Source of the DNA: Rhodospirillaceae bacterium
Lineage (GTDB): Bacteria > Pseudomonadota > Alphaproteobacteria > UBA6615
DNA length: 64,000 bases
Direction of reading: 5' to 3'
NCBI GenBank assembly: GCA_002713365.1
Contig: PASR01000011.1
Location: 229,856 to 293,855 of the forward strand
Below are positions 1 through 64,000 of this stretch, in pieces (positions within the stretch are counted from its first letter, which is position 1; the number at the start of each line of letters is the position of its first letter). The position numbers were made by a program, and so were the translations under genes. Below the pieces are notes generated by a model. It had not been told where the DNA came from. It was given only the letters and a program-made list of their open reading frames with translations, and made no database searches.

Positions 1-274
1 TTTAGATCTGTGCAAGGATTAGACTAAGCAGTCTTTGGCCTAATAGGCTATGAGGTAATCCCAGTTTATTATAAAGCTATCTTTTACAGAGGTATATCAA
101 GACATTGGCCTTTTTTATATTTTACTTTAAGTTTCCTGGCTTAACTTCGGCTACTAAGGATAGTTATTGATACATAGTTTGTCTAAGCCCCTAACCGTAA
201 TATTACAGCTTACGATATCTTTATCTGATCGGGGCATCCTCAATTAAAAGCCCTAATATGCAGGAGGTTTTACT

Positions 275-1264
275 GTGGAATTCGACTATAAATCAATTAC
301 ACCAGAGTCTAAAAGACTACTTATTAACGGTCATCAAAATAAGGAAATGGCACAAATATTGGATTCTATTATAGCTAATGGTATTACACTATTGCCTGAT
401 AATAGGGATGGAGATATTGAAAATATATGTGGAATAAATGTTACCCATCGTTTTGTTAAATCCGCCGGAGAGAGTGAAAAGATAGAATGGCATTTTGTTG
501 AGGCGGGTCAGGGAGAGGTACTATTGTTATTGCATGGTATTCCCCAATCATGGAGAATGTGGACGCCTATATTACCTGAATTATCCAAATCCTTTCGGTG
601 TATAGCTATTGACCTTAAAGGATACGGGCAATCATATAAGGGAAGAGGTGATTACAGACATGAGGGCGTTGCAGATCAGGTTGTTAGTTTATTAGATGAG
701 TTGGGAATTGATAAGTTTTCCATGTTCAGTCATGACAGAGGTACTGTACAAGCTGACTTTATAGCTGCAAAAAATAATGAACGCATTATAAGTTGGGTGC
801 GAGGTTCTCAACATCTGATTCACTATCACCCTGATTTATCGCCCCAAGAGCATCTTTTTTCAGAGATTGAATCTCGAGAAATACTTCAAAACCCTGTTAA
901 GGTAATTGATCATATATATCGATGGCTATGCAAATACCCGATTGAACAACCTTTTGTTGAGCTTGCTGTTCAAGAATTTTCTCGTCCAGGGGTTGGCCTG
1001 GCGGTTGAAAGATATTTTCAGTCTTCTACTTTTCGTAAAGACTGGATTGATCGCAGAACACGTTTAATTCCTTTTTGGAAAATGCCCATGCTCGTTCTGC
1101 AGGGGTTAGAAGAGCCATCAATGCCCATAGAAAATTATGAGGGAATAGAAAAATATATGCCAGACGCGAGATTAGAGTTTATTGATGCGGGACATTTTTA
1201 TGTTGAAGAAAATCCGAGAAGTACAATTGAAAAGGTTATGCAGTTTTTTATGACGGTAAGTTAG
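275..1264 (+). CDS. alpha/beta hydrolase (epoxide hydrolase/haloalkane dehalogenase-like, Asp nucleophile)
   Basis: HGIPQSWRMW oxyanion motif and SHDRGT nucleophile elbow; GTG start preceded by AGGAGG. Confidence 0.85.
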   Translation: MEFDYKSITPESKRLLINGHQNKEMAQILDSIIANGITLLPDNRDGDIENICGINVTHRFVKSAGESEKIEWHFVEAGQGEVLLLLHGIPQSWRMWTPILPELSKSFRCIAIDLKGYGQSYKGRGDYRHEGVADQVVSLLDELGIDKFSMFSHDRGTVQADFIAAKNNERIISWVRGSQHLIHYHPDLSPQEHLFSEIESREILQNPVKVIDHIYRWLCKYPIEQPFVELAVQEFSRPGVGLAVERYFQSSTFRKDWIDRRTRLIPFWKMPMLVLQGLEEPSMPIENYEGIEKYMPDARLEFIDAGHFYVEENPRSTIEKVMQFFMTVS

Positions 1265-1411
1265 GTGCAAACCTACTATTATTATTGCTGTAAATATTGA
1301 TTTTATGGAGAATTATATAAAAATTGAAAAAACAATTAAAAATTGATATAGATTTATTTTAATACTTATTAATTGGAAAATAACTTACTGTTTAAGAATA
1401 TGGAAACATAA

Positions 1412-2263
1412 ATGGTATTAAAAGAATCTGAGATACTCGCCAGGGATCCATTTTCGCCTCAGGGTATGAAAGAGGCAAAGACGAAACTACTATCAAGTAA
1501 GCTAGACCGCAAAAATAAATCTAAGCAAATAAGTAACCTAAATGAAAATGGCTACGTAATTCTGGAAAGAGTTATTAATCTCGATAAAGTCCATTCTATA
1601 TTTAATGAATGTTGTAATCTTCTTTATGAAGTGTCTAATGGTTCTTCTAGTTTTAGTGGGTTTAATACCCAAAGATTATTCAATTTAGTGGCACGCACTC
1701 GAGTACTAGATGATCTTCTTTTATTTCCAGATCTAATTGCGATAGTAGAAGGCTATCTCGATGATCAAATACAGTTATCTGTAGCTAGCTTAATAAACGT
1801 TAAGCCGGGGGAGACATCGCAGCCTCTACATCGTGATGATAGTCTTTACCCGTTAATACGTCCTCGTATCCCATTAACTGTAAATGCAATGTGGTCAATC
1901 ACGAAATTTACTAAAGAAAATGGAGCAACACATTTGTTACCATCTTCACATAAACTACAGGAAGAATCTGTTCCTAATAAACCTATAACTGTAACCGCTG
2001 AGATGCCAGCAGGTTCAGTCATGCTTTACGACGGTTCACTTTTTCATGCCGCAGGTTCTAATTTATCCGATAACGATCGCCTTGGCTTATCTGTTGTTTA
2101 CAGTAGAGCTTGGCTGCGTCAACAAGAGAACCAATTTCTTGGAGTTCCTCCTAAGATTGCTAGAACATTGCCCCGACAGATGCAAAAGTTAGTAGGCTAT
2201 TGGGTCGTAAATAACTTTCTTGGGTACCTTAATAATGAAAGTCCAAGTCGACTACTTGACTAG
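1412..2263 (+). CDS. phytanoyl-CoA dioxygenase (PhyH) family protein
   Basis: HRDD...(H) Fe/2-OG motif, 'GATHLLPSSHK', 'AGSVMLYDGSLFHAAGSN'. Confidence 0.8.
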   Translation: MVLKESEILARDPFSPQGMKEAKTKLLSSKLDRKNKSKQISNLNENGYVILERVINLDKVHSIFNECCNLLYEVSNGSSSFSGFNTQRLFNLVARTRVLDDLLLFPDLIAIVEGYLDDQIQLSVASLINVKPGETSQPLHRDDSLYPLIRPRIPLTVNAMWSITKFTKENGATHLLPSSHKLQEESVPNKPITVTAEMPAGSVMLYDGSLFHAAGSNLSDNDRLGLSVVYSRAWLRQQENQFLGVPPKIARTLPRQMQKLVGYWVVNNFLGYLNNESPSRLLD

Positions 2264-2325
2264 TATAAACTTTTTTTAAAAAATACAAATTAAGGTTATT
2301 ATTTTAGTATTTGGGGGCGATTATA

Positions 2326-2943
2326 GTGGAAATAGCTTGTCTGGACCTAGAAGGCGTCCTAATACCTGAGGTGTGGATTGCATTTTCAGAAAGCACAGGA
2401 ATCAAAGAATTGCGTGCTACTACGCGTGATATTCCTGATTATGATGTTTTGATGAAGCAGCGATTAAAAATACTTAATCAAAATAATTTAACGATATATG
2501 ATATTCAAGAAGTTATCGGCAGAATGGAGCCTTTACCAGGCGCTATATCGTTTTTGGAATGGCTTCAAGAAAGATTTCAGGTAATAATATTGTCAGATAC
2601 ATTTTATGAGTTTTCAGAGCCTTTTATGCGTAAGCTAGGTTGGCCCACTCTATTTTGTCATAGTCTAATTACAGATAGTGAAGGTAACGTTATTGATTAT
2701 AAATTACGACAGCCGGATCCTAAACGAGCATCAGTAAAAGCCTTACATTCACTTAAATATAGAGTTATTGCTGCCGGGGACTCATATAATGATACAACTA
2801 TGCTTAAAGAAGCCGATGTTGGCATTCTTTTCCATGCACCGGAAAACGTAATTAAGGAATTTCCTCAGTTTGAGTCAGTTCAAGATTTTAACTCTCTTCG
2901 TAAATCTTTTATAGCCGGTAGCGACAGATCTATAAGACTATAA
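2326..2943 (+). CDS. thrH: HAD-family phosphoserine phosphatase / homoserine phosphotransferase (ThrH-like)
   Basis: CLDLEGVLIPEVW...AAGDSYNDTTML; GTG at 2326 preferred over the TTG at 2311 because it gives the usual N-terminus MEIACLDLEG. Confidence 0.8.
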   Translation: MEIACLDLEGVLIPEVWIAFSESTGIKELRATTRDIPDYDVLMKQRLKILNQNNLTIYDIQEVIGRMEPLPGAISFLEWLQERFQVIILSDTFYEFSEPFMRKLGWPTLFCHSLITDSEGNVIDYKLRQPDPKRASVKALHSLKYRVIAAGDSYNDTTMLKEADVGILFHAPENVIKEFPQFESVQDFNSLRKSFIAGSDRSIRL

Positions 2944-2957
2944 TTTAAGTATTATTT

Positions 2958-4859
2958 TCAGCTAGTTTTGGCTTTTTCTAATGCTTCTTGTTCTTCTATC
3001 CAACGTTTTTCTGCTATATCTAATTCTTTTTGTAAATGCCCAATTTGAATTTGTAGGGCTTGTGCTTCATCAGGTTGCTCTTTGTAAAACTTTGGGTTCT
3101 TAAGACTTTCTAATATTTGTGATTTTTCTTCGCTCAAGCGTACTAATTCATTTTCTGCATCTCTAGCTGCTTTTCGCAGTACAGTAATAGATTTGCGCTG
3201 TTCTGCCGCCAGACGCCGCTTATCTTTTTTACTAGAAAGACTAGTTTTTAATGGTTGGGTTCTTTCTTTCTGATGTTTTTTATTATGTTTAATGGACCGA
3301 TTTTGGCTAATTAGTAAACTTCTATAATCAGAAATATCTCCATCATAATTTTGTATTGTATTATTAGCAACTAGCCAGAAGCGGTCGACAGTAAGTTCAA
3401 GTAGATGAGGGTCATGGCTGACCAATATAACGGCTCCAGGAAACCCATTTATAGCTTGAATAAGGGCTTCTCTTGACAGTATGTCTAGATGGTTAGTTGG
3501 TTCATCAAGTAACAGTATGTGGGGTTTCGCTAATGCAATTTTAGCAAAAAGCAATCTAGCCTTCTCGCCTCCAGACAATTGTTTAATGGTTCCGAAAACC
3601 ATATCTTGATTAAAACCATATGCACCTAAATGACGGCGAATAGATTCTATCGGTTCTTTAGAATATATTTTAGTTATCGAATCTATTGGAGATATTGAAG
3701 GGTCTAATTCATCAGTAAGGTCTTGAGAAAAGTAACCAATACGTAATTTAGAAGATTTTATTATATTACCCGACATTTCTTTAATTACGCCGGCTAGAAG
3801 TTTTACAAAGGTAGATTTACCATTACCATTTGCTCCAATCAGTGCCACTCGATCATCATTGTCTAACCTCAATGAAATGTTTTCCAGGACTTTTATGTCT
3901 TCATATCCAACATCTACTCCCTCAAGACTATAGAGTGGCGGAGGTAATTCGGATATTTTGGAAAATATAAAATTAGGAGCTTTTTCTTCTAAGGTCTCTG
4001 TAAGAGGGACCATACGTTCGAGCATTTTAAGACGACTTTGGGCCTGTTTAGCTTTTGTTGCTTTTGCACGGAAACGAGCTACGAAAGCCTCCATATGCGC
4101 TCTCTGGGCATTTTGTTTGACTCGTTGTTTAGCATTTAATTCCTGCTTGAGCCGTCGAGATTCTTCAAACCTATCGTAATTTCCTTTGTATGAGGTTAGA
4201 TTTTTTCCCTCAAGGTGTATTATGTGATCCACTGCTGTATTAAGTAATTTGCGATCATGGCTTATTAATAATACAGTTCCATCATATCTTGAAATATAGT
4301 CCTCGAACCATAAAACTGCTTCTAAATCGAGATGATTGGTTGGTTCGTCAAGTAACAGAAGGTCTGGATTAGTAAATAGCAAGGACGCTAAGGCAACACG
4401 CATACGCCATCCACCAGAAAAAGAGTTACAGGCTCGACATTGAGCCTCTTGGTCAAAACCCAGCCCAGCGAGTATGCGTGCTGCGCGTGCTTCTGCGCTG
4501 TGAGCATTCAAGTTTGTAAGTTTATCGTGTATTTCAGATATTCGATTAGGATCGGTTGCTGTCTTTGCTTCTTCCCAAAGAGATACTAATTCTTTATTAG
4601 ATTCTATTACCGTATCTACAAGACTTTTTGGACCGTTTGGAGCATCTTGGCTGGTTACACCTATAGTCCATCGATGCGGGATTTCTATACTGCCACCGTC
4701 TGATTGTAATTTATTAATTATCAGCTGGAACAGAGTTGTTTTACCAGTGCCATTACGTCCGACTAATCCCACTTTCGTACCAGGATTTATAACAGCATTT
4801 ACCTGGTCAAGTAATATTCGATCTCCAATTCGATAAGTTAGATTATTTATTTTTAACAT
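2958..4859 (-). CDS. ABC-F family ATP-binding protein (two ABC domains, Uup/YheS-like)
   Basis: two Walker A (GRNGTGKTT, GANGNGKST), two LSGGE/FSGGW signatures, no membrane segments, C-terminal coiled coil. Confidence 0.9.
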   Translation of the reverse strand: MLKINNLTYRIGDRILLDQVNAVINPGTKVGLVGRNGTGKTTLFQLIINKLQSDGGSIEIPHRWTIGVTSQDAPNGPKSLVDTVIESNKELVSLWEEAKTATDPNRISEIHDKLTNLNAHSAEARAARILAGLGFDQEAQCRACNSFSGGWRMRVALASLLFTNPDLLLLDEPTNHLDLEAVLWFEDYISRYDGTVLLISHDRKLLNTAVDHIIHLEGKNLTSYKGNYDRFEESRRLKQELNAKQRVKQNAQRAHMEAFVARFRAKATKAKQAQSRLKMLERMVPLTETLEEKAPNFIFSKISELPPPLYSLEGVDVGYEDIKVLENISLRLDNDDRVALIGANGNGKSTFVKLLAGVIKEMSGNIIKSSKLRIGYFSQDLTDELDPSISPIDSITKIYSKEPIESIRRHLGAYGFNQDMVFGTIKQLSGGEKARLLFAKIALAKPHILLLDEPTNHLDILSREALIQAINGFPGAVILVSHDPHLLELTVDRFWLVANNTIQNYDGDISDYRSLLISQNRSIKHNKKHQKERTQPLKTSLSSKKDKRRLAAEQRKSITVLRKAARDAENELVRLSEEKSQILESLKNPKFYKEQPDEAQALQIQIGHLQKELDIAEKRWIEEQEALEKAKTS

Positions 4860-5084
4860 ATATCAATGTTTATTTTGAAATTTTAGATATTTAGGGTTTA
4901 GCTATTACGTATTAATAGATAGTTATACTGATAATTAGTCATTATCTAGCTGTCCATATATTTTAGATATGACAATTAATAAAACAAAGTGTACCAATAA
5001 GTTACATCAATAGAGATTTATTTCTGACTTTTAGTAAATTAAATCGGACTATCTTATTTTTAGCCTTGTTTCTTATTGTAATGG

Positions 5085-5939
5085 ATGGAGAAAATTATGA
5101 GCACTAATACTCATTCATCATCAGTTAATGTGGTAGATATTATAGAACGCAAAGGTGGCGAGCCTATAGTAAGTCTAACAGCTTATACTACGCCTATTGC
5201 TAGAATTGTAGATAGCCATTGTGATTTTGTACTAGTGGTGGATAGTGTTGGAATGGTACATCATGGTCTAAATTCAACTTTAGGCGTCACCATGGAAATG
5301 ATGATTATGCATGGCAAAGCAGTGCGTCGCGGTCTCAAACATGCGATGTTGGTAGTTGATATGCCTTTTGGTAGCTATGAGGAAAGTAAAGAACAGGCAT
5401 TTCGTAATGCTGCAACAATTATGCGAGAGACTTCTTGTGAGGCGATTAAACTAGAGGGAGGGATTCATATGGCTGAAACTATTGAGTACCTTACTAATCG
5501 TGGAATTCCCGTTATGGCACATGTCGGATTAACCCCTCAGTCAGTTAATGTTTTCGGTGGATACAATGTTCAAGGGCGAGGTGAGGATAGTAAACGTGTG
5601 CTAAGGGATGCAGTATCAGTATTTGAATCAGGGGCTTTTTCAGTAGTTCTTGAAATGGTTACGGAATCGATAGCTGACCAAATAACCCAAACTGTGGGTA
5701 TTCCAACAATCGGTATTGGGGCATCAGCAGCATGTGATGGGCAAATATTGGTGGTTGATGATCTTTTAGGTATGTTTACTGATTTTACACCTAAGTTTGT
5801 AAAACAATATGCACGTATGGGTTTAGATGCAGATAAAGCTATAAAAGAATATGCTATGGATGTAAAAAACCGTAATTTCCCGGCCCCTGAACATGTGTTT
5901 GGGAATAAAAAGCCTTCCTCTAATAAGGATCAAAAGTGA
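5085..5939 (+). CDS. panB: 3-methyl-2-oxobutanoate hydroxymethyltransferase
   Basis: full-length PanB-like protein; adjacent to and overlapping panC. Confidence 0.95.
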
Positions 5940-6793
5940 AAATTCCAATCGTTCGAACTTTATCCGCTCTGCAAAAAATAACTAGGGAATGGCGAACGGC
6001 TAATAAAGAAATATCTGTTGTGCCCACAATGGGGGCATTGCATGCTGGCCATTTAAGTCTTGTTCGTGAAGCTAAATCTATGTCTGATAAAGTTATAGTA
6101 ACTTTATTTGTTAACCCCACTCAGTTTAACAATACAAAAGATTTAAAAAGTTATCCTCGTAGCGAAGAAGATGATATAAAAAAGCTTGAATCCTTTAATA
6201 TTGATTTGCTTTACGCACCGGAAAATCATGAAATTTACCCAGAGGGTTATGCTACGCAGATATCTGTTTCTGGCGTTAGTGAAGGTCTTTGTGGCGATCA
6301 TCGGCCTGGCCATTTTAATGCGGTAGCTACTGTGGTGGCAAAATTGTTAATTCAGACTTCAGCGAATATTGCACTTTTTGGAGAAAAGGACTACCAACAA
6401 TTGCATGTTATTAAGCGGATGGTAAAAGATCTTGATATACCGGTACGAATAGTTGGGTGTGAAACTATTCGAGAAACTGATCATCTTGCTATTTCTTCTC
6501 GAAATTTATTACTATCAGACAAAGATAGAAAACGAGCTCCAATACTTGCTAAAACACTTATGGATGCGGCTAAACGTATTGAAACTGGAGAGCCACAAAA
6601 AATTGTATTAGAAGACTCTATCAAAATACTTAGAAGTTCTGGTTTTCGAAGTATTGAATATCTTGAGCTAAGAGCAGAAAGTGACCTGAAAGTATTAGAG
6701 ATGGTAGATGAACCGGCTCGAATTTTAGCTTCTATTTATCTTGGTAATGTTAGATTAATAGATAATGTCAAAGTTAGATTTGGTAATAGTTAA
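5936..6793 (+). CDS. panC: pantothenate synthetase
   Basis: [32 protein letters not shown] motifs; GTG start overlapping panB stop. Confidence 0.95.
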
Positions 6794-6868
6794 TATTAAT
6801 AAAGTCATAGCCAATGTTTATTTACAGTAATTTAAATATTACTACACAACCTATTGATAAGAAATATC

Positions 6869-7861
6869 ATGGATTTAATTAATAATTCTGTTTTACCGGT
6901 TTCTATAGCACCAATGATGGATTGGACCGATCGTCATGAACGGTTTTTTCTGAGACAGATTAGCAGGAGAGTACAACTTTACACAGAGATGATAACAACT
7001 AAGGCTATTCTGCTGGGTGATAGAAAAAGATTACTCAACTTCAATGGAGAAGAACATCCAATAATACTACAGCTTGGAGGTATTAATACTGAAGAGCTCT
7101 CTGAATGTGCACGGATTGGTGCTGATTTTGGTTTTGATGGTATTAATCTAAATGTCGGTTGTCCATCTGACAGAGTTCAACAGGGGGAATTTGGGGCCTG
7201 TTTAATGGCAACACCTGAATTAGTAGCGAAAGCTGTTGAGGTAATGCGAAATGCTGTGGATTTACCCATAACCGTTAAGCACCGTATTGCTATTGATGAT
7301 CAGGAAGAATGGCCTTGTATGAAGAAATTTGTACAAACAGTTTCCAACGCAGGATGCGAGCATTTTATTGTTCATGCCCGAAAAGCTTTTTTAAAAGGAC
7401 TGAGTGCCAAGGAGAATAGAGAAATACCCCCTCTAAGATATGATTTGGTATATAAATTAAAAAAAGAATTTCCATTTCTGACCATAAGTATAAATGGAGG
7501 AATAAATTCTATCGATTTAATTGAAGCACAACTTACATATGTTGATAGTGTTATGATTGGCCGTGAGGCTTATCAAAACCCATATTTTTTAGCTGATATA
7601 GATTCTAGAATTTTTGGAGATTTGGCTGATAAACCAACACGTCAAGATATTTTGGAAAGACTTTATCCCTATATCGAGGAGGCTATAGCGGGCGGGGTTC
7701 CACTTAAGTCAATTACCAGGCATATATTTGGTTTATTTAATGGACAGAAAGGTGCTCGTGCTTGGAGAAGATTTTTATCAGAAAATTCACCAAGGTTCGA
7801 AGGTAGTACTGTTGATGCTATTAATCTAATTAAAAATGCTTCGCATTTTGTCATCCAGTAA
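6869..7861 (+). CDS. dusA: tRNA-dihydrouridine synthase A
   Basis: IAPMMDWTDRHERFFLR, LNVGCPSDRVQQGEFGACLM; ATG 6869 preferred over TTG 6854. Confidence 0.92.
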   Translation: MDLINNSVLPVSIAPMMDWTDRHERFFLRQISRRVQLYTEMITTKAILLGDRKRLLNFNGEEHPIILQLGGINTEELSECARIGADFGFDGINLNVGCPSDRVQQGEFGACLMATPELVAKAVEVMRNAVDLPITVKHRIAIDDQEEWPCMKKFVQTVSNAGCEHFIVHARKAFLKGLSAKENREIPPLRYDLVYKLKKEFPFLTISINGGINSIDLIEAQLTYVDSVMIGREAYQNPYFLADIDSRIFGDLADKPTRQDILERLYPYIEEAIAGGVPLKSITRHIFGLFNGQKGARAWRRFLSENSPRFEGSTVDAINLIKNASHFVIQ

Positions 7862-7893
7862 AACTATAATTTTGCAATTTTCTGAATAAGATT

Positions 7894-8793
7894 TTATGTA
7901 TTATTATTCCTTAATTTAGTTAAAGCTTTTCGCAAATTACCATTAAATTGATTTAATAACTCCATTGAATCCGAAAAATTAAGGCCCATTGCTATAAGGA
8001 TAGCAACTTTTGGGTTATACTTTGCTTTATCTAGGGCATTAAGGGCTGTGTTCGTATCTACTTGAGATATTTCTGATACCATTTTTGTAGCCCGTTTTTT
8101 TAACTTGTCATTAGATGCCTGCACATCAACCATATAACTACCATATGTACGGTTGAGCCTTATCATGGTGAGGGTTGACAGCATATTTAGAGCTACTTTT
8201 TGAATTGTTCCGGCTGTCATGCGAGTTGATCCGCTAATCGCTTCGGCGCCTGAAGGAATGATAATTTTGCAATCTGCATTAAGCAAAATTGGGCTATATT
8301 CGTTATTAGCCAGGGCTATTGTTAATGCACCAGCAGCCTTAGCAGCTTCGCAAACAGCGACTGTATAAGGCGTAGAACCACTTGCTGATATAGCTACTAA
8401 TGCGTCGGCGTTGTTTAAAGCCATGTTTTTAACTTCAGTATTGGCTGCCGCAATATTATCTTCTGCTCCTTCCACCGGATTAGTTAACGCTTTTAATCCA
8501 CCAGCCATTAGAAAGCCTGAACGTTCTAAGGGCCAACCAAATGTTGGATTAAGCTCAGAACAATCTAAAACCCCCAAACGGCCAGAAGTTCCAGCTCCCG
8601 CGTAAATCAATCGTCCATCTTTCGTTAAATTTAAGTGTAAGGAGAGTTTTTCTGCGGCGTCTATGATACTATTTTTAGCGTTACGAGTCTTTTCTAAACC
8701 AACGACTTGTGAATCTAGCAAGAGATTAATAATCTCATTATTAGAGAGTATGTCCAGATCGTTATATAGCTCATCAAAATCTTCAGTATGCAT
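7894..8793 (-). CDS. murQ: N-acetylmuramic acid 6-phosphate etherase
   Basis: GAGTSGRLGVLD, SIS-domain, GSTRMTAGTIQKV. Confidence 0.93.
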   Translation of the reverse strand: MHTEDFDELYNDLDILSNNEIINLLLDSQVVGLEKTRNAKNSIIDAAEKLSLHLNLTKDGRLIYAGAGTSGRLGVLDCSELNPTFGWPLERSGFLMAGGLKALTNPVEGAEDNIAAANTEVKNMALNNADALVAISASGSTPYTVAVCEAAKAAGALTIALANNEYSPILLNADCKIIIPSGAEAISGSTRMTAGTIQKVALNMLSTLTMIRLNRTYGSYMVDVQASNDKLKKRATKMVSEISQVDTNTALNALDKAKYNPKVAILIAMGLNFSDSMELLNQFNGNLRKALTKLRNNNT

Positions 8794-8912
8794 GGGCCTA
8801 TAGTATAGTATTTTTTGTTAATGTTAGTTTACAACATCTAGTAACATAACTGCGTATTGTCTGCTTTAAAAATAAATATACAATTAATAATCATCATCTT
8901 AATAGGAAATTA

Positions 8913-9821
8913 ATGGTAGGAAAGTTATTTTGCTGTGTTGATGGAGGAGGTACTAAGACAAAGGTGGCCTTGTATAATGAAGAGGACCATCTTCTTGGTA
9001 TCACAAAAACTGGCCCAACTAATTTAACTTTATACGCTGATGATGCATGGAATATAATAACTAAGGCTCTATATGGATTAATTAGTAACGCTAGTATGGA
9101 AGCCTCTGTTATTAGTAATGTTCATTTTGGTATAGGAATAGCGGGAGCTAATAATTTAGATCAACGCAAAAACTTAATTGAAAAGTGTTTATTAGATTTT
9201 AAGGAGGTTAGAGTAGCTACTGACTCTTATATAGCTGCTCTAGGTGCACACGGCGGTCATCCGGGTGGGATAGTAATCGTTGGTACAGGGTCTGTGGGTT
9301 ACAGGATTAACAATGATAGTGAGTCAAAGCTAGTCGGAGGGTGGGGTTTTCCAGCCGGTGATCATGGAAGTGGCGCTTGGATAGGCAAAACTGCTATTAT
9401 ACAGACGCTACGTCTGATCGATGGTTGTTATGCAGGTAATAAAACGAAAATGCACCAAGCAATAATAACTCATTATGGTCCCACACGAAATGACTTCATG
9501 AAATGGCTATTTAAAGCTAATGCAACGAGTTATTCAGAAATAGCTCCAATTGTATTAGAGTATGCTAATAAACAAGACGAAGCAGCATTATCTATAGCTT
9601 TAGCTGCCGGTATTGAAATAGAGACACTTGCATTAGCATTGGATTGCAGTCGTAAAATGCCGTTATCTCTTATTGGTGGTTTAGCGACACCCTTATTGCC
9701 ATATCTGCCGGTCCTCTTGCGAGATTGGGTTCAAGACCCTATTGGAGACCCTATTAGTGGAGCATTAATGCTGGCTAAGGAACTTGTCCCAAACGAAAAT
9801 ATATATATAGGGGCGTCATAA
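8913..9821 (+). CDS. BadF/BadG/BcrA/BcrD-type N-acetylhexosamine kinase (NagK/MurK-like)
   Basis: CVDGGGTKTKVALY, VGTGSVGYR...GGWGFPAGDHGSGAWIG; flanked by murQ and nagA. Confidence 0.85.
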   Translation: MVGKLFCCVDGGGTKTKVALYNEEDHLLGITKTGPTNLTLYADDAWNIITKALYGLISNASMEASVISNVHFGIGIAGANNLDQRKNLIEKCLLDFKEVRVATDSYIAALGAHGGHPGGIVIVGTGSVGYRINNDSESKLVGGWGFPAGDHGSGAWIGKTAIIQTLRLIDGCYAGNKTKMHQAIITHYGPTRNDFMKWLFKANATSYSEIAPIVLEYANKQDEAALSIALAAGIEIETLALALDCSRKMPLSLIGGLATPLLPYLPVLLRDWVQDPIGDPISGALMLAKELVPNENIYIGAS

Positions 9822-9823
9822 GA

Positions 9824-10918
9824 ATGACGAAAATTAGTGGCAAAATTTTAACTCCTACAGGTTGGGTTTATGGCTGTATTGAATTCGATAATAAAATTTT
9901 TAAGGTTACCCCGGGAGAAGTGACTAAAGATGCATTAATTATTTTGCCAGGTTTTGTTGACTTACATGTACCAGGAGGTGGTGGAGGAGATGTTATGGAT
10001 GGCTATGATGCAATCAGGCGCTGCGCCACATTGCATGCCAAGCATGGCACAACTTCTTTTTTGGCAACAACGGTTACTGCACCTAATGAAAATATTATAA
10101 AGGCTGTTAAAGCCATACAGGAAGTATCAGTAGATAGGTATTTATCTGAGGCGAGAGTTCTAGGAGTGCATCTAGAGGGTCCTTATATTAACCCTAATAG
10201 GCTGGGAGCTCAGCCTCCATTTGCCCAGAAACCAGACATAGATTTTATTTCACGATTATGTAAATATGCACGTCTACGGCTTGTAACCTTGGCTCCCGAA
10301 TGTGATCCTCAAAACCTACTTTTAAAGTATTTAACTAAAAAAAACATTGTAGTACAGATTGGCCATAGCGCTGCTGATTATCAAGAAGTTATTCAAGCTT
10401 TGGATGATGGTGCCAGAGGTTTTACCCATCTTTATAATGCTATGTCTCCGCTGAATCACCGAAAGCCTGGAGTTGTAGGCGCAGCATTAGCGCATGGTGA
10501 TTATGCGGCTATTATTCCAGATCTAGTTCATGTAGCACCCGGAGCAATTTTAGCTGCATTTAGAGCTTTACCGCATTTATATTTTGTAACTGACGCCACC
10601 GCAGCTGCAGGTATGCCAGACGGTCAATATTCATTAGGTGGTCAAATTATAAATAAAAGTGGTGACAGTGTGTTCTTAGACGATCAAACACTTGCGGGGA
10701 GCGCTCTAACTATGGACCAGGCTTTACGTAATCTTGTGTCTATTGGAATGGATTTAGCTGATGCGGCATTACGTTTATCTACTATACCGGCTGATTTAAT
10801 AGGTGAATTCGAAAGAGGGCGCATAGAAGAAAATGCGTTTGCTGATTTTGTTGTATTGGAAAAGAATTTGGAAGTAGTTAAAGTTTTTGTAGAAGGAAAG
10901 TGTGTTTCTGAAAGCTAA
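9824..10918 (+). CDS. nagA: N-acetylglucosamine-6-phosphate deacetylase
   Basis: PGFVDLHVPGGGGGDVMD, LGVHLEGPYINP, GHSAADY, THLYNAMSP. Confidence 0.95.
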   Translation: MTKISGKILTPTGWVYGCIEFDNKIFKVTPGEVTKDALIILPGFVDLHVPGGGGGDVMDGYDAIRRCATLHAKHGTTSFLATTVTAPNENIIKAVKAIQEVSVDRYLSEARVLGVHLEGPYINPNRLGAQPPFAQKPDIDFISRLCKYARLRLVTLAPECDPQNLLLKYLTKKNIVVQIGHSAADYQEVIQALDDGARGFTHLYNAMSPLNHRKPGVVGAALAHGDYAAIIPDLVHVAPGAILAAFRALPHLYFVTDATAAAGMPDGQYSLGGQIINKSGDSVFLDDQTLAGSALTMDQALRNLVSIGMDLADAALRLSTIPADLIGEFERGRIEENAFADFVVLEKNLEVVKVFVEGKCVSES

Positions 10919-12054
10919 TTACGCCACATATCAATTATATTAATTGGGTTTTCTTTTCCAGAAATTGCTAAACGCAAACTATTATCTCCTAACAGGTTAT
11001 CAATTATAAAATTCTCCTCAGTAATAGATTCATCTATAAAACTTTTATTGTCCAGTGGAATAAACTTTGATTTAGTCCATATGAACTCTGGTTGATTATT
11101 AGCTATCCAAGATAATAGATGGATACCCAGACTAAATCCATCACACTTTAAGCAGTTTGGTTCGAATTTAACTGCTGGTAAAATTTTTCCTTTATATTGA
11201 CCTGTGGAATATTTTACCTTGCAGGCCTCCGCCTGAACTCCTGTTGGCCAATTGTTAGCTTCATCTGCTAGAGATTCTGATTTTAACCAAGGGGCGCTAA
11301 CGCATCTGAAGGATAAGGATGAACCACGTCCCTCACTCAAATTTGTTCCTTCTAACATAACTAAACCTGGATAAAGCTGAATAGATTCAGCATTTTGAAG
11401 TGATGGTGATGGTGGTAAAAATATTTTTTGGTCTTTATAGTTTATTATTTGATAAGGAATTATTGATAAATTTTCTATCATGGAGTGCTGCTTTAATAAA
11501 CCTTTTAAAAGTGAACCAATAGTTTGTCCGTGAATAAAAGGTGTATAAAAGTAAGCTAGAAAAGATCTATATTTGGGATTTAGAGTTGGACCATCTGTAT
11601 TATTACCTATCGGATTAATTCTATCACAAATAACTACTTTTAGTCCTTCGTTTAGAGCGGCTCTTGCTGCAAGAGCCGCTGTTGTTGCATAGGTAAAACA
11701 ACGTACTCCTACATCTCTAAGGTCTATAACTAGAGTATCTAGAGAATTTAATTGATCATTAGTTGGCCACTTTCTAGAACCATAAAGGCTATAAGTATTA
11801 ATATTTTTAAAATCATTAATTACGTCAGGAACTACATTGCCGGCACTAATATTAAGGTTATAACCGTGCTCAGGAACAAATAAAGTAGATATACCAGCTT
11901 TTGATGACGTTGAGAGAGCTTCATTTAAAGCCATGAAGCTCTCCTTACCTGTACTGGTATGACAGCTCGTATTTGTTAAAAAGGCCACACGTCGTCGTCT
12001 GAGTTTCTCAAGAACCTTCTCATTCGCTAATAGGTTATCTATTCCGGATAACAT
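10915..12054 (-). CDS. namZ: DUF1343 family, NamZ-like exo-beta-N-acetylmuramidase, no signal peptide
   Basis: VAFLTNTSCHTSTGKES, FVPEHGYN, LYGSRKWPT, DLRDVGVRCFTYATT, CDRINPIGNNTDGPTL, PFIHGQTIG; stop codon lies directly upstream of the ATG. Confidence 0.82.
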   Translation of the reverse strand: MLSGIDNLLANEKVLEKLRRRRVAFLTNTSCHTSTGKESFMALNEALSTSSKAGISTLFVPEHGYNLNISAGNVVPDVINDFKNINTYSLYGSRKWPTNDQLNSLDTLVIDLRDVGVRCFTYATTAALAARAALNEGLKVVICDRINPIGNNTDGPTLNPKYRSFLAYFYTPFIHGQTIGSLLKGLLKQHSMIENLSIIPYQIINYKDQKIFLPPSPSLQNAESIQLYPGLVMLEGTNLSEGRGSSLSFRCVSAPWLKSESLADEANNWPTGVQAEACKVKYSTGQYKGKILPAVKFEPNCLKCDGFSLGIHLLSWIANNQPEFIWTKSKFIPLDNKSFIDESITEENFIIDNLLGDNSLRLAISGKENPINIIDMWRN

Positions 12055-12122
12055 TTATCTAGGTTTATGCTCATTAATTATTTTTAGTCATAGAATTTAG
12101 TGATCACTTAATTAATATTTAA

Positions 12123-12479
12123 TTAACCAATTGAAATTAAATTAGGACGTTTTTCAATAGTGCTGAGTAAATTTACTAGACTGGTATCCTGACTAAGTCT
12201 GATGGGGCCACGTAAAAGACCATATCGACGTGTTTTCCCAATATTTGTAGGTAATTTTTCTATTGAATATAATGGGTGTTCGGCCGTATGCCTAAAAACG
12301 GAGAATACGGCACGTTCACGGCCATGATCAATTGCATAATCACGCCACTCACCGGCTGCCACTCTACGGCTATACTCGTTTAGTAAAATACGTAGCTCAT
12401 TACGGTCAAAAGATACTCTTTTATCTTGTTTTTTATTAGACCGTTTATTGCGGGCTTTAAGTTTATATAGTGAACTCAT
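12123..12479 (-). CDS. DUF2794 domain-containing protein
   Basis: FDRNELRILLNEYSRRVAAGEWRDYAIDHGRERAVFSVFRH...PLYSIEK. Confidence 0.85.
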   Translation of the reverse strand: MSSLYKLKARNKRSNKKQDKRVSFDRNELRILLNEYSRRVAAGEWRDYAIDHGRERAVFSVFRHTAEHPLYSIEKLPTNIGKTRRYGLLRGPIRLSQDTSLVNLLSTIEKRPNLISIG

Positions 12480-12856
12480 GAGTAGCGCACCTAGCCATAC
12501 AGTCTTAGTGATAAATATATTTTAAAAGTCTTCCTTATTTTCCCAGGTGTGTCTAGAGCAGAGGTAGTTAATTATGCTTTAAAATAAGTTTTTTTTAAAT
12601 ATATTGGAGGTTTGGTATAAACTCCTTATTTCTGAGCAGTAATCATTACAGTATTATTTTATATGTGATAAAATATAAATTTTAATAAAAAAATACTTTG
12701 ATTTGTAATAAGACAAATAATTATCTAAAGATATACCGTGTTTATATAAATATACGTGTCATAATAGTTAGTAATTTTTTCTTTGTAATATAGGTTGACT
12801 GATTTTGATATTTACTATGAGTGTAGCTCATTAAAACAATTAAAAGAGGATAAAAC

Positions 12857-13498
12857 GTGTCGGATGATCTGTTCCGAGAAGTAGACGAGGAAGTTCGTCA
12901 GGATCGATATATAAAAATATGGAAACGTTATGGTATCTATGTTAGTGCCTTGGTTGTAACAATTATTTTAATAACAGTTGGAGTAGTTGTTTGGCGCGAT
13001 ATTGAGCGCAGTGCTCTAGAGTCTAGTAGTGAAGTATTAATTTCTGCAATTGAGTCTAGCAGTGATCGTCAAAATGAAGCACTAGAGCAATTTAAAATAA
13101 TAGGAGATGAAGGAAACGAAGGCTATCGCTTGCTTGCAAAGCTACGTGAAGGCGCAATTCTTTCTAAAATGGGAGATATATCTGGTGCTGTACTAGTCTA
13201 TGACAGTATTGCTTTGGATAATAGCCAGGATGTAATTTATCGTGACTTGGCGAGTGTACTAGCAGTAAGCCATGGTATGTCAATAATGAGCCTTGGTGAA
13301 GTTGAGGACCGTTTGGCTTCTATTATAGTTGAAATAAATCCTTGGCGCTATTCCGCCCGAGAATTATTGGCCACTGCAATTATGGTATCTGGTGATAAAA
13401 AGCGTGCTATAAAAGAATTCAAGCCACTTGTAGATGACACAAAAGCACCAGCAGGCGTTCGCGCTCGTGCTGCCGAAATGCTTGTTATATTAGAATAA
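12857..13498 (+). CDS. YfgM-like tetratricopeptide-type membrane-anchored protein
   Basis: N-terminal cytoplasmic stretch, one TM helix, TPR-like C-terminus, directly upstream of bamB-der. Confidence 0.75.
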   Translation: MSDDLFREVDEEVRQDRYIKIWKRYGIYVSALVVTIILITVGVVVWRDIERSALESSSEVLISAIESSSDRQNEALEQFKIIGDEGNEGYRLLAKLREGAILSKMGDISGAVLVYDSIALDNSQDVIYRDLASVLAVSHGMSIMSLGEVEDRLASIIVEINPWRYSARELLATAIMVSGDKKRAIKEFKPLVDDTKAPAGVRARAAEMLVILE

Positions 13499-13504
13499 GA
13501 TGAA

Positions 13505-14863
13505 ATGCAGAAAATTTATGTTAAGAATATGAGCTGGCTCGTTAAAAGAATATCAATTATAATTCTTTTTTCTTTAGTTCTGGGTGGCTGCGGTCAGGTT
13601 AACAGTTTATTTGATGGAAAGAAAGAATCTGGACTAAAGGGTTCTAGAATTCCAGTACTAATGAAGAATAAAACTCCTCGTATAGATAAAACTCTATCTA
13701 GTCTTGAGGTTAAAATCCCCGGTCCAATAACAAACCAATCCTGGTCTCAACAGGGTGGAAAACCTAATCATGTTTTGCATCATTTGGCTTTGGGTAGTGC
13801 ATCTAGTTTAGTTTGGTCTAAAAAAGTAGGCGCTAGGTCGACTAAAGATGCTCCTATACTTTCTGGGCCTGTTATCAGTAATGGGATTATTTATACGATG
13901 GACTCAGATGCTAATGTGTCAGCTCATAGTGCTAAAGATGGAGTGCTTTTATGGAGTAACGAAATTGCCCCGGAAAAAGAGACCAATGGTAGTTGGGGTG
14001 GGGGATTAGCTGTTAATGCTGACACTGTTTATGTTGCTACTGGTTTTGCTGAAGTTTTGGCACTTTCAACAGACACTGGCGAAGAGATATGGCGTACTAG
14101 AGTTTCTGGGCCAATGCGGGCAGCACCTACCGTTCTTAATGGTAGAGTATTTGTTATCACAAAAGATAACCGGTTGTTCGCCCTTGGTAGTAAAGAGGGT
14201 AATTCTTTATGGTCTCATACTGGGTTTGAGGAAATGGCGGGTTTGATAGGTTCGGCCAGCCCCGCAGTAGATGGGGATATTGTAATTGTACCATATTCTT
14301 CCGGTGAAATCTATGCATTGCGTGCCGAAAATGGACGTCAATTGTGGGATGAAAACCTTACCGCTATTCGCCGTGCTGATGCAGTATCTGCTCTTGCGGA
14401 CATTCGAGGAAGGCCTGTAATAAACAAGGGTAGGGTTTATGCAATTAGTCACTCTGGACGCATGGTTGCAATTGATTTAAAGACGGGACGACGCGTATGG
14501 GAAGTTCCACTAGGTGGAGTTAATCAACCGTGGATTAGCGGTAAATTTATTTTTGTGATAACTAGCGATGCTAAAGTTATTTGTTTAACAGCTGAAGATG
14601 GTCGTATTCGGTGGATAAAGCAAATAGGTCTTTTTAAGAATCCTAAAAAGAAGAAAGGTAGAATAAACTGGTCTGGCCCAATTCTAGCTGGAGATCGTCT
14701 GATACTCTCTGGCAGTCATGGTAGGGTTTTATATTTGTCGCCCTATACTGGAAAAACTATTTCTGAAAGTAAGCTGTCTGATGCAGTTTCACGTTCGCCA
14801 ATTGTAGTTAACAAAACATTATTCTTTTTTACAGATAAGGCTCGCTTGTTAGCTTTCCGCTAA
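13505..14863 (+). CDS. bamB: outer membrane assembly lipoprotein BamB (PQQ-type beta-propeller)
   Basis: lipobox LVLGGCG, repeated Trp-docking propeller blades, synteny with der. Confidence 0.9.
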   Translation: MQKIYVKNMSWLVKRISIIILFSLVLGGCGQVNSLFDGKKESGLKGSRIPVLMKNKTPRIDKTLSSLEVKIPGPITNQSWSQQGGKPNHVLHHLALGSASSLVWSKKVGARSTKDAPILSGPVISNGIIYTMDSDANVSAHSAKDGVLLWSNEIAPEKETNGSWGGGLAVNADTVYVATGFAEVLALSTDTGEEIWRTRVSGPMRAAPTVLNGRVFVITKDNRLFALGSKEGNSLWSHTGFEEMAGLIGSASPAVDGDIVIVPYSSGEIYALRAENGRQLWDENLTAIRRADAVSALADIRGRPVINKGRVYAISHSGRMVAIDLKTGRRVWEVPLGGVNQPWISGKFIFVITSDAKVICLTAEDGRIRWIKQIGLFKNPKKKKGRINWSGPILAGDRLILSGSHGRVLYLSPYTGKTISESKLSDAVSRSPIVVNKTLFFFTDKARLLAFR

Positions 14864-14881
14864 ATCGTTTTTGGTAAAACT

Positions 14882-16231
14882 ATGAAACCAAATATAGTCA
14901 TTGTAGGTAGGCCTAATGTGGGTAAATCGACCCTATTTAATCGTCTTGTAGGTAAGCGCGATGCTATAGTTGATGACCACCCCGGGGTCACTCGTGATCG
15001 TCGGGAGGGCAATGGAAAAATTGGTGATTTAAGTTTTATAGCTATTGATACTGCAGGGCTTGAGGATGCATTCGATGATAGTTTATCTGCCCGTATGCGT
15101 CGACAAACTGAAATAGCTATAGTTGATGCAGATGTAGTTATATTTGTTGTTGATGCTAGAGCTGGTGTAACACCGGTAGATAAATATTTTGCAAACTGGC
15201 TAAGAACCTTATCACTTCCAATTATTGTACTTGCCAATAAGTGTGAAGGCATTAGATTAACACCAGGTGTGTATGACTTTTATAGTCTGGGCCTTGGCGA
15301 TCCAATTCCGGTTTCTGCAGAACATGGAACTGGGATAAACCTTTTATACGAAGCTGTTGCAGAATTATTGCCTGATAGAGATCCAACTATTATAGAAGAT
15401 AATTACGTTGAACAAAAAAGAGGACCTTTGCGTCTGGCAATAGTTGGGCGGCCTAACGTAGGAAAATCAACTTTAGTTAATGCGTTAATAGGTCAAGAGC
15501 GTTTGCTTACTGGTCCTGAAGCAGGTGTGACCAGAGATTCTATAACTGTTGAGTGGAAATACAAAGATCATAAAATTGCTTTAGTAGATACTGCCGGACT
15601 TAGGCGTAAATCTCGAGTATTTAAAAAATTAGAGGAGTTATCCGTTGAAGATGCTCGTAGGGCAATTCAGTATGCTGAAGTAGTAGCTCTCATTCTTGAT
15701 GGAGAACATATACTTGAACGTCAAGACTTAACAATTGGTAGGCACGTGATTGAAGAAGGACGTTCTTTAGTTTTAGTAATAAATAAATGGGATATTATTT
15801 CTGATAAGGGCGCTGCTCTCAACTCTTTGCGCGATAGACTGGATAAATCATTTCCGCAAGCAGCGGGAATTACTACAGTTAAATTATCTGCTCTTACGGG
15901 AAAAAATATTGATAAACTAATGCCAGCGGTACTTAAAAGTTATGAAACTTGGAACCGTAGAGTATCTACAGCACAGTTAAATAACTGGTTAGCAGGAGTA
16001 TTAGAGCGTCATCCGCCCCCCCTTGCTGCAAACAAACGACGTATTCGTTTGCGCTACGCCACTCAACCCAAAGCTCGTCCACCAACATTTGCTATATTTG
16101 GCAATAGACCAGAGGATTTGCCGGATAGCTACATTCGATATTTGGAAAATTCACTTAGGGATGAGTTCAATCTGAATGGAACGCCTATCCGTATTAATAT
16201 GCGAAAAGGCAAGAATCCATATAGTAATTGA
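14882..16231 (+). CDS. der: ribosome biogenesis GTPase Der (EngA)
   Basis: tandem GRPNVGKSTL G domains and KH-like C-terminus. Confidence 0.97.
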   Translation: MKPNIVIVGRPNVGKSTLFNRLVGKRDAIVDDHPGVTRDRREGNGKIGDLSFIAIDTAGLEDAFDDSLSARMRRQTEIAIVDADVVIFVVDARAGVTPVDKYFANWLRTLSLPIIVLANKCEGIRLTPGVYDFYSLGLGDPIPVSAEHGTGINLLYEAVAELLPDRDPTIIEDNYVEQKRGPLRLAIVGRPNVGKSTLVNALIGQERLLTGPEAGVTRDSITVEWKYKDHKIALVDTAGLRRKSRVFKKLEELSVEDARRAIQYAEVVALILDGEHILERQDLTIGRHVIEEGRSLVLVINKWDIISDKGAALNSLRDRLDKSFPQAAGITTVKLSALTGKNIDKLMPAVLKSYETWNRRVSTAQLNNWLAGVLERHPPPLAANKRRIRLRYATQPKARPPTFAIFGNRPEDLPDSYIRYLENSLRDEFNLNGTPIRINMRKGKNPYSN

Positions 16232-16233
16232 AT

Positions 16234-16944
16234 TTATATTAAATCAATTATTTCTCCGTTACTTTTACAATTAGGTGATGCTAATTCTATAAATGCTCCT
16301 GCCACTTCATCTGCTGATTTCAATGTGTTAGGGTTTTCACCAGGAAAAGCAGTGCCACGCATTGCTGTTCTTGTTGGACCTGGGTTTAATACGTTAACCC
16401 GCACGCTAGTATTTTCTAGCTCTGATGCCCAAACCTTAGCCATTGTCTCTAATGCTGATTTTGTTATTGCATATGCTCCCCAGTACGCCTTTGGTTTTTT
16501 TGCTGCGGCACTAGAAACAAATATTGCTCTACCTGAGTCAGAAAGCTTCAATAGTGGCTCTACCACACGCATTAAATGCCAGTTGGCATGTATATTAGTA
16601 TTAAAAACATTATGCCAAGTTTTCGAATCATATTGAACTAAAGGTGTCATACTGCCGAGTATCGCTGCATTGCCTACAAATATATCTAGTTGCCCAAAAC
16701 GTTCGTATAATGATGGTCCCATATTATCAACACGGTCAAATTCATTTAAATCACACGGAATTAGCGTTGCCGATCCTCCATGTTTTTTTATTTCATCATC
16801 TACTTCTTCAAGACCACCTACCGTCCTCGCAACAAGTATGACGTGAGCTCCTTCTTTAGCAAAATGTTTCGCAATTGCTGCACCAATCCCTCGCGATGCG
16901 CCAGTTATTAATGCCACCCTATTCTGTAATGCTCCGTTAACCAT
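16234..16944 (-). CDS. SDR family NAD(P)-dependent oxidoreductase
   Basis: TGASRGIG, N-N-A-like NAAILG, YAITKSA. Confidence 0.88.
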   Translation of the reverse strand: MVNGALQNRVALITGASRGIGAAIAKHFAKEGAHVILVARTVGGLEEVDDEIKKHGGSATLIPCDLNEFDRVDNMGPSLYERFGQLDIFVGNAAILGSMTPLVQYDSKTWHNVFNTNIHANWHLMRVVEPLLKLSDSGRAIFVSSAAAKKPKAYWGAYAITKSALETMAKVWASELENTSVRVNVLNPGPTRTAMRGTAFPGENPNTLKSADEVAGAFIELASPNCKSNGEIIDLI

Positions 16945-16958
16945 TATTGAAAACCATT

Positions 16959-18431
16959 TTAAGCTAATTCAGCTAGTAAAGACATTTGAGACATTGCGCT
17001 ACCATCGTCTAAGTCTGTTAGTGGGATCGGATACTCGCCCGTAAAACAGGCATCACAAAATTGTGGAGTTTCACTACAACGATTAGTTTCTCCCATTGCC
17101 CTATACAAGCCATCAATTGTTACGAAAGCCAGGGAATCAGCATCAATTTGTTGTTTAATACCTTCAACGTCAAAATTAGCCGCTAATAGTTGGCTTTCCT
17201 CTGGAGTATCAATTCCATAAAAACAGGAATGCATAGTTGGTGGACTAGAAATTCTCATATGAACTTCTTTAGCGCCAGCCTGTCTTACCATTTCAACTAT
17301 TTTTCGTGAGGTAGTACCACGAACTATACTATCGTCCACAAGTATAACTCTTTTGCCTTTGAGTTGTTGACGGTTTGCACTGTGTTTAAGTTTTACGCCA
17401 AGGTTACGTATTTCATCTGTGGGTTCAATAAATGTTCTGCCGACATAATGGTTTCTAATTAATCCCAACTCAAATGGTAACATTGATTCTTGAGCAAAGC
17501 CAATGGCCGCGGGTACACCGCTATCAGGTACTGGTATGACTATGTCAGCACTTACGAAACTTTCTCTCGCTAATTCTACTCCAATGGCTTTGCGTGCTTC
17601 GTATACATTATGCCCGTCAATATTGGAATCAGGTCTAGCAAAGTAGATATACTCAAAGATACAAGGCCTTTTAGAAGTTTGAGAAAATGGCTTGTGGGAA
17701 TGTAATCCGTTCTCATCAATTATAATAATTTCTCCGGGCTCTACATCACGAATAAATTCAGCTCCAATAATGTCTAAAGCACAAGTTTCAGAGCAGATAA
17801 TCCAAGAATCACCTAGCTTTCCTAATGTTAGGGGTCTTACTCCTACGGGATCCCTGGCTCCTATTAGTTTACGACGTGATAAAGCTACCAATGAATAGGC
17901 TCCCTGAACCTCGCGTAGTGTTTCGACCACTCGGTCAAGAAGGTGTTCGCCAGAACTTGTTGCAATTAGGTGCTGAAATACTTCTGTATCTGATGTTGAT
18001 TGAAATAAAGAGCCTTGGTTAACCAAATCTTTATGTAATAGGCGTGCATTAGTTAGATTTCCATTATGTGCTAGTGCGAGACCACCAAAGCTATAATCCG
18101 CATATAAAGGTTGTACATTACGTAGAACTGTTTCACCAGTTGTCGAATAACGCACATGGCCAATTGCGAAGTTGCCGGGTAGAGTGTCAATTACTTCCTT
18201 TTGACTAAATATTTCTCCTACCAGGCCTAGTGCCCTATGAGGATAAAAATGAGTGCCGTCAAAAGATACAATTCCTGCTGCTTCTTGTCCTCGATGTTGT
18301 AATGCGTGGAGGCCTAGTGCAGTTAATGCTGCTGCGTCGTCTGAACCATAAACACCAAAAACTCCGCATTCATCATGGAATTTATCGTCACCAATAGATG
18401 AGAATGGATGCGTAATTGATTTCTCGTTCAT
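16959..18431 (-). CDS. purF: amidophosphoribosyltransferase
   Basis: CGVFGVYG, LHALQHRGQEAAGI, VILVDDSIVRGTT. Confidence 0.97.
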   Translation of the reverse strand: MNEKSITHPFSSIGDDKFHDECGVFGVYGSDDAAALTALGLHALQHRGQEAAGIVSFDGTHFYPHRALGLVGEIFSQKEVIDTLPGNFAIGHVRYSTTGETVLRNVQPLYADYSFGGLALAHNGNLTNARLLHKDLVNQGSLFQSTSDTEVFQHLIATSSGEHLLDRVVETLREVQGAYSLVALSRRKLIGARDPVGVRPLTLGKLGDSWIICSETCALDIIGAEFIRDVEPGEIIIIDENGLHSHKPFSQTSKRPCIFEYIYFARPDSNIDGHNVYEARKAIGVELARESFVSADIVIPVPDSGVPAAIGFAQESMLPFELGLIRNHYVGRTFIEPTDEIRNLGVKLKHSANRQQLKGKRVILVDDSIVRGTTSRKIVEMVRQAGAKEVHMRISSPPTMHSCFYGIDTPEESQLLAANFDVEGIKQQIDADSLAFVTIDGLYRAMGETNRCSETPQFCDACFTGEYPIPLTDLDDGSAMSQMSLLAELA

Positions 18432-19093
18432 TTATTTTTTTCGAACAATTTATCCGCCTCCCGACGTTGATGTTCATTATACCCTTCATTTGTCTTTGCT
18501 AAAGGTAATTTAGGTGGTTGAGAAAGAATCTCTTTAGCTTCTTTGACAGAATTAAACGTTTTTGCTTGATTACGGATTTTTTCTAAACGATCACTAGCTG
18601 AACCCACAATTTCTTTGGGTAATATTTCTGCTACCAATAATGCGGAGGATTGAACCAATGGTAGAGTACGCGATCCAACTAACCATTTAGGAGGCGGGTC
18701 TTGCCAAATATTATTTGTGAATAAGTAACTTATAGCTATTATTATAATAGCCATGCCAATGCCTGTTATTAATCCAAATGAACGATCTAAGGTGTTAAGT
18801 CTTCCTGATCTAACCCACTTACTCAACATTTGACTACTTAACATGAGAATAGTTAACGCAGTAATAAATAAAATTAGTCCGCCTACGAGATCTGCTAGCC
18901 AGATGGTATCTATATACTGACGTGAATAACCACTAACTATTTTATAACCGAATATAGTTACTGCAATTGCACCTGCCCATGATAGCACAAATAACCCAGC
19001 TCGAATAAAACCGAGTATTATACCTGTTAATGCCCCTAAGATTATTATAGCTACAATAGCTATATCGAAAGGAGATATGGTTAATATATTCAC
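18428..19093 (-). CDS. cvpA: CvpA family protein
   Basis: four-TM N-terminus, overlaps purF start. Confidence 0.88.
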   Translation of the reverse strand: MNILTISPFDIAIVAIIILGALTGIILGFIRAGLFVLSWAGAIAVTIFGYKIVSGYSRQYIDTIWLADLVGGLILFITALTILMLSSQMLSKWVRSGRLNTLDRSFGLITGIGMAIIIIAISYLFTNNIWQDPPPKWLVGSRTLPLVQSSALLVAEILPKEIVGSASDRLEKIRNQAKTFNSVKEAKEILSQPPKLPLAKTNEGYNEHQRREADKLFEKNK

Positions 19094-19094
19094 T

Positions 19095-20498
19095 TTAATG
19101 AGCCATAGTATTGGAGATGTTATCGGGTCCTTCGAATAATTTTAAAAGATCTTTCAAACTTACCATTTTATTGATATTTATGACTGTTTCAGACTTTTTT
19201 TGTTTTACTCGGTTAGGTAATGATTCGGGTATTAAAGCACACTCAAAACCAAGTTTTTCTGCCTCTTTAAGTCTCACTTCGGTTTGTTTTACCCCACGAA
19301 TTTCACCACCAAGTCCAATTTCGCCAAAAACTACTATTCGTGAAGGTAATAGTTGACCCGAAAATGCTGAAATGAGTGCGGCAGCGACTGCTAGGTCTGC
19401 AGCCGGTTCTGATATTCGTAACCCACCTGCAACGTTTAAATAAACATCTGACGAACTCAGATTTAGACCACAGCGTGTTTGTAATACAGCTAGGATCATA
19501 GCTAAGCGGCCACTGTCCCATCCTACCACGGAACGTCTTGCCGTGCCAAAACTACTAGGTGAGACCAGGGCTTGAATCTCGACTAATAGGGGGCGAGTTC
19601 CCTCAATACCTGCAAATACTACAGTTCCATTAACATTATCACTGTGTCCTGTAAGAAATAATTCAGATGGATTAGAAACCTCCGTTAATCCAACACCAGT
19701 CATTTCAAATACACCTATTTCGTCGGTTGGGCCGTAACGGTTTTTAACTGCTCTAAGTAAACGAAACTCATGTCCTCGATCGCCTTCAAAATAAAGAACT
19801 GTATCTACCATATGTTCAAGTACTCTTGGACCAGCAATAGATCCTTCTTTTGTAACGTGACCAACTAATATTAGAGTTAAATGGCGTCGTTTTGCTAGTC
19901 TTATCAGTTCTTGGGCCGATGTACGTACTTGAGCCACTGTCCCAGGAGCTGAGTCCAGATTATCAACGTACATTGTTTGGATAGAATCAATTACAACCAC
20001 CTCAGGAGCATCTGGAACATCAAGAGTTAATATAATATCGCGAACATTAGTTGCTGTTGCTAATTCTACAGGAGCACTAGACAAACCTAGTCTATCAGCC
20101 CTTATTCGCACTTGATCTATAGCTTCTTCTCCAGATATATAAGCTACTTGATTACCTGCATTCGCGAGAGCTGACATAGCTTGCAGCAATAATGTTGACT
20201 TGCCTATTCCTGGGTCTCCTCCCAAAAGTAGAGCAGAGCCAGCAACCAAACCTCCACCACATACTCGATCAAATTCCAAAACACCAGTTTTTATACTTTT
20301 TTTATATTTTTCATTGCCTTCTAGCGGAGAGAAAATAATCTGCTGACCACCTATGCCTGAAATGCCTTTTGGAACTGTTTCGGCCCATTTTTCTTCACTG
20401 AGACTATTCCAAGTAGAACAATCATCACATTTACCTACCCATTTACGGTGTTTAGCACCGCATTGTTGACAGACATATTGATTAACAACCCTTGCCAT
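19095..20498 (-). CDS. radA: DNA repair protein RadA
   Basis: C4 zinc motif CQQCG..CDDC, GGDPGIGKSTLLLQ, KNRYG motif. Confidence 0.97.
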   Translation of the reverse strand: MARVVNQYVCQQCGAKHRKWVGKCDDCSTWNSLSEEKWAETVPKGISGIGGQQIIFSPLEGNEKYKKSIKTGVLEFDRVCGGGLVAGSALLLGGDPGIGKSTLLLQAMSALANAGNQVAYISGEEAIDQVRIRADRLGLSSAPVELATATNVRDIILTLDVPDAPEVVVIDSIQTMYVDNLDSAPGTVAQVRTSAQELIRLAKRRHLTLILVGHVTKEGSIAGPRVLEHMVDTVLYFEGDRGHEFRLLRAVKNRYGPTDEIGVFEMTGVGLTEVSNPSELFLTGHSDNVNGTVVFAGIEGTRPLLVEIQALVSPSSFGTARRSVVGWDSGRLAMILAVLQTRCGLNLSSSDVYLNVAGGLRISEPAADLAVAAALISAFSGQLLPSRIVVFGEIGLGGEIRGVKQTEVRLKEAEKLGFECALIPESLPNRVKQKKSETVININKMVSLKDLLKLFEGPDNISNTMAH

Positions 20499-20500
20499 AA

Positions 20501-21283
20501 TTATCTAACTACACTTGTATCTATTGGGCCAGAAGAAGAGCCATTAATAAACTGTTCTACAATGCTATTACCAGAATTATTAATTTCATTAACGGGGCCA
20601 TTCCATATTATTTTACCTTCATGAATCATAGCAATTTTATCTGCTATTCTCCTGGCGCTAGACATATCGTGGGTAATTGTAAGTGCTGTTGCCCCTAATT
20701 CACGTACATTTTTAATAATCAAATTATCAATTATACTGGCCATTATAGGGTCAAGCCCTGTCGTTGGTTCATCAAAAAAAATTATTTCGGGTTTAGTAGT
20801 TATTGCCCTCGCTAAACCAACACGTTTTTGCATCCCTCCTGATAACTCTCCAGGGTATAACTTCGCTATCTCAGGGCTTAAACCCACTTGCAACATAGTT
20901 TCTTGGGCTTTCTCATAGGCTGTTTTTCGATCTAAACCATCTAATTGTATTAGGCCGAAAGCAATATTCTCCCATATAGGCAGACTGTCAAATAAAGCTG
21001 CTCCTTGAAATAACACGCCAAATTTTCGATTGAATTCTCCTCGTCTCTTATCATTTAAAGATAAGACATTCGTACCTTTAATACGAACTGCTCCTGAATC
21101 AGGGTCTAGTAAACCAATAATGTTTTTTATTAAAACTGATTTACCACTTCCAGACGTTCCTATAATTGCAAGTGATTCTCCTTTTTGGATAGATAAATTT
21201 ACGCCACGAAGGACCTTATTGTTACCGAAAGCTTTATACAAATCCGTTGTTTCTATTATGGCTAATTTGCTTTTACTGATCAT
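20501..21283 (-). CDS. mlaF: MlaF-like lipid ABC transporter ATP-binding protein
   Basis: GTSGSGKSVLIK, LSGGMQKRVGLARA; adjacent to MlaE permease. Confidence 0.88.
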   Translation of the reverse strand: MISKSKLAIIETTDLYKAFGNNKVLRGVNLSIQKGESLAIIGTSGSGKSVLIKNIIGLLDPDSGAVRIKGTNVLSLNDKRRGEFNRKFGVLFQGAALFDSLPIWENIAFGLIQLDGLDRKTAYEKAQETMLQVGLSPEIAKLYPGELSGGMQKRVGLARAITTKPEIIFFDEPTTGLDPIMASIIDNLIIKNVRELGATALTITHDMSSARRIADKIAMIHEGKIIWNGPVNEINNSGNSIVEQFINGSSSGPIDTSVVR

Positions 21284-22050
21284 TTTATAAAAAATGCTGC
21301 TGTTATAATAAAATTAAATAATAACAATAAGATAGACGAAGAAACCACCGCATTTGTAGTCGCCCTCCCTACGCCCTGAGATCCACCAGTTGCGTGATAA
21401 CCATGATAGCTTCCCATAATAGCTATAATAAAACCAAAGACTATAGCTTTGACTATACCAGATATAAAACCAACAAATTCAAGGTTATTCCAAGTATGCC
21501 TTAGATAAATTACTGGATCAAAACCAAAATCATAAATAGATACAAGAAATCCACCCATCACTCCAATTATATCGGTAACTAGAACAAGCATAGGTAGCAT
21601 AATTACAGAAGCTATAATTCTTGGTGCAATAAGATATTTATATGGGTTGGTCGAAAGAGTTATAAGAGCGTCGATTTGTTCAGTGACTCGCATTGTAGCG
21701 ATTTCTGCGGCAATAGAAGCCCCAATACGTCCCGCAACAATCAGACCAGCTAAAACTGGTCCTAGTTCTCTAGTTATTCCCCAGACAACCACGTTAGAAA
21801 TTGTGTTTTCATTAGAAAAACCAAACCCGCTAAAACTTTGTAAGGCTAAAACCATTCCAGTAAAAATAGCGGTCAATCCTACGACCGGTAAAGAATAAAA
21901 ACCTATTTCAATAAGTTGATGCCATAAAACTTTACGATAAAAGGGGGGGCTGAAGCAGTGAATTAGACTAACCCCAGTAAATATTCCTATCCGGCCTGTG
22001 GTTGACAGAGAATATAAGAAAAAGCTGCCTAATGAGCGAATTAATTTCAT
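21280..22050 (-). CDS. mlaE: MlaE family lipid ABC transporter permease
   Basis: full-length MlaE/DUF140 permease; ATG at 22050 preferred within the called ORF to 22056. Confidence 0.88.
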   Translation of the reverse strand: MKLIRSLGSFFLYSLSTTGRIGIFTGVSLIHCFSPPFYRKVLWHQLIEIGFYSLPVVGLTAIFTGMVLALQSFSGFGFSNENTISNVVVWGITRELGPVLAGLIVAGRIGASIAAEIATMRVTEQIDALITLSTNPYKYLIAPRIIASVIMLPMLVLVTDIIGVMGGFLVSIYDFGFDPVIYLRHTWNNLEFVGFISGIVKAIVFGFIIAIMGSYHGYHATGGSQGVGRATTNAVVSSSILLLLFNFIITAAFFIK

Positions 22051-22052
22051 TA

Positions 22053-23204
22053 TCAATTATCCAGGCCTTTATAGATCCGGTGATGGCGCTGTCCGAGACG
22101 TGTTAATATTTCATATCCTATAGTACCCGAAATATCGGCCAAATCATCGATACTGATATTATTACCAATAAGTTCCGCATATATCCCTGGTTTAGCTTCG
22201 GGTATTTGAGTTACATCGATAGTAATTAAATCCATTGAGATACGTCCAACTATCGGCGCTACCTTGCCATTTATAAATGCAGTAGCAAAAGGTCTATTGT
22301 CTTTATTACTTACTTGACCTGAGGCTCGCGAAATGCCATCGGCATAACCCATTGCTAAAGTGGCAATCTTAGTTGGTTGATTAATTTTATGAGTAGCTCC
22401 ATAACCGACTGTTGAGGGATGATCAACATTTCGAATCTGAATTATTTGTGCTAATAAATGTACAACCCTCCGCATTGGGTTTTGGGCACTCTTTGTTACC
22501 TTTAAGCCATAAATCGAAGCACCAGGACGTATCATATCTAAATGATAGTCGGATCCAAGTAAGCAACCAGCAGAGTTAGCAAGGCTTAGACGTACCGGGC
22601 CAGTAATTACAGTTAGTTGTTTAACCAAGGTATTAAAAAGTACTAGTTGTTTTTTATTTGTAGATGATTTTTCATCGTCTGCACATGATAGATGGCTCAT
22701 TATTACTTTAATATCTAACTCATTTAGCATATTTACATTTGAACATAATTGTGACACGTCGTTTATGCTAAGGCCTAGTCTGGACATGCCAGTATCTATA
22801 TGTAAATAAGCCGCTTTACAGGGTATATTATCCTTCTTTAAGGTTTTCCATGTATCGATTTGGGATAGGCTATTAAGAGTAGGGGTTAATTGATGTTCAA
22901 CGAATAGCCACTCACTGTTAGCAGTTGGGCCATTAAGTATAACTATTTCAGTATTAGGTAAATCGGATCGAAGCTTTACCCCCTCATCTATAGTAGCAAC
23001 GAAAAAGGTTTTGCAACCGATTGAAGCTAAGGTTTTTGCTATCACAGAAGCACCGAGACCATAAGCATCTGATTTTATAGAGACACCGATCTCTGTATCT
23101 GGGGCGAGGGACTGTATATGTCTATAATTATGCTTTATGGCTTCCAGGTCTACAATAAGAACTGAACTGACACCGGGTGGTATCTGAGTGCCATTAAAGT
23201 TCAC
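22053..23204 (-). CDS. alr: alanine racemase
   Basis: SIKSDAYGLG PLP-lysine motif, HIDTGMSRLGL, GRISMDLITIDVT. Confidence 0.95.
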   Translation of the reverse strand: MNFNGTQIPPGVSSVLIVDLEAIKHNYRHIQSLAPDTEIGVSIKSDAYGLGASVIAKTLASIGCKTFFVATIDEGVKLRSDLPNTEIVILNGPTANSEWLFVEHQLTPTLNSLSQIDTWKTLKKDNIPCKAAYLHIDTGMSRLGLSINDVSQLCSNVNMLNELDIKVIMSHLSCADDEKSSTNKKQLVLFNTLVKQLTVITGPVRLSLANSAGCLLGSDYHLDMIRPGASIYGLKVTKSAQNPMRRVVHLLAQIIQIRNVDHPSTVGYGATHKINQPTKIATLAMGYADGISRASGQVSNKDNRPFATAFINGKVAPIVGRISMDLITIDVTQIPEAKPGIYAELIGNNISIDDLADISGTIGYEILTRLGQRHHRIYKGLDN

Positions 23205-23207
23205 TTT

Positions 23208-24761
23208 CTAATACCGGTCTTCAGGTGTTCGCTCGTCAAGTGCTAGGTCAGAGAACTGGGTATAATCTCCATTAAAATGTAAGTGTGCTGTGCCAATCGG
23301 TCCATGCCTCTGTTTTCCTACAATAACTTCAGCTTTATTTCGGGACCGTTCGAGACGTTCTAATCTACGAGCAAACTTTTCCTCAGTTTCGTGTTCACGC
23401 TGTTCACGAGAGTCACGATCTAGATAATATTCTTCTCTATATAAAAATAAGACTACATCAGAATCTTGCTCTATAGAGCCAGATTCTCTTAAATCTGATA
23501 ATTGGGGTCTTTTTTCTTCTCTTTGTTCAACTGCTCGAGATAGTTGACTTAAAGCTACTACTGGGACGTTTAGTTCCTTTGCAAGTGCCTTAAGAGATCG
23601 TGTTATAAGTGATACTTCCTGAACTCTATTTTCATTTCGGGATGCCGTGGGTGGATTAATTAATTGGAGATAATCCACAATAATAAGGCTTAACCCTTGC
23701 TGGCGTTTAAGTCTGCGGGCTCTTGTTCGAATCTGAGAAACTGTCAGCGCAGGAGTATCGTCTATAAAGAGTTTTAGGGTGTGAAGTGCCTGAGAAACAG
23801 CAAAAACTCGATTGTATTCATCTTCGCTAACATCGCCTCTACGAATTGCATCAGATCGCACATGTGCTTGCTCCGATATTATTCGTGTTGCTAGCTGTTC
23901 AGCAGACATTTCTAAAGAAAAAAACGCAATAACCTCACGCTCTTCAATAGTATTTCCAGTATCATCAGTTGTTTGGTTTGCTGATGAAGCTGCGTTATAA
24001 GCTATGTTGGTAGCTAATGCAGTTTTACCCATCGAAGGTCGGCCAGCTATAATTACCAAATCAGATTTATGCAATCCTCCTAATAATTGATCCAAATCAC
24101 GAAAACCGGAAGGTACTCCCACTAATTCAGTATCACGTCTGTAAGCGGCTGCAGCTAGGTCTATTGCTGAGGTAACGGCGGAACGAAATTCTTTGAACCC
24201 GCCTTCAATAGCACCTTCTTCAGCAAGATTAAATAAACGACCCTCTGCCGCTTCAATCTGAAGCTCTGCAGGAGTATCAATATCGTGTTCGTAGGCTTTA
24301 TTGGCTAATTCTTGACCAATATCAATTAACTCTCGTCTTAAAAAACAGTCATAAATCTCTTTACATAGATCTTGAGCGTTTTGAATTGTTATTACTGAAT
24401 TAGCCAATTCAGCAAGATATGCTTGTCCACCTATTTCGGCCAAAGTTTCATCATTAATAAAATAATTTTTTAACGTAACAGGGTCTGCTAATTGTCCAAG
24501 GTCAATTAGCCTTGAACAAGTTTCGTAGACTCGGGAGTGAGCGGGGTCAGCAAAATGCTCGGGAAGTAAAAACTCTTGTACCTTCTCATATGACCTATTA
24601 TTGGCAAGAATAGCTCCTATAAGTGCCATTTCGGCTTCATAGTTATGTGGTAAGATACGAAAGGCAGACTCTTCGTTTTCATGCAATAATGTTACATTGT
24701 GGGGGTCTAATTCTTTGGAGTCGTCTGTATCAGTTTTTGTCATGGTTCCGAACATTACCAA
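23208..24761 (-). CDS. dnaB: replicative DNA helicase DnaB
   Basis: GRPSMGKTALATNIA, SLEMSAEQLATR, LIIVDYLQLI, SQLSRAVEQR; no intein. Confidence 0.97.
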   Translation of the reverse strand: MVMFGTMTKTDTDDSKELDPHNVTLLHENEESAFRILPHNYEAEMALIGAILANNRSYEKVQEFLLPEHFADPAHSRVYETCSRLIDLGQLADPVTLKNYFINDETLAEIGGQAYLAELANSVITIQNAQDLCKEIYDCFLRRELIDIGQELANKAYEHDIDTPAELQIEAAEGRLFNLAEEGAIEGGFKEFRSAVTSAIDLAAAAYRRDTELVGVPSGFRDLDQLLGGLHKSDLVIIAGRPSMGKTALATNIAYNAASSANQTTDDTGNTIEEREVIAFFSLEMSAEQLATRIISEQAHVRSDAIRRGDVSEDEYNRVFAVSQALHTLKLFIDDTPALTVSQIRTRARRLKRQQGLSLIIVDYLQLINPPTASRNENRVQEVSLITRSLKALAKELNVPVVALSQLSRAVEQREEKRPQLSDLRESGSIEQDSDVVLFLYREEYYLDRDSREQREHETEEKFARRLERLERSRNKAEVIVGKQRHGPIGTAHLHFNGDYTQFSDLALDERTPEDRY

Positions 24762-24965
24762 GAGAATGCAGCAATTAGTTTTTAAGCTTTACGTGAGTTT
24801 GCTGAAACCTGAGGATAAGGTTGTATAATTGGTGCTTGCTATTTATTTTAATCTGTTGATGTAGTCAGAATTGTATCAGATTCGTATAATAAATAATAAA
24901 TGATTAATCCATTGTCGCCATTATGTGCACAAAAACCATATTTTTGAATTGAAGGAGAGTTAATT

Positions 24966-25946
24966 ATGCGTGCAGCGTGGCACACTAAATTCGGAACTGC
25001 TGAAGAGGTTCTTGAGGTCGGTATATTGGATGTTCCAGTGCCGAAGTCCGGAGAAGTTTTAATTAGAGTTTATGCTTCTGGCATAAATCCATTAGATGTT
25101 AAAAAAAGGGCTGGTCTTAGGGGTAGTTTGAAGGTTGAAAGAGCTATTCCCCACTACGATGGTGCTGGTATTATAGAAGCGGTAGGTGAAGGAGTTGATT
25201 CTCAGCGCATTGGACAGCGAGTGTGGCTTTTTGAAGGGCAATATAATCGCTGGCTGGGCACTTCAGCAGAATATACATGCATACCAGAAAGTCGGGCGGT
25301 TTTACTTCCAGAGTCTGTCAGTTTTTCTGAAGGTGCTTGTCTTGGAATACCTGCTTTAACAGCACATCGAGCAGTTTGTGCTGATGGTTCTGTAAAAGAT
25401 AAAACAATTTTAGTGACTGGCGCCGCAGGTGCAGTAGGTGGCTATGCAGTTCAGTTTGCTACTCTATTAGGAGCAACGGTTATTGGAACTGTAAGTAGTG
25501 ATGCGAAGGCTCTGATTGCAGAATCTTATGGCGCTAAACACGTTATAAATTATAAAACTGAGGATGTAATAGAACGAGTAAAGGAGTTAACCAAAGGTAT
25601 AGGGGTTGATCGCGTAGTTGAAGTAGAACTGGGCGGTAATATGCCGATAACTTCTCGTATATTAAACAAAAATGCTGTGATAGCTGCGTACGCTTCTATG
25701 TCTGTTCCAGAGTTGCCTCTAAAATTTTATCCGTTATTAAGTACGGGTCCAAGCATACAAATTGTGGCTTGTTTTACTGTCCCTGAGGCGGATAAAATAC
25801 AGGGTGCTATGGATATAAGCGCTTGGATGGCAGCTGGCCAGTTGCAACACAATGTTGGAGCTACCTATACTTTAGATGAAATTGTAATTGCGCACCAGTC
25901 TCTTGAGAATGGAATGTTAACGGGTGGAGCTGTAATTTTAATTTAG
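24966..25946 (+). CDS. NADPH:quinone reductase-like MDR oxidoreductase
   Basis: VTGAAGAVGGYAVQFA, zinc-independent MDR fold. Confidence 0.88.
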   Translation: MRAAWHTKFGTAEEVLEVGILDVPVPKSGEVLIRVYASGINPLDVKKRAGLRGSLKVERAIPHYDGAGIIEAVGEGVDSQRIGQRVWLFEGQYNRWLGTSAEYTCIPESRAVLLPESVSFSEGACLGIPALTAHRAVCADGSVKDKTILVTGAAGAVGGYAVQFATLLGATVIGTVSSDAKALIAESYGAKHVINYKTEDVIERVKELTKGIGVDRVVEVELGGNMPITSRILNKNAVIAAYASMSVPELPLKFYPLLSTGPSIQIVACFTVPEADKIQGAMDISAWMAAGQLQHNVGATYTLDEIVIAHQSLENGMLTGGAVILI

Positions 25947-25959
25947 GAGTCGTTTTTAT

Positions 25960-27195
25960 TTATTGAGCTGCTTGACTTTCTTCAGCAATAACACTTTTTT
26001 CCCATTCAGCAATATATTCCCGGGTTAAGGGTACGGCATCTTGTTTTTTAGAAACTTGAATTTGAAACACCATTTGACCATTTTGTCTAAAGCCAATTTC
26101 AGCAGCAATTAAATAAAACTCCCACATTCGACAGAACTCTTCATCATAGAGTATTTGCGCTTCTTTACGCTTGGATTGAAATCGTTCTCGCCATTTATAG
26201 AGAGTTTCGGCGTAGTGTAATCTGAGTATTTCTATATCAGTTATCCAAAGACCAGTCTTTTCTATTGCGCTTATAACTTCTGACATAGCTGGAGCATAAC
26301 CACCTGGGAAAATGTATTTTCTAAGCCAAGAATTTGTTGTTCCAGGAGGGTCAATTCTGCCTATGGAATGGATCAAAGCTATGCCATCGTCGGCTAGTAG
26401 TTCTTTAACCTTGTTAAAGTACTCTTTGTAATGTCCTGCTCCTACGTGCTCTAACATTCCCACTGAGACTATTCTATCAAAGATTCCTGTTTGCTGCCTA
26501 TAATCTTTAAGCTGAAAAACTGCTTGGCTAGATAGTTTAGCATTATTTGCGCGTTCTACACTGACTTTATGCTGTTCTTTTGATAATGTAACGCCAGTTA
26601 CATCGGCTCCACTAATTTGAGCTAAATATAATCCCATGCCTCCCCAGCCTGAGCCTATATCAAGAATTTTTAGTCCATGCCTATTCAAAAGCAATTTAGC
26701 CGCAATATGCCTTTTTTTACTTACTTGAGCCTCTTCCAAACTTAATGTGTCTTTATCAAAGTAGGCGCAGGAATATTGACGGTCTTCATCAAGGAATAAA
26801 TCATATAAATCATCCGAGAGGTCATAGTGATGCGCTACATTTTTTTGTGCTTTTCCAATCGGGTTATGTTGTTGAATACGTCGGAATAACCTACTTAACC
26901 GGCCAGTAATTTTATATAAAGGGTAATTTTCAAGGTACTTAAGATTATTTGTAACCAAACTTAGAAAATCATATAGCGTTCCGTTATCAAGTGTTAGTGT
27001 ACCTTTCATGTAGGCCTCACCAACAGATAGCTGAGGATTAAACAATAAACGCCACTGGGTGATTCTATCGTGTATACGAATTGTGACTTGGACACCAGAG
27101 CCGTCCCCAAAGCTCTGACTAAGTCCTTTATTGTCTATTAGGCAAAGGTTGCCGTTTTTAATAACAGCTCTAAGAAAACGCGATAGCATCATCAA
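25960..27195 (-). CDS. cfa: cyclopropane-fatty-acyl-phospholipid synthase
   Basis: NVAHHYDLSDDLYDLFLD, KILDIGSGWGGMGLYLA, SVGMLEHVG. Confidence 0.93.
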   Translation of the reverse strand: MMMLSRFLRAVIKNGNLCLIDNKGLSQSFGDGSGVQVTIRIHDRITQWRLLFNPQLSVGEAYMKGTLTLDNGTLYDFLSLVTNNLKYLENYPLYKITGRLSRLFRRIQQHNPIGKAQKNVAHHYDLSDDLYDLFLDEDRQYSCAYFDKDTLSLEEAQVSKKRHIAAKLLLNRHGLKILDIGSGWGGMGLYLAQISGADVTGVTLSKEQHKVSVERANNAKLSSQAVFQLKDYRQQTGIFDRIVSVGMLEHVGAGHYKEYFNKVKELLADDGIALIHSIGRIDPPGTTNSWLRKYIFPGGYAPAMSEVISAIEKTGLWITDIEILRLHYAETLYKWRERFQSKRKEAQILYDEEFCRMWEFYLIAAEIGFRQNGQMVFQIQVSKKQDAVPLTREYIAEWEKSVIAEESQAAQ

Positions 27196-27268
27196 TTAAG
27201 CCAACTCCTATATAGATATAATTAAAATATATATAAAATATACCTAATAGCTAAACTGTTTTATTTAG

Positions 27269-27946
27269 TTAAACATCTTCTGAGGTATTGTCAGTTTCAT
27301 CGGAAGTTTTTTCTTTTAATAGTTCACTCGCTAAATTATCAGATACTTCTTCTTCAACTAGGCCTTCTGCAGCTGCCACTTCTGCTTCCGCATCGTCTGC
27401 AATTGCTAGGGCTACTTCCGTAGCAGTATCCCCTTCATTTTCCTCCAATTGATCTGTATTTATAAGTGCAGATCCAGCTTCTAATTGTAGTTTCGCTTCT
27501 TCTTCTGTTCTAGCTATATTTACGGTAATATTAACACTTACCTCTGGATGCAAGGCTACTCGTGTTTCATAAACTCCCAACGCCTTGATGGGCTTATTTA
27601 ATAAAATCTGGTTACGGTTTACAGTAGCTCCAGCCTCAGTAACAGATTCAGAAATGTCCCTTGCAGATACTGATCCGTAAAGCTGACCACTGTCTCCTGC
27701 TTGACGAATTATTGTTACACTTATTCCATCTATTTTTACAGAAACAGACTCAGCCTCTTGACGTCGTTTTAAATTATCGGCTTCTAACTGTGTTCGTTGT
27801 TGTTCAAATACAGCTTGATTACTATTTGTCGCTCGCATAGCTTTCTTTTTGGGAAGCAAAAAATTTCTTGCGTATCCAGCTTTTACATTAACCACATCGC
27901 CCATTTGGCCTAATTTTTCGATTCGCTCGAGCAGAATAACTTGCAT
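27269..27946 (-). CDS. rplI: 50S ribosomal protein L9 with long acidic C-terminal extension
   Basis: [39 protein letters not shown] at 27946. Confidence 0.97.
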
Positions 27947-27970
27947 TTCCAATTCTCCTAGTCGGGCTAA

Positions 27971-28228
27971 TTAATCTATTACGTATGGTAAAAGAGCTAA
28001 AAACCTAGCCCTTTTAATTGCACGGGCTAGTTCTCTCTGTTTTTTTAGTGAAACAGCGGTAATTCTGCTAGGTACAATTTTACCCCGTTCAGAGATATAG
28101 CGTTGAAGGGTTTTAATGTCTTTATAATCTATTTTAGGCGCATTAGGTCCTGAGAATGGACACGTTTTACGGCGTCTAAAAAAAGGACGTCGGCCGCCAC
28201 CACCTCCGTTGGATCTTTCATCACTCAT
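27971..28228 (-). CDS. rpsR: 30S ribosomal protein S18
   Basis: [49 protein letters not shown]. Confidence 0.98.
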
Positions 28229-28683
28229 TGGGATAACTCCTCCGATTTTGTTTCATAATCAGAAACAATTTCACGATCTTTATCATTAGTTATCGGTTCC
28301 TCACGGTCAGAATCATTAGGAATACTATATGAGTCTTCTCGATCCCTTCCGGTGTTATCTTTGCGGCCCCGAGTCATAACAGATGGACCCTCTTCTAGTT
28401 CGTCAACTCGGAGGGTTAAATATCGGAGTACATCTTCATTTAGACGTTCGTTACGTTCTAATTCATTAATAGCTGCAACCGGGGAGTCGATATTTAGCAT
28501 AACATAATGACCCTTCCGATTTTTTTTAATTCTATAGGCTAAATTCTTTAGACCCCAATGCTCGACGTCTATAATTTTTCCGCCGTCTTTTTGTATTAGT
28601 CCAGAAAACGTCTCCACAAGCCCCTCGACTTGAGCACTAGATATATCTTGACGTGCTATAAATACATGTTCGTATAATGGCAT
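28225..28683 (-). CDS. rpsF: 30S ribosomal protein S6
   Basis: [15 protein letters not shown]..., [23 protein letters not shown]. Confidence 0.97.
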
Positions 28684-28710
28684 TCAGCATTCTCCTCGCG
28701 GATGTTAATT

Positions 28711-28818
28711 GGCTACCGCCGATCGATCCTATATTTACAATCGCGGCCGCATAGCCATAGCTGGCAATTTATAAATAAAATCACCAGCAAGGAGTTGTTA
28801 TCGCTATTTTAACTAGCG
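28711..28818 (-). ncRNA. structured rpsF mRNA leader (candidate S6:S18-type autoregulatory element)
   Basis: three consecutive hairpins upstream of rpsF: 28802-28818 (CGCTA/TAGCG), 28760-28788 (GCTGG/CCAGC), 28711-28756 (GGCTA/TAGCC enclosing CCGCGAT/ATCGgCGG with a TGCGG bulge). Confidence 0.45.
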
Positions 28819-28834
28819 TCTACATTCAATCCGC

Positions 28835-28864
28835 GTATAAAACACAACCCAAACCCGTGCGCAA
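28835..28864 (-). promoter_or_regulatory. candidate sigma70-type promoter for rpsF operon
   Basis: TTGCGC - 18 nt - TTATAC on the minus strand, upstream of the structured leader. Confidence 0.4.
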
Positions 28865-28935
28865 GATGTTTAAATATAATTTTTAGTTAAATATTATATT
28901 ATACCACATATTAGCAGAATCTGGTTAATGTTGGC

Positions 28936-28965
28936 TTGCGGAGCTTAAACTGCCCATAGTATGTA
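28936..28965 (+). promoter_or_regulatory. candidate sigma70-type promoter for fabD
   Basis: TTGCGG - 18 nt - TATGTA, about 65 nt upstream of the fabD ATG. Confidence 0.35.
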
Positions 28966-29029
28966 TTTCTTATCACATATTTCTTAATAAACTTTTTATT
29001 TTATTAGTTAAAATTCTTGGAGTGTTAGT

Positions 29030-29971
29030 ATGTCTCGTGCGTTTGTTTTCCCAGGTCAGGGTAGTCAAGAAGTTGGAATGGGTCGTGAATTATCGGAAGC
29101 TTTTACATCTGCTCGTTTAGTATTTGAAGAAATAGATGATGCATTAGGGCAGAAATTAAGTTCTATAATATTTAAAGGCCCTGCAGAAGAATTAATTTTA
29201 ACTGAAAATGCTCAGCCTGCTCTCATGGCGGTATCTACTGCTGTGATCAGAGTTCTTGAAGAACAAGGAAATTTTAGAATTGCACAAAAAGCTAGTTATG
29301 TTGCTGGCCATAGTTTAGGGGAATACTCAGCATTGACATCTGTAAAAGCCTTAGAACTGGCAGATGCTGCCCGTCTACTTAAGATACGAGGTAAGGCGAT
29401 GCAAGCTGCCGTGCCTTTGGGCAAGGGTGCAATGGCAGCTATACTTGGCCTTGGTTTGGAGGAAGTTGAAGAAGTTGTATTAGAAGCCTCACAAAGTGAA
29501 ATTTGTGAAGTTGCTAACGATAATTCTGATGGACAAGTTGTAGTTAGCGGCAATGTTTCGGCTGTTGAACGCTCTGTCGAAATAGCTAAAAAGAAAGGAG
29601 CAAAACGTGGTATTCTATTGCCAGTAAGTGCGCCCTTCCATTGTCAGCTAATGCAGCCTGCTGCTGATGTAATGAGAGATGCTCTGATGTCATCGAGACT
29701 TATTACTCCTGAATTACCTGTTATAACCAATGTTAATGCCCAACCTGTTAGGGATCCAGAGGAACTACGTAATTTATTAATAGAACAGATAACTAAAAAG
29801 GTTCGTTGGCGTGAATCTATATTATCACTTAGTAATTTAGGAGTGGAGCATATATTTGAAGTTGGCTCTGGTAAGGTGTTAAGTGGATTAACTAGGAGAA
29901 TTAATTCTGATCTTAAAGCGCAATCTATTGCGACACCTGCAGAAGTAGAAACCTTTCTCCAATCATTATGA
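29030..29971 (+). CDS. fabD: malonyl CoA-ACP transacylase
   Basis: FVFPGQGSQEVGMG, AGHSLGEYSAL. Confidence 0.97.
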   Translation: MSRAFVFPGQGSQEVGMGRELSEAFTSARLVFEEIDDALGQKLSSIIFKGPAEELILTENAQPALMAVSTAVIRVLEEQGNFRIAQKASYVAGHSLGEYSALTSVKALELADAARLLKIRGKAMQAAVPLGKGAMAAILGLGLEEVEEVVLEASQSEICEVANDNSDGQVVVSGNVSAVERSVEIAKKKGAKRGILLPVSAPFHCQLMQPAADVMRDALMSSRLITPELPVITNVNAQPVRDPEELRNLLIEQITKKVRWRESILSLSNLGVEHIFEVGSGKVLSGLTRRINSDLKAQSIATPAEVETFLQSL

Positions 29972-30017
29972 GATTAAATTAATTTAATAATTAATAGAGA
30001 ACATATATGGAGAAGTT

Positions 30018-30755
30018 ATGTTTGATTTAAGTGGTAAGACTGCTCTGGTAACAGGTGCAAGTGGTGGTATTGGAGCATCTGTTGCTCGAATGCTATGGTC
30101 TAATGGTGCTAGTGTAGTCTTATCTGGCACTCGATTAGATCGTCTTGAAGCATTATCAACTGAATTGGGCAGTCGTTGTTTTGTAATTCCTGCAGATTTA
30201 TCTAAGACTGAAGATATTGATTCTTTAAATAAAAAATCTCAGACTGTTGCTGGTTCAATTGATATTCTAGTTAATAACGCGGGTCTTACAAAGGATAATT
30301 TAGCGATTCGTATGAATGAAAAAGATTGGCAAGATGTAATAGATGTTAATCTTACCGCCGCATTTCTTCTGAGTCGTTCGGTTTTACGATCAATGATGAA
30401 AAAAAGGTGGGGAAGAATTGTAAATATAACATCTGTTGTGGGAGCCATTGGAAATTCTGGTCAAGTTAATTATGCTGCTTCAAAAGCTGGTTTGGTTGGC
30501 ATGACTAAATCATTAGCACAAGAAGTTGCTAGCAGAGGCATTACAGTCAACTGTGTAGCACCTGGTTTTATAGAAACTGCAATGACTGAAATTTTGACCG
30601 AGGCTCAAAAAGATGCCATTTTGGACCGTATTCCTGCCTCTTGCTTGGGATCTGTTGATGATGTAAGTGCTTGTGCATTATTTCTTGCGAGCAATGAGGC
30701 TAGTTATGTGACTGGCCAAACAATTCACGTCAATGGGGGAATGGCGATGATTTGA
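30018..30755 (+). CDS. fabG: 3-oxoacyl-ACP reductase
   Basis: VTGASGGIG, NNAGLTKDNL, YAASKAGLVGMTKSLA. Confidence 0.96.
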   Translation: MFDLSGKTALVTGASGGIGASVARMLWSNGASVVLSGTRLDRLEALSTELGSRCFVIPADLSKTEDIDSLNKKSQTVAGSIDILVNNAGLTKDNLAIRMNEKDWQDVIDVNLTAAFLLSRSVLRSMMKKRWGRIVNITSVVGAIGNSGQVNYAASKAGLVGMTKSLAQEVASRGITVNCVAPGFIETAMTEILTEAQKDAILDRIPASCLGSVDDVSACALFLASNEASYVTGQTIHVNGGMAMI

Positions 30756-30796
30756 TGCAGTATAAATTTATAACTCATAAATAATGCAGCTTGACG

Positions 30797-30841
30797 GAGC
30801 ACGCGAACCCAGCTAAGTGGCGCGTAGGCTCTTATTAGAGC
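30797..30841 (+). ncRNA. GC-rich intergenic hairpin element between fabG and acpP (unassigned)
   Basis: GAGC-ACGCG ... CGCGT-ag-GCTC (30797-30831) competing with GCTC-TTATTA-GAGC (30828-30841). Confidence 0.4.
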
Positions 30842-30963
30842 TAAAATAAAGTGAGGCCAAAAATTGAAGTGGGTAGCAATAATATTATAGTTGATATATT
30901 TTCTTTGTTAACTTACTTAAGTATTAGCTTCGAATATCATTAGCAACTAAAGGCAAATAAAAC

Positions 30964-31197
30964 ATGAGCGATATCGCCGAACGAGTGCAGAAAATAGTCG
31001 TTGAGCATCTAGGCGTTGACGACTCCAAAGTAATTGAGAATGCAAGCTTTATAGAAGATCTTGGAGCTGATAGCCTCGATACGGTCGAGTTAGTCATGGC
31101 TTTTGAAGAAGAGTTCGGATGTGAAATACCAGATGATGCAGCTGAGAACATACTGACTGTCGGAGACGCAGTTAAGTTCCTGGAAGAAGCAAGCTGA
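30964..31197 (+). CDS. acpP: acyl carrier protein
   Basis: [21 protein letters not shown]. Confidence 0.98.
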
Positions 31198-31262
31198 TTT
31201 GTTTGATATTATAACTCGGCTAAGCAGTTCCGAAGTTAAAAAATGATTGCGGTGTTAACACA

Positions 31263-32522
31263 ATGAGGCGCGTAGTTGTAACAGGTTTGGGCCTGGTTAC
31301 TCCATTAGGTATTGGGGTTAAAAACAACTGGGACGGAATTACCTCCGGTAAATCAGGCATTGCTGCAATTGAATCATTTGATGTATCAGATTTACCTGCA
31401 AAAATAGCAGGTCAGGTTCCGCGTGGAAGTTCTTCAGATGCTATGTTTGATCCTGATCTTTATATGTCCCCCAAAGAACAACGTCGTGTTGATGATTTTA
31501 TCATATATGCGATGGGAGCTGCAGTTCAGGCTGTTGAAGATGCAGGGTGGGAACCGGATAATGAAAATGATCGGGAACGCACAGGTGTTGTTATTGGGTC
31601 AGGTATTGGTGGGCTACAAACTATATATGAAGGGTCAACTCTGATAAATGAACGTGGACCCCGAAAAGTCGGGCCTTTCTTCATCCCGTCAGCATTAATT
31701 AATCTAGCGTCAGGTTATCTTTCAATAAGGTACGGGTTTAAGGGGCCTAACCATGCAGTAGTGACCGCTTGTTCAACTGGAGCGCATGCTATTGGAGACG
31801 CTTCGCGTATGATAATGCTAGATGATGCAGATGTAATGATAGCAGGCGGAACTGAAGCGGCTATATGTCGTATAGGTCTTGCAGGGTTTGCAGCAGCAAG
31901 AGCGCTGTCTACTAGCTATAATGATACACCTGAGAAAGCATCAAGACCTTATGATCAGGGTAGAGATGGTTTTGTTATGGGTGAAGGTGCGGGTATCATT
32001 GTTCTAGAAGAATATGAGCATGCAAAATCTAGAGGAGCTAACATCTATGCCGAAATCTTGGGTTATGGTATGTCAGGTGATGCATATCATATTACGGCAC
32101 CTGCGGTTGATGGAAATGGAGGCTTTCGATCTATGCAGGCAGCCCTTAAAAATGCTAATATCAATCCTGAAGATATAGATTATGTTAATGCACATGGAAC
32201 TTCTACACCATTGGGAGATGAAATAGAGTTGGCTGCAGTAAAACGTTTGTTTGGAGATCATGCTTATAAAATTGCTATGTCATCAACCAAATCAGCAATA
32301 GGTCATTTGTTGGGCGCAGCCGGAAGTGTAGAGGCTATATATTCTATACTGGCAATACATAATAATGTTGTACCACCAACTTTGAATCTGGATAACCCTT
32401 CAGAAAGTTGCGATATTGAATTAGTACCCCATACAGCTCAAGAACGTGAGGTCAAGAGAGTACTTAGTAACTCCTTTGGATTTGGAGGGACGAATGCAAC
32501 TTTAGTATTCTCTGAGCTATAG
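31263..32522 (+). CDS. fabF: beta-ketoacyl-ACP synthase II
   Basis: VVTACSTGAHAIGDA, NAHGTSTPLGD, SSTKSAIGHLLGAAG. Confidence 0.97.
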   Translation: MRRVVVTGLGLVTPLGIGVKNNWDGITSGKSGIAAIESFDVSDLPAKIAGQVPRGSSSDAMFDPDLYMSPKEQRRVDDFIIYAMGAAVQAVEDAGWEPDNENDRERTGVVIGSGIGGLQTIYEGSTLINERGPRKVGPFFIPSALINLASGYLSIRYGFKGPNHAVVTACSTGAHAIGDASRMIMLDDADVMIAGGTEAAICRIGLAGFAAARALSTSYNDTPEKASRPYDQGRDGFVMGEGAGIIVLEEYEHAKSRGANIYAEILGYGMSGDAYHITAPAVDGNGGFRSMQAALKNANINPEDIDYVNAHGTSTPLGDEIELAAVKRLFGDHAYKIAMSSTKSAIGHLLGAAGSVEAIYSILAIHNNVVPPTLNLDNPSESCDIELVPHTAQEREVKRVLSNSFGFGGTNATLVFSEL

Positions 32523-32608
32523 GTTGTATTACAGCGTACAGATTATCTTTAGATTTAATAAACTAATTACTAAAGATAAATAATAAATCTAAGCCTAAGT
32601 GTCGGAAA

Positions 32609-33601
32609 TTGGTTAATAGATCGTTAGTTATATTTCTTTTATTAATACTCAGTCTAGCATTAATAGCTTCTGTCGGTATTTTGATATTTAAAAATAACTT
32701 CTCTTCACCAGGTGATTTATCTGAAGAGACTGTATTAATTGTACCTCAGGGCGCTTCGGTTAGATCAATAGGAAAATTACTTAAAACAAAGGGTATTATA
32801 AAAGAATCATTAGTGTTCGTTTGGGGGGTAAGAGGCTTTGGCAATAATCTACCCTTAATAGCTGGTGAATATTTAATACCCCCTAGCGTTAGTCCTCTTG
32901 ATACAATGCGTATATTACAATCTGGTAAGGTTATAACCCATAAACTTACTATTCCTGAGGGTTTAACAGCTCATCAGATTTTTGATTTAGTAAAAGAAGC
33001 TGATGGATTAGTAGGAGAACTACCTTCTTACCAATACCATCAAGAAGGCACGTTTATGCCAGAGACTTATCTATATATTAGAGGTGAGAAAAGAAAAGAA
33101 ATTTTACTACGTATGCAAAAAGCAATGACTACAACTCTTAATGACCTTTGGAAAACAAGATCTCCTCTGGCTTCTGTTTTAAATACCTCGTATGAGGCAT
33201 TGATATTAGCCTCTATTATTGAAAGAGAGACCAGTCAACCAAAAGAAAGGCCTAAAGTTGCTGCTGTATTTTTAAACCGATTGAAACGCGGAATGAGACT
33301 ACAATCTGATTCTACAATAGTATATGGACTATCAAATCGAACTGGCTTTTTAGGCCGGCCTTTAACTAAAAATGATATTTTGACTAAAAATCCATACAAT
33401 TCATATATTCATCATCACTTACCTCCCGGACCTATTTCTAATCCAGGACGGCATAGTTTGGTAGCTGCAATGAACCCTTCTGAAACAAAAGATTTATATT
33501 TTGTAGCTAATGGATCAGGCGGCCATACGTTTTCTAGTAATTTGAGAGATCATAATAAAAACGTTGCTAGATGGAGGCGGTTTAAGGCGCAGAACAAGTA
33601 A
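32609..33601 (+). CDS. mltG: endolytic murein transglycosylase MltG
   Basis: N-terminal TM helix, ASIIERET, RLKRGMRLQSDSTIVYG; TTG start. Confidence 0.92.
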   Translation: MVNRSLVIFLLLILSLALIASVGILIFKNNFSSPGDLSEETVLIVPQGASVRSIGKLLKTKGIIKESLVFVWGVRGFGNNLPLIAGEYLIPPSVSPLDTMRILQSGKVITHKLTIPEGLTAHQIFDLVKEADGLVGELPSYQYHQEGTFMPETYLYIRGEKRKEILLRMQKAMTTTLNDLWKTRSPLASVLNTSYEALILASIIERETSQPKERPKVAAVFLNRLKRGMRLQSDSTIVYGLSNRTGFLGRPLTKNDILTKNPYNSYIHHHLPPGPISNPGRHSLVAAMNPSETKDLYFVANGSGGHTFSSNLRDHNKNVARWRRFKAQNK

Positions 33602-33770
33602 TAATTAGCAATATTCCTTTTCTAGTTTTCTAAATTTACCGTATATATATTATTATTAGATTATGGGCATTTTATATTGCACTTGTGAATGACTTCCAGG
33701 TATTTATTAATTAACTCGATGATAGAAAAATAATTACTTTATCTTTTTAGAAGTATTGGAAGGAAAAAGT

Positions 33771-34658
33771 TTGGCCTTGCAGAGTATGACAGGATTTGCG
33801 CTTTCATCAGGACAATCAGATAACTTGTCATGGGAATGGCAAGCTCGAAGTGTAAATGGACGATCATTGGATGTTCGAGTTAGGGTGCCAGTTGGTTTTG
33901 AATCAGTTGAAAGAGTTGTTAGAGAAGAAATTACTAAGAAATTTAGCCGTGGAAATATATCTCTCTCTCTTACTTTGAACCGTTCAAGTGTTAGTCCTGT
34001 GTATTCTATAAATAATATTTTACTTGAACAAATATTTAACATTCAAAAAAGTTTAAAGGGTAGGATTAGTTCTGAACCGCTTTCACTAGATTTATTACTT
34101 TCCATTCGCGGTATGCTTGAAGTAACAGATTCAAATGATGATTATAAAACGGCTTCGTTGAATGAAACGGAGTTAATAAAATGTGCTATAGAGGTAATAA
34201 CAGCTCTCAGTGCCACTCGTTACGAAGAAGGTAAGCAACTTAGGGTTATTCTAGAGAATCACATTAAAAAGATAGAAGAGTTAGTTGACTTAGCCTATTC
34301 ATCCGCTGCTGTTCAACCTGATACACATCGTGACCGTCTTCGGAAGTTATTAGCTGGTGTTTTAGATGCAGAAAACAGCATAACAGAAGAGCGCCTGTTA
34401 CAAGAAACCGCCTTATTAATAATAAAAAGTGATGTAAGAGAAGAATTAGACCGATTAAGAGCCCATATAAATGCCGCCAATGTATTATTAATTGAAGGTG
34501 GAGCAGTGGGTCGTAGATTTGATTTTTTGTGTCAGGAATTTAACCGTGAATCAAATACAGTGTGTTCTAAATCATCTGAGATAGAATTAACTAAAATTGG
34601 ATTAGAATTAAAAGCAGCTGTCGAACAACTAAGAGAGCAGGTTCAGAATGTGGAATAA
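33771..34658 (+). CDS. YicC/YloC family endoribonuclease
   Basis: MTGFA N-terminus, GGAVGRRFDFLCQEFNRESNTVCSKS; TTG 33771 has GGAAGG at 7-nt spacing (ATG 33786 is the alternative). Confidence 0.9.
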   Translation: MALQSMTGFALSSGQSDNLSWEWQARSVNGRSLDVRVRVPVGFESVERVVREEITKKFSRGNISLSLTLNRSSVSPVYSINNILLEQIFNIQKSLKGRISSEPLSLDLLLSIRGMLEVTDSNDDYKTASLNETELIKCAIEVITALSATRYEEGKQLRVILENHIKKIEELVDLAYSSAAVQPDTHRDRLRKLLAGVLDAENSITEERLLQETALLIIKSDVREELDRLRAHINAANVLLIEGGAVGRRFDFLCQEFNRESNTVCSKSSEIELTKIGLELKAAVEQLREQVQNVE

Positions 34659-34663
34659 TTTCT

Positions 34664-35320
34664 ATGGTTGCTAATACTGATATAAAAAAAATTGAACTTA
34701 CTCGACGTGGTCTTATGTTAGTTCTTTCGTCACCATCAGGAGCAGGAAAAACTTCAATATCTCGAGAAGTATTAGCGCGGGATGAAAAAATATCGCTTTC
34801 AATATCAGCGACTACTAGGCCTAGACGTCCTGGAGAAGTTAATGGAGAAGATTATATATTTGTTGATAAAACCTCTTTTGACTTGATGGTTAATCGGCGA
34901 GAGTTACTTGAGCACGCTAAGGTATTTGATCATTATTATGGCAGTCCTCGTGCCCCTGTAGAACTATCTCTTAAAAATGGACATGACGTTCTTTTTGATA
35001 TTGATTGGCAAGGTACGCAGCAGTTGGCGGAGGCAGCTCGGGGTGACCTTGTGAGTATATTTATTCTACCTCCTTCAACAGCTGAATTAGACCGTCGATT
35101 GCATAAACGTGCCCAAGATAGTGAATTGGTAATTACTGAACGCATGGCCAGAGCAGCCAATGAGATGACCCATTGGAGTGAATACGATTATGTTATTGTA
35201 AATTCTTCTTTTGAAGAAAGTGTTAAACAGGTACAGTATATACTTAATGCTGAGCGACTAAAAAGGCCTCGTTTAGTAGGTTTATCAGATTTTGTTATTC
35301 GACTTCGCCAAGGGCACTAA
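34664..35320 (+). CDS. gmk: guanylate kinase
   Basis: LSSPSGAGKTSI, SATTRPRRPGEVNGEDYIFV. Confidence 0.97.
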   Translation: MVANTDIKKIELTRRGLMLVLSSPSGAGKTSISREVLARDEKISLSISATTRPRRPGEVNGEDYIFVDKTSFDLMVNRRELLEHAKVFDHYYGSPRAPVELSLKNGHDVLFDIDWQGTQQLAEAARGDLVSIFILPPSTAELDRRLHKRAQDSELVITERMARAANEMTHWSEYDYVIVNSSFEESVKQVQYILNAERLKRPRLVGLSDFVIRLRQGH

Positions 35321-35347
35321 TTTAGTTAGAAACTTGATTCCTCAAAA

Positions 35348-36172
35348 CTATAAGGCGTTTGCTAGATCACAATACTGCTCTACAGACAATTCTTCCGCAC
35401 GAGAGGTTTCTTGAATATTTGCTTTTAATAGAAGATTAGAGCCACCTATCGATTGTAATGAACGACGGAGCATTTTACGTCTTTGTCCAAATGCCAGGCG
35501 GGTTACGAGTTCTAGTTTATTTATATCAGCTGAAGCAATTGGAGTTTTTCTAATTTCCATAGCAATAACTGAGGAGGTTACTGAAGGGCGAGGAAAAAAT
35601 GAACTGGGCGCTATATCGAACAATGTCCGTGCTTCTGTCAGCCATTGGCATATTATTGAAAGACGACCATATGACTTAGAATTTGGCTTGGCCGTTATTC
35701 TTTCAGCTACTTCGCGCTGGAACATTAGAGTGAATCCTTTATAATCATTAGCTTGTTTTAGCCATTTTATTAGTAATTGAGTGCCAATATTATATGGTAA
35801 GTTAGCTATTATTCGTCTTGGATGAGGTGTTTGATCTATTAAATCTATATTTAGTGCATCACCTTCTATAATTTTAAGTCGGTTTTTAGAATAGTTTTGT
35901 AGCTCCTTTAAGGCGCTAATACATTTTTCGTCACGTTCGATTGCGACTACGCAGGAAGCGTTAGTTTCTAGTAAAGAGCGAGTTAACCCTCCAGGACCTG
36001 CACCTATCTCAATCACGGTAATCCCCGACAAATCTCCACTAGACTTGGCAATACGTCTAGTTAAATTTTGATCGAAAAGAAAATGCTGTCCTAACGATTT
36101 AAGAGCTTTAATATTATGGCGCTCCATAATTTCTTTTAACGAGAGTTGGCTATAGTTATCATTTTTGTTCAT
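35348..36172 (-). CDS. rsmA: 16S rRNA (adenine1518/1519-N6)-dimethyltransferase
   Basis: KSLGQHFLFD, IEIGAGPGGLT, IIANLPYNI. Confidence 0.96.
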   Translation of the reverse strand: MNKNDNYSQLSLKEIMERHNIKALKSLGQHFLFDQNLTRRIAKSSGDLSGITVIEIGAGPGGLTRSLLETNASCVVAIERDEKCISALKELQNYSKNRLKIIEGDALNIDLIDQTPHPRRIIANLPYNIGTQLLIKWLKQANDYKGFTLMFQREVAERITAKPNSKSYGRLSIICQWLTEARTLFDIAPSSFFPRPSVTSSVIAMEIRKTPIASADINKLELVTRLAFGQRRKMLRRSLQSIGGSNLLLKANIQETSRAEELSVEQYCDLANAL

Positions 36173-36194
36173 ATTTTTATGACTGTCTAAAAAA

Positions 36195-37223
36195 CTATTT
36201 TTTTGATCTCTTGGAATAAATAAGTGAAGCCAACTTCAATGCCTCTATAAAACTTGTAGGGTTGGCCTGCCCTGTTCCCGCTATATCTAGAGCGGTGCCA
36301 TGGTCCGGAGAGGTTCGAACAATAGGAAGACCAAGAGTTATGTTAACTGTTCTGTAAAAATCAAGCATTTTTATAGGAATTAAAGCTTGGTCATGGTACA
36401 TACAAATAACAGCATCGTAATTCTGACGGGCCTCGGGATTAAATAACGTATCAGCTGCGGAAGGGCCCTTAACATTTATTCCTTTAGCCTTAATTATTTC
36501 TATTGCTGGCTTTATAATTGATATTTCTTCATTACCAAATGCACTGTTTTCTCCGGCATGAGGGTTTAAAGCTGAAATTGCTATTTTTGGACTGTCAATT
36601 CCAAAATCTCTATAAAGAGAATCTGCGGATTGAATAGCACAGTGAACAATGTCATCAATACATAGGCTTCTCACCGCGTTAGCTAGAGAAGTATGGATAG
36701 TTACGGGTACTACTCGTAACTCTGGACCAACTAGCATCATTACTGGAGCAACACTGGCTTTAGTCGCTCGTGCAAGATATTCAGTATGACCAGGGTCTTT
36801 AAATCTTTTACTATAGAGTATGCTTTTAGAAATCGGATTGGTTACTATTCCCTTTGTTTCCCCATTAAGTGTTAAATTTATTGCTTTGTCCAAAGAGGCA
36901 ATAACTGCAGATGAATTAGAGGAATCTAGTCTGCCTGGTACAACAGGGTTTTTAAGTGATAAAGGAATTACTGGAATTGCTTTAGGCCAAATTTCTATAG
37001 CTTCTATTGCTTTGGAAACAGGTATAACCTTAACTGGACATTTAATAGTTTCTCCTAATTTTTTGATTCGAATAGGATCATCAATTAGAACTATTGGTGG
37101 TAAATCTTTTCCATATCGGGCCCAGGCCATACAGACTAACTCTCCACCAATTCCCGCCGGTTCTCCCATAGTTACAGCAATAGGTAGAGTGGTTATTCTC
37201 TTGTTTTGATTATTAATACTCAT
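36195..37223 (-). CDS. pdxA: 4-hydroxythreonine-4-phosphate dehydrogenase
   Basis: MGEPAGIGGELV, GHTEYLA, ALNPHAGENSAFG, YHDQALIPIK. Confidence 0.96.
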   Translation of the reverse strand: MSINNQNKRITTLPIAVTMGEPAGIGGELVCMAWARYGKDLPPIVLIDDPIRIKKLGETIKCPVKVIPVSKAIEAIEIWPKAIPVIPLSLKNPVVPGRLDSSNSSAVIASLDKAINLTLNGETKGIVTNPISKSILYSKRFKDPGHTEYLARATKASVAPVMMLVGPELRVVPVTIHTSLANAVRSLCIDDIVHCAIQSADSLYRDFGIDSPKIAISALNPHAGENSAFGNEEISIIKPAIEIIKAKGINVKGPSAADTLFNPEARQNYDAVICMYHDQALIPIKMLDFYRTVNITLGLPIVRTSPDHGTALDIAGTGQANPTSFIEALKLASLIYSKRSKK

Positions 37224-38530
37224 ATCCTAAGATCAATAAATGCTGACTGACGTAGATCACGTAAATATCTACGAGATAACATATCTATTCGTTGCCTTAA
37301 TAATGTGTTTCTAATTTTATTTTTTTCTAGATCTTCCGAATCTTGTCGTTCGCAAATCATGATGATCTGAATATTATTTTCATTAAGGACTGCCTTGCTG
37401 GGTATACCTATTTCTAAATTTGCGGCTATTATTCTTAATTTTTCATTTAGATCACCTAATCTATACCTGGATGGTTTTCTCGGTTGAGGTGTTCCGATTT
37501 TTTTAGCTATTTTATTGAATTTTCTGCAGCCCACTACATCTTTTAAAGATTTTTCAATTTCTTTAATTGCTGAATTTAGATAATTATTTGAGGTTTTCTT
37601 ATCAATTGTTTTAATAATTTGGCGCAAAGAAACTATAGTATCATCATTTTCAATGCTTTTTAGCTTGCGCTTATTTTTTATTTGTAAAATTAAATAGCCA
37701 TCTTGAGTCAAAATCGGATTAGTTACTTCCCCTACCTTAAGTTTATTAATGGCTTGGTTGGCATTATCATTTAGTTCCCCTTCTTGTATCCAACCAATAT
37801 CCCCTCCTATCGCAGCACTAGCACTTGTCGAAAACTGACGTGCTATTTTTTTAATATCTGTTCCATTTCGTATCTGTTCAACCAATCTATTAGCCAAGTC
37901 ACTTATGGTTTGCTTTTGGGATATTTCATCAATTGGCAATAGAACTTCATTAATATGATACTGAATTTTACCTTTAACTGAATCAATGCGTTTAATAACT
38001 TTTTCGACCTCTTCTTCACTAATTTCTATAGTTGGTACCACTCTGCGACCTATAAATTTTTGCCATATTATACTGGCACTAATCTGACTGAGTGCAGCTT
38101 TGGCAGAAATTCCATTACTTTTTATCATGTCATTAAAACTACCCTGCGGAATGTTATTTAATTTTTCAATCCTGCTTAATGCACTATTCATTTCTTTATT
38201 TGTTACACTAATATTGAGTCTTTCAGCTTCTTCGTTTTTTAAAGTCTCATCGATCAAATCCCTCAGAACCTGGGGGGCTAGTGAACGTTTTTGTTTATCG
38301 TTATTTGGTAAACCCGCTGAAAAAATTATTAGTTGTATTCTTTCTTGAAGATCAAAAGTTGATATTACTTTGTCATTAACTATTGCCGCAATTTGGTTTA
38401 CTTTTTGGGCTTGGATTGGTTCGAAATTTGACATAAGAAAGATTAATGCCATTGGAATTAGTAGCAGGCTTTTATTGAGCCCTACTAACGAAATTTGAAT
38501 TACTTTGGTGTAGTTTTTCTCTAATTGCAT
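37220..38530 (-). CDS. surA: periplasmic peptidyl-prolyl isomerase SurA
   Basis: signal segment, IAAIVNDKVIS SurA-N, parvulin domain GGDIGWIQEGEL; lies between lptD and pdxA. Confidence 0.88.
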   Translation of the reverse strand: MQLEKNYTKVIQISLVGLNKSLLLIPMALIFLMSNFEPIQAQKVNQIAAIVNDKVISTFDLQERIQLIIFSAGLPNNDKQKRSLAPQVLRDLIDETLKNEEAERLNISVTNKEMNSALSRIEKLNNIPQGSFNDMIKSNGISAKAALSQISASIIWQKFIGRRVVPTIEISEEEVEKVIKRIDSVKGKIQYHINEVLLPIDEISQKQTISDLANRLVEQIRNGTDIKKIARQFSTSASAAIGGDIGWIQEGELNDNANQAINKLKVGEVTNPILTQDGYLILQIKNKRKLKSIENDDTIVSLRQIIKTIDKKTSNNYLNSAIKEIEKSLKDVVGCRKFNKIAKKIGTPQPRKPSRYRLGDLNEKLRIIAANLEIGIPSKAVLNENNIQIIMICERQDSEDLEKNKIRNTLLRQRIDMLSRRYLRDLRQSAFIDLRI

Positions 38531-38603
38531 TTTAATTCTATATATAGTTTTCTCACAGGCATCATTTATTAATTTGTATTTTAGTTGTTCTTATAGCAAC
38601 ACA

Positions 38604-40742
38604 TTAAAATGGAACCCCAAATTCCCCTAGTGTTTTGAAAACAAGTCTTAAAAAAACACTTTCTTCTGGAGGTACATCGCGATCCTTGGTGTATGTTCGT
38701 CTATAATCTATGGAAAAATCTAGGCAATCACAATTATACTTTAATGAAGTGCCCCACGAACGCATACCACCTTCAGAGCTTAAGTCACGACGAGTATCAA
38801 CTTGAGCAGTCCATTGATTTGTTAGGTCGTATGAGAAACTGGCATGTATTTCCTCACGCTTGGGAAATTCACCTATCTCATCAAAAAATATATAATTAAT
38901 GTTAGTATTTAATTTTTTAATATTAGCGCTTGCTGATACCTCGGTACGCTTTACCTTGAAATCTCCAACATCTAAGCGAGCTTTATATGAAATATCTAGT
39001 AGTTCATTTGGTTTAATAGTTAATCTTCCTACAACATCCGATTCTTTTTCATTAAGACCAGAACCCTCCGCAAATGTATTAACTTCATTAAATTTATATG
39101 ATTGGCCAATTATAAACGTGCTACTGCTTCCGTTATCACTATAATACCCTCCCCGAAGTCCGTAGGAAATGCGGCTACCACTTTCTACGCGATCTTTTCC
39201 AGGAAACCTGGTTGCACTAAACAAATTTGATTCGTCAAATTCTACCGCTAGGCTATCCTCGTTTGGAATTAGATCTGGATTACTCCCATTGGGTGCCAGA
39301 ATTATAGACGCCATTGGCTCGATTAAAACTCCACTAGCTTTATTTCTTTTTATCAGAGGATATCTCCAGTCAGCTATGGCTTGAGGAAATATACGACCAG
39401 TTGCGCCACTTTTTAATTTTCCTGAGGGCATCAAATTATTAGTTACATTATATGCATCTGTTTGTAGGTTTACTCCCAGTGTTGTAACAAAACCTAGACT
39501 ACTAATATGGGGAAGGAGCCAACCAAATGAGATGCTTCCCCTTTGGCTTGATGTGCCTTCTTTACGTATTAAAGATTGGAAGTTAAAATTCAGATTTATG
39601 CGCTCATTGTTTTTACCGGGTAAACTTGAGTAGTTATAGTCAATCTTAGGTAACACTAATGGAATTTCTTCTTGTTTATCCGTGTCTCTTAAGCCCTGAA
39701 AATAAACGCTTTCCGAAGATAGATAGCTACGCTGGGTAAATCTCTCAAGCAAAACTCTATTTTTAAGTGTGTTTTTTCCTGGAAATCCAAAACGAGATAA
39801 ATATGTATCATCAGAGGCTATGTTAATGTCACTGCCCCAACGCCATTTATCATCAATTGCAAATTTTAGAGTGCTATCAATGTGCCCTCGTGCTCTTTTT
39901 TTTCCTTTATTAGTCGTATCATAGATTGCACTTAACCTAGCCCTTAATTCACCGTTACCAAATGATTGTCGGTATTCTCCAGTTACCAATGGATAGTTAG
40001 TTGCGTATATTATTGGATCAAAAGTCAGATCTTTGTCGCCTGAGATTGACCAAAAATATGGCAAACGAAAAGCAGAGCCTAGAGAAGCTGCTCCTCCAAA
40101 AGTTGGGGTGAGTATACCCGACCTTCTTTTTACCCCCGGATCTGGATGGCTAAGATAGGGCGTGAATGCGATTGGAAGTCCTAGTAATTCTAATCTAGCA
40201 TTTCGATATGTTACTTGTCTTTTAATTTGATCATGAATAACTTTCTCAGCTTTTATATTCCATATAGGCTCAATGTCAAAACCTAGGCAACTACGACAAG
40301 CAGAGTAAATTGCTTTGCTCAGCATTGTTTTATTACCGCCCTTTATTTGTGCACTAACGGCAGCAAGTCTAGAATCATCTTCCAATAGCATTTTAAAGCC
40401 GCGTAAAAAACCTTCACGTAGATCATCAGTTAACACCGCATACTCAGAAAAAAGGACCTCGCCGGTTGGCTCAACTAAAACTACATTACCAGATGCTGTC
40501 ACCAAATTATTTGCTTGATTATATGAAACTTTATTAGCTGTTAAAATGCGTTCTTTATGACTAATCTCAACGTTACCCTGAGCAGTTAAGACACCTAATT
40601 TATCATCGAATTTTAATTCATCGGCAGTTAACAATATTGGTAAATTCTTATTATGCGTTTGTTCACTATTTGCGATAGAAGTAAGTAAAATGAATGAGTT
40701 TATTATTAAAAACATAAAAATAAATGTATTTTTGCCTAACAT
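38604..40742 (-). CDS. lptD: LPS-assembly protein LptD
   Basis: signal peptide, OstA-like N-terminal domain, Cys residues, beta-barrel C-terminus. Confidence 0.93.
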   Translation of the reverse strand: MLGKNTFIFMFLIINSFILLTSIANSEQTHNKNLPILLTADELKFDDKLGVLTAQGNVEISHKERILTANKVSYNQANNLVTASGNVVLVEPTGEVLFSEYAVLTDDLREGFLRGFKMLLEDDSRLAAVSAQIKGGNKTMLSKAIYSACRSCLGFDIEPIWNIKAEKVIHDQIKRQVTYRNARLELLGLPIAFTPYLSHPDPGVKRRSGILTPTFGGAASLGSAFRLPYFWSISGDKDLTFDPIIYATNYPLVTGEYRQSFGNGELRARLSAIYDTTNKGKKRARGHIDSTLKFAIDDKWRWGSDINIASDDTYLSRFGFPGKNTLKNRVLLERFTQRSYLSSESVYFQGLRDTDKQEEIPLVLPKIDYNYSSLPGKNNERINLNFNFQSLIRKEGTSSQRGSISFGWLLPHISSLGFVTTLGVNLQTDAYNVTNNLMPSGKLKSGATGRIFPQAIADWRYPLIKRNKASGVLIEPMASIILAPNGSNPDLIPNEDSLAVEFDESNLFSATRFPGKDRVESGSRISYGLRGGYYSDNGSSSTFIIGQSYKFNEVNTFAEGSGLNEKESDVVGRLTIKPNELLDISYKARLDVGDFKVKRTEVSASANIKKLNTNINYIFFDEIGEFPKREEIHASFSYDLTNQWTAQVDTRRDLSSEGGMRSWGTSLKYNCDCLDFSIDYRRTYTKDRDVPPEESVFLRLVFKTLGEFGVPF

Positions 40743-41839
40743 TAGCCATCCTCTAGATGCAGTAGCAAGGCAACTCCAGCCATAAGGCTAACACCAGCAG
40801 GAGTCCAGGCTGCCAGTATGACCGGGACACCACCTCCTAAACCGATAGCATGTACAACATTTGTCATTATAAAAAGCAAAAATGCTGTTAATACACCCAT
40901 TATGAGAAGCAGTGTTGCACCTCCGCGACGACTCAAACGCATTGAAAAGCTGGCAGCAATCATAACCATAGCTATAAGTAAAAATGGTTCGGCAAGTAAT
41001 GCATGTAATTCAAGACGATGTGGTAAAGCAGAAAACCCTGTTTCTTCAAGAATATTTATGAATCGTGGTAGACTCCAAAAAGAGACTGTTTCGGGGCTGG
41101 CAAAACTATCTTGTATTTTTTCCGAAGTTAGGTCTGTTTTTAAGCTATGAGTTTGAACAAACCTTCCTGGTTTCTCGGGGCCGTTGAGCCATGCTTCTGT
41201 TAGCTCCCACTTTCCATCGGCTAGTTTTGCTGTTTTAGCGTCAATTCGGCCGCTAAAACGATCTTCTTCTTCCAACAGGAAAAGTATTACATCTCTTAGT
41301 TCTAATGCATCTGGCTGAATTGATTGGGCATGTATCACTGCCTGTCCTTTTTCACCATATGATTGCCTTAGCCAAATACCAGAAGATGACACTGCCAGTA
41401 GAGAAGAACGACCAGTGAAATGACGGCCTTCTAATTCCTCATATTGTGATAATAAAATTGAGGATAATGGATTAAGTAGTGTTACCTTAGCTATACCAAT
41501 CATAATCACTACTAGCACTGCTGGTAACATAAATTGCCAAACTGATACACCCGCTGATCGTATGATTACTAGTTCATGATTACGGTTAAGATGGAAGTAC
41601 GTAATGATACTGCTAAACATTGCGGCGAAAGGTATTGTTTCTTGAGCTAAGTAAGGAGCTCGAAGGAGTGTCATGCTGGTTATGATAGCTGTTGAAGCAT
41701 TCTCCTTAGATGCACTGCGTCGTAGTAATTCTACAGCATCAATTAGAATTATAACTGCAACCATAGCCAGGAAAACTGCAACAAACCAAAATAAAAATTG
41801 TCGGCCAATATAAATGAATAAAGTACGTGAGAGTATCAT
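40742..41839 (-). CDS. lptG: LPS export ABC transporter permease LptG
   Basis: YjgP/YjgQ permease family; adjacent to LptF and LptD. Confidence 0.92.
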   Translation of the reverse strand: MILSRTLFIYIGRQFLFWFVAVFLAMVAVIILIDAVELLRRSASKENASTAIITSMTLLRAPYLAQETIPFAAMFSSIITYFHLNRNHELVIIRSAGVSVWQFMLPAVLVVIMIGIAKVTLLNPLSSILLSQYEELEGRHFTGRSSLLAVSSSGIWLRQSYGEKGQAVIHAQSIQPDALELRDVILFLLEEEDRFSGRIDAKTAKLADGKWELTEAWLNGPEKPGRFVQTHSLKTDLTSEKIQDSFASPETVSFWSLPRFINILEETGFSALPHRLELHALLAEPFLLIAMVMIAASFSMRLSRRGGATLLLIMGVLTAFLLFIMTNVVHAIGLGGGVPVILAAWTPAGVSLMAGVALLLHLEDG

Positions 41840-41854
41840 TTGTAATTTGCTCTG

Positions 41855-42985
41855 CTAACTACTTGTATTTGGTTTATTATTATCTGCCTTATTTCTAAGT
41901 TGCAATTTACCTTCGTGAAATAAAATAAAAGCAGCTAGGAATGCTGAAAAAATAGGCAGGGCGTATGTTAGGGGTATGAGTGCAAGGGTATTCTGAGATA
42001 AATTAAAAAGGCTAATTGCCGATAATTGAAGAAGGGCTATAAAAGAAATAGCTAAGAGTATTCTAACTGTTTGTCCACGTCGGTTAAAATCTCCAACTAG
42101 CAGGGCTAATAGGCCAATAAGCACGAAAGCAAGTATATATAGAGGTGCAGTAATTCTCCGGTGGCCTTCAGCAATTAATTGTTTAGCATAAAACTGATCA
42201 TTTATACTATTATCAGGGTTTAGTAGACTATCGATAAACCTTTCTTTAGGCTCCATCCATCGCGCTTCCTTTGCCTGGTTAAAAACACCTAAATCCAACG
42301 AATATTGATCAAAATAGAATAATGTGAGACGTCCGTTTTTACGATCAATAAGCTGTTGACTGCCATTAAACATAACGACTCGGATTCCTTGCTCTGTTTG
42401 TGTCGCTATTCCTCGCTCGGCCAAGTATGTTACTGGCTTTTCTGGATTGCGTGCATCATGTGTAAATATACCACGAAGTTCACCTTGTCCTTCTCTTTTA
42501 CGTATATAAACAGTAAATTTATCGCTAGGAGTGTTAAATTTTTGTTCTTGAAGAAGAATACTACTGAATGCGTTACGATATATGTACTGCTTGGCCTTGA
42601 AATTAGAATACATCAAAGGTGTTAAATATAAGTGAAGTGGAAAACTTATTGCCATAGTAAATAAAGCTAAAATAATTCCTGGCGCGGCTATTGACCACTG
42701 GCTAAATCCACTAGCCCGCATAATTACTAGCTCGCTATCGTTTAATAGCCGATTATATACGCTAAGAACGGCAGCTACTATGGCTATTGGTAAAATCGTG
42801 GTCAGAAAACCGGGTACTCGGTACATAATAAGTTCAAACAGAACGGAAATTGGCAGACCTCTATTTAAAATAAAGTCAATTAAGCGAAGCGATCCAAAAA
42901 GCGATACAATAACAGTTAATGACACCGTTACTATAAGTGTAGTGATAACAAGTTGTCGAAATATGTATTTACCAATTGCCTTCAT
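41855..42985 (-). CDS. lptF: LPS export ABC transporter permease LptF
   Basis: YjgP/YjgQ permease family. Confidence 0.92.
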   Translation of the reverse strand: MKAIGKYIFRQLVITTLIVTVSLTVIVSLFGSLRLIDFILNRGLPISVLFELIMYRVPGFLTTILPIAIVAAVLSVYNRLLNDSELVIMRASGFSQWSIAAPGIILALFTMAISFPLHLYLTPLMYSNFKAKQYIYRNAFSSILLQEQKFNTPSDKFTVYIRKREGQGELRGIFTHDARNPEKPVTYLAERGIATQTEQGIRVVMFNGSQQLIDRKNGRLTLFYFDQYSLDLGVFNQAKEARWMEPKERFIDSLLNPDNSINDQFYAKQLIAEGHRRITAPLYILAFVLIGLLALLVGDFNRRGQTVRILLAISFIALLQLSAISLFNLSQNTLALIPLTYALPIFSAFLAAFILFHEGKLQLRNKADNNKPNTSS

Positions 42986-43201
42986 CTCAAAAGTTGCTTT
43001 GTTTTTAAGCCCTCTCTTTACTGATCACTAATACATGATAGCCCAAACTTTTATGATTCTGATAATTAGTAACAGATCATCATAAAGCTACAAACAACTA
43101 GTATGACTCGTCTTGCACTAATTGGTTAGGTGATTTACACGAACATATATTTCTAAACTATTTTATTATGCGTTATTAATGTCTGTATAGGGGTTTTAGA
43201 T

Positions 43202-44695
43202 ATGAAAATTTCATTTGCTGATCTTAAGTTACCGGTGAGAGGTATTATTGTATTAGCTGTTGGTCTTAATAATAAATTAAGTGAGAACGGTGAGCGGGTT
43301 AACAAACAAGTTGATGGAGCTTTATCAAGGGCAGTATATACATCAAAATTTAGCGGTAAAAGCGGAGAGTATCTTGCGGTTATTGGACCTTCTTCACGAA
43401 AAAACGCTACTTATGTGCTTATTGGTACGGGAGATCAGGGTGAATTTGGCGAATTAGAGGCACAAGTTTTCGGGGCGACTATAACTAAGGCTATTCAATC
43501 TCTAGATAAGACTGAAGCGACAGTTATTGTTGACTTTTCAATAGAGAAATCAGGTGTATCAAATGATGTAGCTTGTCAAGTTGGATATGGTGCTTTACTG
43601 CGCAGTTATAGTTATAATAAGTACATAACAGGCGCTGCAGAGAATAAAAAACCTAGTAAGGAACTAAAGTCTCTAACTTTAATGGTTGCTAATCCCACAA
43701 CTTCTCGTAGGCGATTTAGAAGATTTTCTTCGATAGCTGATGGGGTTAACTTTTCTCGAGACCTGGTATCTGAACCTAGTAATGTTAAATCACCAAAATG
43801 GATGTCTAGGCAGTGTAGAAAACTTTCTAAATTAGGTGTTAAGGTAGAAGTTCTGGGTGAGAGTCAGATGAGAAAGTTAAGTATGAATGCATTGCTTGGT
43901 GTTGGTCAGGGTAGCGTTAGAGAGTCTCAATGTGTGGTGATGAGTTGGAATGGTGGAAAGTCTAAAGATAAGCCACTGGCACTTGTTGGCAAAGGAGTGA
44001 CATTTGATACGGGCGGAATATCTATTAAGCCCGCTGGTGGTATGGAGGATATGATATGGGATATGGGAGGCGCCGGAACAGTCATTGGTACCATGTACTC
44101 GCTGGCTGCTAGAAAAGCTAATGCTAATGTGGTTGGAGTTGTTGGATTAGTTGAAAATATGCCTGATGGAAACGCACAACGTCCTGGGGATATTGTTAAA
44201 TCTATGTCTGGTCAAACTATTGAAGTGATAAATACTGATGCGGAGGGAAGACTAGTTCTGGCGGATATGCTTTGGTATACTCAGAAAAGATTTAAACCTA
44301 GGGCGATGATAGATCTAGCTACATTAACAGGAGCGGTAATGGTCGCCCTGGGCCGAGAATATGCTGGCATTTATTCCAATAAAAATGAGCTAGCAGAGCA
44401 AATAATAAATGCAGGTAATTTAGTTGGTGAAAAATTATGGCATTTACCGTTAGATCAAGCTTATGATAAACAGATTAATAGCCCACGAGCAGATATGAAA
44501 AATGTTGGTCCGCGTTGGGGGGGGAGTATTACCGCAGCCCAATTTTTGCAGAGATTTACGAATGGTCTAGATTGGGCTCACCTGGATATAGCTGGTGTTG
44601 CTTGGTCTGATACAGATAAAAGTCTAATGGAGAAAGGTGCAACTGGTTTTGGTGTGCGCGCTCTTGATCGATTTGTTAGTGATAACTATGAATGA
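43202..44695 (+). CDS. pepA: leucyl aminopeptidase
   Basis: GKGVTFDTGGISIKPA, NTDAEGRLVLADML. Confidence 0.96.
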   Translation: MKISFADLKLPVRGIIVLAVGLNNKLSENGERVNKQVDGALSRAVYTSKFSGKSGEYLAVIGPSSRKNATYVLIGTGDQGEFGELEAQVFGATITKAIQSLDKTEATVIVDFSIEKSGVSNDVACQVGYGALLRSYSYNKYITGAAENKKPSKELKSLTLMVANPTTSRRRFRRFSSIADGVNFSRDLVSEPSNVKSPKWMSRQCRKLSKLGVKVEVLGESQMRKLSMNALLGVGQGSVRESQCVVMSWNGGKSKDKPLALVGKGVTFDTGGISIKPAGGMEDMIWDMGGAGTVIGTMYSLAARKANANVVGVVGLVENMPDGNAQRPGDIVKSMSGQTIEVINTDAEGRLVLADMLWYTQKRFKPRAMIDLATLTGAVMVALGREYAGIYSNKNELAEQIINAGNLVGEKLWHLPLDQAYDKQINSPRADMKNVGPRWGGSITAAQFLQRFTNGLDWAHLDIAGVAWSDTDKSLMEKGATGFGVRALDRFVSDNYE

Positions 44696-44715
44696 GATAA
44701 TTCTGAGTATAGCTA

Positions 44716-45174
44716 GTGACCGAAGTTCGTTTTTATCATCTAACTAATAATTCTATTGAAGATGTATTGCCTTTGATGCTTGAACGAGCCGTGTCTCGAG
44801 ATAAAAAAAGAGCAATGGTGCTAGCTGGTTCAGTAGATCGTGTCGAGTATCTTAGTAATTATTTATGGATTTATAGTGATAAAGGCTTCTTACCCCACGG
44901 TAGTAAAGAAGATGGAAGGCCTGATATGCAGCCGATATGGTTAACAGATTCTGCCGAGAATATTAATGAAGCCAATATACTTTTTTTAGTAGATGGAGGG
45001 TTTATGGATTGTGTTAACGGCTTTGACCTAGTTTGTAATATATTTGATAGTCGTGATTCTAATGCTTTATTATCTGCGCGTAAAAACTGGGATCACTATA
45101 AAAAACAAGAGAATGAATTAACTTATTGGCAACAAACTGATGATGGAAAATGGCAAAAAGATAGTAATTTTTAA
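44716..45174 (+). CDS. holC: DNA polymerase III subunit chi
   Basis: FYHLTNNSIEDVLPLMLERA..., WIYSDKGFLPHG. Confidence 0.9.
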   Translation: MTEVRFYHLTNNSIEDVLPLMLERAVSRDKKRAMVLAGSVDRVEYLSNYLWIYSDKGFLPHGSKEDGRPDMQPIWLTDSAENINEANILFLVDGGFMDCVNGFDLVCNIFDSRDSNALLSARKNWDHYKKQENELTYWQQTDDGKWQKDSNF

Positions 45175-45291
45175 AGAACAAAGATATTTTACACTAAATC
45201 AATTTATAACTAAGCTTGCTCTTGACAGACATCGTAGATATAAGGCGCTCCGCAAATATAAATAAATTAGATATTAATGGAGTTGACACAC

Positions 45292-45714
45292 ATGTCAGTC
45301 GAACGAACACTTTCGATGATTAAGCCTGATGCTACGCGGAGAAATATAACTGGTAAAGTGATAGATCGCCTTGAAACAGCCGGACTCAGGGTTGTAGCTC
45401 AAAGAAGAATACAGCTGACTAAGGAGCGCGCAGAAGAGTTTTATGGAGTTCATAAGGAACGGCCCTTTTTTAAAGATTTAGTTTCATTTATGACATCAGG
45501 CCCAATAGTTGTACAAGTTTTAGAGGGTGATAATGCAATAGCTCTTAATCGTGAAGTAATGGGAGCTACAAATCCAGCGGAAGCAGCAGAAGGTACCATA
45601 AGAAAAGAATTTGCTGAATCAATAGAAGCTAATTCAGTACATGGTAGTGATGGGCCAGATACGGCCAGTCAAGAAATTAGCTTCTTTTTTTCAAGTGACG
45701 AAATAGTTGGCTAA
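45292..45714 (+). CDS. ndk: nucleoside diphosphate kinase
   Basis: [32 protein letters not shown] at 45292 preferred over TTG 45277. Confidence 0.97.
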
Positions 45715-45772
45715 ATAAATATATACAAGCAGAATATAATACAGTCAGCGTAATCTTTGACGAAGAAAATAG

Positions 45773-46426
45773 TTATTCCAGTGAAGGGTTGAAGGTTATT
45801 TCATCTATTTTATTGCCTGATATATCTATAACTAGCTGATTTTTAATTTTTATTTTGTTTGATGCTATCAAACGAATGGCGTGTGAATAGCATTTATGTT
45901 CAGATTTTAGGATTCGCTTTGCCAAAGAATCCTTATTATCGTTCGGTAACACTGGAACGGCGGCTTGCATTATTATTGGACCAGCGTCCATGTCTTTTGT
46001 AACAAAATGAACAGTACAACCGCTTATTTTAACTCCAGAATTAATTACTTCTGCGTGAGAATTAGTACCTTTGAACGCAGGCAAAAGAGAGGGATGGATA
46101 TTTATTATTTTGTTTGGCCATTTTTCAATAAACCAACCGCTTAACAAACGCATAAATCCAGCTAAACAAATAAGTTCTACACCTGAAGCATATAAGGTTT
46201 CGTTAAGGTCCTTATCAAAACTCTCTCTATCACTATAGTTGTTATGCTCAATAACCTGAGTTTCAATATTAGCTTCTATAGCGTGTTTTAAACCCTGTGC
46301 GTCAGGTTTGTTGGAAATCACTAGAACAATTTCAGCTGGATAGTTATTTTCTGAGCAAGCATTAATTAAAGCCTGTAGATTTGATCCCCGCCCTGAGATA
46401 AGAATTCCTAATTTTAGCTTTTTCAT
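45773..46426 (-). CDS. purN: phosphoribosylglycinamide formyltransferase
   Basis: ILISGRGSNLQAL, AGFMRLLS, NIHPSLLPAFKG. Confidence 0.96.
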   Translation of the reverse strand: MKKLKLGILISGRGSNLQALINACSENNYPAEIVLVISNKPDAQGLKHAIEANIETQVIEHNNYSDRESFDKDLNETLYASGVELICLAGFMRLLSGWFIEKWPNKIINIHPSLLPAFKGTNSHAEVINSGVKISGCTVHFVTKDMDAGPIIMQAAVPVLPNDNKDSLAKRILKSEHKCYSHAIRLIASNKIKIKNQLVIDISGNKIDEITFNPSLE

Positions 46427-46435
46427 TAGAACTAT

Positions 46436-47500
46436 TTAAACAGCATCTAAAGCACATTCCAAGTTATGCAAATCTATTTCTTGGTTTGGTGAATTAGTAA
46501 CTTTTCCAATTTTTACAGCCATCTCTCCTTGGTTGATAAATTCTTTTATGGTGCGCTCTGCATCTTCATCCCTAACTATTACTATCATACCGATTCCACA
46601 ATTAAATGTTCTAGCCATCTCTTCATCTGTAATATTTCCGCTTTTTTGTAACCATTTGAAAATAGGCGGAGCATTCCAGTATTTTCCATCAATTTTAACT
46701 CCGCATGTGCTGGGTAGCACTCTTGGTATATTTTCTAGTAATCCTCCACCAGTAATATGTGCGAGGGCTTTTATTCTTCCATTTTTAACAACGTTAAGGC
46801 AAGAAGTTACGTAGATACGTGTTGGTTTCAACAATGTATCGACAAGGGTTATGCTAGGGTCGTGTTGTGAAGGTCCGTTCAGGTCTGCATCTATTAATTT
46901 AATTACATGTCTTACTAATGAAAAACCATTCGAATGTAAGCCATTTGACGGAAGGCCGATTACTATATCACCTGGAATTGGTGGATTTTGATTATTTGGC
47001 AAAAGTTTTTCCCGCTCCACAGCACCAACTGCAAATCCTGCTATATCATAATCACCATCCTTATATAGACCAGGCATCTCAGCGGTCTCACCGCCAATAA
47101 GTGCGCATCTAGCAAGTTTGCAACCCTCAGCTATTCCATATATAACTTCTGCCGCTATATCAGTACGCAGTTTGGCTGTGGCAAAATAGTCTAAGAACAT
47201 TAGAGGCTCAGCTCCCTGAACTACTAAGTCATTTACACACATTGCTACGAGATCCACTCCAATAGTAGTATGTAAATTACATTCGATAGCTAATTTGAGT
47301 TTTGTTCCGACCCCATCCGTCGCTGATACAAGTAGGGGATCAATAAAACCCGCTGCCTTAGGATCAAATATTCCTCCAAAGCCTCCTATCCCACTAGCTA
47401 CGCCTTTACGGTTAGTTGCGTTTGCTAGCGGACGGATAATATCAACAAGTGCATTGCCTGCTGCGATGTTAACGCCAGAATCTTTATATGTAAGTGAAAT
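46436..47500 (-). CDS. purM: phosphoribosylformylglycinamidine cyclo-ligase; no canonical start codon in frame (candidate AUU start at 47500)
   Basis: ORF track starts only at 47257, but the frame continues upstream as ISLTYKDSGVNIAAGNALVDIIRPLANATNRKGVASGIGGFGGIFDPKAAGFIDPLLVSATDGVGTKLKLAIE..., the standard PurM N-terminus; GGAG 7 nt upstream of the ATT. Confidence 0.88.
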   Translation of the reverse strand: MSLTYKDSGVNIAAGNALVDIIRPLANATNRKGVASGIGGFGGIFDPKAAGFIDPLLVSATDGVGTKLKLAIECNLHTTIGVDLVAMCVNDLVVQGAEPLMFLDYFATAKLRTDIAAEVIYGIAEGCKLARCALIGGETAEMPGLYKDGDYDIAGFAVGAVEREKLLPNNQNPPIPGDIVIGLPSNGLHSNGFSLVRHVIKLIDADLNGPSQHDPSITLVDTLLKPTRIYVTSCLNVVKNGRIKALAHITGGGLLENIPRVLPSTCGVKIDGKYWNAPPIFKWLQKSGNITDEEMARTFNCGIGMIVIVRDEDAERTIKEFINQGEMAVKIGKVTNSPNQEIDLHNLECALDAV

Positions 47501-47633
47501 ATTTCTTCTCCGTCGGCCATGTATATGACAAAATTATGTTACTTAGTATTTGCTACCGTAAACCTATGCGTTGTCAATTAAGTTTTCAAACTTAGAATCA
47601 AAAAAAAACTAGGTTTTAACAATAGGTCTTTAA

Positions 47634-48812
47634 ATGTTATTAATAATCTATAAAATATTATGTTTTCGTATATTTAGATTTCGTCTCTTTTTAGTAATGT
47701 TTATTGCTGTAGTTCTAAATGTATGGTTATCCTATATTGGAGCTACTAGTCTAATAGCTAGTGATATTTTTTCTGTAAGCAATGTTGCAGTAGATGTAAC
47801 TTCTAAAACTGCATCCATGGCAAAAATTTCGGCTTTTCAAAAAGCTCAACGAAATGCATTAAAAATACTACTTCATAGATTAACTCGTAATATTGATTAT
47901 GAACGTTTACCTTCACTAGCACCGGATGATTTAGACTATATTGTAAAAGCGATAGAGGTAAATCAAGAACGAATATCAGACGTACGTTATCTAGCAAATA
48001 TTAAAGTTAACTTTAAGTCATCTGAAGTTCGTCGATTACTACGAGATAAAAATATTCCGTTTGCTGAGTCAGTAAGCAAACCAGTTTTAATTCTTCCTAT
48101 ATTACTTAAAGATAATAAAATACTTTTATGGGAGGATACTAATTCTTGGCGTGAGGCCTGGTCTAAGGCTAAAACTCCAAAGGGTTTAGTCCCTTTAATT
48201 ACTCCTGTAGGTGATTTAAATGATATTTTAGATGTTAATGCTTCTGAGGTCTTAGAGGGTAATAAAAATATATTATCGTCAATAGGAAGGCGATATGGAG
48301 CCAGTGATATTTTAGTTGTTATTGCTTCACTATCCAATAAAAACAATGAATTTAAAATTAATATTAGTGCAAATAAAGTTAATACTCCATACTCCAAGCC
48401 CATTTTACTAAACTATAATGGGTTAAAATTAAACGAGGTTAATTCTTTGTTTGCAGCGGCAGCAGCTAATGTTTCTAAGGAACTACAAGAAATATGGATA
48501 TCTCAAAACATCATCCAATTTAATGCACCTAGCCGAACGATTCTGGAAGTTCCGTTAATATCTCTTGAACATTGGGTTTTAATAAAAAAACGTTTAAAAG
48601 GCATTGCTTCAATATCTAAGGTCAAGCTCATATCATTCTCTAGGGAAGCGGCAATTATTCAGCTTTCTCACTATGGTGATAAATCCCATTTATCTACAAT
48701 TTTAGCACAAGAGGATTTAGCTTTAGACTTTAATGATTTAGAAAGATCAAACAATCTCGTAAATAAAAGTAGATCTAATAAATTACCTAAGGTACGAATT
48801 ATAACACCATGA
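47634..48812 (+). CDS. DUF2066 domain-containing protein
   Basis: N-terminal signal/TM segment; position between purM and hdaA is typical of DUF2066 genes. Confidence 0.75.
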   Translation: MLLIIYKILCFRIFRFRLFLVMFIAVVLNVWLSYIGATSLIASDIFSVSNVAVDVTSKTASMAKISAFQKAQRNALKILLHRLTRNIDYERLPSLAPDDLDYIVKAIEVNQERISDVRYLANIKVNFKSSEVRRLLRDKNIPFAESVSKPVLILPILLKDNKILLWEDTNSWREAWSKAKTPKGLVPLITPVGDLNDILDVNASEVLEGNKNILSSIGRRYGASDILVVIASLSNKNNEFKINISANKVNTPYSKPILLNYNGLKLNEVNSLFAAAAANVSKELQEIWISQNIIQFNAPSRTILEVPLISLEHWVLIKKRLKGIASISKVKLISFSREAAIIQLSHYGDKSHLSTILAQEDLALDFNDLERSNNLVNKSRSNKLPKVRIITP

Positions 48813-49507
48813 AAAACAATGATATAATTAATCAACTTGTACTGAATTTAGGACATCGCACAGCCCTGGGTAGAGATGATTTTCTCGTATCTGATTGTAA
48901 TACATATGCTGTATCGTGGATTGATAAGTGGCCAGATTGGCCAGCTTCGGGATTAGTAATATGGGGACCTCAGGCTAGTGGGAAGTCCCATTTGGGGCAT
49001 GTTTGGATGTCTCGTATCGGTGCATTAATGCTGACCGTTAACGATTTAGATATTTATGAGCCTCCTGATCTAGTTATATCACATCCAGCTATCTATATTG
49101 ATGACTTAGCGGAGGTTGTTGGTAACTCTGAAAGAGAAGTTTTGTTTCTACACATATATAATTTAGTCGTGGAACAGGGTAAGTATATCTTAATAAGTTC
49201 TCGCACACCACCTGGACGTTGGAATATTAAATTAGCTGATTTACGATCTAGATTAAATTCGTTACCAGCTGTTATGATTGCATCTCCAGATGATAGGATT
49301 CTGGGAGCAGTTTTATTGAAGCTATTTTCGGATCGTCAATTGGAGGTTGGAGTTGAGGTAATTCAGTTCGCTATTACAAGAATGGTACGAACATTTGCTG
49401 CTGCAGAAAAGTTAGTTCACACAGTCGACTTAACTGCTATGGCTACAAAAAGACGTGTAACAATACCTCTTTTGCGAGAAGTGTTTGATACAATGGAGAA
49501 TATATAA
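48809..49507 (+). CDS. hdaA: DnaA-related regulatory protein HdaA
   Basis: GPQASGKSHLGHVW P-loop, small DnaA-like AAA+ domain, overlaps DUF2066 stop, upstream of ppk. Confidence 0.82.
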   Translation: MKNNDIINQLVLNLGHRTALGRDDFLVSDCNTYAVSWIDKWPDWPASGLVIWGPQASGKSHLGHVWMSRIGALMLTVNDLDIYEPPDLVISHPAIYIDDLAEVVGNSEREVLFLHIYNLVVEQGKYILISSRTPPGRWNIKLADLRSRLNSLPAVMIASPDDRILGAVLLKLFSDRQLEVGVEVIQFAITRMVRTFAAAEKLVHTVDLTAMATKRRVTIPLLREVFDTMENI

Positions 49508-49622
49508 TTATTGATAATTTATAAAACTGGGTTTAAACCGGTCTATTACAATTATTCAATAATATTTACAATAGAAAATAGCTTTATTTATTTAAAATAT
49601 TAATGTTTTAGAAGAGGGTTAA

Positions 49623-51791
49623 TTGTCTTTAACTTACACTTTGGATTCGCCAAACCCTGATTTGAAATTACTAGGTGGGAATCCTGAAAAAAGATTTTTG
49701 AATCGTGAACTTTCATGGTTGAGTTTTAACGAACGGGTTTTGGAAGAGGCCGATAATAAGACTCATCCTATTTTTGAGCGAGTTAAATTTTTATCGATCT
49801 CAGCATCTAACTTAGATGAATTTTATATGGTGCGAGTAGCTGGATTAAAAGGCCAAGTAGCAGCTGGAGTTAAATCGCCAACTAAAGATGCAATGACGCC
49901 CAGACAACAACTTATTGCAATACATGATAGAGTTAGCAGGCTTACAAATTATCAGCAGGAAATTTGGGTTAATCTAACTAATGAGTTGCGTGAGAATGGA
50001 TTATCGATACTGGAGGTTGAAGAACTTGAAAAACAAGAAATTGATTGGTTGGACAATTATTTTATGGAGGATATATTTCCAGTTTTAACTCCACTAGCTG
50101 TTGATCCGGTCCATCCGTTTCCGTTTATACCTAATTTTGGATTAACACTAGCGCTTGAGCTATTACGTTCTTCAGATAACCGTACTTTGAATGGTCTATT
50201 GCCGTTACCAGGTCAGATAAAAAGGTTTGTAAATTTACCAGGTGATAATGGAAGGTTTATAATTTTAGAAAAAATTATAATATCTAATATTGCTAAGCTT
50301 TTCCCAGGTTTTAGTATTAAGGAAGTTGGGGCATTCAGGATAATTCGAGATAGCGACATTGAAATCCTTGAAGAAGCAGAGGACTTGGTAAGAGTTTTTG
50401 AGACAGCCTTGAAGCACAGGCGAAGAGGTAACGTTATAAGGCTAGAAATTGAATCTTCTATGCAAGAAGAATTACGGACCTTTGTTGCAAATAATATTGG
50501 AGTTAATAAAGAAGATACAATTGTTCAGCAAGGAATTCTTGGTCTCGATCGAATCAACGAACTAATAAGTGATTCAAGACCAGACTTAATGTTTAAATCA
50601 TTTGATATACGTTTTCCTGAACGAATTCGAGATTTTTCTGGTGACTGTTTTGCTGCAATACAGTCTAAGGATATTATTGTACATCATCCTTTCGAATCAT
50701 TTGATGTTGTAGTTCAGTTTTTAAGGCAAGCTGCGCGAGATCCTCAGGTCGTGGCTATAAAGCAGACATTGTATAGAACGTCTGAAAATTCACCTATTGT
50801 TCGGGCACTTATCGAGGCTGCGGAATCAGGTAAATCTGTGACTGCTATGGTTGAATTAAAGGCCCGATTTGATGAAGAGGCTAATATTCGTTGGTCAAGA
50901 GAGCTTGAACGCGCTGGTGTACAAGTAGTTTACGGTTTTATTGATTTAAAAACCCACGCCAAGATAAGTATGGTTGTTAGGCGCGAAGGTAATAGTCTTA
51001 AAACTTACGCTCATTTTGGTACTGGTAATTATCACCCAATTAATGCACGAATATATACTGATTTAAGCTATTTCACTGATGATTTTGATCTTTGCCAAGA
51101 TGCTGGTAAAATATTTAATTATATGACTGGTTTTGCGCAACCAGAAGCTCTTGAAAAAATATGCGTCTCACCAATTAATCTTCGTAAAACGCTTTTAGAT
51201 TTAATTAATGAAGAAATAGACCATGCCCATGCAGGTCGGCCTGCCCATATATGGGCAAAATTAAATAACTTAGTTGATGGCCAAATTATAGATGCTCTCT
51301 ATGAAGCCTCGCAGGCAGGAGTTAAGATTAAACTTATTGTTCGAGCGATATGTTGTCTTAGACCTGGTATACCAGGGTTAAGTGATAATATTGAGGTTAA
51401 GAGTATAGTTGGCAGATTTTTAGAGCATGCTCGCATTTTGGTGTGCGGGGCTGGCCAGGAACTTCCATCAGCAGTAGCAAAAGTTTATATTACTTCTGCT
51501 GATTGGATGCCTCGCAACCTTGATAGGAGAGTTGAGGTTTTGGTGCCAATAGAAAATGTGACTGTAAAACAACAAATTCTTGATCAGATTATGGTCGCTA
51601 ATATTATGGACACTAAACAAACTTGGACTATGCAAAATGATGGAAATTACTCAAGAATTATTAATAATCGAGGGACTAAATCGTTTAGTGCGCATGATTA
51701 CTTCATGACAAATCCCAGCCTTTCTGGAAGAGGCAGCGCGCTAAAAGATGTTGATGTAATTCCATCTCCTCAATCTAGTAAAAATCAATAA
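49623..51791 (+). CDS. ppk: polyphosphate kinase 1
   Basis: RFLNRELSWLSFNERVLEEA, HAKISMVVRRE, THFGTGNYH-like AHFGTGNYHP; TTG start. Confidence 0.96.
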   Translation: MSLTYTLDSPNPDLKLLGGNPEKRFLNRELSWLSFNERVLEEADNKTHPIFERVKFLSISASNLDEFYMVRVAGLKGQVAAGVKSPTKDAMTPRQQLIAIHDRVSRLTNYQQEIWVNLTNELRENGLSILEVEELEKQEIDWLDNYFMEDIFPVLTPLAVDPVHPFPFIPNFGLTLALELLRSSDNRTLNGLLPLPGQIKRFVNLPGDNGRFIILEKIIISNIAKLFPGFSIKEVGAFRIIRDSDIEILEEAEDLVRVFETALKHRRRGNVIRLEIESSMQEELRTFVANNIGVNKEDTIVQQGILGLDRINELISDSRPDLMFKSFDIRFPERIRDFSGDCFAAIQSKDIIVHHPFESFDVVVQFLRQAARDPQVVAIKQTLYRTSENSPIVRALIEAAESGKSVTAMVELKARFDEEANIRWSRELERAGVQVVYGFIDLKTHAKISMVVRREGNSLKTYAHFGTGNYHPINARIYTDLSYFTDDFDLCQDAGKIFNYMTGFAQPEALEKICVSPINLRKTLLDLINEEIDHAHAGRPAHIWAKLNNLVDGQIIDALYEASQAGVKIKLIVRAICCLRPGIPGLSDNIEVKSIVGRFLEHARILVCGAGQELPSAVAKVYITSADWMPRNLDRRVEVLVPIENVTVKQQILDQIMVANIMDTKQTWTMQNDGNYSRIINNRGTKSFSAHDYFMTNPSLSGRGSALKDVDVIPSPQSSKNQ

Positions 51792-51812
51792 TTTTCTGCA
51801 GTAGGTGATACC

Positions 51813-53297
51813 ATAACCTTAGGCATTAAATTACGTAAAGAAGACCTAAAAGGTGTACTTGACATTGGTTCTAATTCAATCCGATTGGTAATTTATAAAA
51901 GTGCATCTCGAGCATTAGTTCCTGTTTTTAATGAGCGTGTAATTTGTAAAATTGGTTACAATGTCAGTGAAACTGGCTACTTAAATCCTAAAGGGGTTGA
52001 GAAGGCTTTAAAAAGCTTACCTCGCTTTGAAATCCTAATAAGAGCGATGGGAGTTGACGAGTTATATATCTTAGCTACTGCGGCAACACGCGAGGCTTCT
52101 GATGGCAAAGAATTTCTATCGAATGTGAAAAAGATCTTTGGTAATTCAATTACTCAATTAAGTGGTATTGAAGAGGCAAGACTTGGGGCTTGTGGTGTAT
52201 TATGCGGTATTCCTGGAGCTGATGGTATTAGCGGTGATTTAGGCGGTGGCAGTTTAGAACTCACGAGTATCAGAGGTGGAGCTTATGAATTTGGTCAAAG
52301 CTTACCTTTGGGACATTTGCGCCTGATTACAACTGTAGGTTTAAAACCAGAGAAATTATCAAATTATATAGAAAATATTCTTTCTTCATGCAGTTATATA
52401 ACAGAAAACCAGCGTTTTTATGCGTTTGGAGGTGCATGGAGGGCAATTGCAAGACTGCATATGGTTCAAACAGGATATCCACTGCGAGTTGTACACAACT
52501 ATACAATTACAGGTGATATGGCTTCAGAGTTTTGTAAAATTGTATCAGGTATGAGTGAAGTTAGTTTGCGTAATAGTGACGCAATACCCAATCAACGTAT
52601 CGCATCTATGCCAGCTTCTGCCCTAATTCTACAAAAATTAATTGATAGAATTAAGCCAAAAGAGGTTATTTTCTCTGCCTTAGGCATTAGGGAGGGCTTT
52701 TTATATGATCGCCTTTCCGATAAGGAAAAATTAGGCGATCCTTTGTTGTTAGTTTGTAAAGACATAGGAGTTAATGAAAGTAGGTTTCCACCCGAAGTAA
52801 TTTATTTGTCAAATTGGGTTGCGGAGCTTTTTCCAAATGATAAAAAAGGTATGTGTCGTTTGCTTACAGCTGTATGTCTACTAGCCGATATTGGTTGGTC
52901 TGAGCACCCTGACTATAGAGCTGAGCAAGCTTATTTTAGAATACTAAGATTACCTTTGGTTGCTATAACTCATAAAGAAAAAGCTATGTTAGCTCTGGCT
53001 GTATATCTTCGCTATGGCGGTGATATAAATGACCACTCATTAAGAGCTGTAATAAAACTCCTTAATGAAGATGATATTGAATGGTCATATATATTGGGCA
53101 GTGCAATAGGAATTGCCGAAAAATTATCAGGGGGTAAGTCTAAACTACTAGATGGTAGTAAATTATGTATCGGTTCTGAGAAAGTTGAATTACATATTAT
53201 TTCTTCGAAAGTTGGACTTTTAAGTGATGAAGTACGCTCACGATTATCAAAGTTTGCTAAGAAACTAAAAAAAACATTTTGTCTTTATGTTACATAA
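51813..53297 (+). CDS. ppx: exopolyphosphatase (Ppx/GppA family); no canonical start codon in frame (candidate AUA start at 51813)
   Basis: TTG at 51885 lies inside/after the essential VLDIGSNSIRL motif; the frame is open upstream to the ppk TAA without ATG/GTG/TTG; GTAGGTGAT at 7-nt spacing before ATA. Confidence 0.85.
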   Translation: MTLGIKLRKEDLKGVLDIGSNSIRLVIYKSASRALVPVFNERVICKIGYNVSETGYLNPKGVEKALKSLPRFEILIRAMGVDELYILATAATREASDGKEFLSNVKKIFGNSITQLSGIEEARLGACGVLCGIPGADGISGDLGGGSLELTSIRGGAYEFGQSLPLGHLRLITTVGLKPEKLSNYIENILSSCSYITENQRFYAFGGAWRAIARLHMVQTGYPLRVVHNYTITGDMASEFCKIVSGMSEVSLRNSDAIPNQRIASMPASALILQKLIDRIKPKEVIFSALGIREGFLYDRLSDKEKLGDPLLLVCKDIGVNESRFPPEVIYLSNWVAELFPNDKKGMCRLLTAVCLLADIGWSEHPDYRAEQAYFRILRLPLVAITHKEKAMLALAVYLRYGGDINDHSLRAVIKLLNEDDIEWSYILGSAIGIAEKLSGGKSKLLDGSKLCIGSEKVELHIISSKVGLLSDEVRSRLSKFAKKLKKTFCLYVT

Positions 53298-53389
53298 TAT
53301 TTTTTCTCGGCTAAAATTATTTTAAATTAGTATTTATTTAATTTTGGGTGCTAAGCTTGGTTTATTGCTTTAATTAAGAAATAGCCATG

Positions 53390-54550
53390 TTATTCAAAAT
53401 TTTTTACTTTTGCTATACGTACTTTTTTTTCAGAAATAGACAATGCAATTTCACCTTTTTTTAAACGTAAGGCATCTTCTCCAAATAGGTTTCGACGCCA
53501 ACCTTTAAGTGCAAGTACATCTGCATCATTATCAGCTGCAATTCTTTCCAAGTCATTCACATTAGCAACTAACTTTTGTGCCACATGATTTTCCTCACAC
53601 TTTTGTTTCAGTAATACTTTTAATAAATCAGTAAGTGGACCAATGCCGCTAGGTAACTCTGGTTTAATTTTTGCCACAGGCGCTATTTCTAATGGTAATG
53701 CCATACCTTTAGAAATAGCTTCAAGAAGACTTTCTCCATATGCACCGTTTGAAAAACCGTTTGATAAACCTCTAACACGTTCCAAAGATTTTTTATCTTT
53801 TGGAGGTCGAGAAGCAATTTGTAAAAGAATCTCATCTCTAACCACTCTATTTCTTGGAACATTCCTAGTTAAAGCTTCATTTTCTCTCCACTTAGCTACA
53901 GCTTGCAGAACAGCTAGATACCTGGAGTCATTTTTTTTAGGTTTTAGACGTCGCCATGCCTGTTCAGGGTCAATTCTGTATATATCTGGATTACATAAAA
54001 GATTGGTTTCTTCTTCTATCCATTCAAAGCGCCCCGTTTTTTCAATTCGTTTAAGCAGTTTATCATAGACAGGCCTTAGATGTGTTACATCTCCCAGAGC
54101 GTACTCTAGCTGTTCATTGCTCAATGGTCTACGTGACCAATCGGTAAACCTAGAAGATTTGTCTATACGAGTTCCGTTTAGTTTAGAAACTAAGGATTCG
54201 TAACCAACTTGATCACCAAAACCACAAACCATAGCTGCTATTTGAGTGTCAAAAAGAGGTTGGGGTAAACTACCAGTTAAATGGTAGAATATTTCCATGT
54301 CTTGTCTTGCTGCATGCATGACCTTGGTTATGCTTTTATCGGCTAATAATTTTAAAACTGGTTCAAGATTTATATTCTTAGCTAGAGGATCAATAGCAAA
54401 AGCATGATTCGGGCCTGCAATCTGTAACAAGCATAATTTTGGCCAAAAAGTAGTTTCACGCATAAACTCAGTATCAACAGTCAGATAGTCAGCAATGGAT
54501 AGTAAGCTGCAGGCATCTACCAATTCATTTGTTGTTGTTATTAAAGTCAT
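53390..54550 (-). CDS. rnd: ribonuclease D
   Basis: VDTEFMRETTFWPKLCLLQIAG, DTQIAAMVCGFGDQVGYE, HRDC domains. Confidence 0.95.
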   Translation of the reverse strand: MTLITTTNELVDACSLLSIADYLTVDTEFMRETTFWPKLCLLQIAGPNHAFAIDPLAKNINLEPVLKLLADKSITKVMHAARQDMEIFYHLTGSLPQPLFDTQIAAMVCGFGDQVGYESLVSKLNGTRIDKSSRFTDWSRRPLSNEQLEYALGDVTHLRPVYDKLLKRIEKTGRFEWIEEETNLLCNPDIYRIDPEQAWRRLKPKKNDSRYLAVLQAVAKWRENEALTRNVPRNRVVRDEILLQIASRPPKDKKSLERVRGLSNGFSNGAYGESLLEAISKGMALPLEIAPVAKIKPELPSGIGPLTDLLKVLLKQKCEENHVAQKLVANVNDLERIAADNDADVLALKGWRRNLFGEDALRLKKGEIALSISEKKVRIAKVKNFE

Positions 54551-54698
54551 AAGTGCTTTTTATATAGTTTTAATTGTTTTCGAAAGCCAAAGAAGTGGTT
54601 ATATTTTATTTAGAGTGTATAACAACGGGTTGACAGACCTAGCCGTTACATGGCCATTGACCAGAAATGCGGTATTTATGTGAAATCTGAGGCTACTG

Positions 54699-56495
54699 AT
54701 GCACCCATATAGAACACACAATTGTAATGAACTGCGTACTAATAACGCTAATGAGACTGTCAAGCTATCTGGTTGGGTCCACAGAAAACGTGATCATGGT
54801 AATTTGTTGTTTGTAGATCTCCGAGATCAGTATGGTTTAACACAATGTGTCATTGACATATCCAGTGTTTTATTCTCGAAGCTAGAGTCTACGAGACTAG
54901 AATCAGTTCTAACTGTTACTGGTAAGGTGGTTGAGCGCACTAAAGATACAGTGAATGATTCTTTGCCTACCGGTTTGATAGAAGTGCAAATAGATGAAGT
55001 GGAAATAGAATCTGAGTCGGCAGTTCTTCCTTTACAAGTAAATTCTGATGAAGATACGAGCGAAGAGATTAGATTACGTTATAGATACCTAGATTTACGT
55101 AGAGAAAAAGTTAAAGCCAATATTTTGCTGCGAAATCAGGTTATTACTTCGATTCGGAAAAGGATGATAGAAGCTAATTTTGTTGAGTTTCAGACTCCAA
55201 TTTTAACAGCTTCTAGTCCAGAGGGAGCACGTGACTACCTTGTTCCATCTCGTCTGCATCCCGGAAAATTTTACGCATTACCTCAAGCACCTCAGCAGTT
55301 TAAACAAATGCTTATGGTCGCAGGTTTCGATAGATATTTTCAAATAGCGCCATGTTTTCGAGATGAAGATGGGCGAGCAGATAGATCTCCGGGAGAATTT
55401 TATCAACTTGATTTTGAAATGAGCTTTGTTACCCAAGAAGATGTCTTATCTACAATCGAACCCGTTTTAGGTGGCGTTTTCCAGGAATTTTCAGGATATG
55501 GCCGTTCAAAGCCTTGGTCAGTTACTCCGTTTCCTTTTCCTAGAATACCCTTTGCTGAATCGATGCTTAAATATGGTACTGATAAGCCTGACCTTCGTAA
55601 TCCTTTAATCATAAGTGACGTATCTGATTTATTTGTAGAATCAGATTTTAAAGTTTTTGCAAGCGTTGTTTCTAAGGGAGGAGTCGTACGCGCTATACCT
55701 GCAAAAGGGGCAGCAAATAAGCCACGTAGTTGGTTTGATCGCCTTAATGATTGGGCGCGAGAGCAAGGAGCGCCTGGACTAGGATATGTAGTTTTTGAGA
55801 GCGGAGAGGCTAAAGGACCGATAGCAAAATTCTTTTCTGAGCAAGCGTTGAATAGTTTAAAGGAATTAACTTCTGTAGGTGATGGTGATGCAGTATTTTT
55901 TGCAGCGGGTGCAGAAAAAGAGGCAGCACTTCTAGCTGGCTTAGCACGAACGAAAATAGGAGAAAGTTTAGAGCTCCTTGATAAAGATAATTATGCTTTT
56001 TGTTGGATTGTTGATTATCCGATGTATGAACTAGACGAAATAACTGGTAAAATAGAGTTTAGTCATAACCCGTTTTCTATGCCTCAAGGGGGTCTCGATG
56101 CTCTTGAAAATGATAATCCTTTGGATATTTTGGCATTTCAGTACGACATAGTTTGTAATGGTATTGAACTAAGCTCAGGAGCTATTAGAAATCATAGACC
56201 AGATATAATGATTAAGGCTTTTGAAATAGCAGGCTATAATAGAGAAGATCTAGAAGCTAAGTTTGGTGGTATGCTAAATGCCCTGCAGTTTGGAGCTCCG
56301 CCGCATGGCGGCTCAGCCCCAGGAATAGATCGTATAGTTATGCTATTGGCTGACGAACCAAATATAAGGGAGGTAATTGCATTTCCTATGAATCAACGAG
56401 CAGAAGATTTACTAATGCAAGCTCCTGCAGAAGTTAGCTCTACTCACTTGCGAGAGCTAAGCCTTAAATCGGTAATGCCAAAAAGTAAGCTTTGA
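54699..56495 (+). CDS. aspS: aspartyl-tRNA synthetase
   Basis: [66 protein letters not shown]. Confidence 0.97.
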
Positions 56496-56613
56496 TACGT
56501 TTAGTTCAGCTTTTGAATGCGGGTATTTGTTCTAAATCGCATATACTATGTAAGAGCAGTTTTTGATGGTTGATATATTGCTGCAGTTTTATAAAAGCTA
56601 ATTTAACAATTAG

Positions 56614-56781
56614 CTATTTGATTTTCTCTTCTTTAAATAGCACGTGTTTACGTACTTTAGGGTCATACTTTTTTAACTCAATTTTATCAGGCATTTTACG
56701 TGGATTCTTTTTTGCCACATAATAATAGCCTGTGTCGGCTGAACTTACGAGTTTTACCAGTACCGTATTAGATTTAGCCAT
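56614..56781 (-). CDS. rpmG: 50S ribosomal protein L33 (55 aa; below the ORF-track size cutoff)
   Basis: manual translation [55 protein letters not shown]. Confidence 0.95.
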
Positions 56782-56882
56782 AACATTATTTCCTGTTAAT
56801 TTAGAAATTGGCGTGCAGTTATGTGGAACATAGCGTTGGATTTTCCCCTGTCAAGCTTCATGAGGATAGTTGTTTTTAGGCA

Positions 56883-59111
56883 TTATTTCTTTTTAATTTT
56901 TCTATATGATTTTTTAGTTTTTTTTCTTTGACGTTGAATGCTCTTATCATCATTGTTAATCTCAAAAATACTTGATGATTTTATTCCATTAGCTTCAATA
57001 ATACGTATCTCTACTTTCTCGCCTAACCTATGTTTTATCCCTAACTGTTTATTACTCAAGGTATACTTTTTAGAATCAAATACATAGCGATTACCAGTTA
57101 ATCTAGATGCGGGAACAAATCCCTCAGCGCCGATCTTATCAAGCCTAATAAACAAACCCGCCTTAGTAACACCAGAAATCACTCCCGTAAATAATTCACC
57201 TAAATACCTACTCAAAAACGCAGCTGTATAGCGGTCATTAGCGTTTCTCTCTGCATTCACTGCACGGCGATCAGTAGCTGAGATATGCTCTCCTATTTTA
57301 ATAAAGCTATCTATGGTATTTTCTGCAAGTTTCTCCTCGTCTTTACAAGTTTTTTCTAAGCCAAGTCCTCTAATAAGTGAACGGTGTACAAGTAAGTCAG
57401 CATAGCGTCTAATCGGAGATGTAAAATGAGCATATTTTCTTATGTTTAGCCCGAAATGACCAATATTTTGAGGGCTATATTCTGCCCTACTTTGCGAACG
57501 TAATATTAACTCGTTTATTAGCTGTGAATTTGGATGTTTTTTTAACTTCGTTAGAAGCGTGTTAAAATCAGAAGCTCTGTAGATTTTAGATTTTGGAAGG
57601 TTTGTTTTAAATTCAGCTAAAACTCTTCGTAAAACTTCAAGTTTTTCTTTATCTGGTTCGTCATGAATACGAAATATAGCTGGCTTGTTTAGCCTGGTTA
57701 ATTCAGTGCCAGCAGCAATGTTTGCTGTTATCATGAATTCTTCTATAAGACGGTGGCTATCTAAGCGCTTAATTGTATTAATCGACTTTACATTCCCCTG
57801 TCTCTCTAACACGATTTTTGTTTCTGGTAGATCAAGTTCTAGTGTTCCTCGGTTTTTTCTTTCATGTGAAAGACTTTTAAAGGCCATATATAGATTATCT
57901 ATATGCGATCTGGGGATTGGTGAGGGAGCTCCATTATAGATATTCTCGACTTGCTCATAGTTAAAGCGGCCAAATGATTTAATTATGGCACGTTGGAATT
58001 TATGACTTAGTAGAACACCGGTCTTAGTAATCCATAAATCTACGGCAAGACATGCACGCTCTTGGTTAGGTAATAGTGAGCAAAGATTGTTTGATAATGC
58101 AGGAGGTAACATTGGTACAACTCGATCTGGAAAATACACTGAGTTACCCCGTTTGTAGGCTTCACGGTCAAGGATACTATCTGGCCTTACAAACCAAGAA
58201 ACATCAGCTATCGCAACTATTAAATGCCAACCGTCAGGGTTGTCTGCGCTTTTATCGGGTTCGGCAAATACAGCGTCGTCGAAATCACGAGCATTGGTAC
58301 CATCAATAGTTATAAGTGGAACATCTCTATAATCTTTTCTAGCAATATTTTTAGGTTGTTCAAGTTTTTCTGTCGCAGATAATAATGGTTCTGAAAATTC
58401 AAATGGAATGTCAGATTCATGAATAGCAATCATACTTATTGCTCCAGAGGAAGATGCATCACATATAGGTTTGATTACTTTTGCTCGCGACATACCATAG
58501 TGTTTACCCGGTATTAAACCTACTTTTATTAACTCTCCATCCTTAGCATCACCTTTATGATTATCTGAGATAAATATATCTTTAGAGTTTCTCCGGTCTA
58601 TAGATTCTAAAAGCCCCCCTTCATTGGTTTCCCTGAAAATACCAATTATTTCTTTAGCATCTTTGCTCACATGACGCATTAGAATTGCTTTATAGGTTTG
58701 CTCTCCATTTGGTTGTAGGCGACACAAGATTCTATCACCCAAGCCCGGAGCTTTTACGTTTTTAGAACCCGTTTTTAATTCTATAAATGGATAAGGCTTT
58801 CCTTCGTCCCAATTAACAGGTTTCACAAGAGGGTAACCATCCTCGTCTATATCATAAACAACTAAAACAGTTACGGGGGGCAAACGATCACTTGGGCTCC
58901 ATTTTTGTTTATTACTTCGAGCTATTAACCCGTCATTCTCGAGTTCTATTAGCATTCTACGCAGCTTAGCTCGTTCGGCTCCTCTGACACCGAATGTCCT
59001 GGCTATATCTCGTCGAATACTTGGACCATCCTTTTCCCGTATATGGGCAATCAATTCGTCCCTACTGGGTAAAGAATCTAGACGAACTTTTCTTTTATCT
59101 TTTTTTGACAA
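56883..59111 (-). CDS. rnr: ribonuclease R
   Basis: RNB domain (TIDGTNARDFDDAVFAE...), S1 domain, basic tail; TTG start. Confidence 0.95.
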   Translation of the reverse strand: MSKKDKRKVRLDSLPSRDELIAHIREKDGPSIRRDIARTFGVRGAERAKLRRMLIELENDGLIARSNKQKWSPSDRLPPVTVLVVYDIDEDGYPLVKPVNWDEGKPYPFIELKTGSKNVKAPGLGDRILCRLQPNGEQTYKAILMRHVSKDAKEIIGIFRETNEGGLLESIDRRNSKDIFISDNHKGDAKDGELIKVGLIPGKHYGMSRAKVIKPICDASSSGAISMIAIHESDIPFEFSEPLLSATEKLEQPKNIARKDYRDVPLITIDGTNARDFDDAVFAEPDKSADNPDGWHLIVAIADVSWFVRPDSILDREAYKRGNSVYFPDRVVPMLPPALSNNLCSLLPNQERACLAVDLWITKTGVLLSHKFQRAIIKSFGRFNYEQVENIYNGAPSPIPRSHIDNLYMAFKSLSHERKNRGTLELDLPETKIVLERQGNVKSINTIKRLDSHRLIEEFMITANIAAGTELTRLNKPAIFRIHDEPDKEKLEVLRRVLAEFKTNLPKSKIYRASDFNTLLTKLKKHPNSQLINELILRSQSRAEYSPQNIGHFGLNIRKYAHFTSPIRRYADLLVHRSLIRGLGLEKTCKDEEKLAENTIDSFIKIGEHISATDRRAVNAERNANDRYTAAFLSRYLGELFTGVISGVTKAGLFIRLDKIGAEGFVPASRLTGNRYVFDSKKYTLSNKQLGIKHRLGEKVEIRIIEANGIKSSSIFEINNDDKSIQRQRKKTKKSYRKIKKK

Positions 59112-59118
59112 GTTTTTG

Positions 59119-61764
59119 CTAATTCACAACCGGAGGAGGTTCGGTTTTTTTCATTGCTGCTTTTTTTACCGTTTTCTTTTTGGATGTGGCTTTCTTTTTG
59201 GATGTGGCTTTCTTTTTGGATGTGCTGTTTTTACTCTTGGCTATTTTTTCATTTAAAAGAGCAATTGCATCTTCCAATGATAGATCTTTTATATCTCTAT
59301 GACTTGGAATAGTGGCGTTTGTTTTTCCATTTTTTACATATGCACCGTATCTTCCATCATAGATAGCTACGGGCGTTTTATCTTCTGGATGATTACCTAG
59401 TTCGCGAAGTATTTTAGCACCACGTCCCCTTGATTTTCCTTTCTCTGCTAGCAATGTAACTGCATGATTGAGACCAATTGTCAGTACATCACGTGGTTCT
59501 GGTAGAGATGCGTAGCTGCTTCCATGTTTTACATAGGGGCCAAATCGTCCTTGTCCTGCTTGGATAGTGATCCCATCTTCAGGGTGTAAACCGATATCTC
59601 GAGGTAGGTCAAGGAGTCCAAGAGCCAGCTCTAAATCGATTTCAGATGTTAAAATACCCTCAGGAATTGATGTTCGTTTTGGTTTAGTGGTTTTTTTACC
59701 GTTTTCTTCTGGTTCACCTAATTGGACATAAATACCATACGGCCCTTTGCGTATTGTCACGTCTTTTTGGGTGTTTGGATCGATACCTAAATTTATTGGG
59801 TTGTTTGAAAGATCGGCAGTTTTGTCATCACCACCGTCAACTGATAACTTGCGGGTAAATTTACATTCGGGATATTGTGAGCAGCCAACGAACGGGCCGT
59901 GTTTTCCAAGTCGCAAACCAAGTCTACCCTCATTACATGCTGGACAAATTCGTGCATCTGTCCCATCTTCACGAATAGGAAAAAAATGTGGTCCAAGTTC
60001 ATCATCCAGCGCATCCAGTACTGATCTAACGCGTAACTCCTTAGTTCCCTCTATTGCTGCTGAGAAATCATTCCAGAAGTCGCGGAGCACAGTTTTCCAG
60101 TCTAATCGACCACCGGAAATGTCATCAAGCCGTTCTTCCATTTGTGCTGTAAAGTCATATTCGACATATTGTCGAAAAAAACTCGATAAGAAGCTTACAA
60201 CTAGTCGACCTTGATCTTCGGGAATGAAACGCTTGCGATCAAGTTGAACGTATTTTCGTTCCTGTAGAACCTGAATTATTGATGCATAAGTGGATGGTCG
60301 GCCTATTCCTAGCTCTTCCATTGATTTAACTAGACTTGCTTCTGTATACCTTGGAGGCGGCTGGGTAAAATGCTGTTCTGGGCGTACTTCTCGAACAATG
60401 GACGATTCACCTTCATTTAGATGTGGAAGTCTTCGTTCATCCTCGCTATCGGCTTCTTCTTTTGATAGGTCATCGCGGTCTTCACGATATAACTTTAAAA
60501 AGCCTTCAAAGGCAATTGTTTGTCCATTGGCTCTTAAGGAAAGTTTTTTGTCTAAGGAGCCAATGTCTATGGTAACACGGTCTATTTGAGCTTCGGCCAT
60601 CTCTGACGCGAGGGTGCGACGCCAAATTAATTCATATAGACGGAAGAGATCATTATCTAACAGGCCTTTCAAACTTTGTGGACGGCGAAAAAAGTCAGTC
60701 GGACGGATCGCTTCATGTGCTTCTTGAGCATTTTTAGCCTTAGTGTGAAATACGCGTGGTTTTTCAGGAAGATATTCTTCGCCATAATCGGTGTCTATTA
60801 GGCTGCGGCTTCCTGAAATGGCATCTTGGCTAAGTGTAATACTGTCCGTTCGCATATATGTTATAAGACCAATAGTCTCACTATCAATTTCGATTCCTTC
60901 ATAAAGACGTTGTGCAACACGCATAGTTTGAGAAGTACTGAAACCAAGCTTACGTGCAGCCTCTTGCTGCAGTGTTGAAGTTGTAAATGGAGGTTGCGGG
61001 TTTCGCTTGGTACGTTTTTTCTCAACTTTAGTAATCTGAAAAGCAGCTGATTCAACTTCTCTTTTTGTATTAATGGCCATAGTTTCGTCTTTAATATCAA
61101 ACCTTTGCAGTTTTTGGCCGTTTTTTTCTACAAGTCTAGCATCAAAAGGAATACCTTGCTTACTATCTAGGCTAACCTCTATAGACCAGTATTCACGAGC
61201 CTTAAATATTTCTATTTCAGCTTCTCGCTCACAAATCAGACGTAGGGCAACAGATTGAACTCTACCCGCTGACCTGGATCCTGGAAGTTTACGCCATAAT
61301 ACTGGCGATAATTTGAATCCAACTAGATAGTCTAGGGCGCGCCGCGCCAGATATGCTTCAACTAGTTCATCATGTACATCACGAGGGTGATTAAAAGCCT
61401 CTTGTACTGCTCATTTGGTTATTTCATTAAATACAACACGCTTTACATCAATATTATTTAGTAAATCACGTTCATGAAGTAACTGTTCTATGTGCCAAGA
61501 AATTGCTTCACCTTCTAGGTCTGGATCAGTTGCTAAGTAAAGTATCTCAGCACCATTAAGAGCGTTTACTATTTCCTTAATTGGTTTCTCGGCACGTGAA
61601 TCAACTGACCAATCCATTTCAAAGTCTTCCTCGGGCCTGACCGATCCATCTTTCGGGGGTAGGTCACGGATATGTCCGTAAGAAGCAAGAACAATATAGT
61701 CTTTGCCAAGATACTTATTGATAGTCTTAGCCTTAGAAGGCGATTCTACGATAACTACGTTCAT
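59119..61764 (-). CDS. topA: DNA topoisomerase I, interrupted by an in-frame TGA at 61411-61413
   Basis: N-terminal Toprim ORF (61411-61764) and C-terminal ORF (59119-61080) share one reading frame; 61081-61410 translates in the same frame as conserved TopA ([76 protein letters not shown]...). Confidence 0.9.
59173..59225 (-). repeat. 18-bp tandem repeat (about 3 copies) in the topA 3' end, encoding SKKKAT-type Lys-rich repeats
   Basis: tttctttttggatgtggc repeated at 59173, 59191 and 59209 (last copy partial). Confidence 0.9.
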
Positions 61765-61834
61765 TGGGCATATAATCCGTAAATCTTATAAAAATTAGAG
61801 TAGAAGTACGATAAATTACTTTTTTAAATAATAA

Positions 61835-61957
61835 TTAAAGCATTTTCTTGCAGTTAAACCAGTTGCTAAGTTCAATCAACTTATATGTTTCAAAGAATAC
61901 TGCGGCGGTTACTTGGCACTGCAAAACGGTTACGTCAACTCCACTAATAGCAGTAAA
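61835..61957 (-). pseudogene. possible decayed dprA C-terminal remnant
   Basis: short open frame FTAISGVDVTVLQCQVTAAVFFETYKLIELSNWFNCKKML resembles the DprA C-terminal winged-helix pattern, at the plsY-(dprA)-topA position. Confidence 0.3.
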
Positions 61958-62008
61958 TTACTTTTATTGAACTATTTTCAGGACTTTTACTAGTAATCCG
62001 CTGTTATA

Positions 62009-62686
62009 TTAGGCTCTCAAATTAATTTTACTTTCCTTACCCAAAATAAGATTTTGTATATTTTTGATATGCCTAATCCAAACTAAGAAAGCAAGAATCA
62101 ACATTATTGAACCGATTTTAGGGCTACCAATAAAATATCCTAGGATAGGAGAAGTGGAAACTGATACTAGTGCTGCAAGAGAAGAAAACCGAGATATTAA
62201 AGCTACTATAAGCCAAATAATTAAGGATATAAATCCAGATAATAAGGAAAGACAAAGTAAAACGCCAAAAAAGCTTGCTACGCCTTTACCTCCACGAAAC
62301 TTTAACCAAATAGGAAATATATGCCCAAGAATAACGAATATGGATGTAAAAAAGGTAATATCAGGGCCCAAATACTCTTTTGAAAGCCAGACGACTATAA
62401 TAGCTTTACCAGAATCAAATATTAGGGTGAGTGCAGCTAGACCCCGTTTTCCACTCCGTAATACATTCGTTGCTCCTATATTACCTGAACCAATTTTACG
62501 TATGTCTTCTTTGCCAAAAAATTTAGTGATCAATAGCCCAAATGGTATTGATCCAAGGAGATAAGCGAATACTAAAGACGGACAAACTATATGCCAGCTA
62601 TAAATAATATTTTTCCAATCAGGTAAGTTCAAGATTGTTTGAAAAATACTCAGGTAATAATAGATTGGGCCAAAGCCGTTTTCCAT
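62009..62686 (-). CDS. plsY: glycerol-3-phosphate acyltransferase PlsY
   Basis: AYLLGSIPFGLLITK, IGSGNIGATNVLRSG, FRGGKGVASFFGV. Confidence 0.95.
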   Translation of the reverse strand: MENGFGPIYYYLSIFQTILNLPDWKNIIYSWHIVCPSLVFAYLLGSIPFGLLITKFFGKEDIRKIGSGNIGATNVLRSGKRGLAALTLIFDSGKAIIVVWLSKEYLGPDITFFTSIFVILGHIFPIWLKFRGGKGVASFFGVLLCLSLLSGFISLIIWLIVALISRFSSLAALVSVSTSPILGYFIGSPKIGSIMLILAFLVWIRHIKNIQNLILGKESKINLRA

Positions 62687-62707
62687 TTAAAATAGAGACC
62701 TTTCTTA

Positions 62708-64000
62708 TTAAATTGCTGAAGAAAATACAGTGCGACCATCGACTACGGTAAGTAAGACTTGTCCTTGGACAAGACGACCATCAAAAGGAGAATTTTTTGA
62801 TTTTGAAGAAAATGTGCTGGGTTCAATACGTGTAGGACGGTCTGGAGCAAAGACTACCAAGTCAGCTGGGCCTCCAATGTTCAATCGTCCAACAGGAAGC
62901 CCAAGTAAATCAGCAGGTTTATAGGTTATATGTGATAGTACATTTGATAAATTTAGATAACCGTTATGACGTAGTTCTAGAGTTAGTTGTAAAAGCGTTT
63001 CTAGTCCTACAGCGCCAAATTCTGCCTGTTCAAATGGTAGGCGCTTAGAATCTTGATCTTGGGGAACGTGATCGGAGGCTATACAGTCAATGGTACCATT
63101 ACATAGACCCTCAATGATTGCTTTTCGATCTTCCTCTTGACGCAAAGGCGGTGATAACTTAGCAAAAGTTCTATAATCACCTACTGCAAGCTCGTTTAAC
63201 GAAAAATAGGGTGGAGATGTATCGCAGGTGACACTTAGACCAGAATCTTTTGCGCTGGCGATCGCTTCAACAGAAGCTGATGTTGAGATATGAGAAGCAT
63301 GATAACGGCCACCAGTCATCTCTACTAATTTGAGATCACGTTGCAGCATTATGATTTCTGCTTCTGCAGGTATTCCCGGCAAACCGAGACGAGTAGATAA
63401 TTCACCTGATTGCATTACACCCCCTTGAGCTAATTCTGGTTCTTCGGGGTGCTGCATTATAATACTATCATAAGCTTGTGCATATTTCAGTGCACGTGAG
63501 AGTACTTTGGCGTTATTTATAGTTCTTCGGCCATCAGTAAATGTTACTGCTCCAGCTTGTTTTAAAAGACCCATTTCTACTAGTTCGTCACTATTACCTC
63601 CTCTAGTAACAGTCGCATGAGCAAATACCTTTATTAATTTTACCTCACGTGCACGTCTTGCAATAAATTCTAGGACCGATACTTCGTCGATTACTGGATT
63701 TGTATTGGGAAGTGCCACAACCGTTGTAACGCCGCCTGCTGCTGCAGCTTTACTGCCGCTTTCTAAGTCCTCCTTATGTTCGGCACCGGGTTCACAAAGG
63801 TCCGCTCGAATGTCTACTAAGCCAGGACTTAAGACACCACCCCTGCAGTCTACTTGAACTGCGCTTTCAGGTATGCCCTCAGCGAAAATTTCTGGCCCAA
63901 TAGCAGCGATTGTTTCTCCATCTGACAAAAGTCCTCCAATGTCAGATGCTGGAATATCAAGGTTAGTTGCAGGGTCTATAACTCTAGCATTTGTATACGC
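62708..64000 (-). CDS. pyrC: dihydroorotase-like protein (PyrC/PyrC' type), truncated by window edge
   Basis: ARVIDPATNLDIPASDIGGLL...LSPGLVDIRADLCEPGAEHKEDLESGSKAAAAGGVTTVVALPNTNPVID; frame stays open to the last base. Confidence 0.88.
   Translation of the reverse strand, partial: AYTNARVIDPATNLDIPASDIGGLLSDGETIAAIGPEIFAEGIPESAVQVDCRGGVLSPGLVDIRADLCEPGAEHKEDLESGSKAAAAGGVTTVVALPNTNPVIDEVSVLEFIARRAREVKLIKVFAHATVTRGGNSDELVEMGLLKQAGAVTFTDGRRTINNAKVLSRALKYAQAYDSIIMQHPEEPELAQGGVMQSGELSTRLGLPGIPAEAEIIMLQRDLKLVEMTGGRYHASHISTSASVEAIASAKDSGLSVTCDTSPPYFSLNELAVGDYRTFAKLSPPLRQEEDRKAIIEGLCNGTIDCIASDHVPQDQDSKRLPFEQAEFGAVGLETLLQLTLELRHNGYLNLSNVLSHITYKPADLLGLPVGRLNIGGPADLVVFAPDRPTRIEPSTFSSKSKNSPFDGRLVQGQVLLTVVDGRTVFSSAI

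Follow-up and report, generated by a model that had tools for sequence, protein, structure and literature searches.

A lone in-frame TGA in the topA gene of a Rhodospirillaceae bacterium and its probable origin in a composite assembly

Introduction

A window of 64,000 nucleotides (positions 229856-293855 of contig C9, GenBank PASR01000011.1) from the assembly of a Rhodospirillaceae bacterium (GCA_002713365.1, here G000) contains the reading frame of topoisomerase I, topA, interrupted by an in-frame TGA. The locus thereby raises the question of whether the organism carries a broken topA, decodes UGA within it, makes its topoisomerase I in two parts, or possesses an ordinary gene that the deposited consensus misrepresents at one base. 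The evidence for and against each of these answers is set out below, drawing on the window, the remainder of the assembly and the genomes of related bacteria.

The topA reading frame and its surroundings

The topA frame extends over 881 codons and is interrupted in the consensus only once, by the TGA that forms codon 118 (Table 1). A preliminary description of the locus had presented it as a clean gene of about that length, open on both sides of one nonsense codon and with no other stop or frameshift, and that account is fully borne out. When the stop is read as X, the bacterial profile TIGR01051 (topA_bact) matches the read-through frame from residue 4 to residue 640, crossing the stop, with a score of 794 bits against a cut-off of 456; because homology runs on both sides without a frameshift, the reading frame is not a product of chance. 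Frameshifting, programmed or otherwise, is ruled out at topA by the use of the same frame on either side of the stop, and no frameshifted genes were found in the 124 kb of the contig that are covered by relatives. The encoded protein resembles other bacterial (type IA) TopA enzymes in its full-length frame, in the Toprim, core and C-terminal repeat regions that match across the stop, and in its 61-81% identity to relatives in the family; it differs from them in the TGA and in a leucine that replaces the invariant arginine of the Toprim DxDREGE motif.

A second intact copy of topA, which would have set aside the problem posed in the preliminary description, was found neither in the genome searched with PF01131 (2.52 Mb in 19 contigs, rated 100% complete), where only one topA was matched, nor in viral contigs. 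Nor does anything point to a contig chimera here, since the genes that flank topA follow the two congeners (G001 and G002).

Table 1. Features of the topA locus and of other genes interrupted by a single stop. Plain coordinates refer to the window; those with a contig prefix refer to the assembly.
Feature	Position	Strand	Observation
topA reading frame, 881 codons, one interruption	59119-61764	-	Toprim, type IA core, zinc-finger and C-terminal repeat regions; TIGR01051 across stop; only PF01131 match in genome
117-aa open frame up to the TGA	61411-61764	-	Toprim segment with DPDLEGE; ORF list
Codon 83, CTA (Leu)	61516-61518	-	Arg in all 23 relatives and in E. coli TopA (DxDREGE motif); alignment
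In-frame TGA, codon 118	61411-61413	-	23 relatives have a sense residue, most often Gly; alignment
653-aa open frame from first ATG after the TGA	59119-61080	-	Would lack 110 conserved codons; ORF and continuous homology from codon 119
RNase R-like gene, downstream neighbour	56883-59111	-	Identified from its content and position; genes of relatives match
plsY-like membrane protein gene, upstream neighbour	62009-62686	-	Flanks follow congeners
gatA, TAA	C9:299337		Relatives have Glu; 8 kb from topA, about 5.5 kb past right end of window
DMT-type transporter, TGA	C9:420391		Gly in congener
mtnA-like gene, TAA	C9:340062
UrtB/LivH-type permease, TGA	C6:160912
nnr, TGA	C5:46246
ileS, TAG	C11:11530		Gene at L203:11134-13956 (G000:C11)
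M24 peptidase, TAG	C12:87487

The history of the locus presents some features of its own. The TopA protein groups with those of two other genera of the family (g3 and g10, with 100/100 support) and apart from those of its congeners, being 79% identical to TopA of other genera and 66% identical to that of the two congeners, whereas the genes on either side stand nearer to those of the congeners; the closest relative of ileS, in turn, lies in genus g2. The topA and plsY-like genes are separated by 244 bases (61765-62008), at which place a g3 relative has a segment of about 1.1 kb (perhaps dprA) that is absent both here and in the congeners. The grouping of TopA, set against the affinities of the flanking genes and ileS, suggests a possible older exchange or replacement of topA within the family, which has no bearing on the stop.

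The interrupted codon in relatives

The stop falls at a variable site directly after the conserved FNEITK motif. All 23 aligned relatives display a sense residue and no gap at codon 118, which is Gly in 13 of them, Arg in four, Ser in two, and Asn, Thr, Asp or Lys in one each. The genes of the two congeners are intact and have Asn or Thr there ('TAG inside' flags raised for both were found to be their terminal stops), and no internal stop was seen in topA of the other family members, at 61-81% identity. The earlier suggestion that the position is commonly serine, and that TCA had become TGA, does not fit this distribution; as glycine is the commonest residue among the relatives, the simplest single change to TGA would have started from a glycine codon. 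Elsewhere in the 881 codons, the protein departs from columns conserved in the 23 relatives at only five places, one of which is the leucine at codon 83, a second odd residue within Toprim. So small a number of departures indicates that normal constraint acted on topA up to a very recent time.

Lone stops and ambiguous bases across the assembly

Examination of 1.64 Mb of the assembly, in which proteins were compared with those of congeners and codon usage was scanned, with candidate stops chosen partly by eye, identified seven genes besides topA that are intact except for a single in-frame stop, with TGA, TAA and TAG all represented (Table 1). In these genes the matches to NCBIfam profiles continue past the stop, weakly so for the DMT-type transporter, where the evidence comes mainly from the homologue in the congener; structural homologues in the PDB also align across the stop in ileS, mtnA, nnr and the M24 peptidase, and none of 18 full-length relatives has a stop in ileS. 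Taken together, the eight stops imply approximately one wrong base per 8 kb (about 1.2e-4 per base). The same two approaches revealed no clear case in 0.62 Mb of the two congeners, a modest contrast given that about three would be expected there at the rate of this assembly.

The same 1.64 Mb contain 482 N calls, nearly all of them isolated single bases and grouped in blocks (for example, at C9:137-182 kb and C6:1-150 kb), while five genomes of the family (G001, G002, G010, G006 and G020), covered over 0.76 Mb drawn mostly from the two congeners, have none. Of 109 Ns in codons that could be aligned to relatives, 75 occupy the third position (p 7e-14), a pattern that real polymorphism leaves behind when alleles are merged without being resolved; the record is therefore a consensus in which mixed alleles were combined. 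At some N-bearing codons, one of the possible bases would create a stop. Between topA and gatA there are three Ns. One N stands 2.6 kb from the topA stop, and the first base beyond the window (C9:293856) is an N; the 110 kb that precede those three Ns, topA included, have none. The ambiguous sites, resembling real polymorphism as they do, are evidence of mixing and not of error at the topA base itself.

For five of the stops (those in topA, gatA, the DMT-type transporter, nnr and the permease) the former residue is clear, that of the permease being the one usual in LivH/UrtB proteins, and each of the five is what a change from G to T in the coding strand would produce. Such changes make up 22% of those that create stops under uniform change with the codon use of this genome, so that five of five would arise by chance with p of about 5e-4; with the permease residue taken from its protein family at large and three of the eight cases lacking a clear former residue, a G-to-T bias among the stops is suggested only as a hint. 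Radical missense changes at conserved columns, a test with little power at about 1e-4 per base, exhibit no G-to-T excess (14 of 41 here and 14 of 50 in congener G001). Genome-wide G-to-T damage or a mutator state was rejected: mutM and mutY are both present, missense changes have the same spectrum here as in G001, and the hint of G-to-T is confined to the nonsense changes.

Alternatives to an error in the consensus

The alternative that survives best, although we regard it as unlikely, is that the nonsense mutation truly exists in the sequenced strain, and that topA is a very young pseudogene whose loss is balanced by changes in gyrase or by another relaxing enzyme. Mutants of E. coli in topA can be viable when they carry gyrase suppressors, the TGA here lies in the only topA of the genome, and the Leu that replaces Arg83, otherwise invariant in Toprim, might point to relaxed constraint. 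That the 881 codons contain no more than five further departures at columns conserved in the 23 relatives, with neither a frameshift nor a second stop, argues against this reading, as does the presence of lone stops in gatA and ileS, given that a cell is unlikely to tolerate all three together.

A considerably less probable alternative is that UGA is decoded, whether by readthrough, by insertion of selenocysteine or by its reassignment to glycine, and that full-length TopA is thereby produced. The genome does encode selenocysteine machinery, with tRNA-Sec (C2:66203-66295, L262) and SelB (C2:71418-73298, L269) located on one contig, and the four TGA cases sit where relatives have Gly or mostly Gly. 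At topA, however, no SECIS-like hairpin follows the UGA, where the predicted fold is no more stable than that of shuffled sequence (z from -0.2 to 1.4), and none of the 23 relatives has a cysteine at codon 118, so that selenocysteine was rejected for this site. Recurrence of Gly at the TGA sites is a likeness to the UGA-to-Gly code of Absconditabacteria and Gracilibacteria (NCBI table 25), but glycine simply possesses a codon one base away from TGA; the bacterium further differs from those lineages in that TGA terminates 126 of 786 long ORFs, release factor 2 is intact, and none of the tRNAs found is a tRNA-Gly(UCA). UGA is thus a normal stop in this genome. Among the 42 tRNAs found, tRNA-Trp has the anticodon CCA and tRNA-Gly has UCC and GCC, which, together with release factor 2 and the use of TGA as a stop, led to rejection of the reading of UGA as Gly or Trp (tables 4 and 25). 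An altered release factor 2 and a suppressor tRNA had both been raised in the preliminary description, and neither was encountered: no anticodon UUA, CUA or UCA other than that of tRNA-Sec occurs among the tRNAs whose anticodon was read (a set to which one tRNA cut by a contig end, at C16:1-71, does not belong), and nonsense suppression of UAA or UAG was set aside on those grounds. Decoding of UGA, by tRNA-Sec or otherwise, could not in any case rescue the TAA of gatA or the TAG of ileS, and no decoding route covering the three stop codons was found.

It is more doubtful still that the two open frames, of 117 and 653 residues, represent a functional two-part topoisomerase I in which a Toprim fragment assembles with a second polypeptide started downstream. 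That reading does not hold, since no ATG, GTG or TTG start occurs until 111 codons past the stop, and the 110 codons that would be lost are conserved both among relatives and in TopA of E. coli, much as the preliminary description had already reasoned; furthermore, codon use remains that of coding sequence throughout the gap after the TGA, and such a split was seen in no relative examined. Equally improbable is that stops of all three kinds are real in topA, gatA and ileS, with full-length proteins made by widespread readthrough or with such alleles maintained in populations. Were the stops real, cells would be living with three essential genes broken or would read through stop codons in general, which would be a major surprise.

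The most probable origin of the stop

The explanation that we consider probable, with good confidence, is that the TGA is a wrong or minor-allele base in a composite consensus, and that the organism's own topA is ordinary, intact and single-copy. We infer that the topA stop shares a common origin with the other lone stops: truncation of topA, gatA and ileS in one cell is not credible and no decoding route serves their three stop codons, and the common cause therefore most likely lies in the assembly, where ambiguous bases accompany lone stops in essential genes that are unrelated to one another. The base might have entered the consensus as an error of sequencing, of amplification or derived from damage, or might represent a rare defective allele. 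From the options originally listed (error, polymorphism, readthrough or suppression, and a split gene), error or a mixed allele is best favoured by the assembly-wide lone stops and Ns, and the others are disfavoured. The pattern resembles lone nonsense artefacts in composite assemblies of the metagenome or single-cell type, in that the changes are of single bases, without frameshift, scattered over genes that include essential ones and accompanied by ambiguous bases elsewhere, a likeness judged from the consensus sequence alone; a literature search on base-level errors in such assemblies yielded no usable paper.

The locus offers a caution, in that a lone in-frame stop in an essential gene is striking when seen in one window, while a scan of the assembly for further lone stops and Ns provides an unremarkable explanation for it. 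Annotation pipelines will probably misreport the topA, gatA and ileS of this genome as pseudogenes or split genes, and the TGA in topA most likely does not represent new biology.
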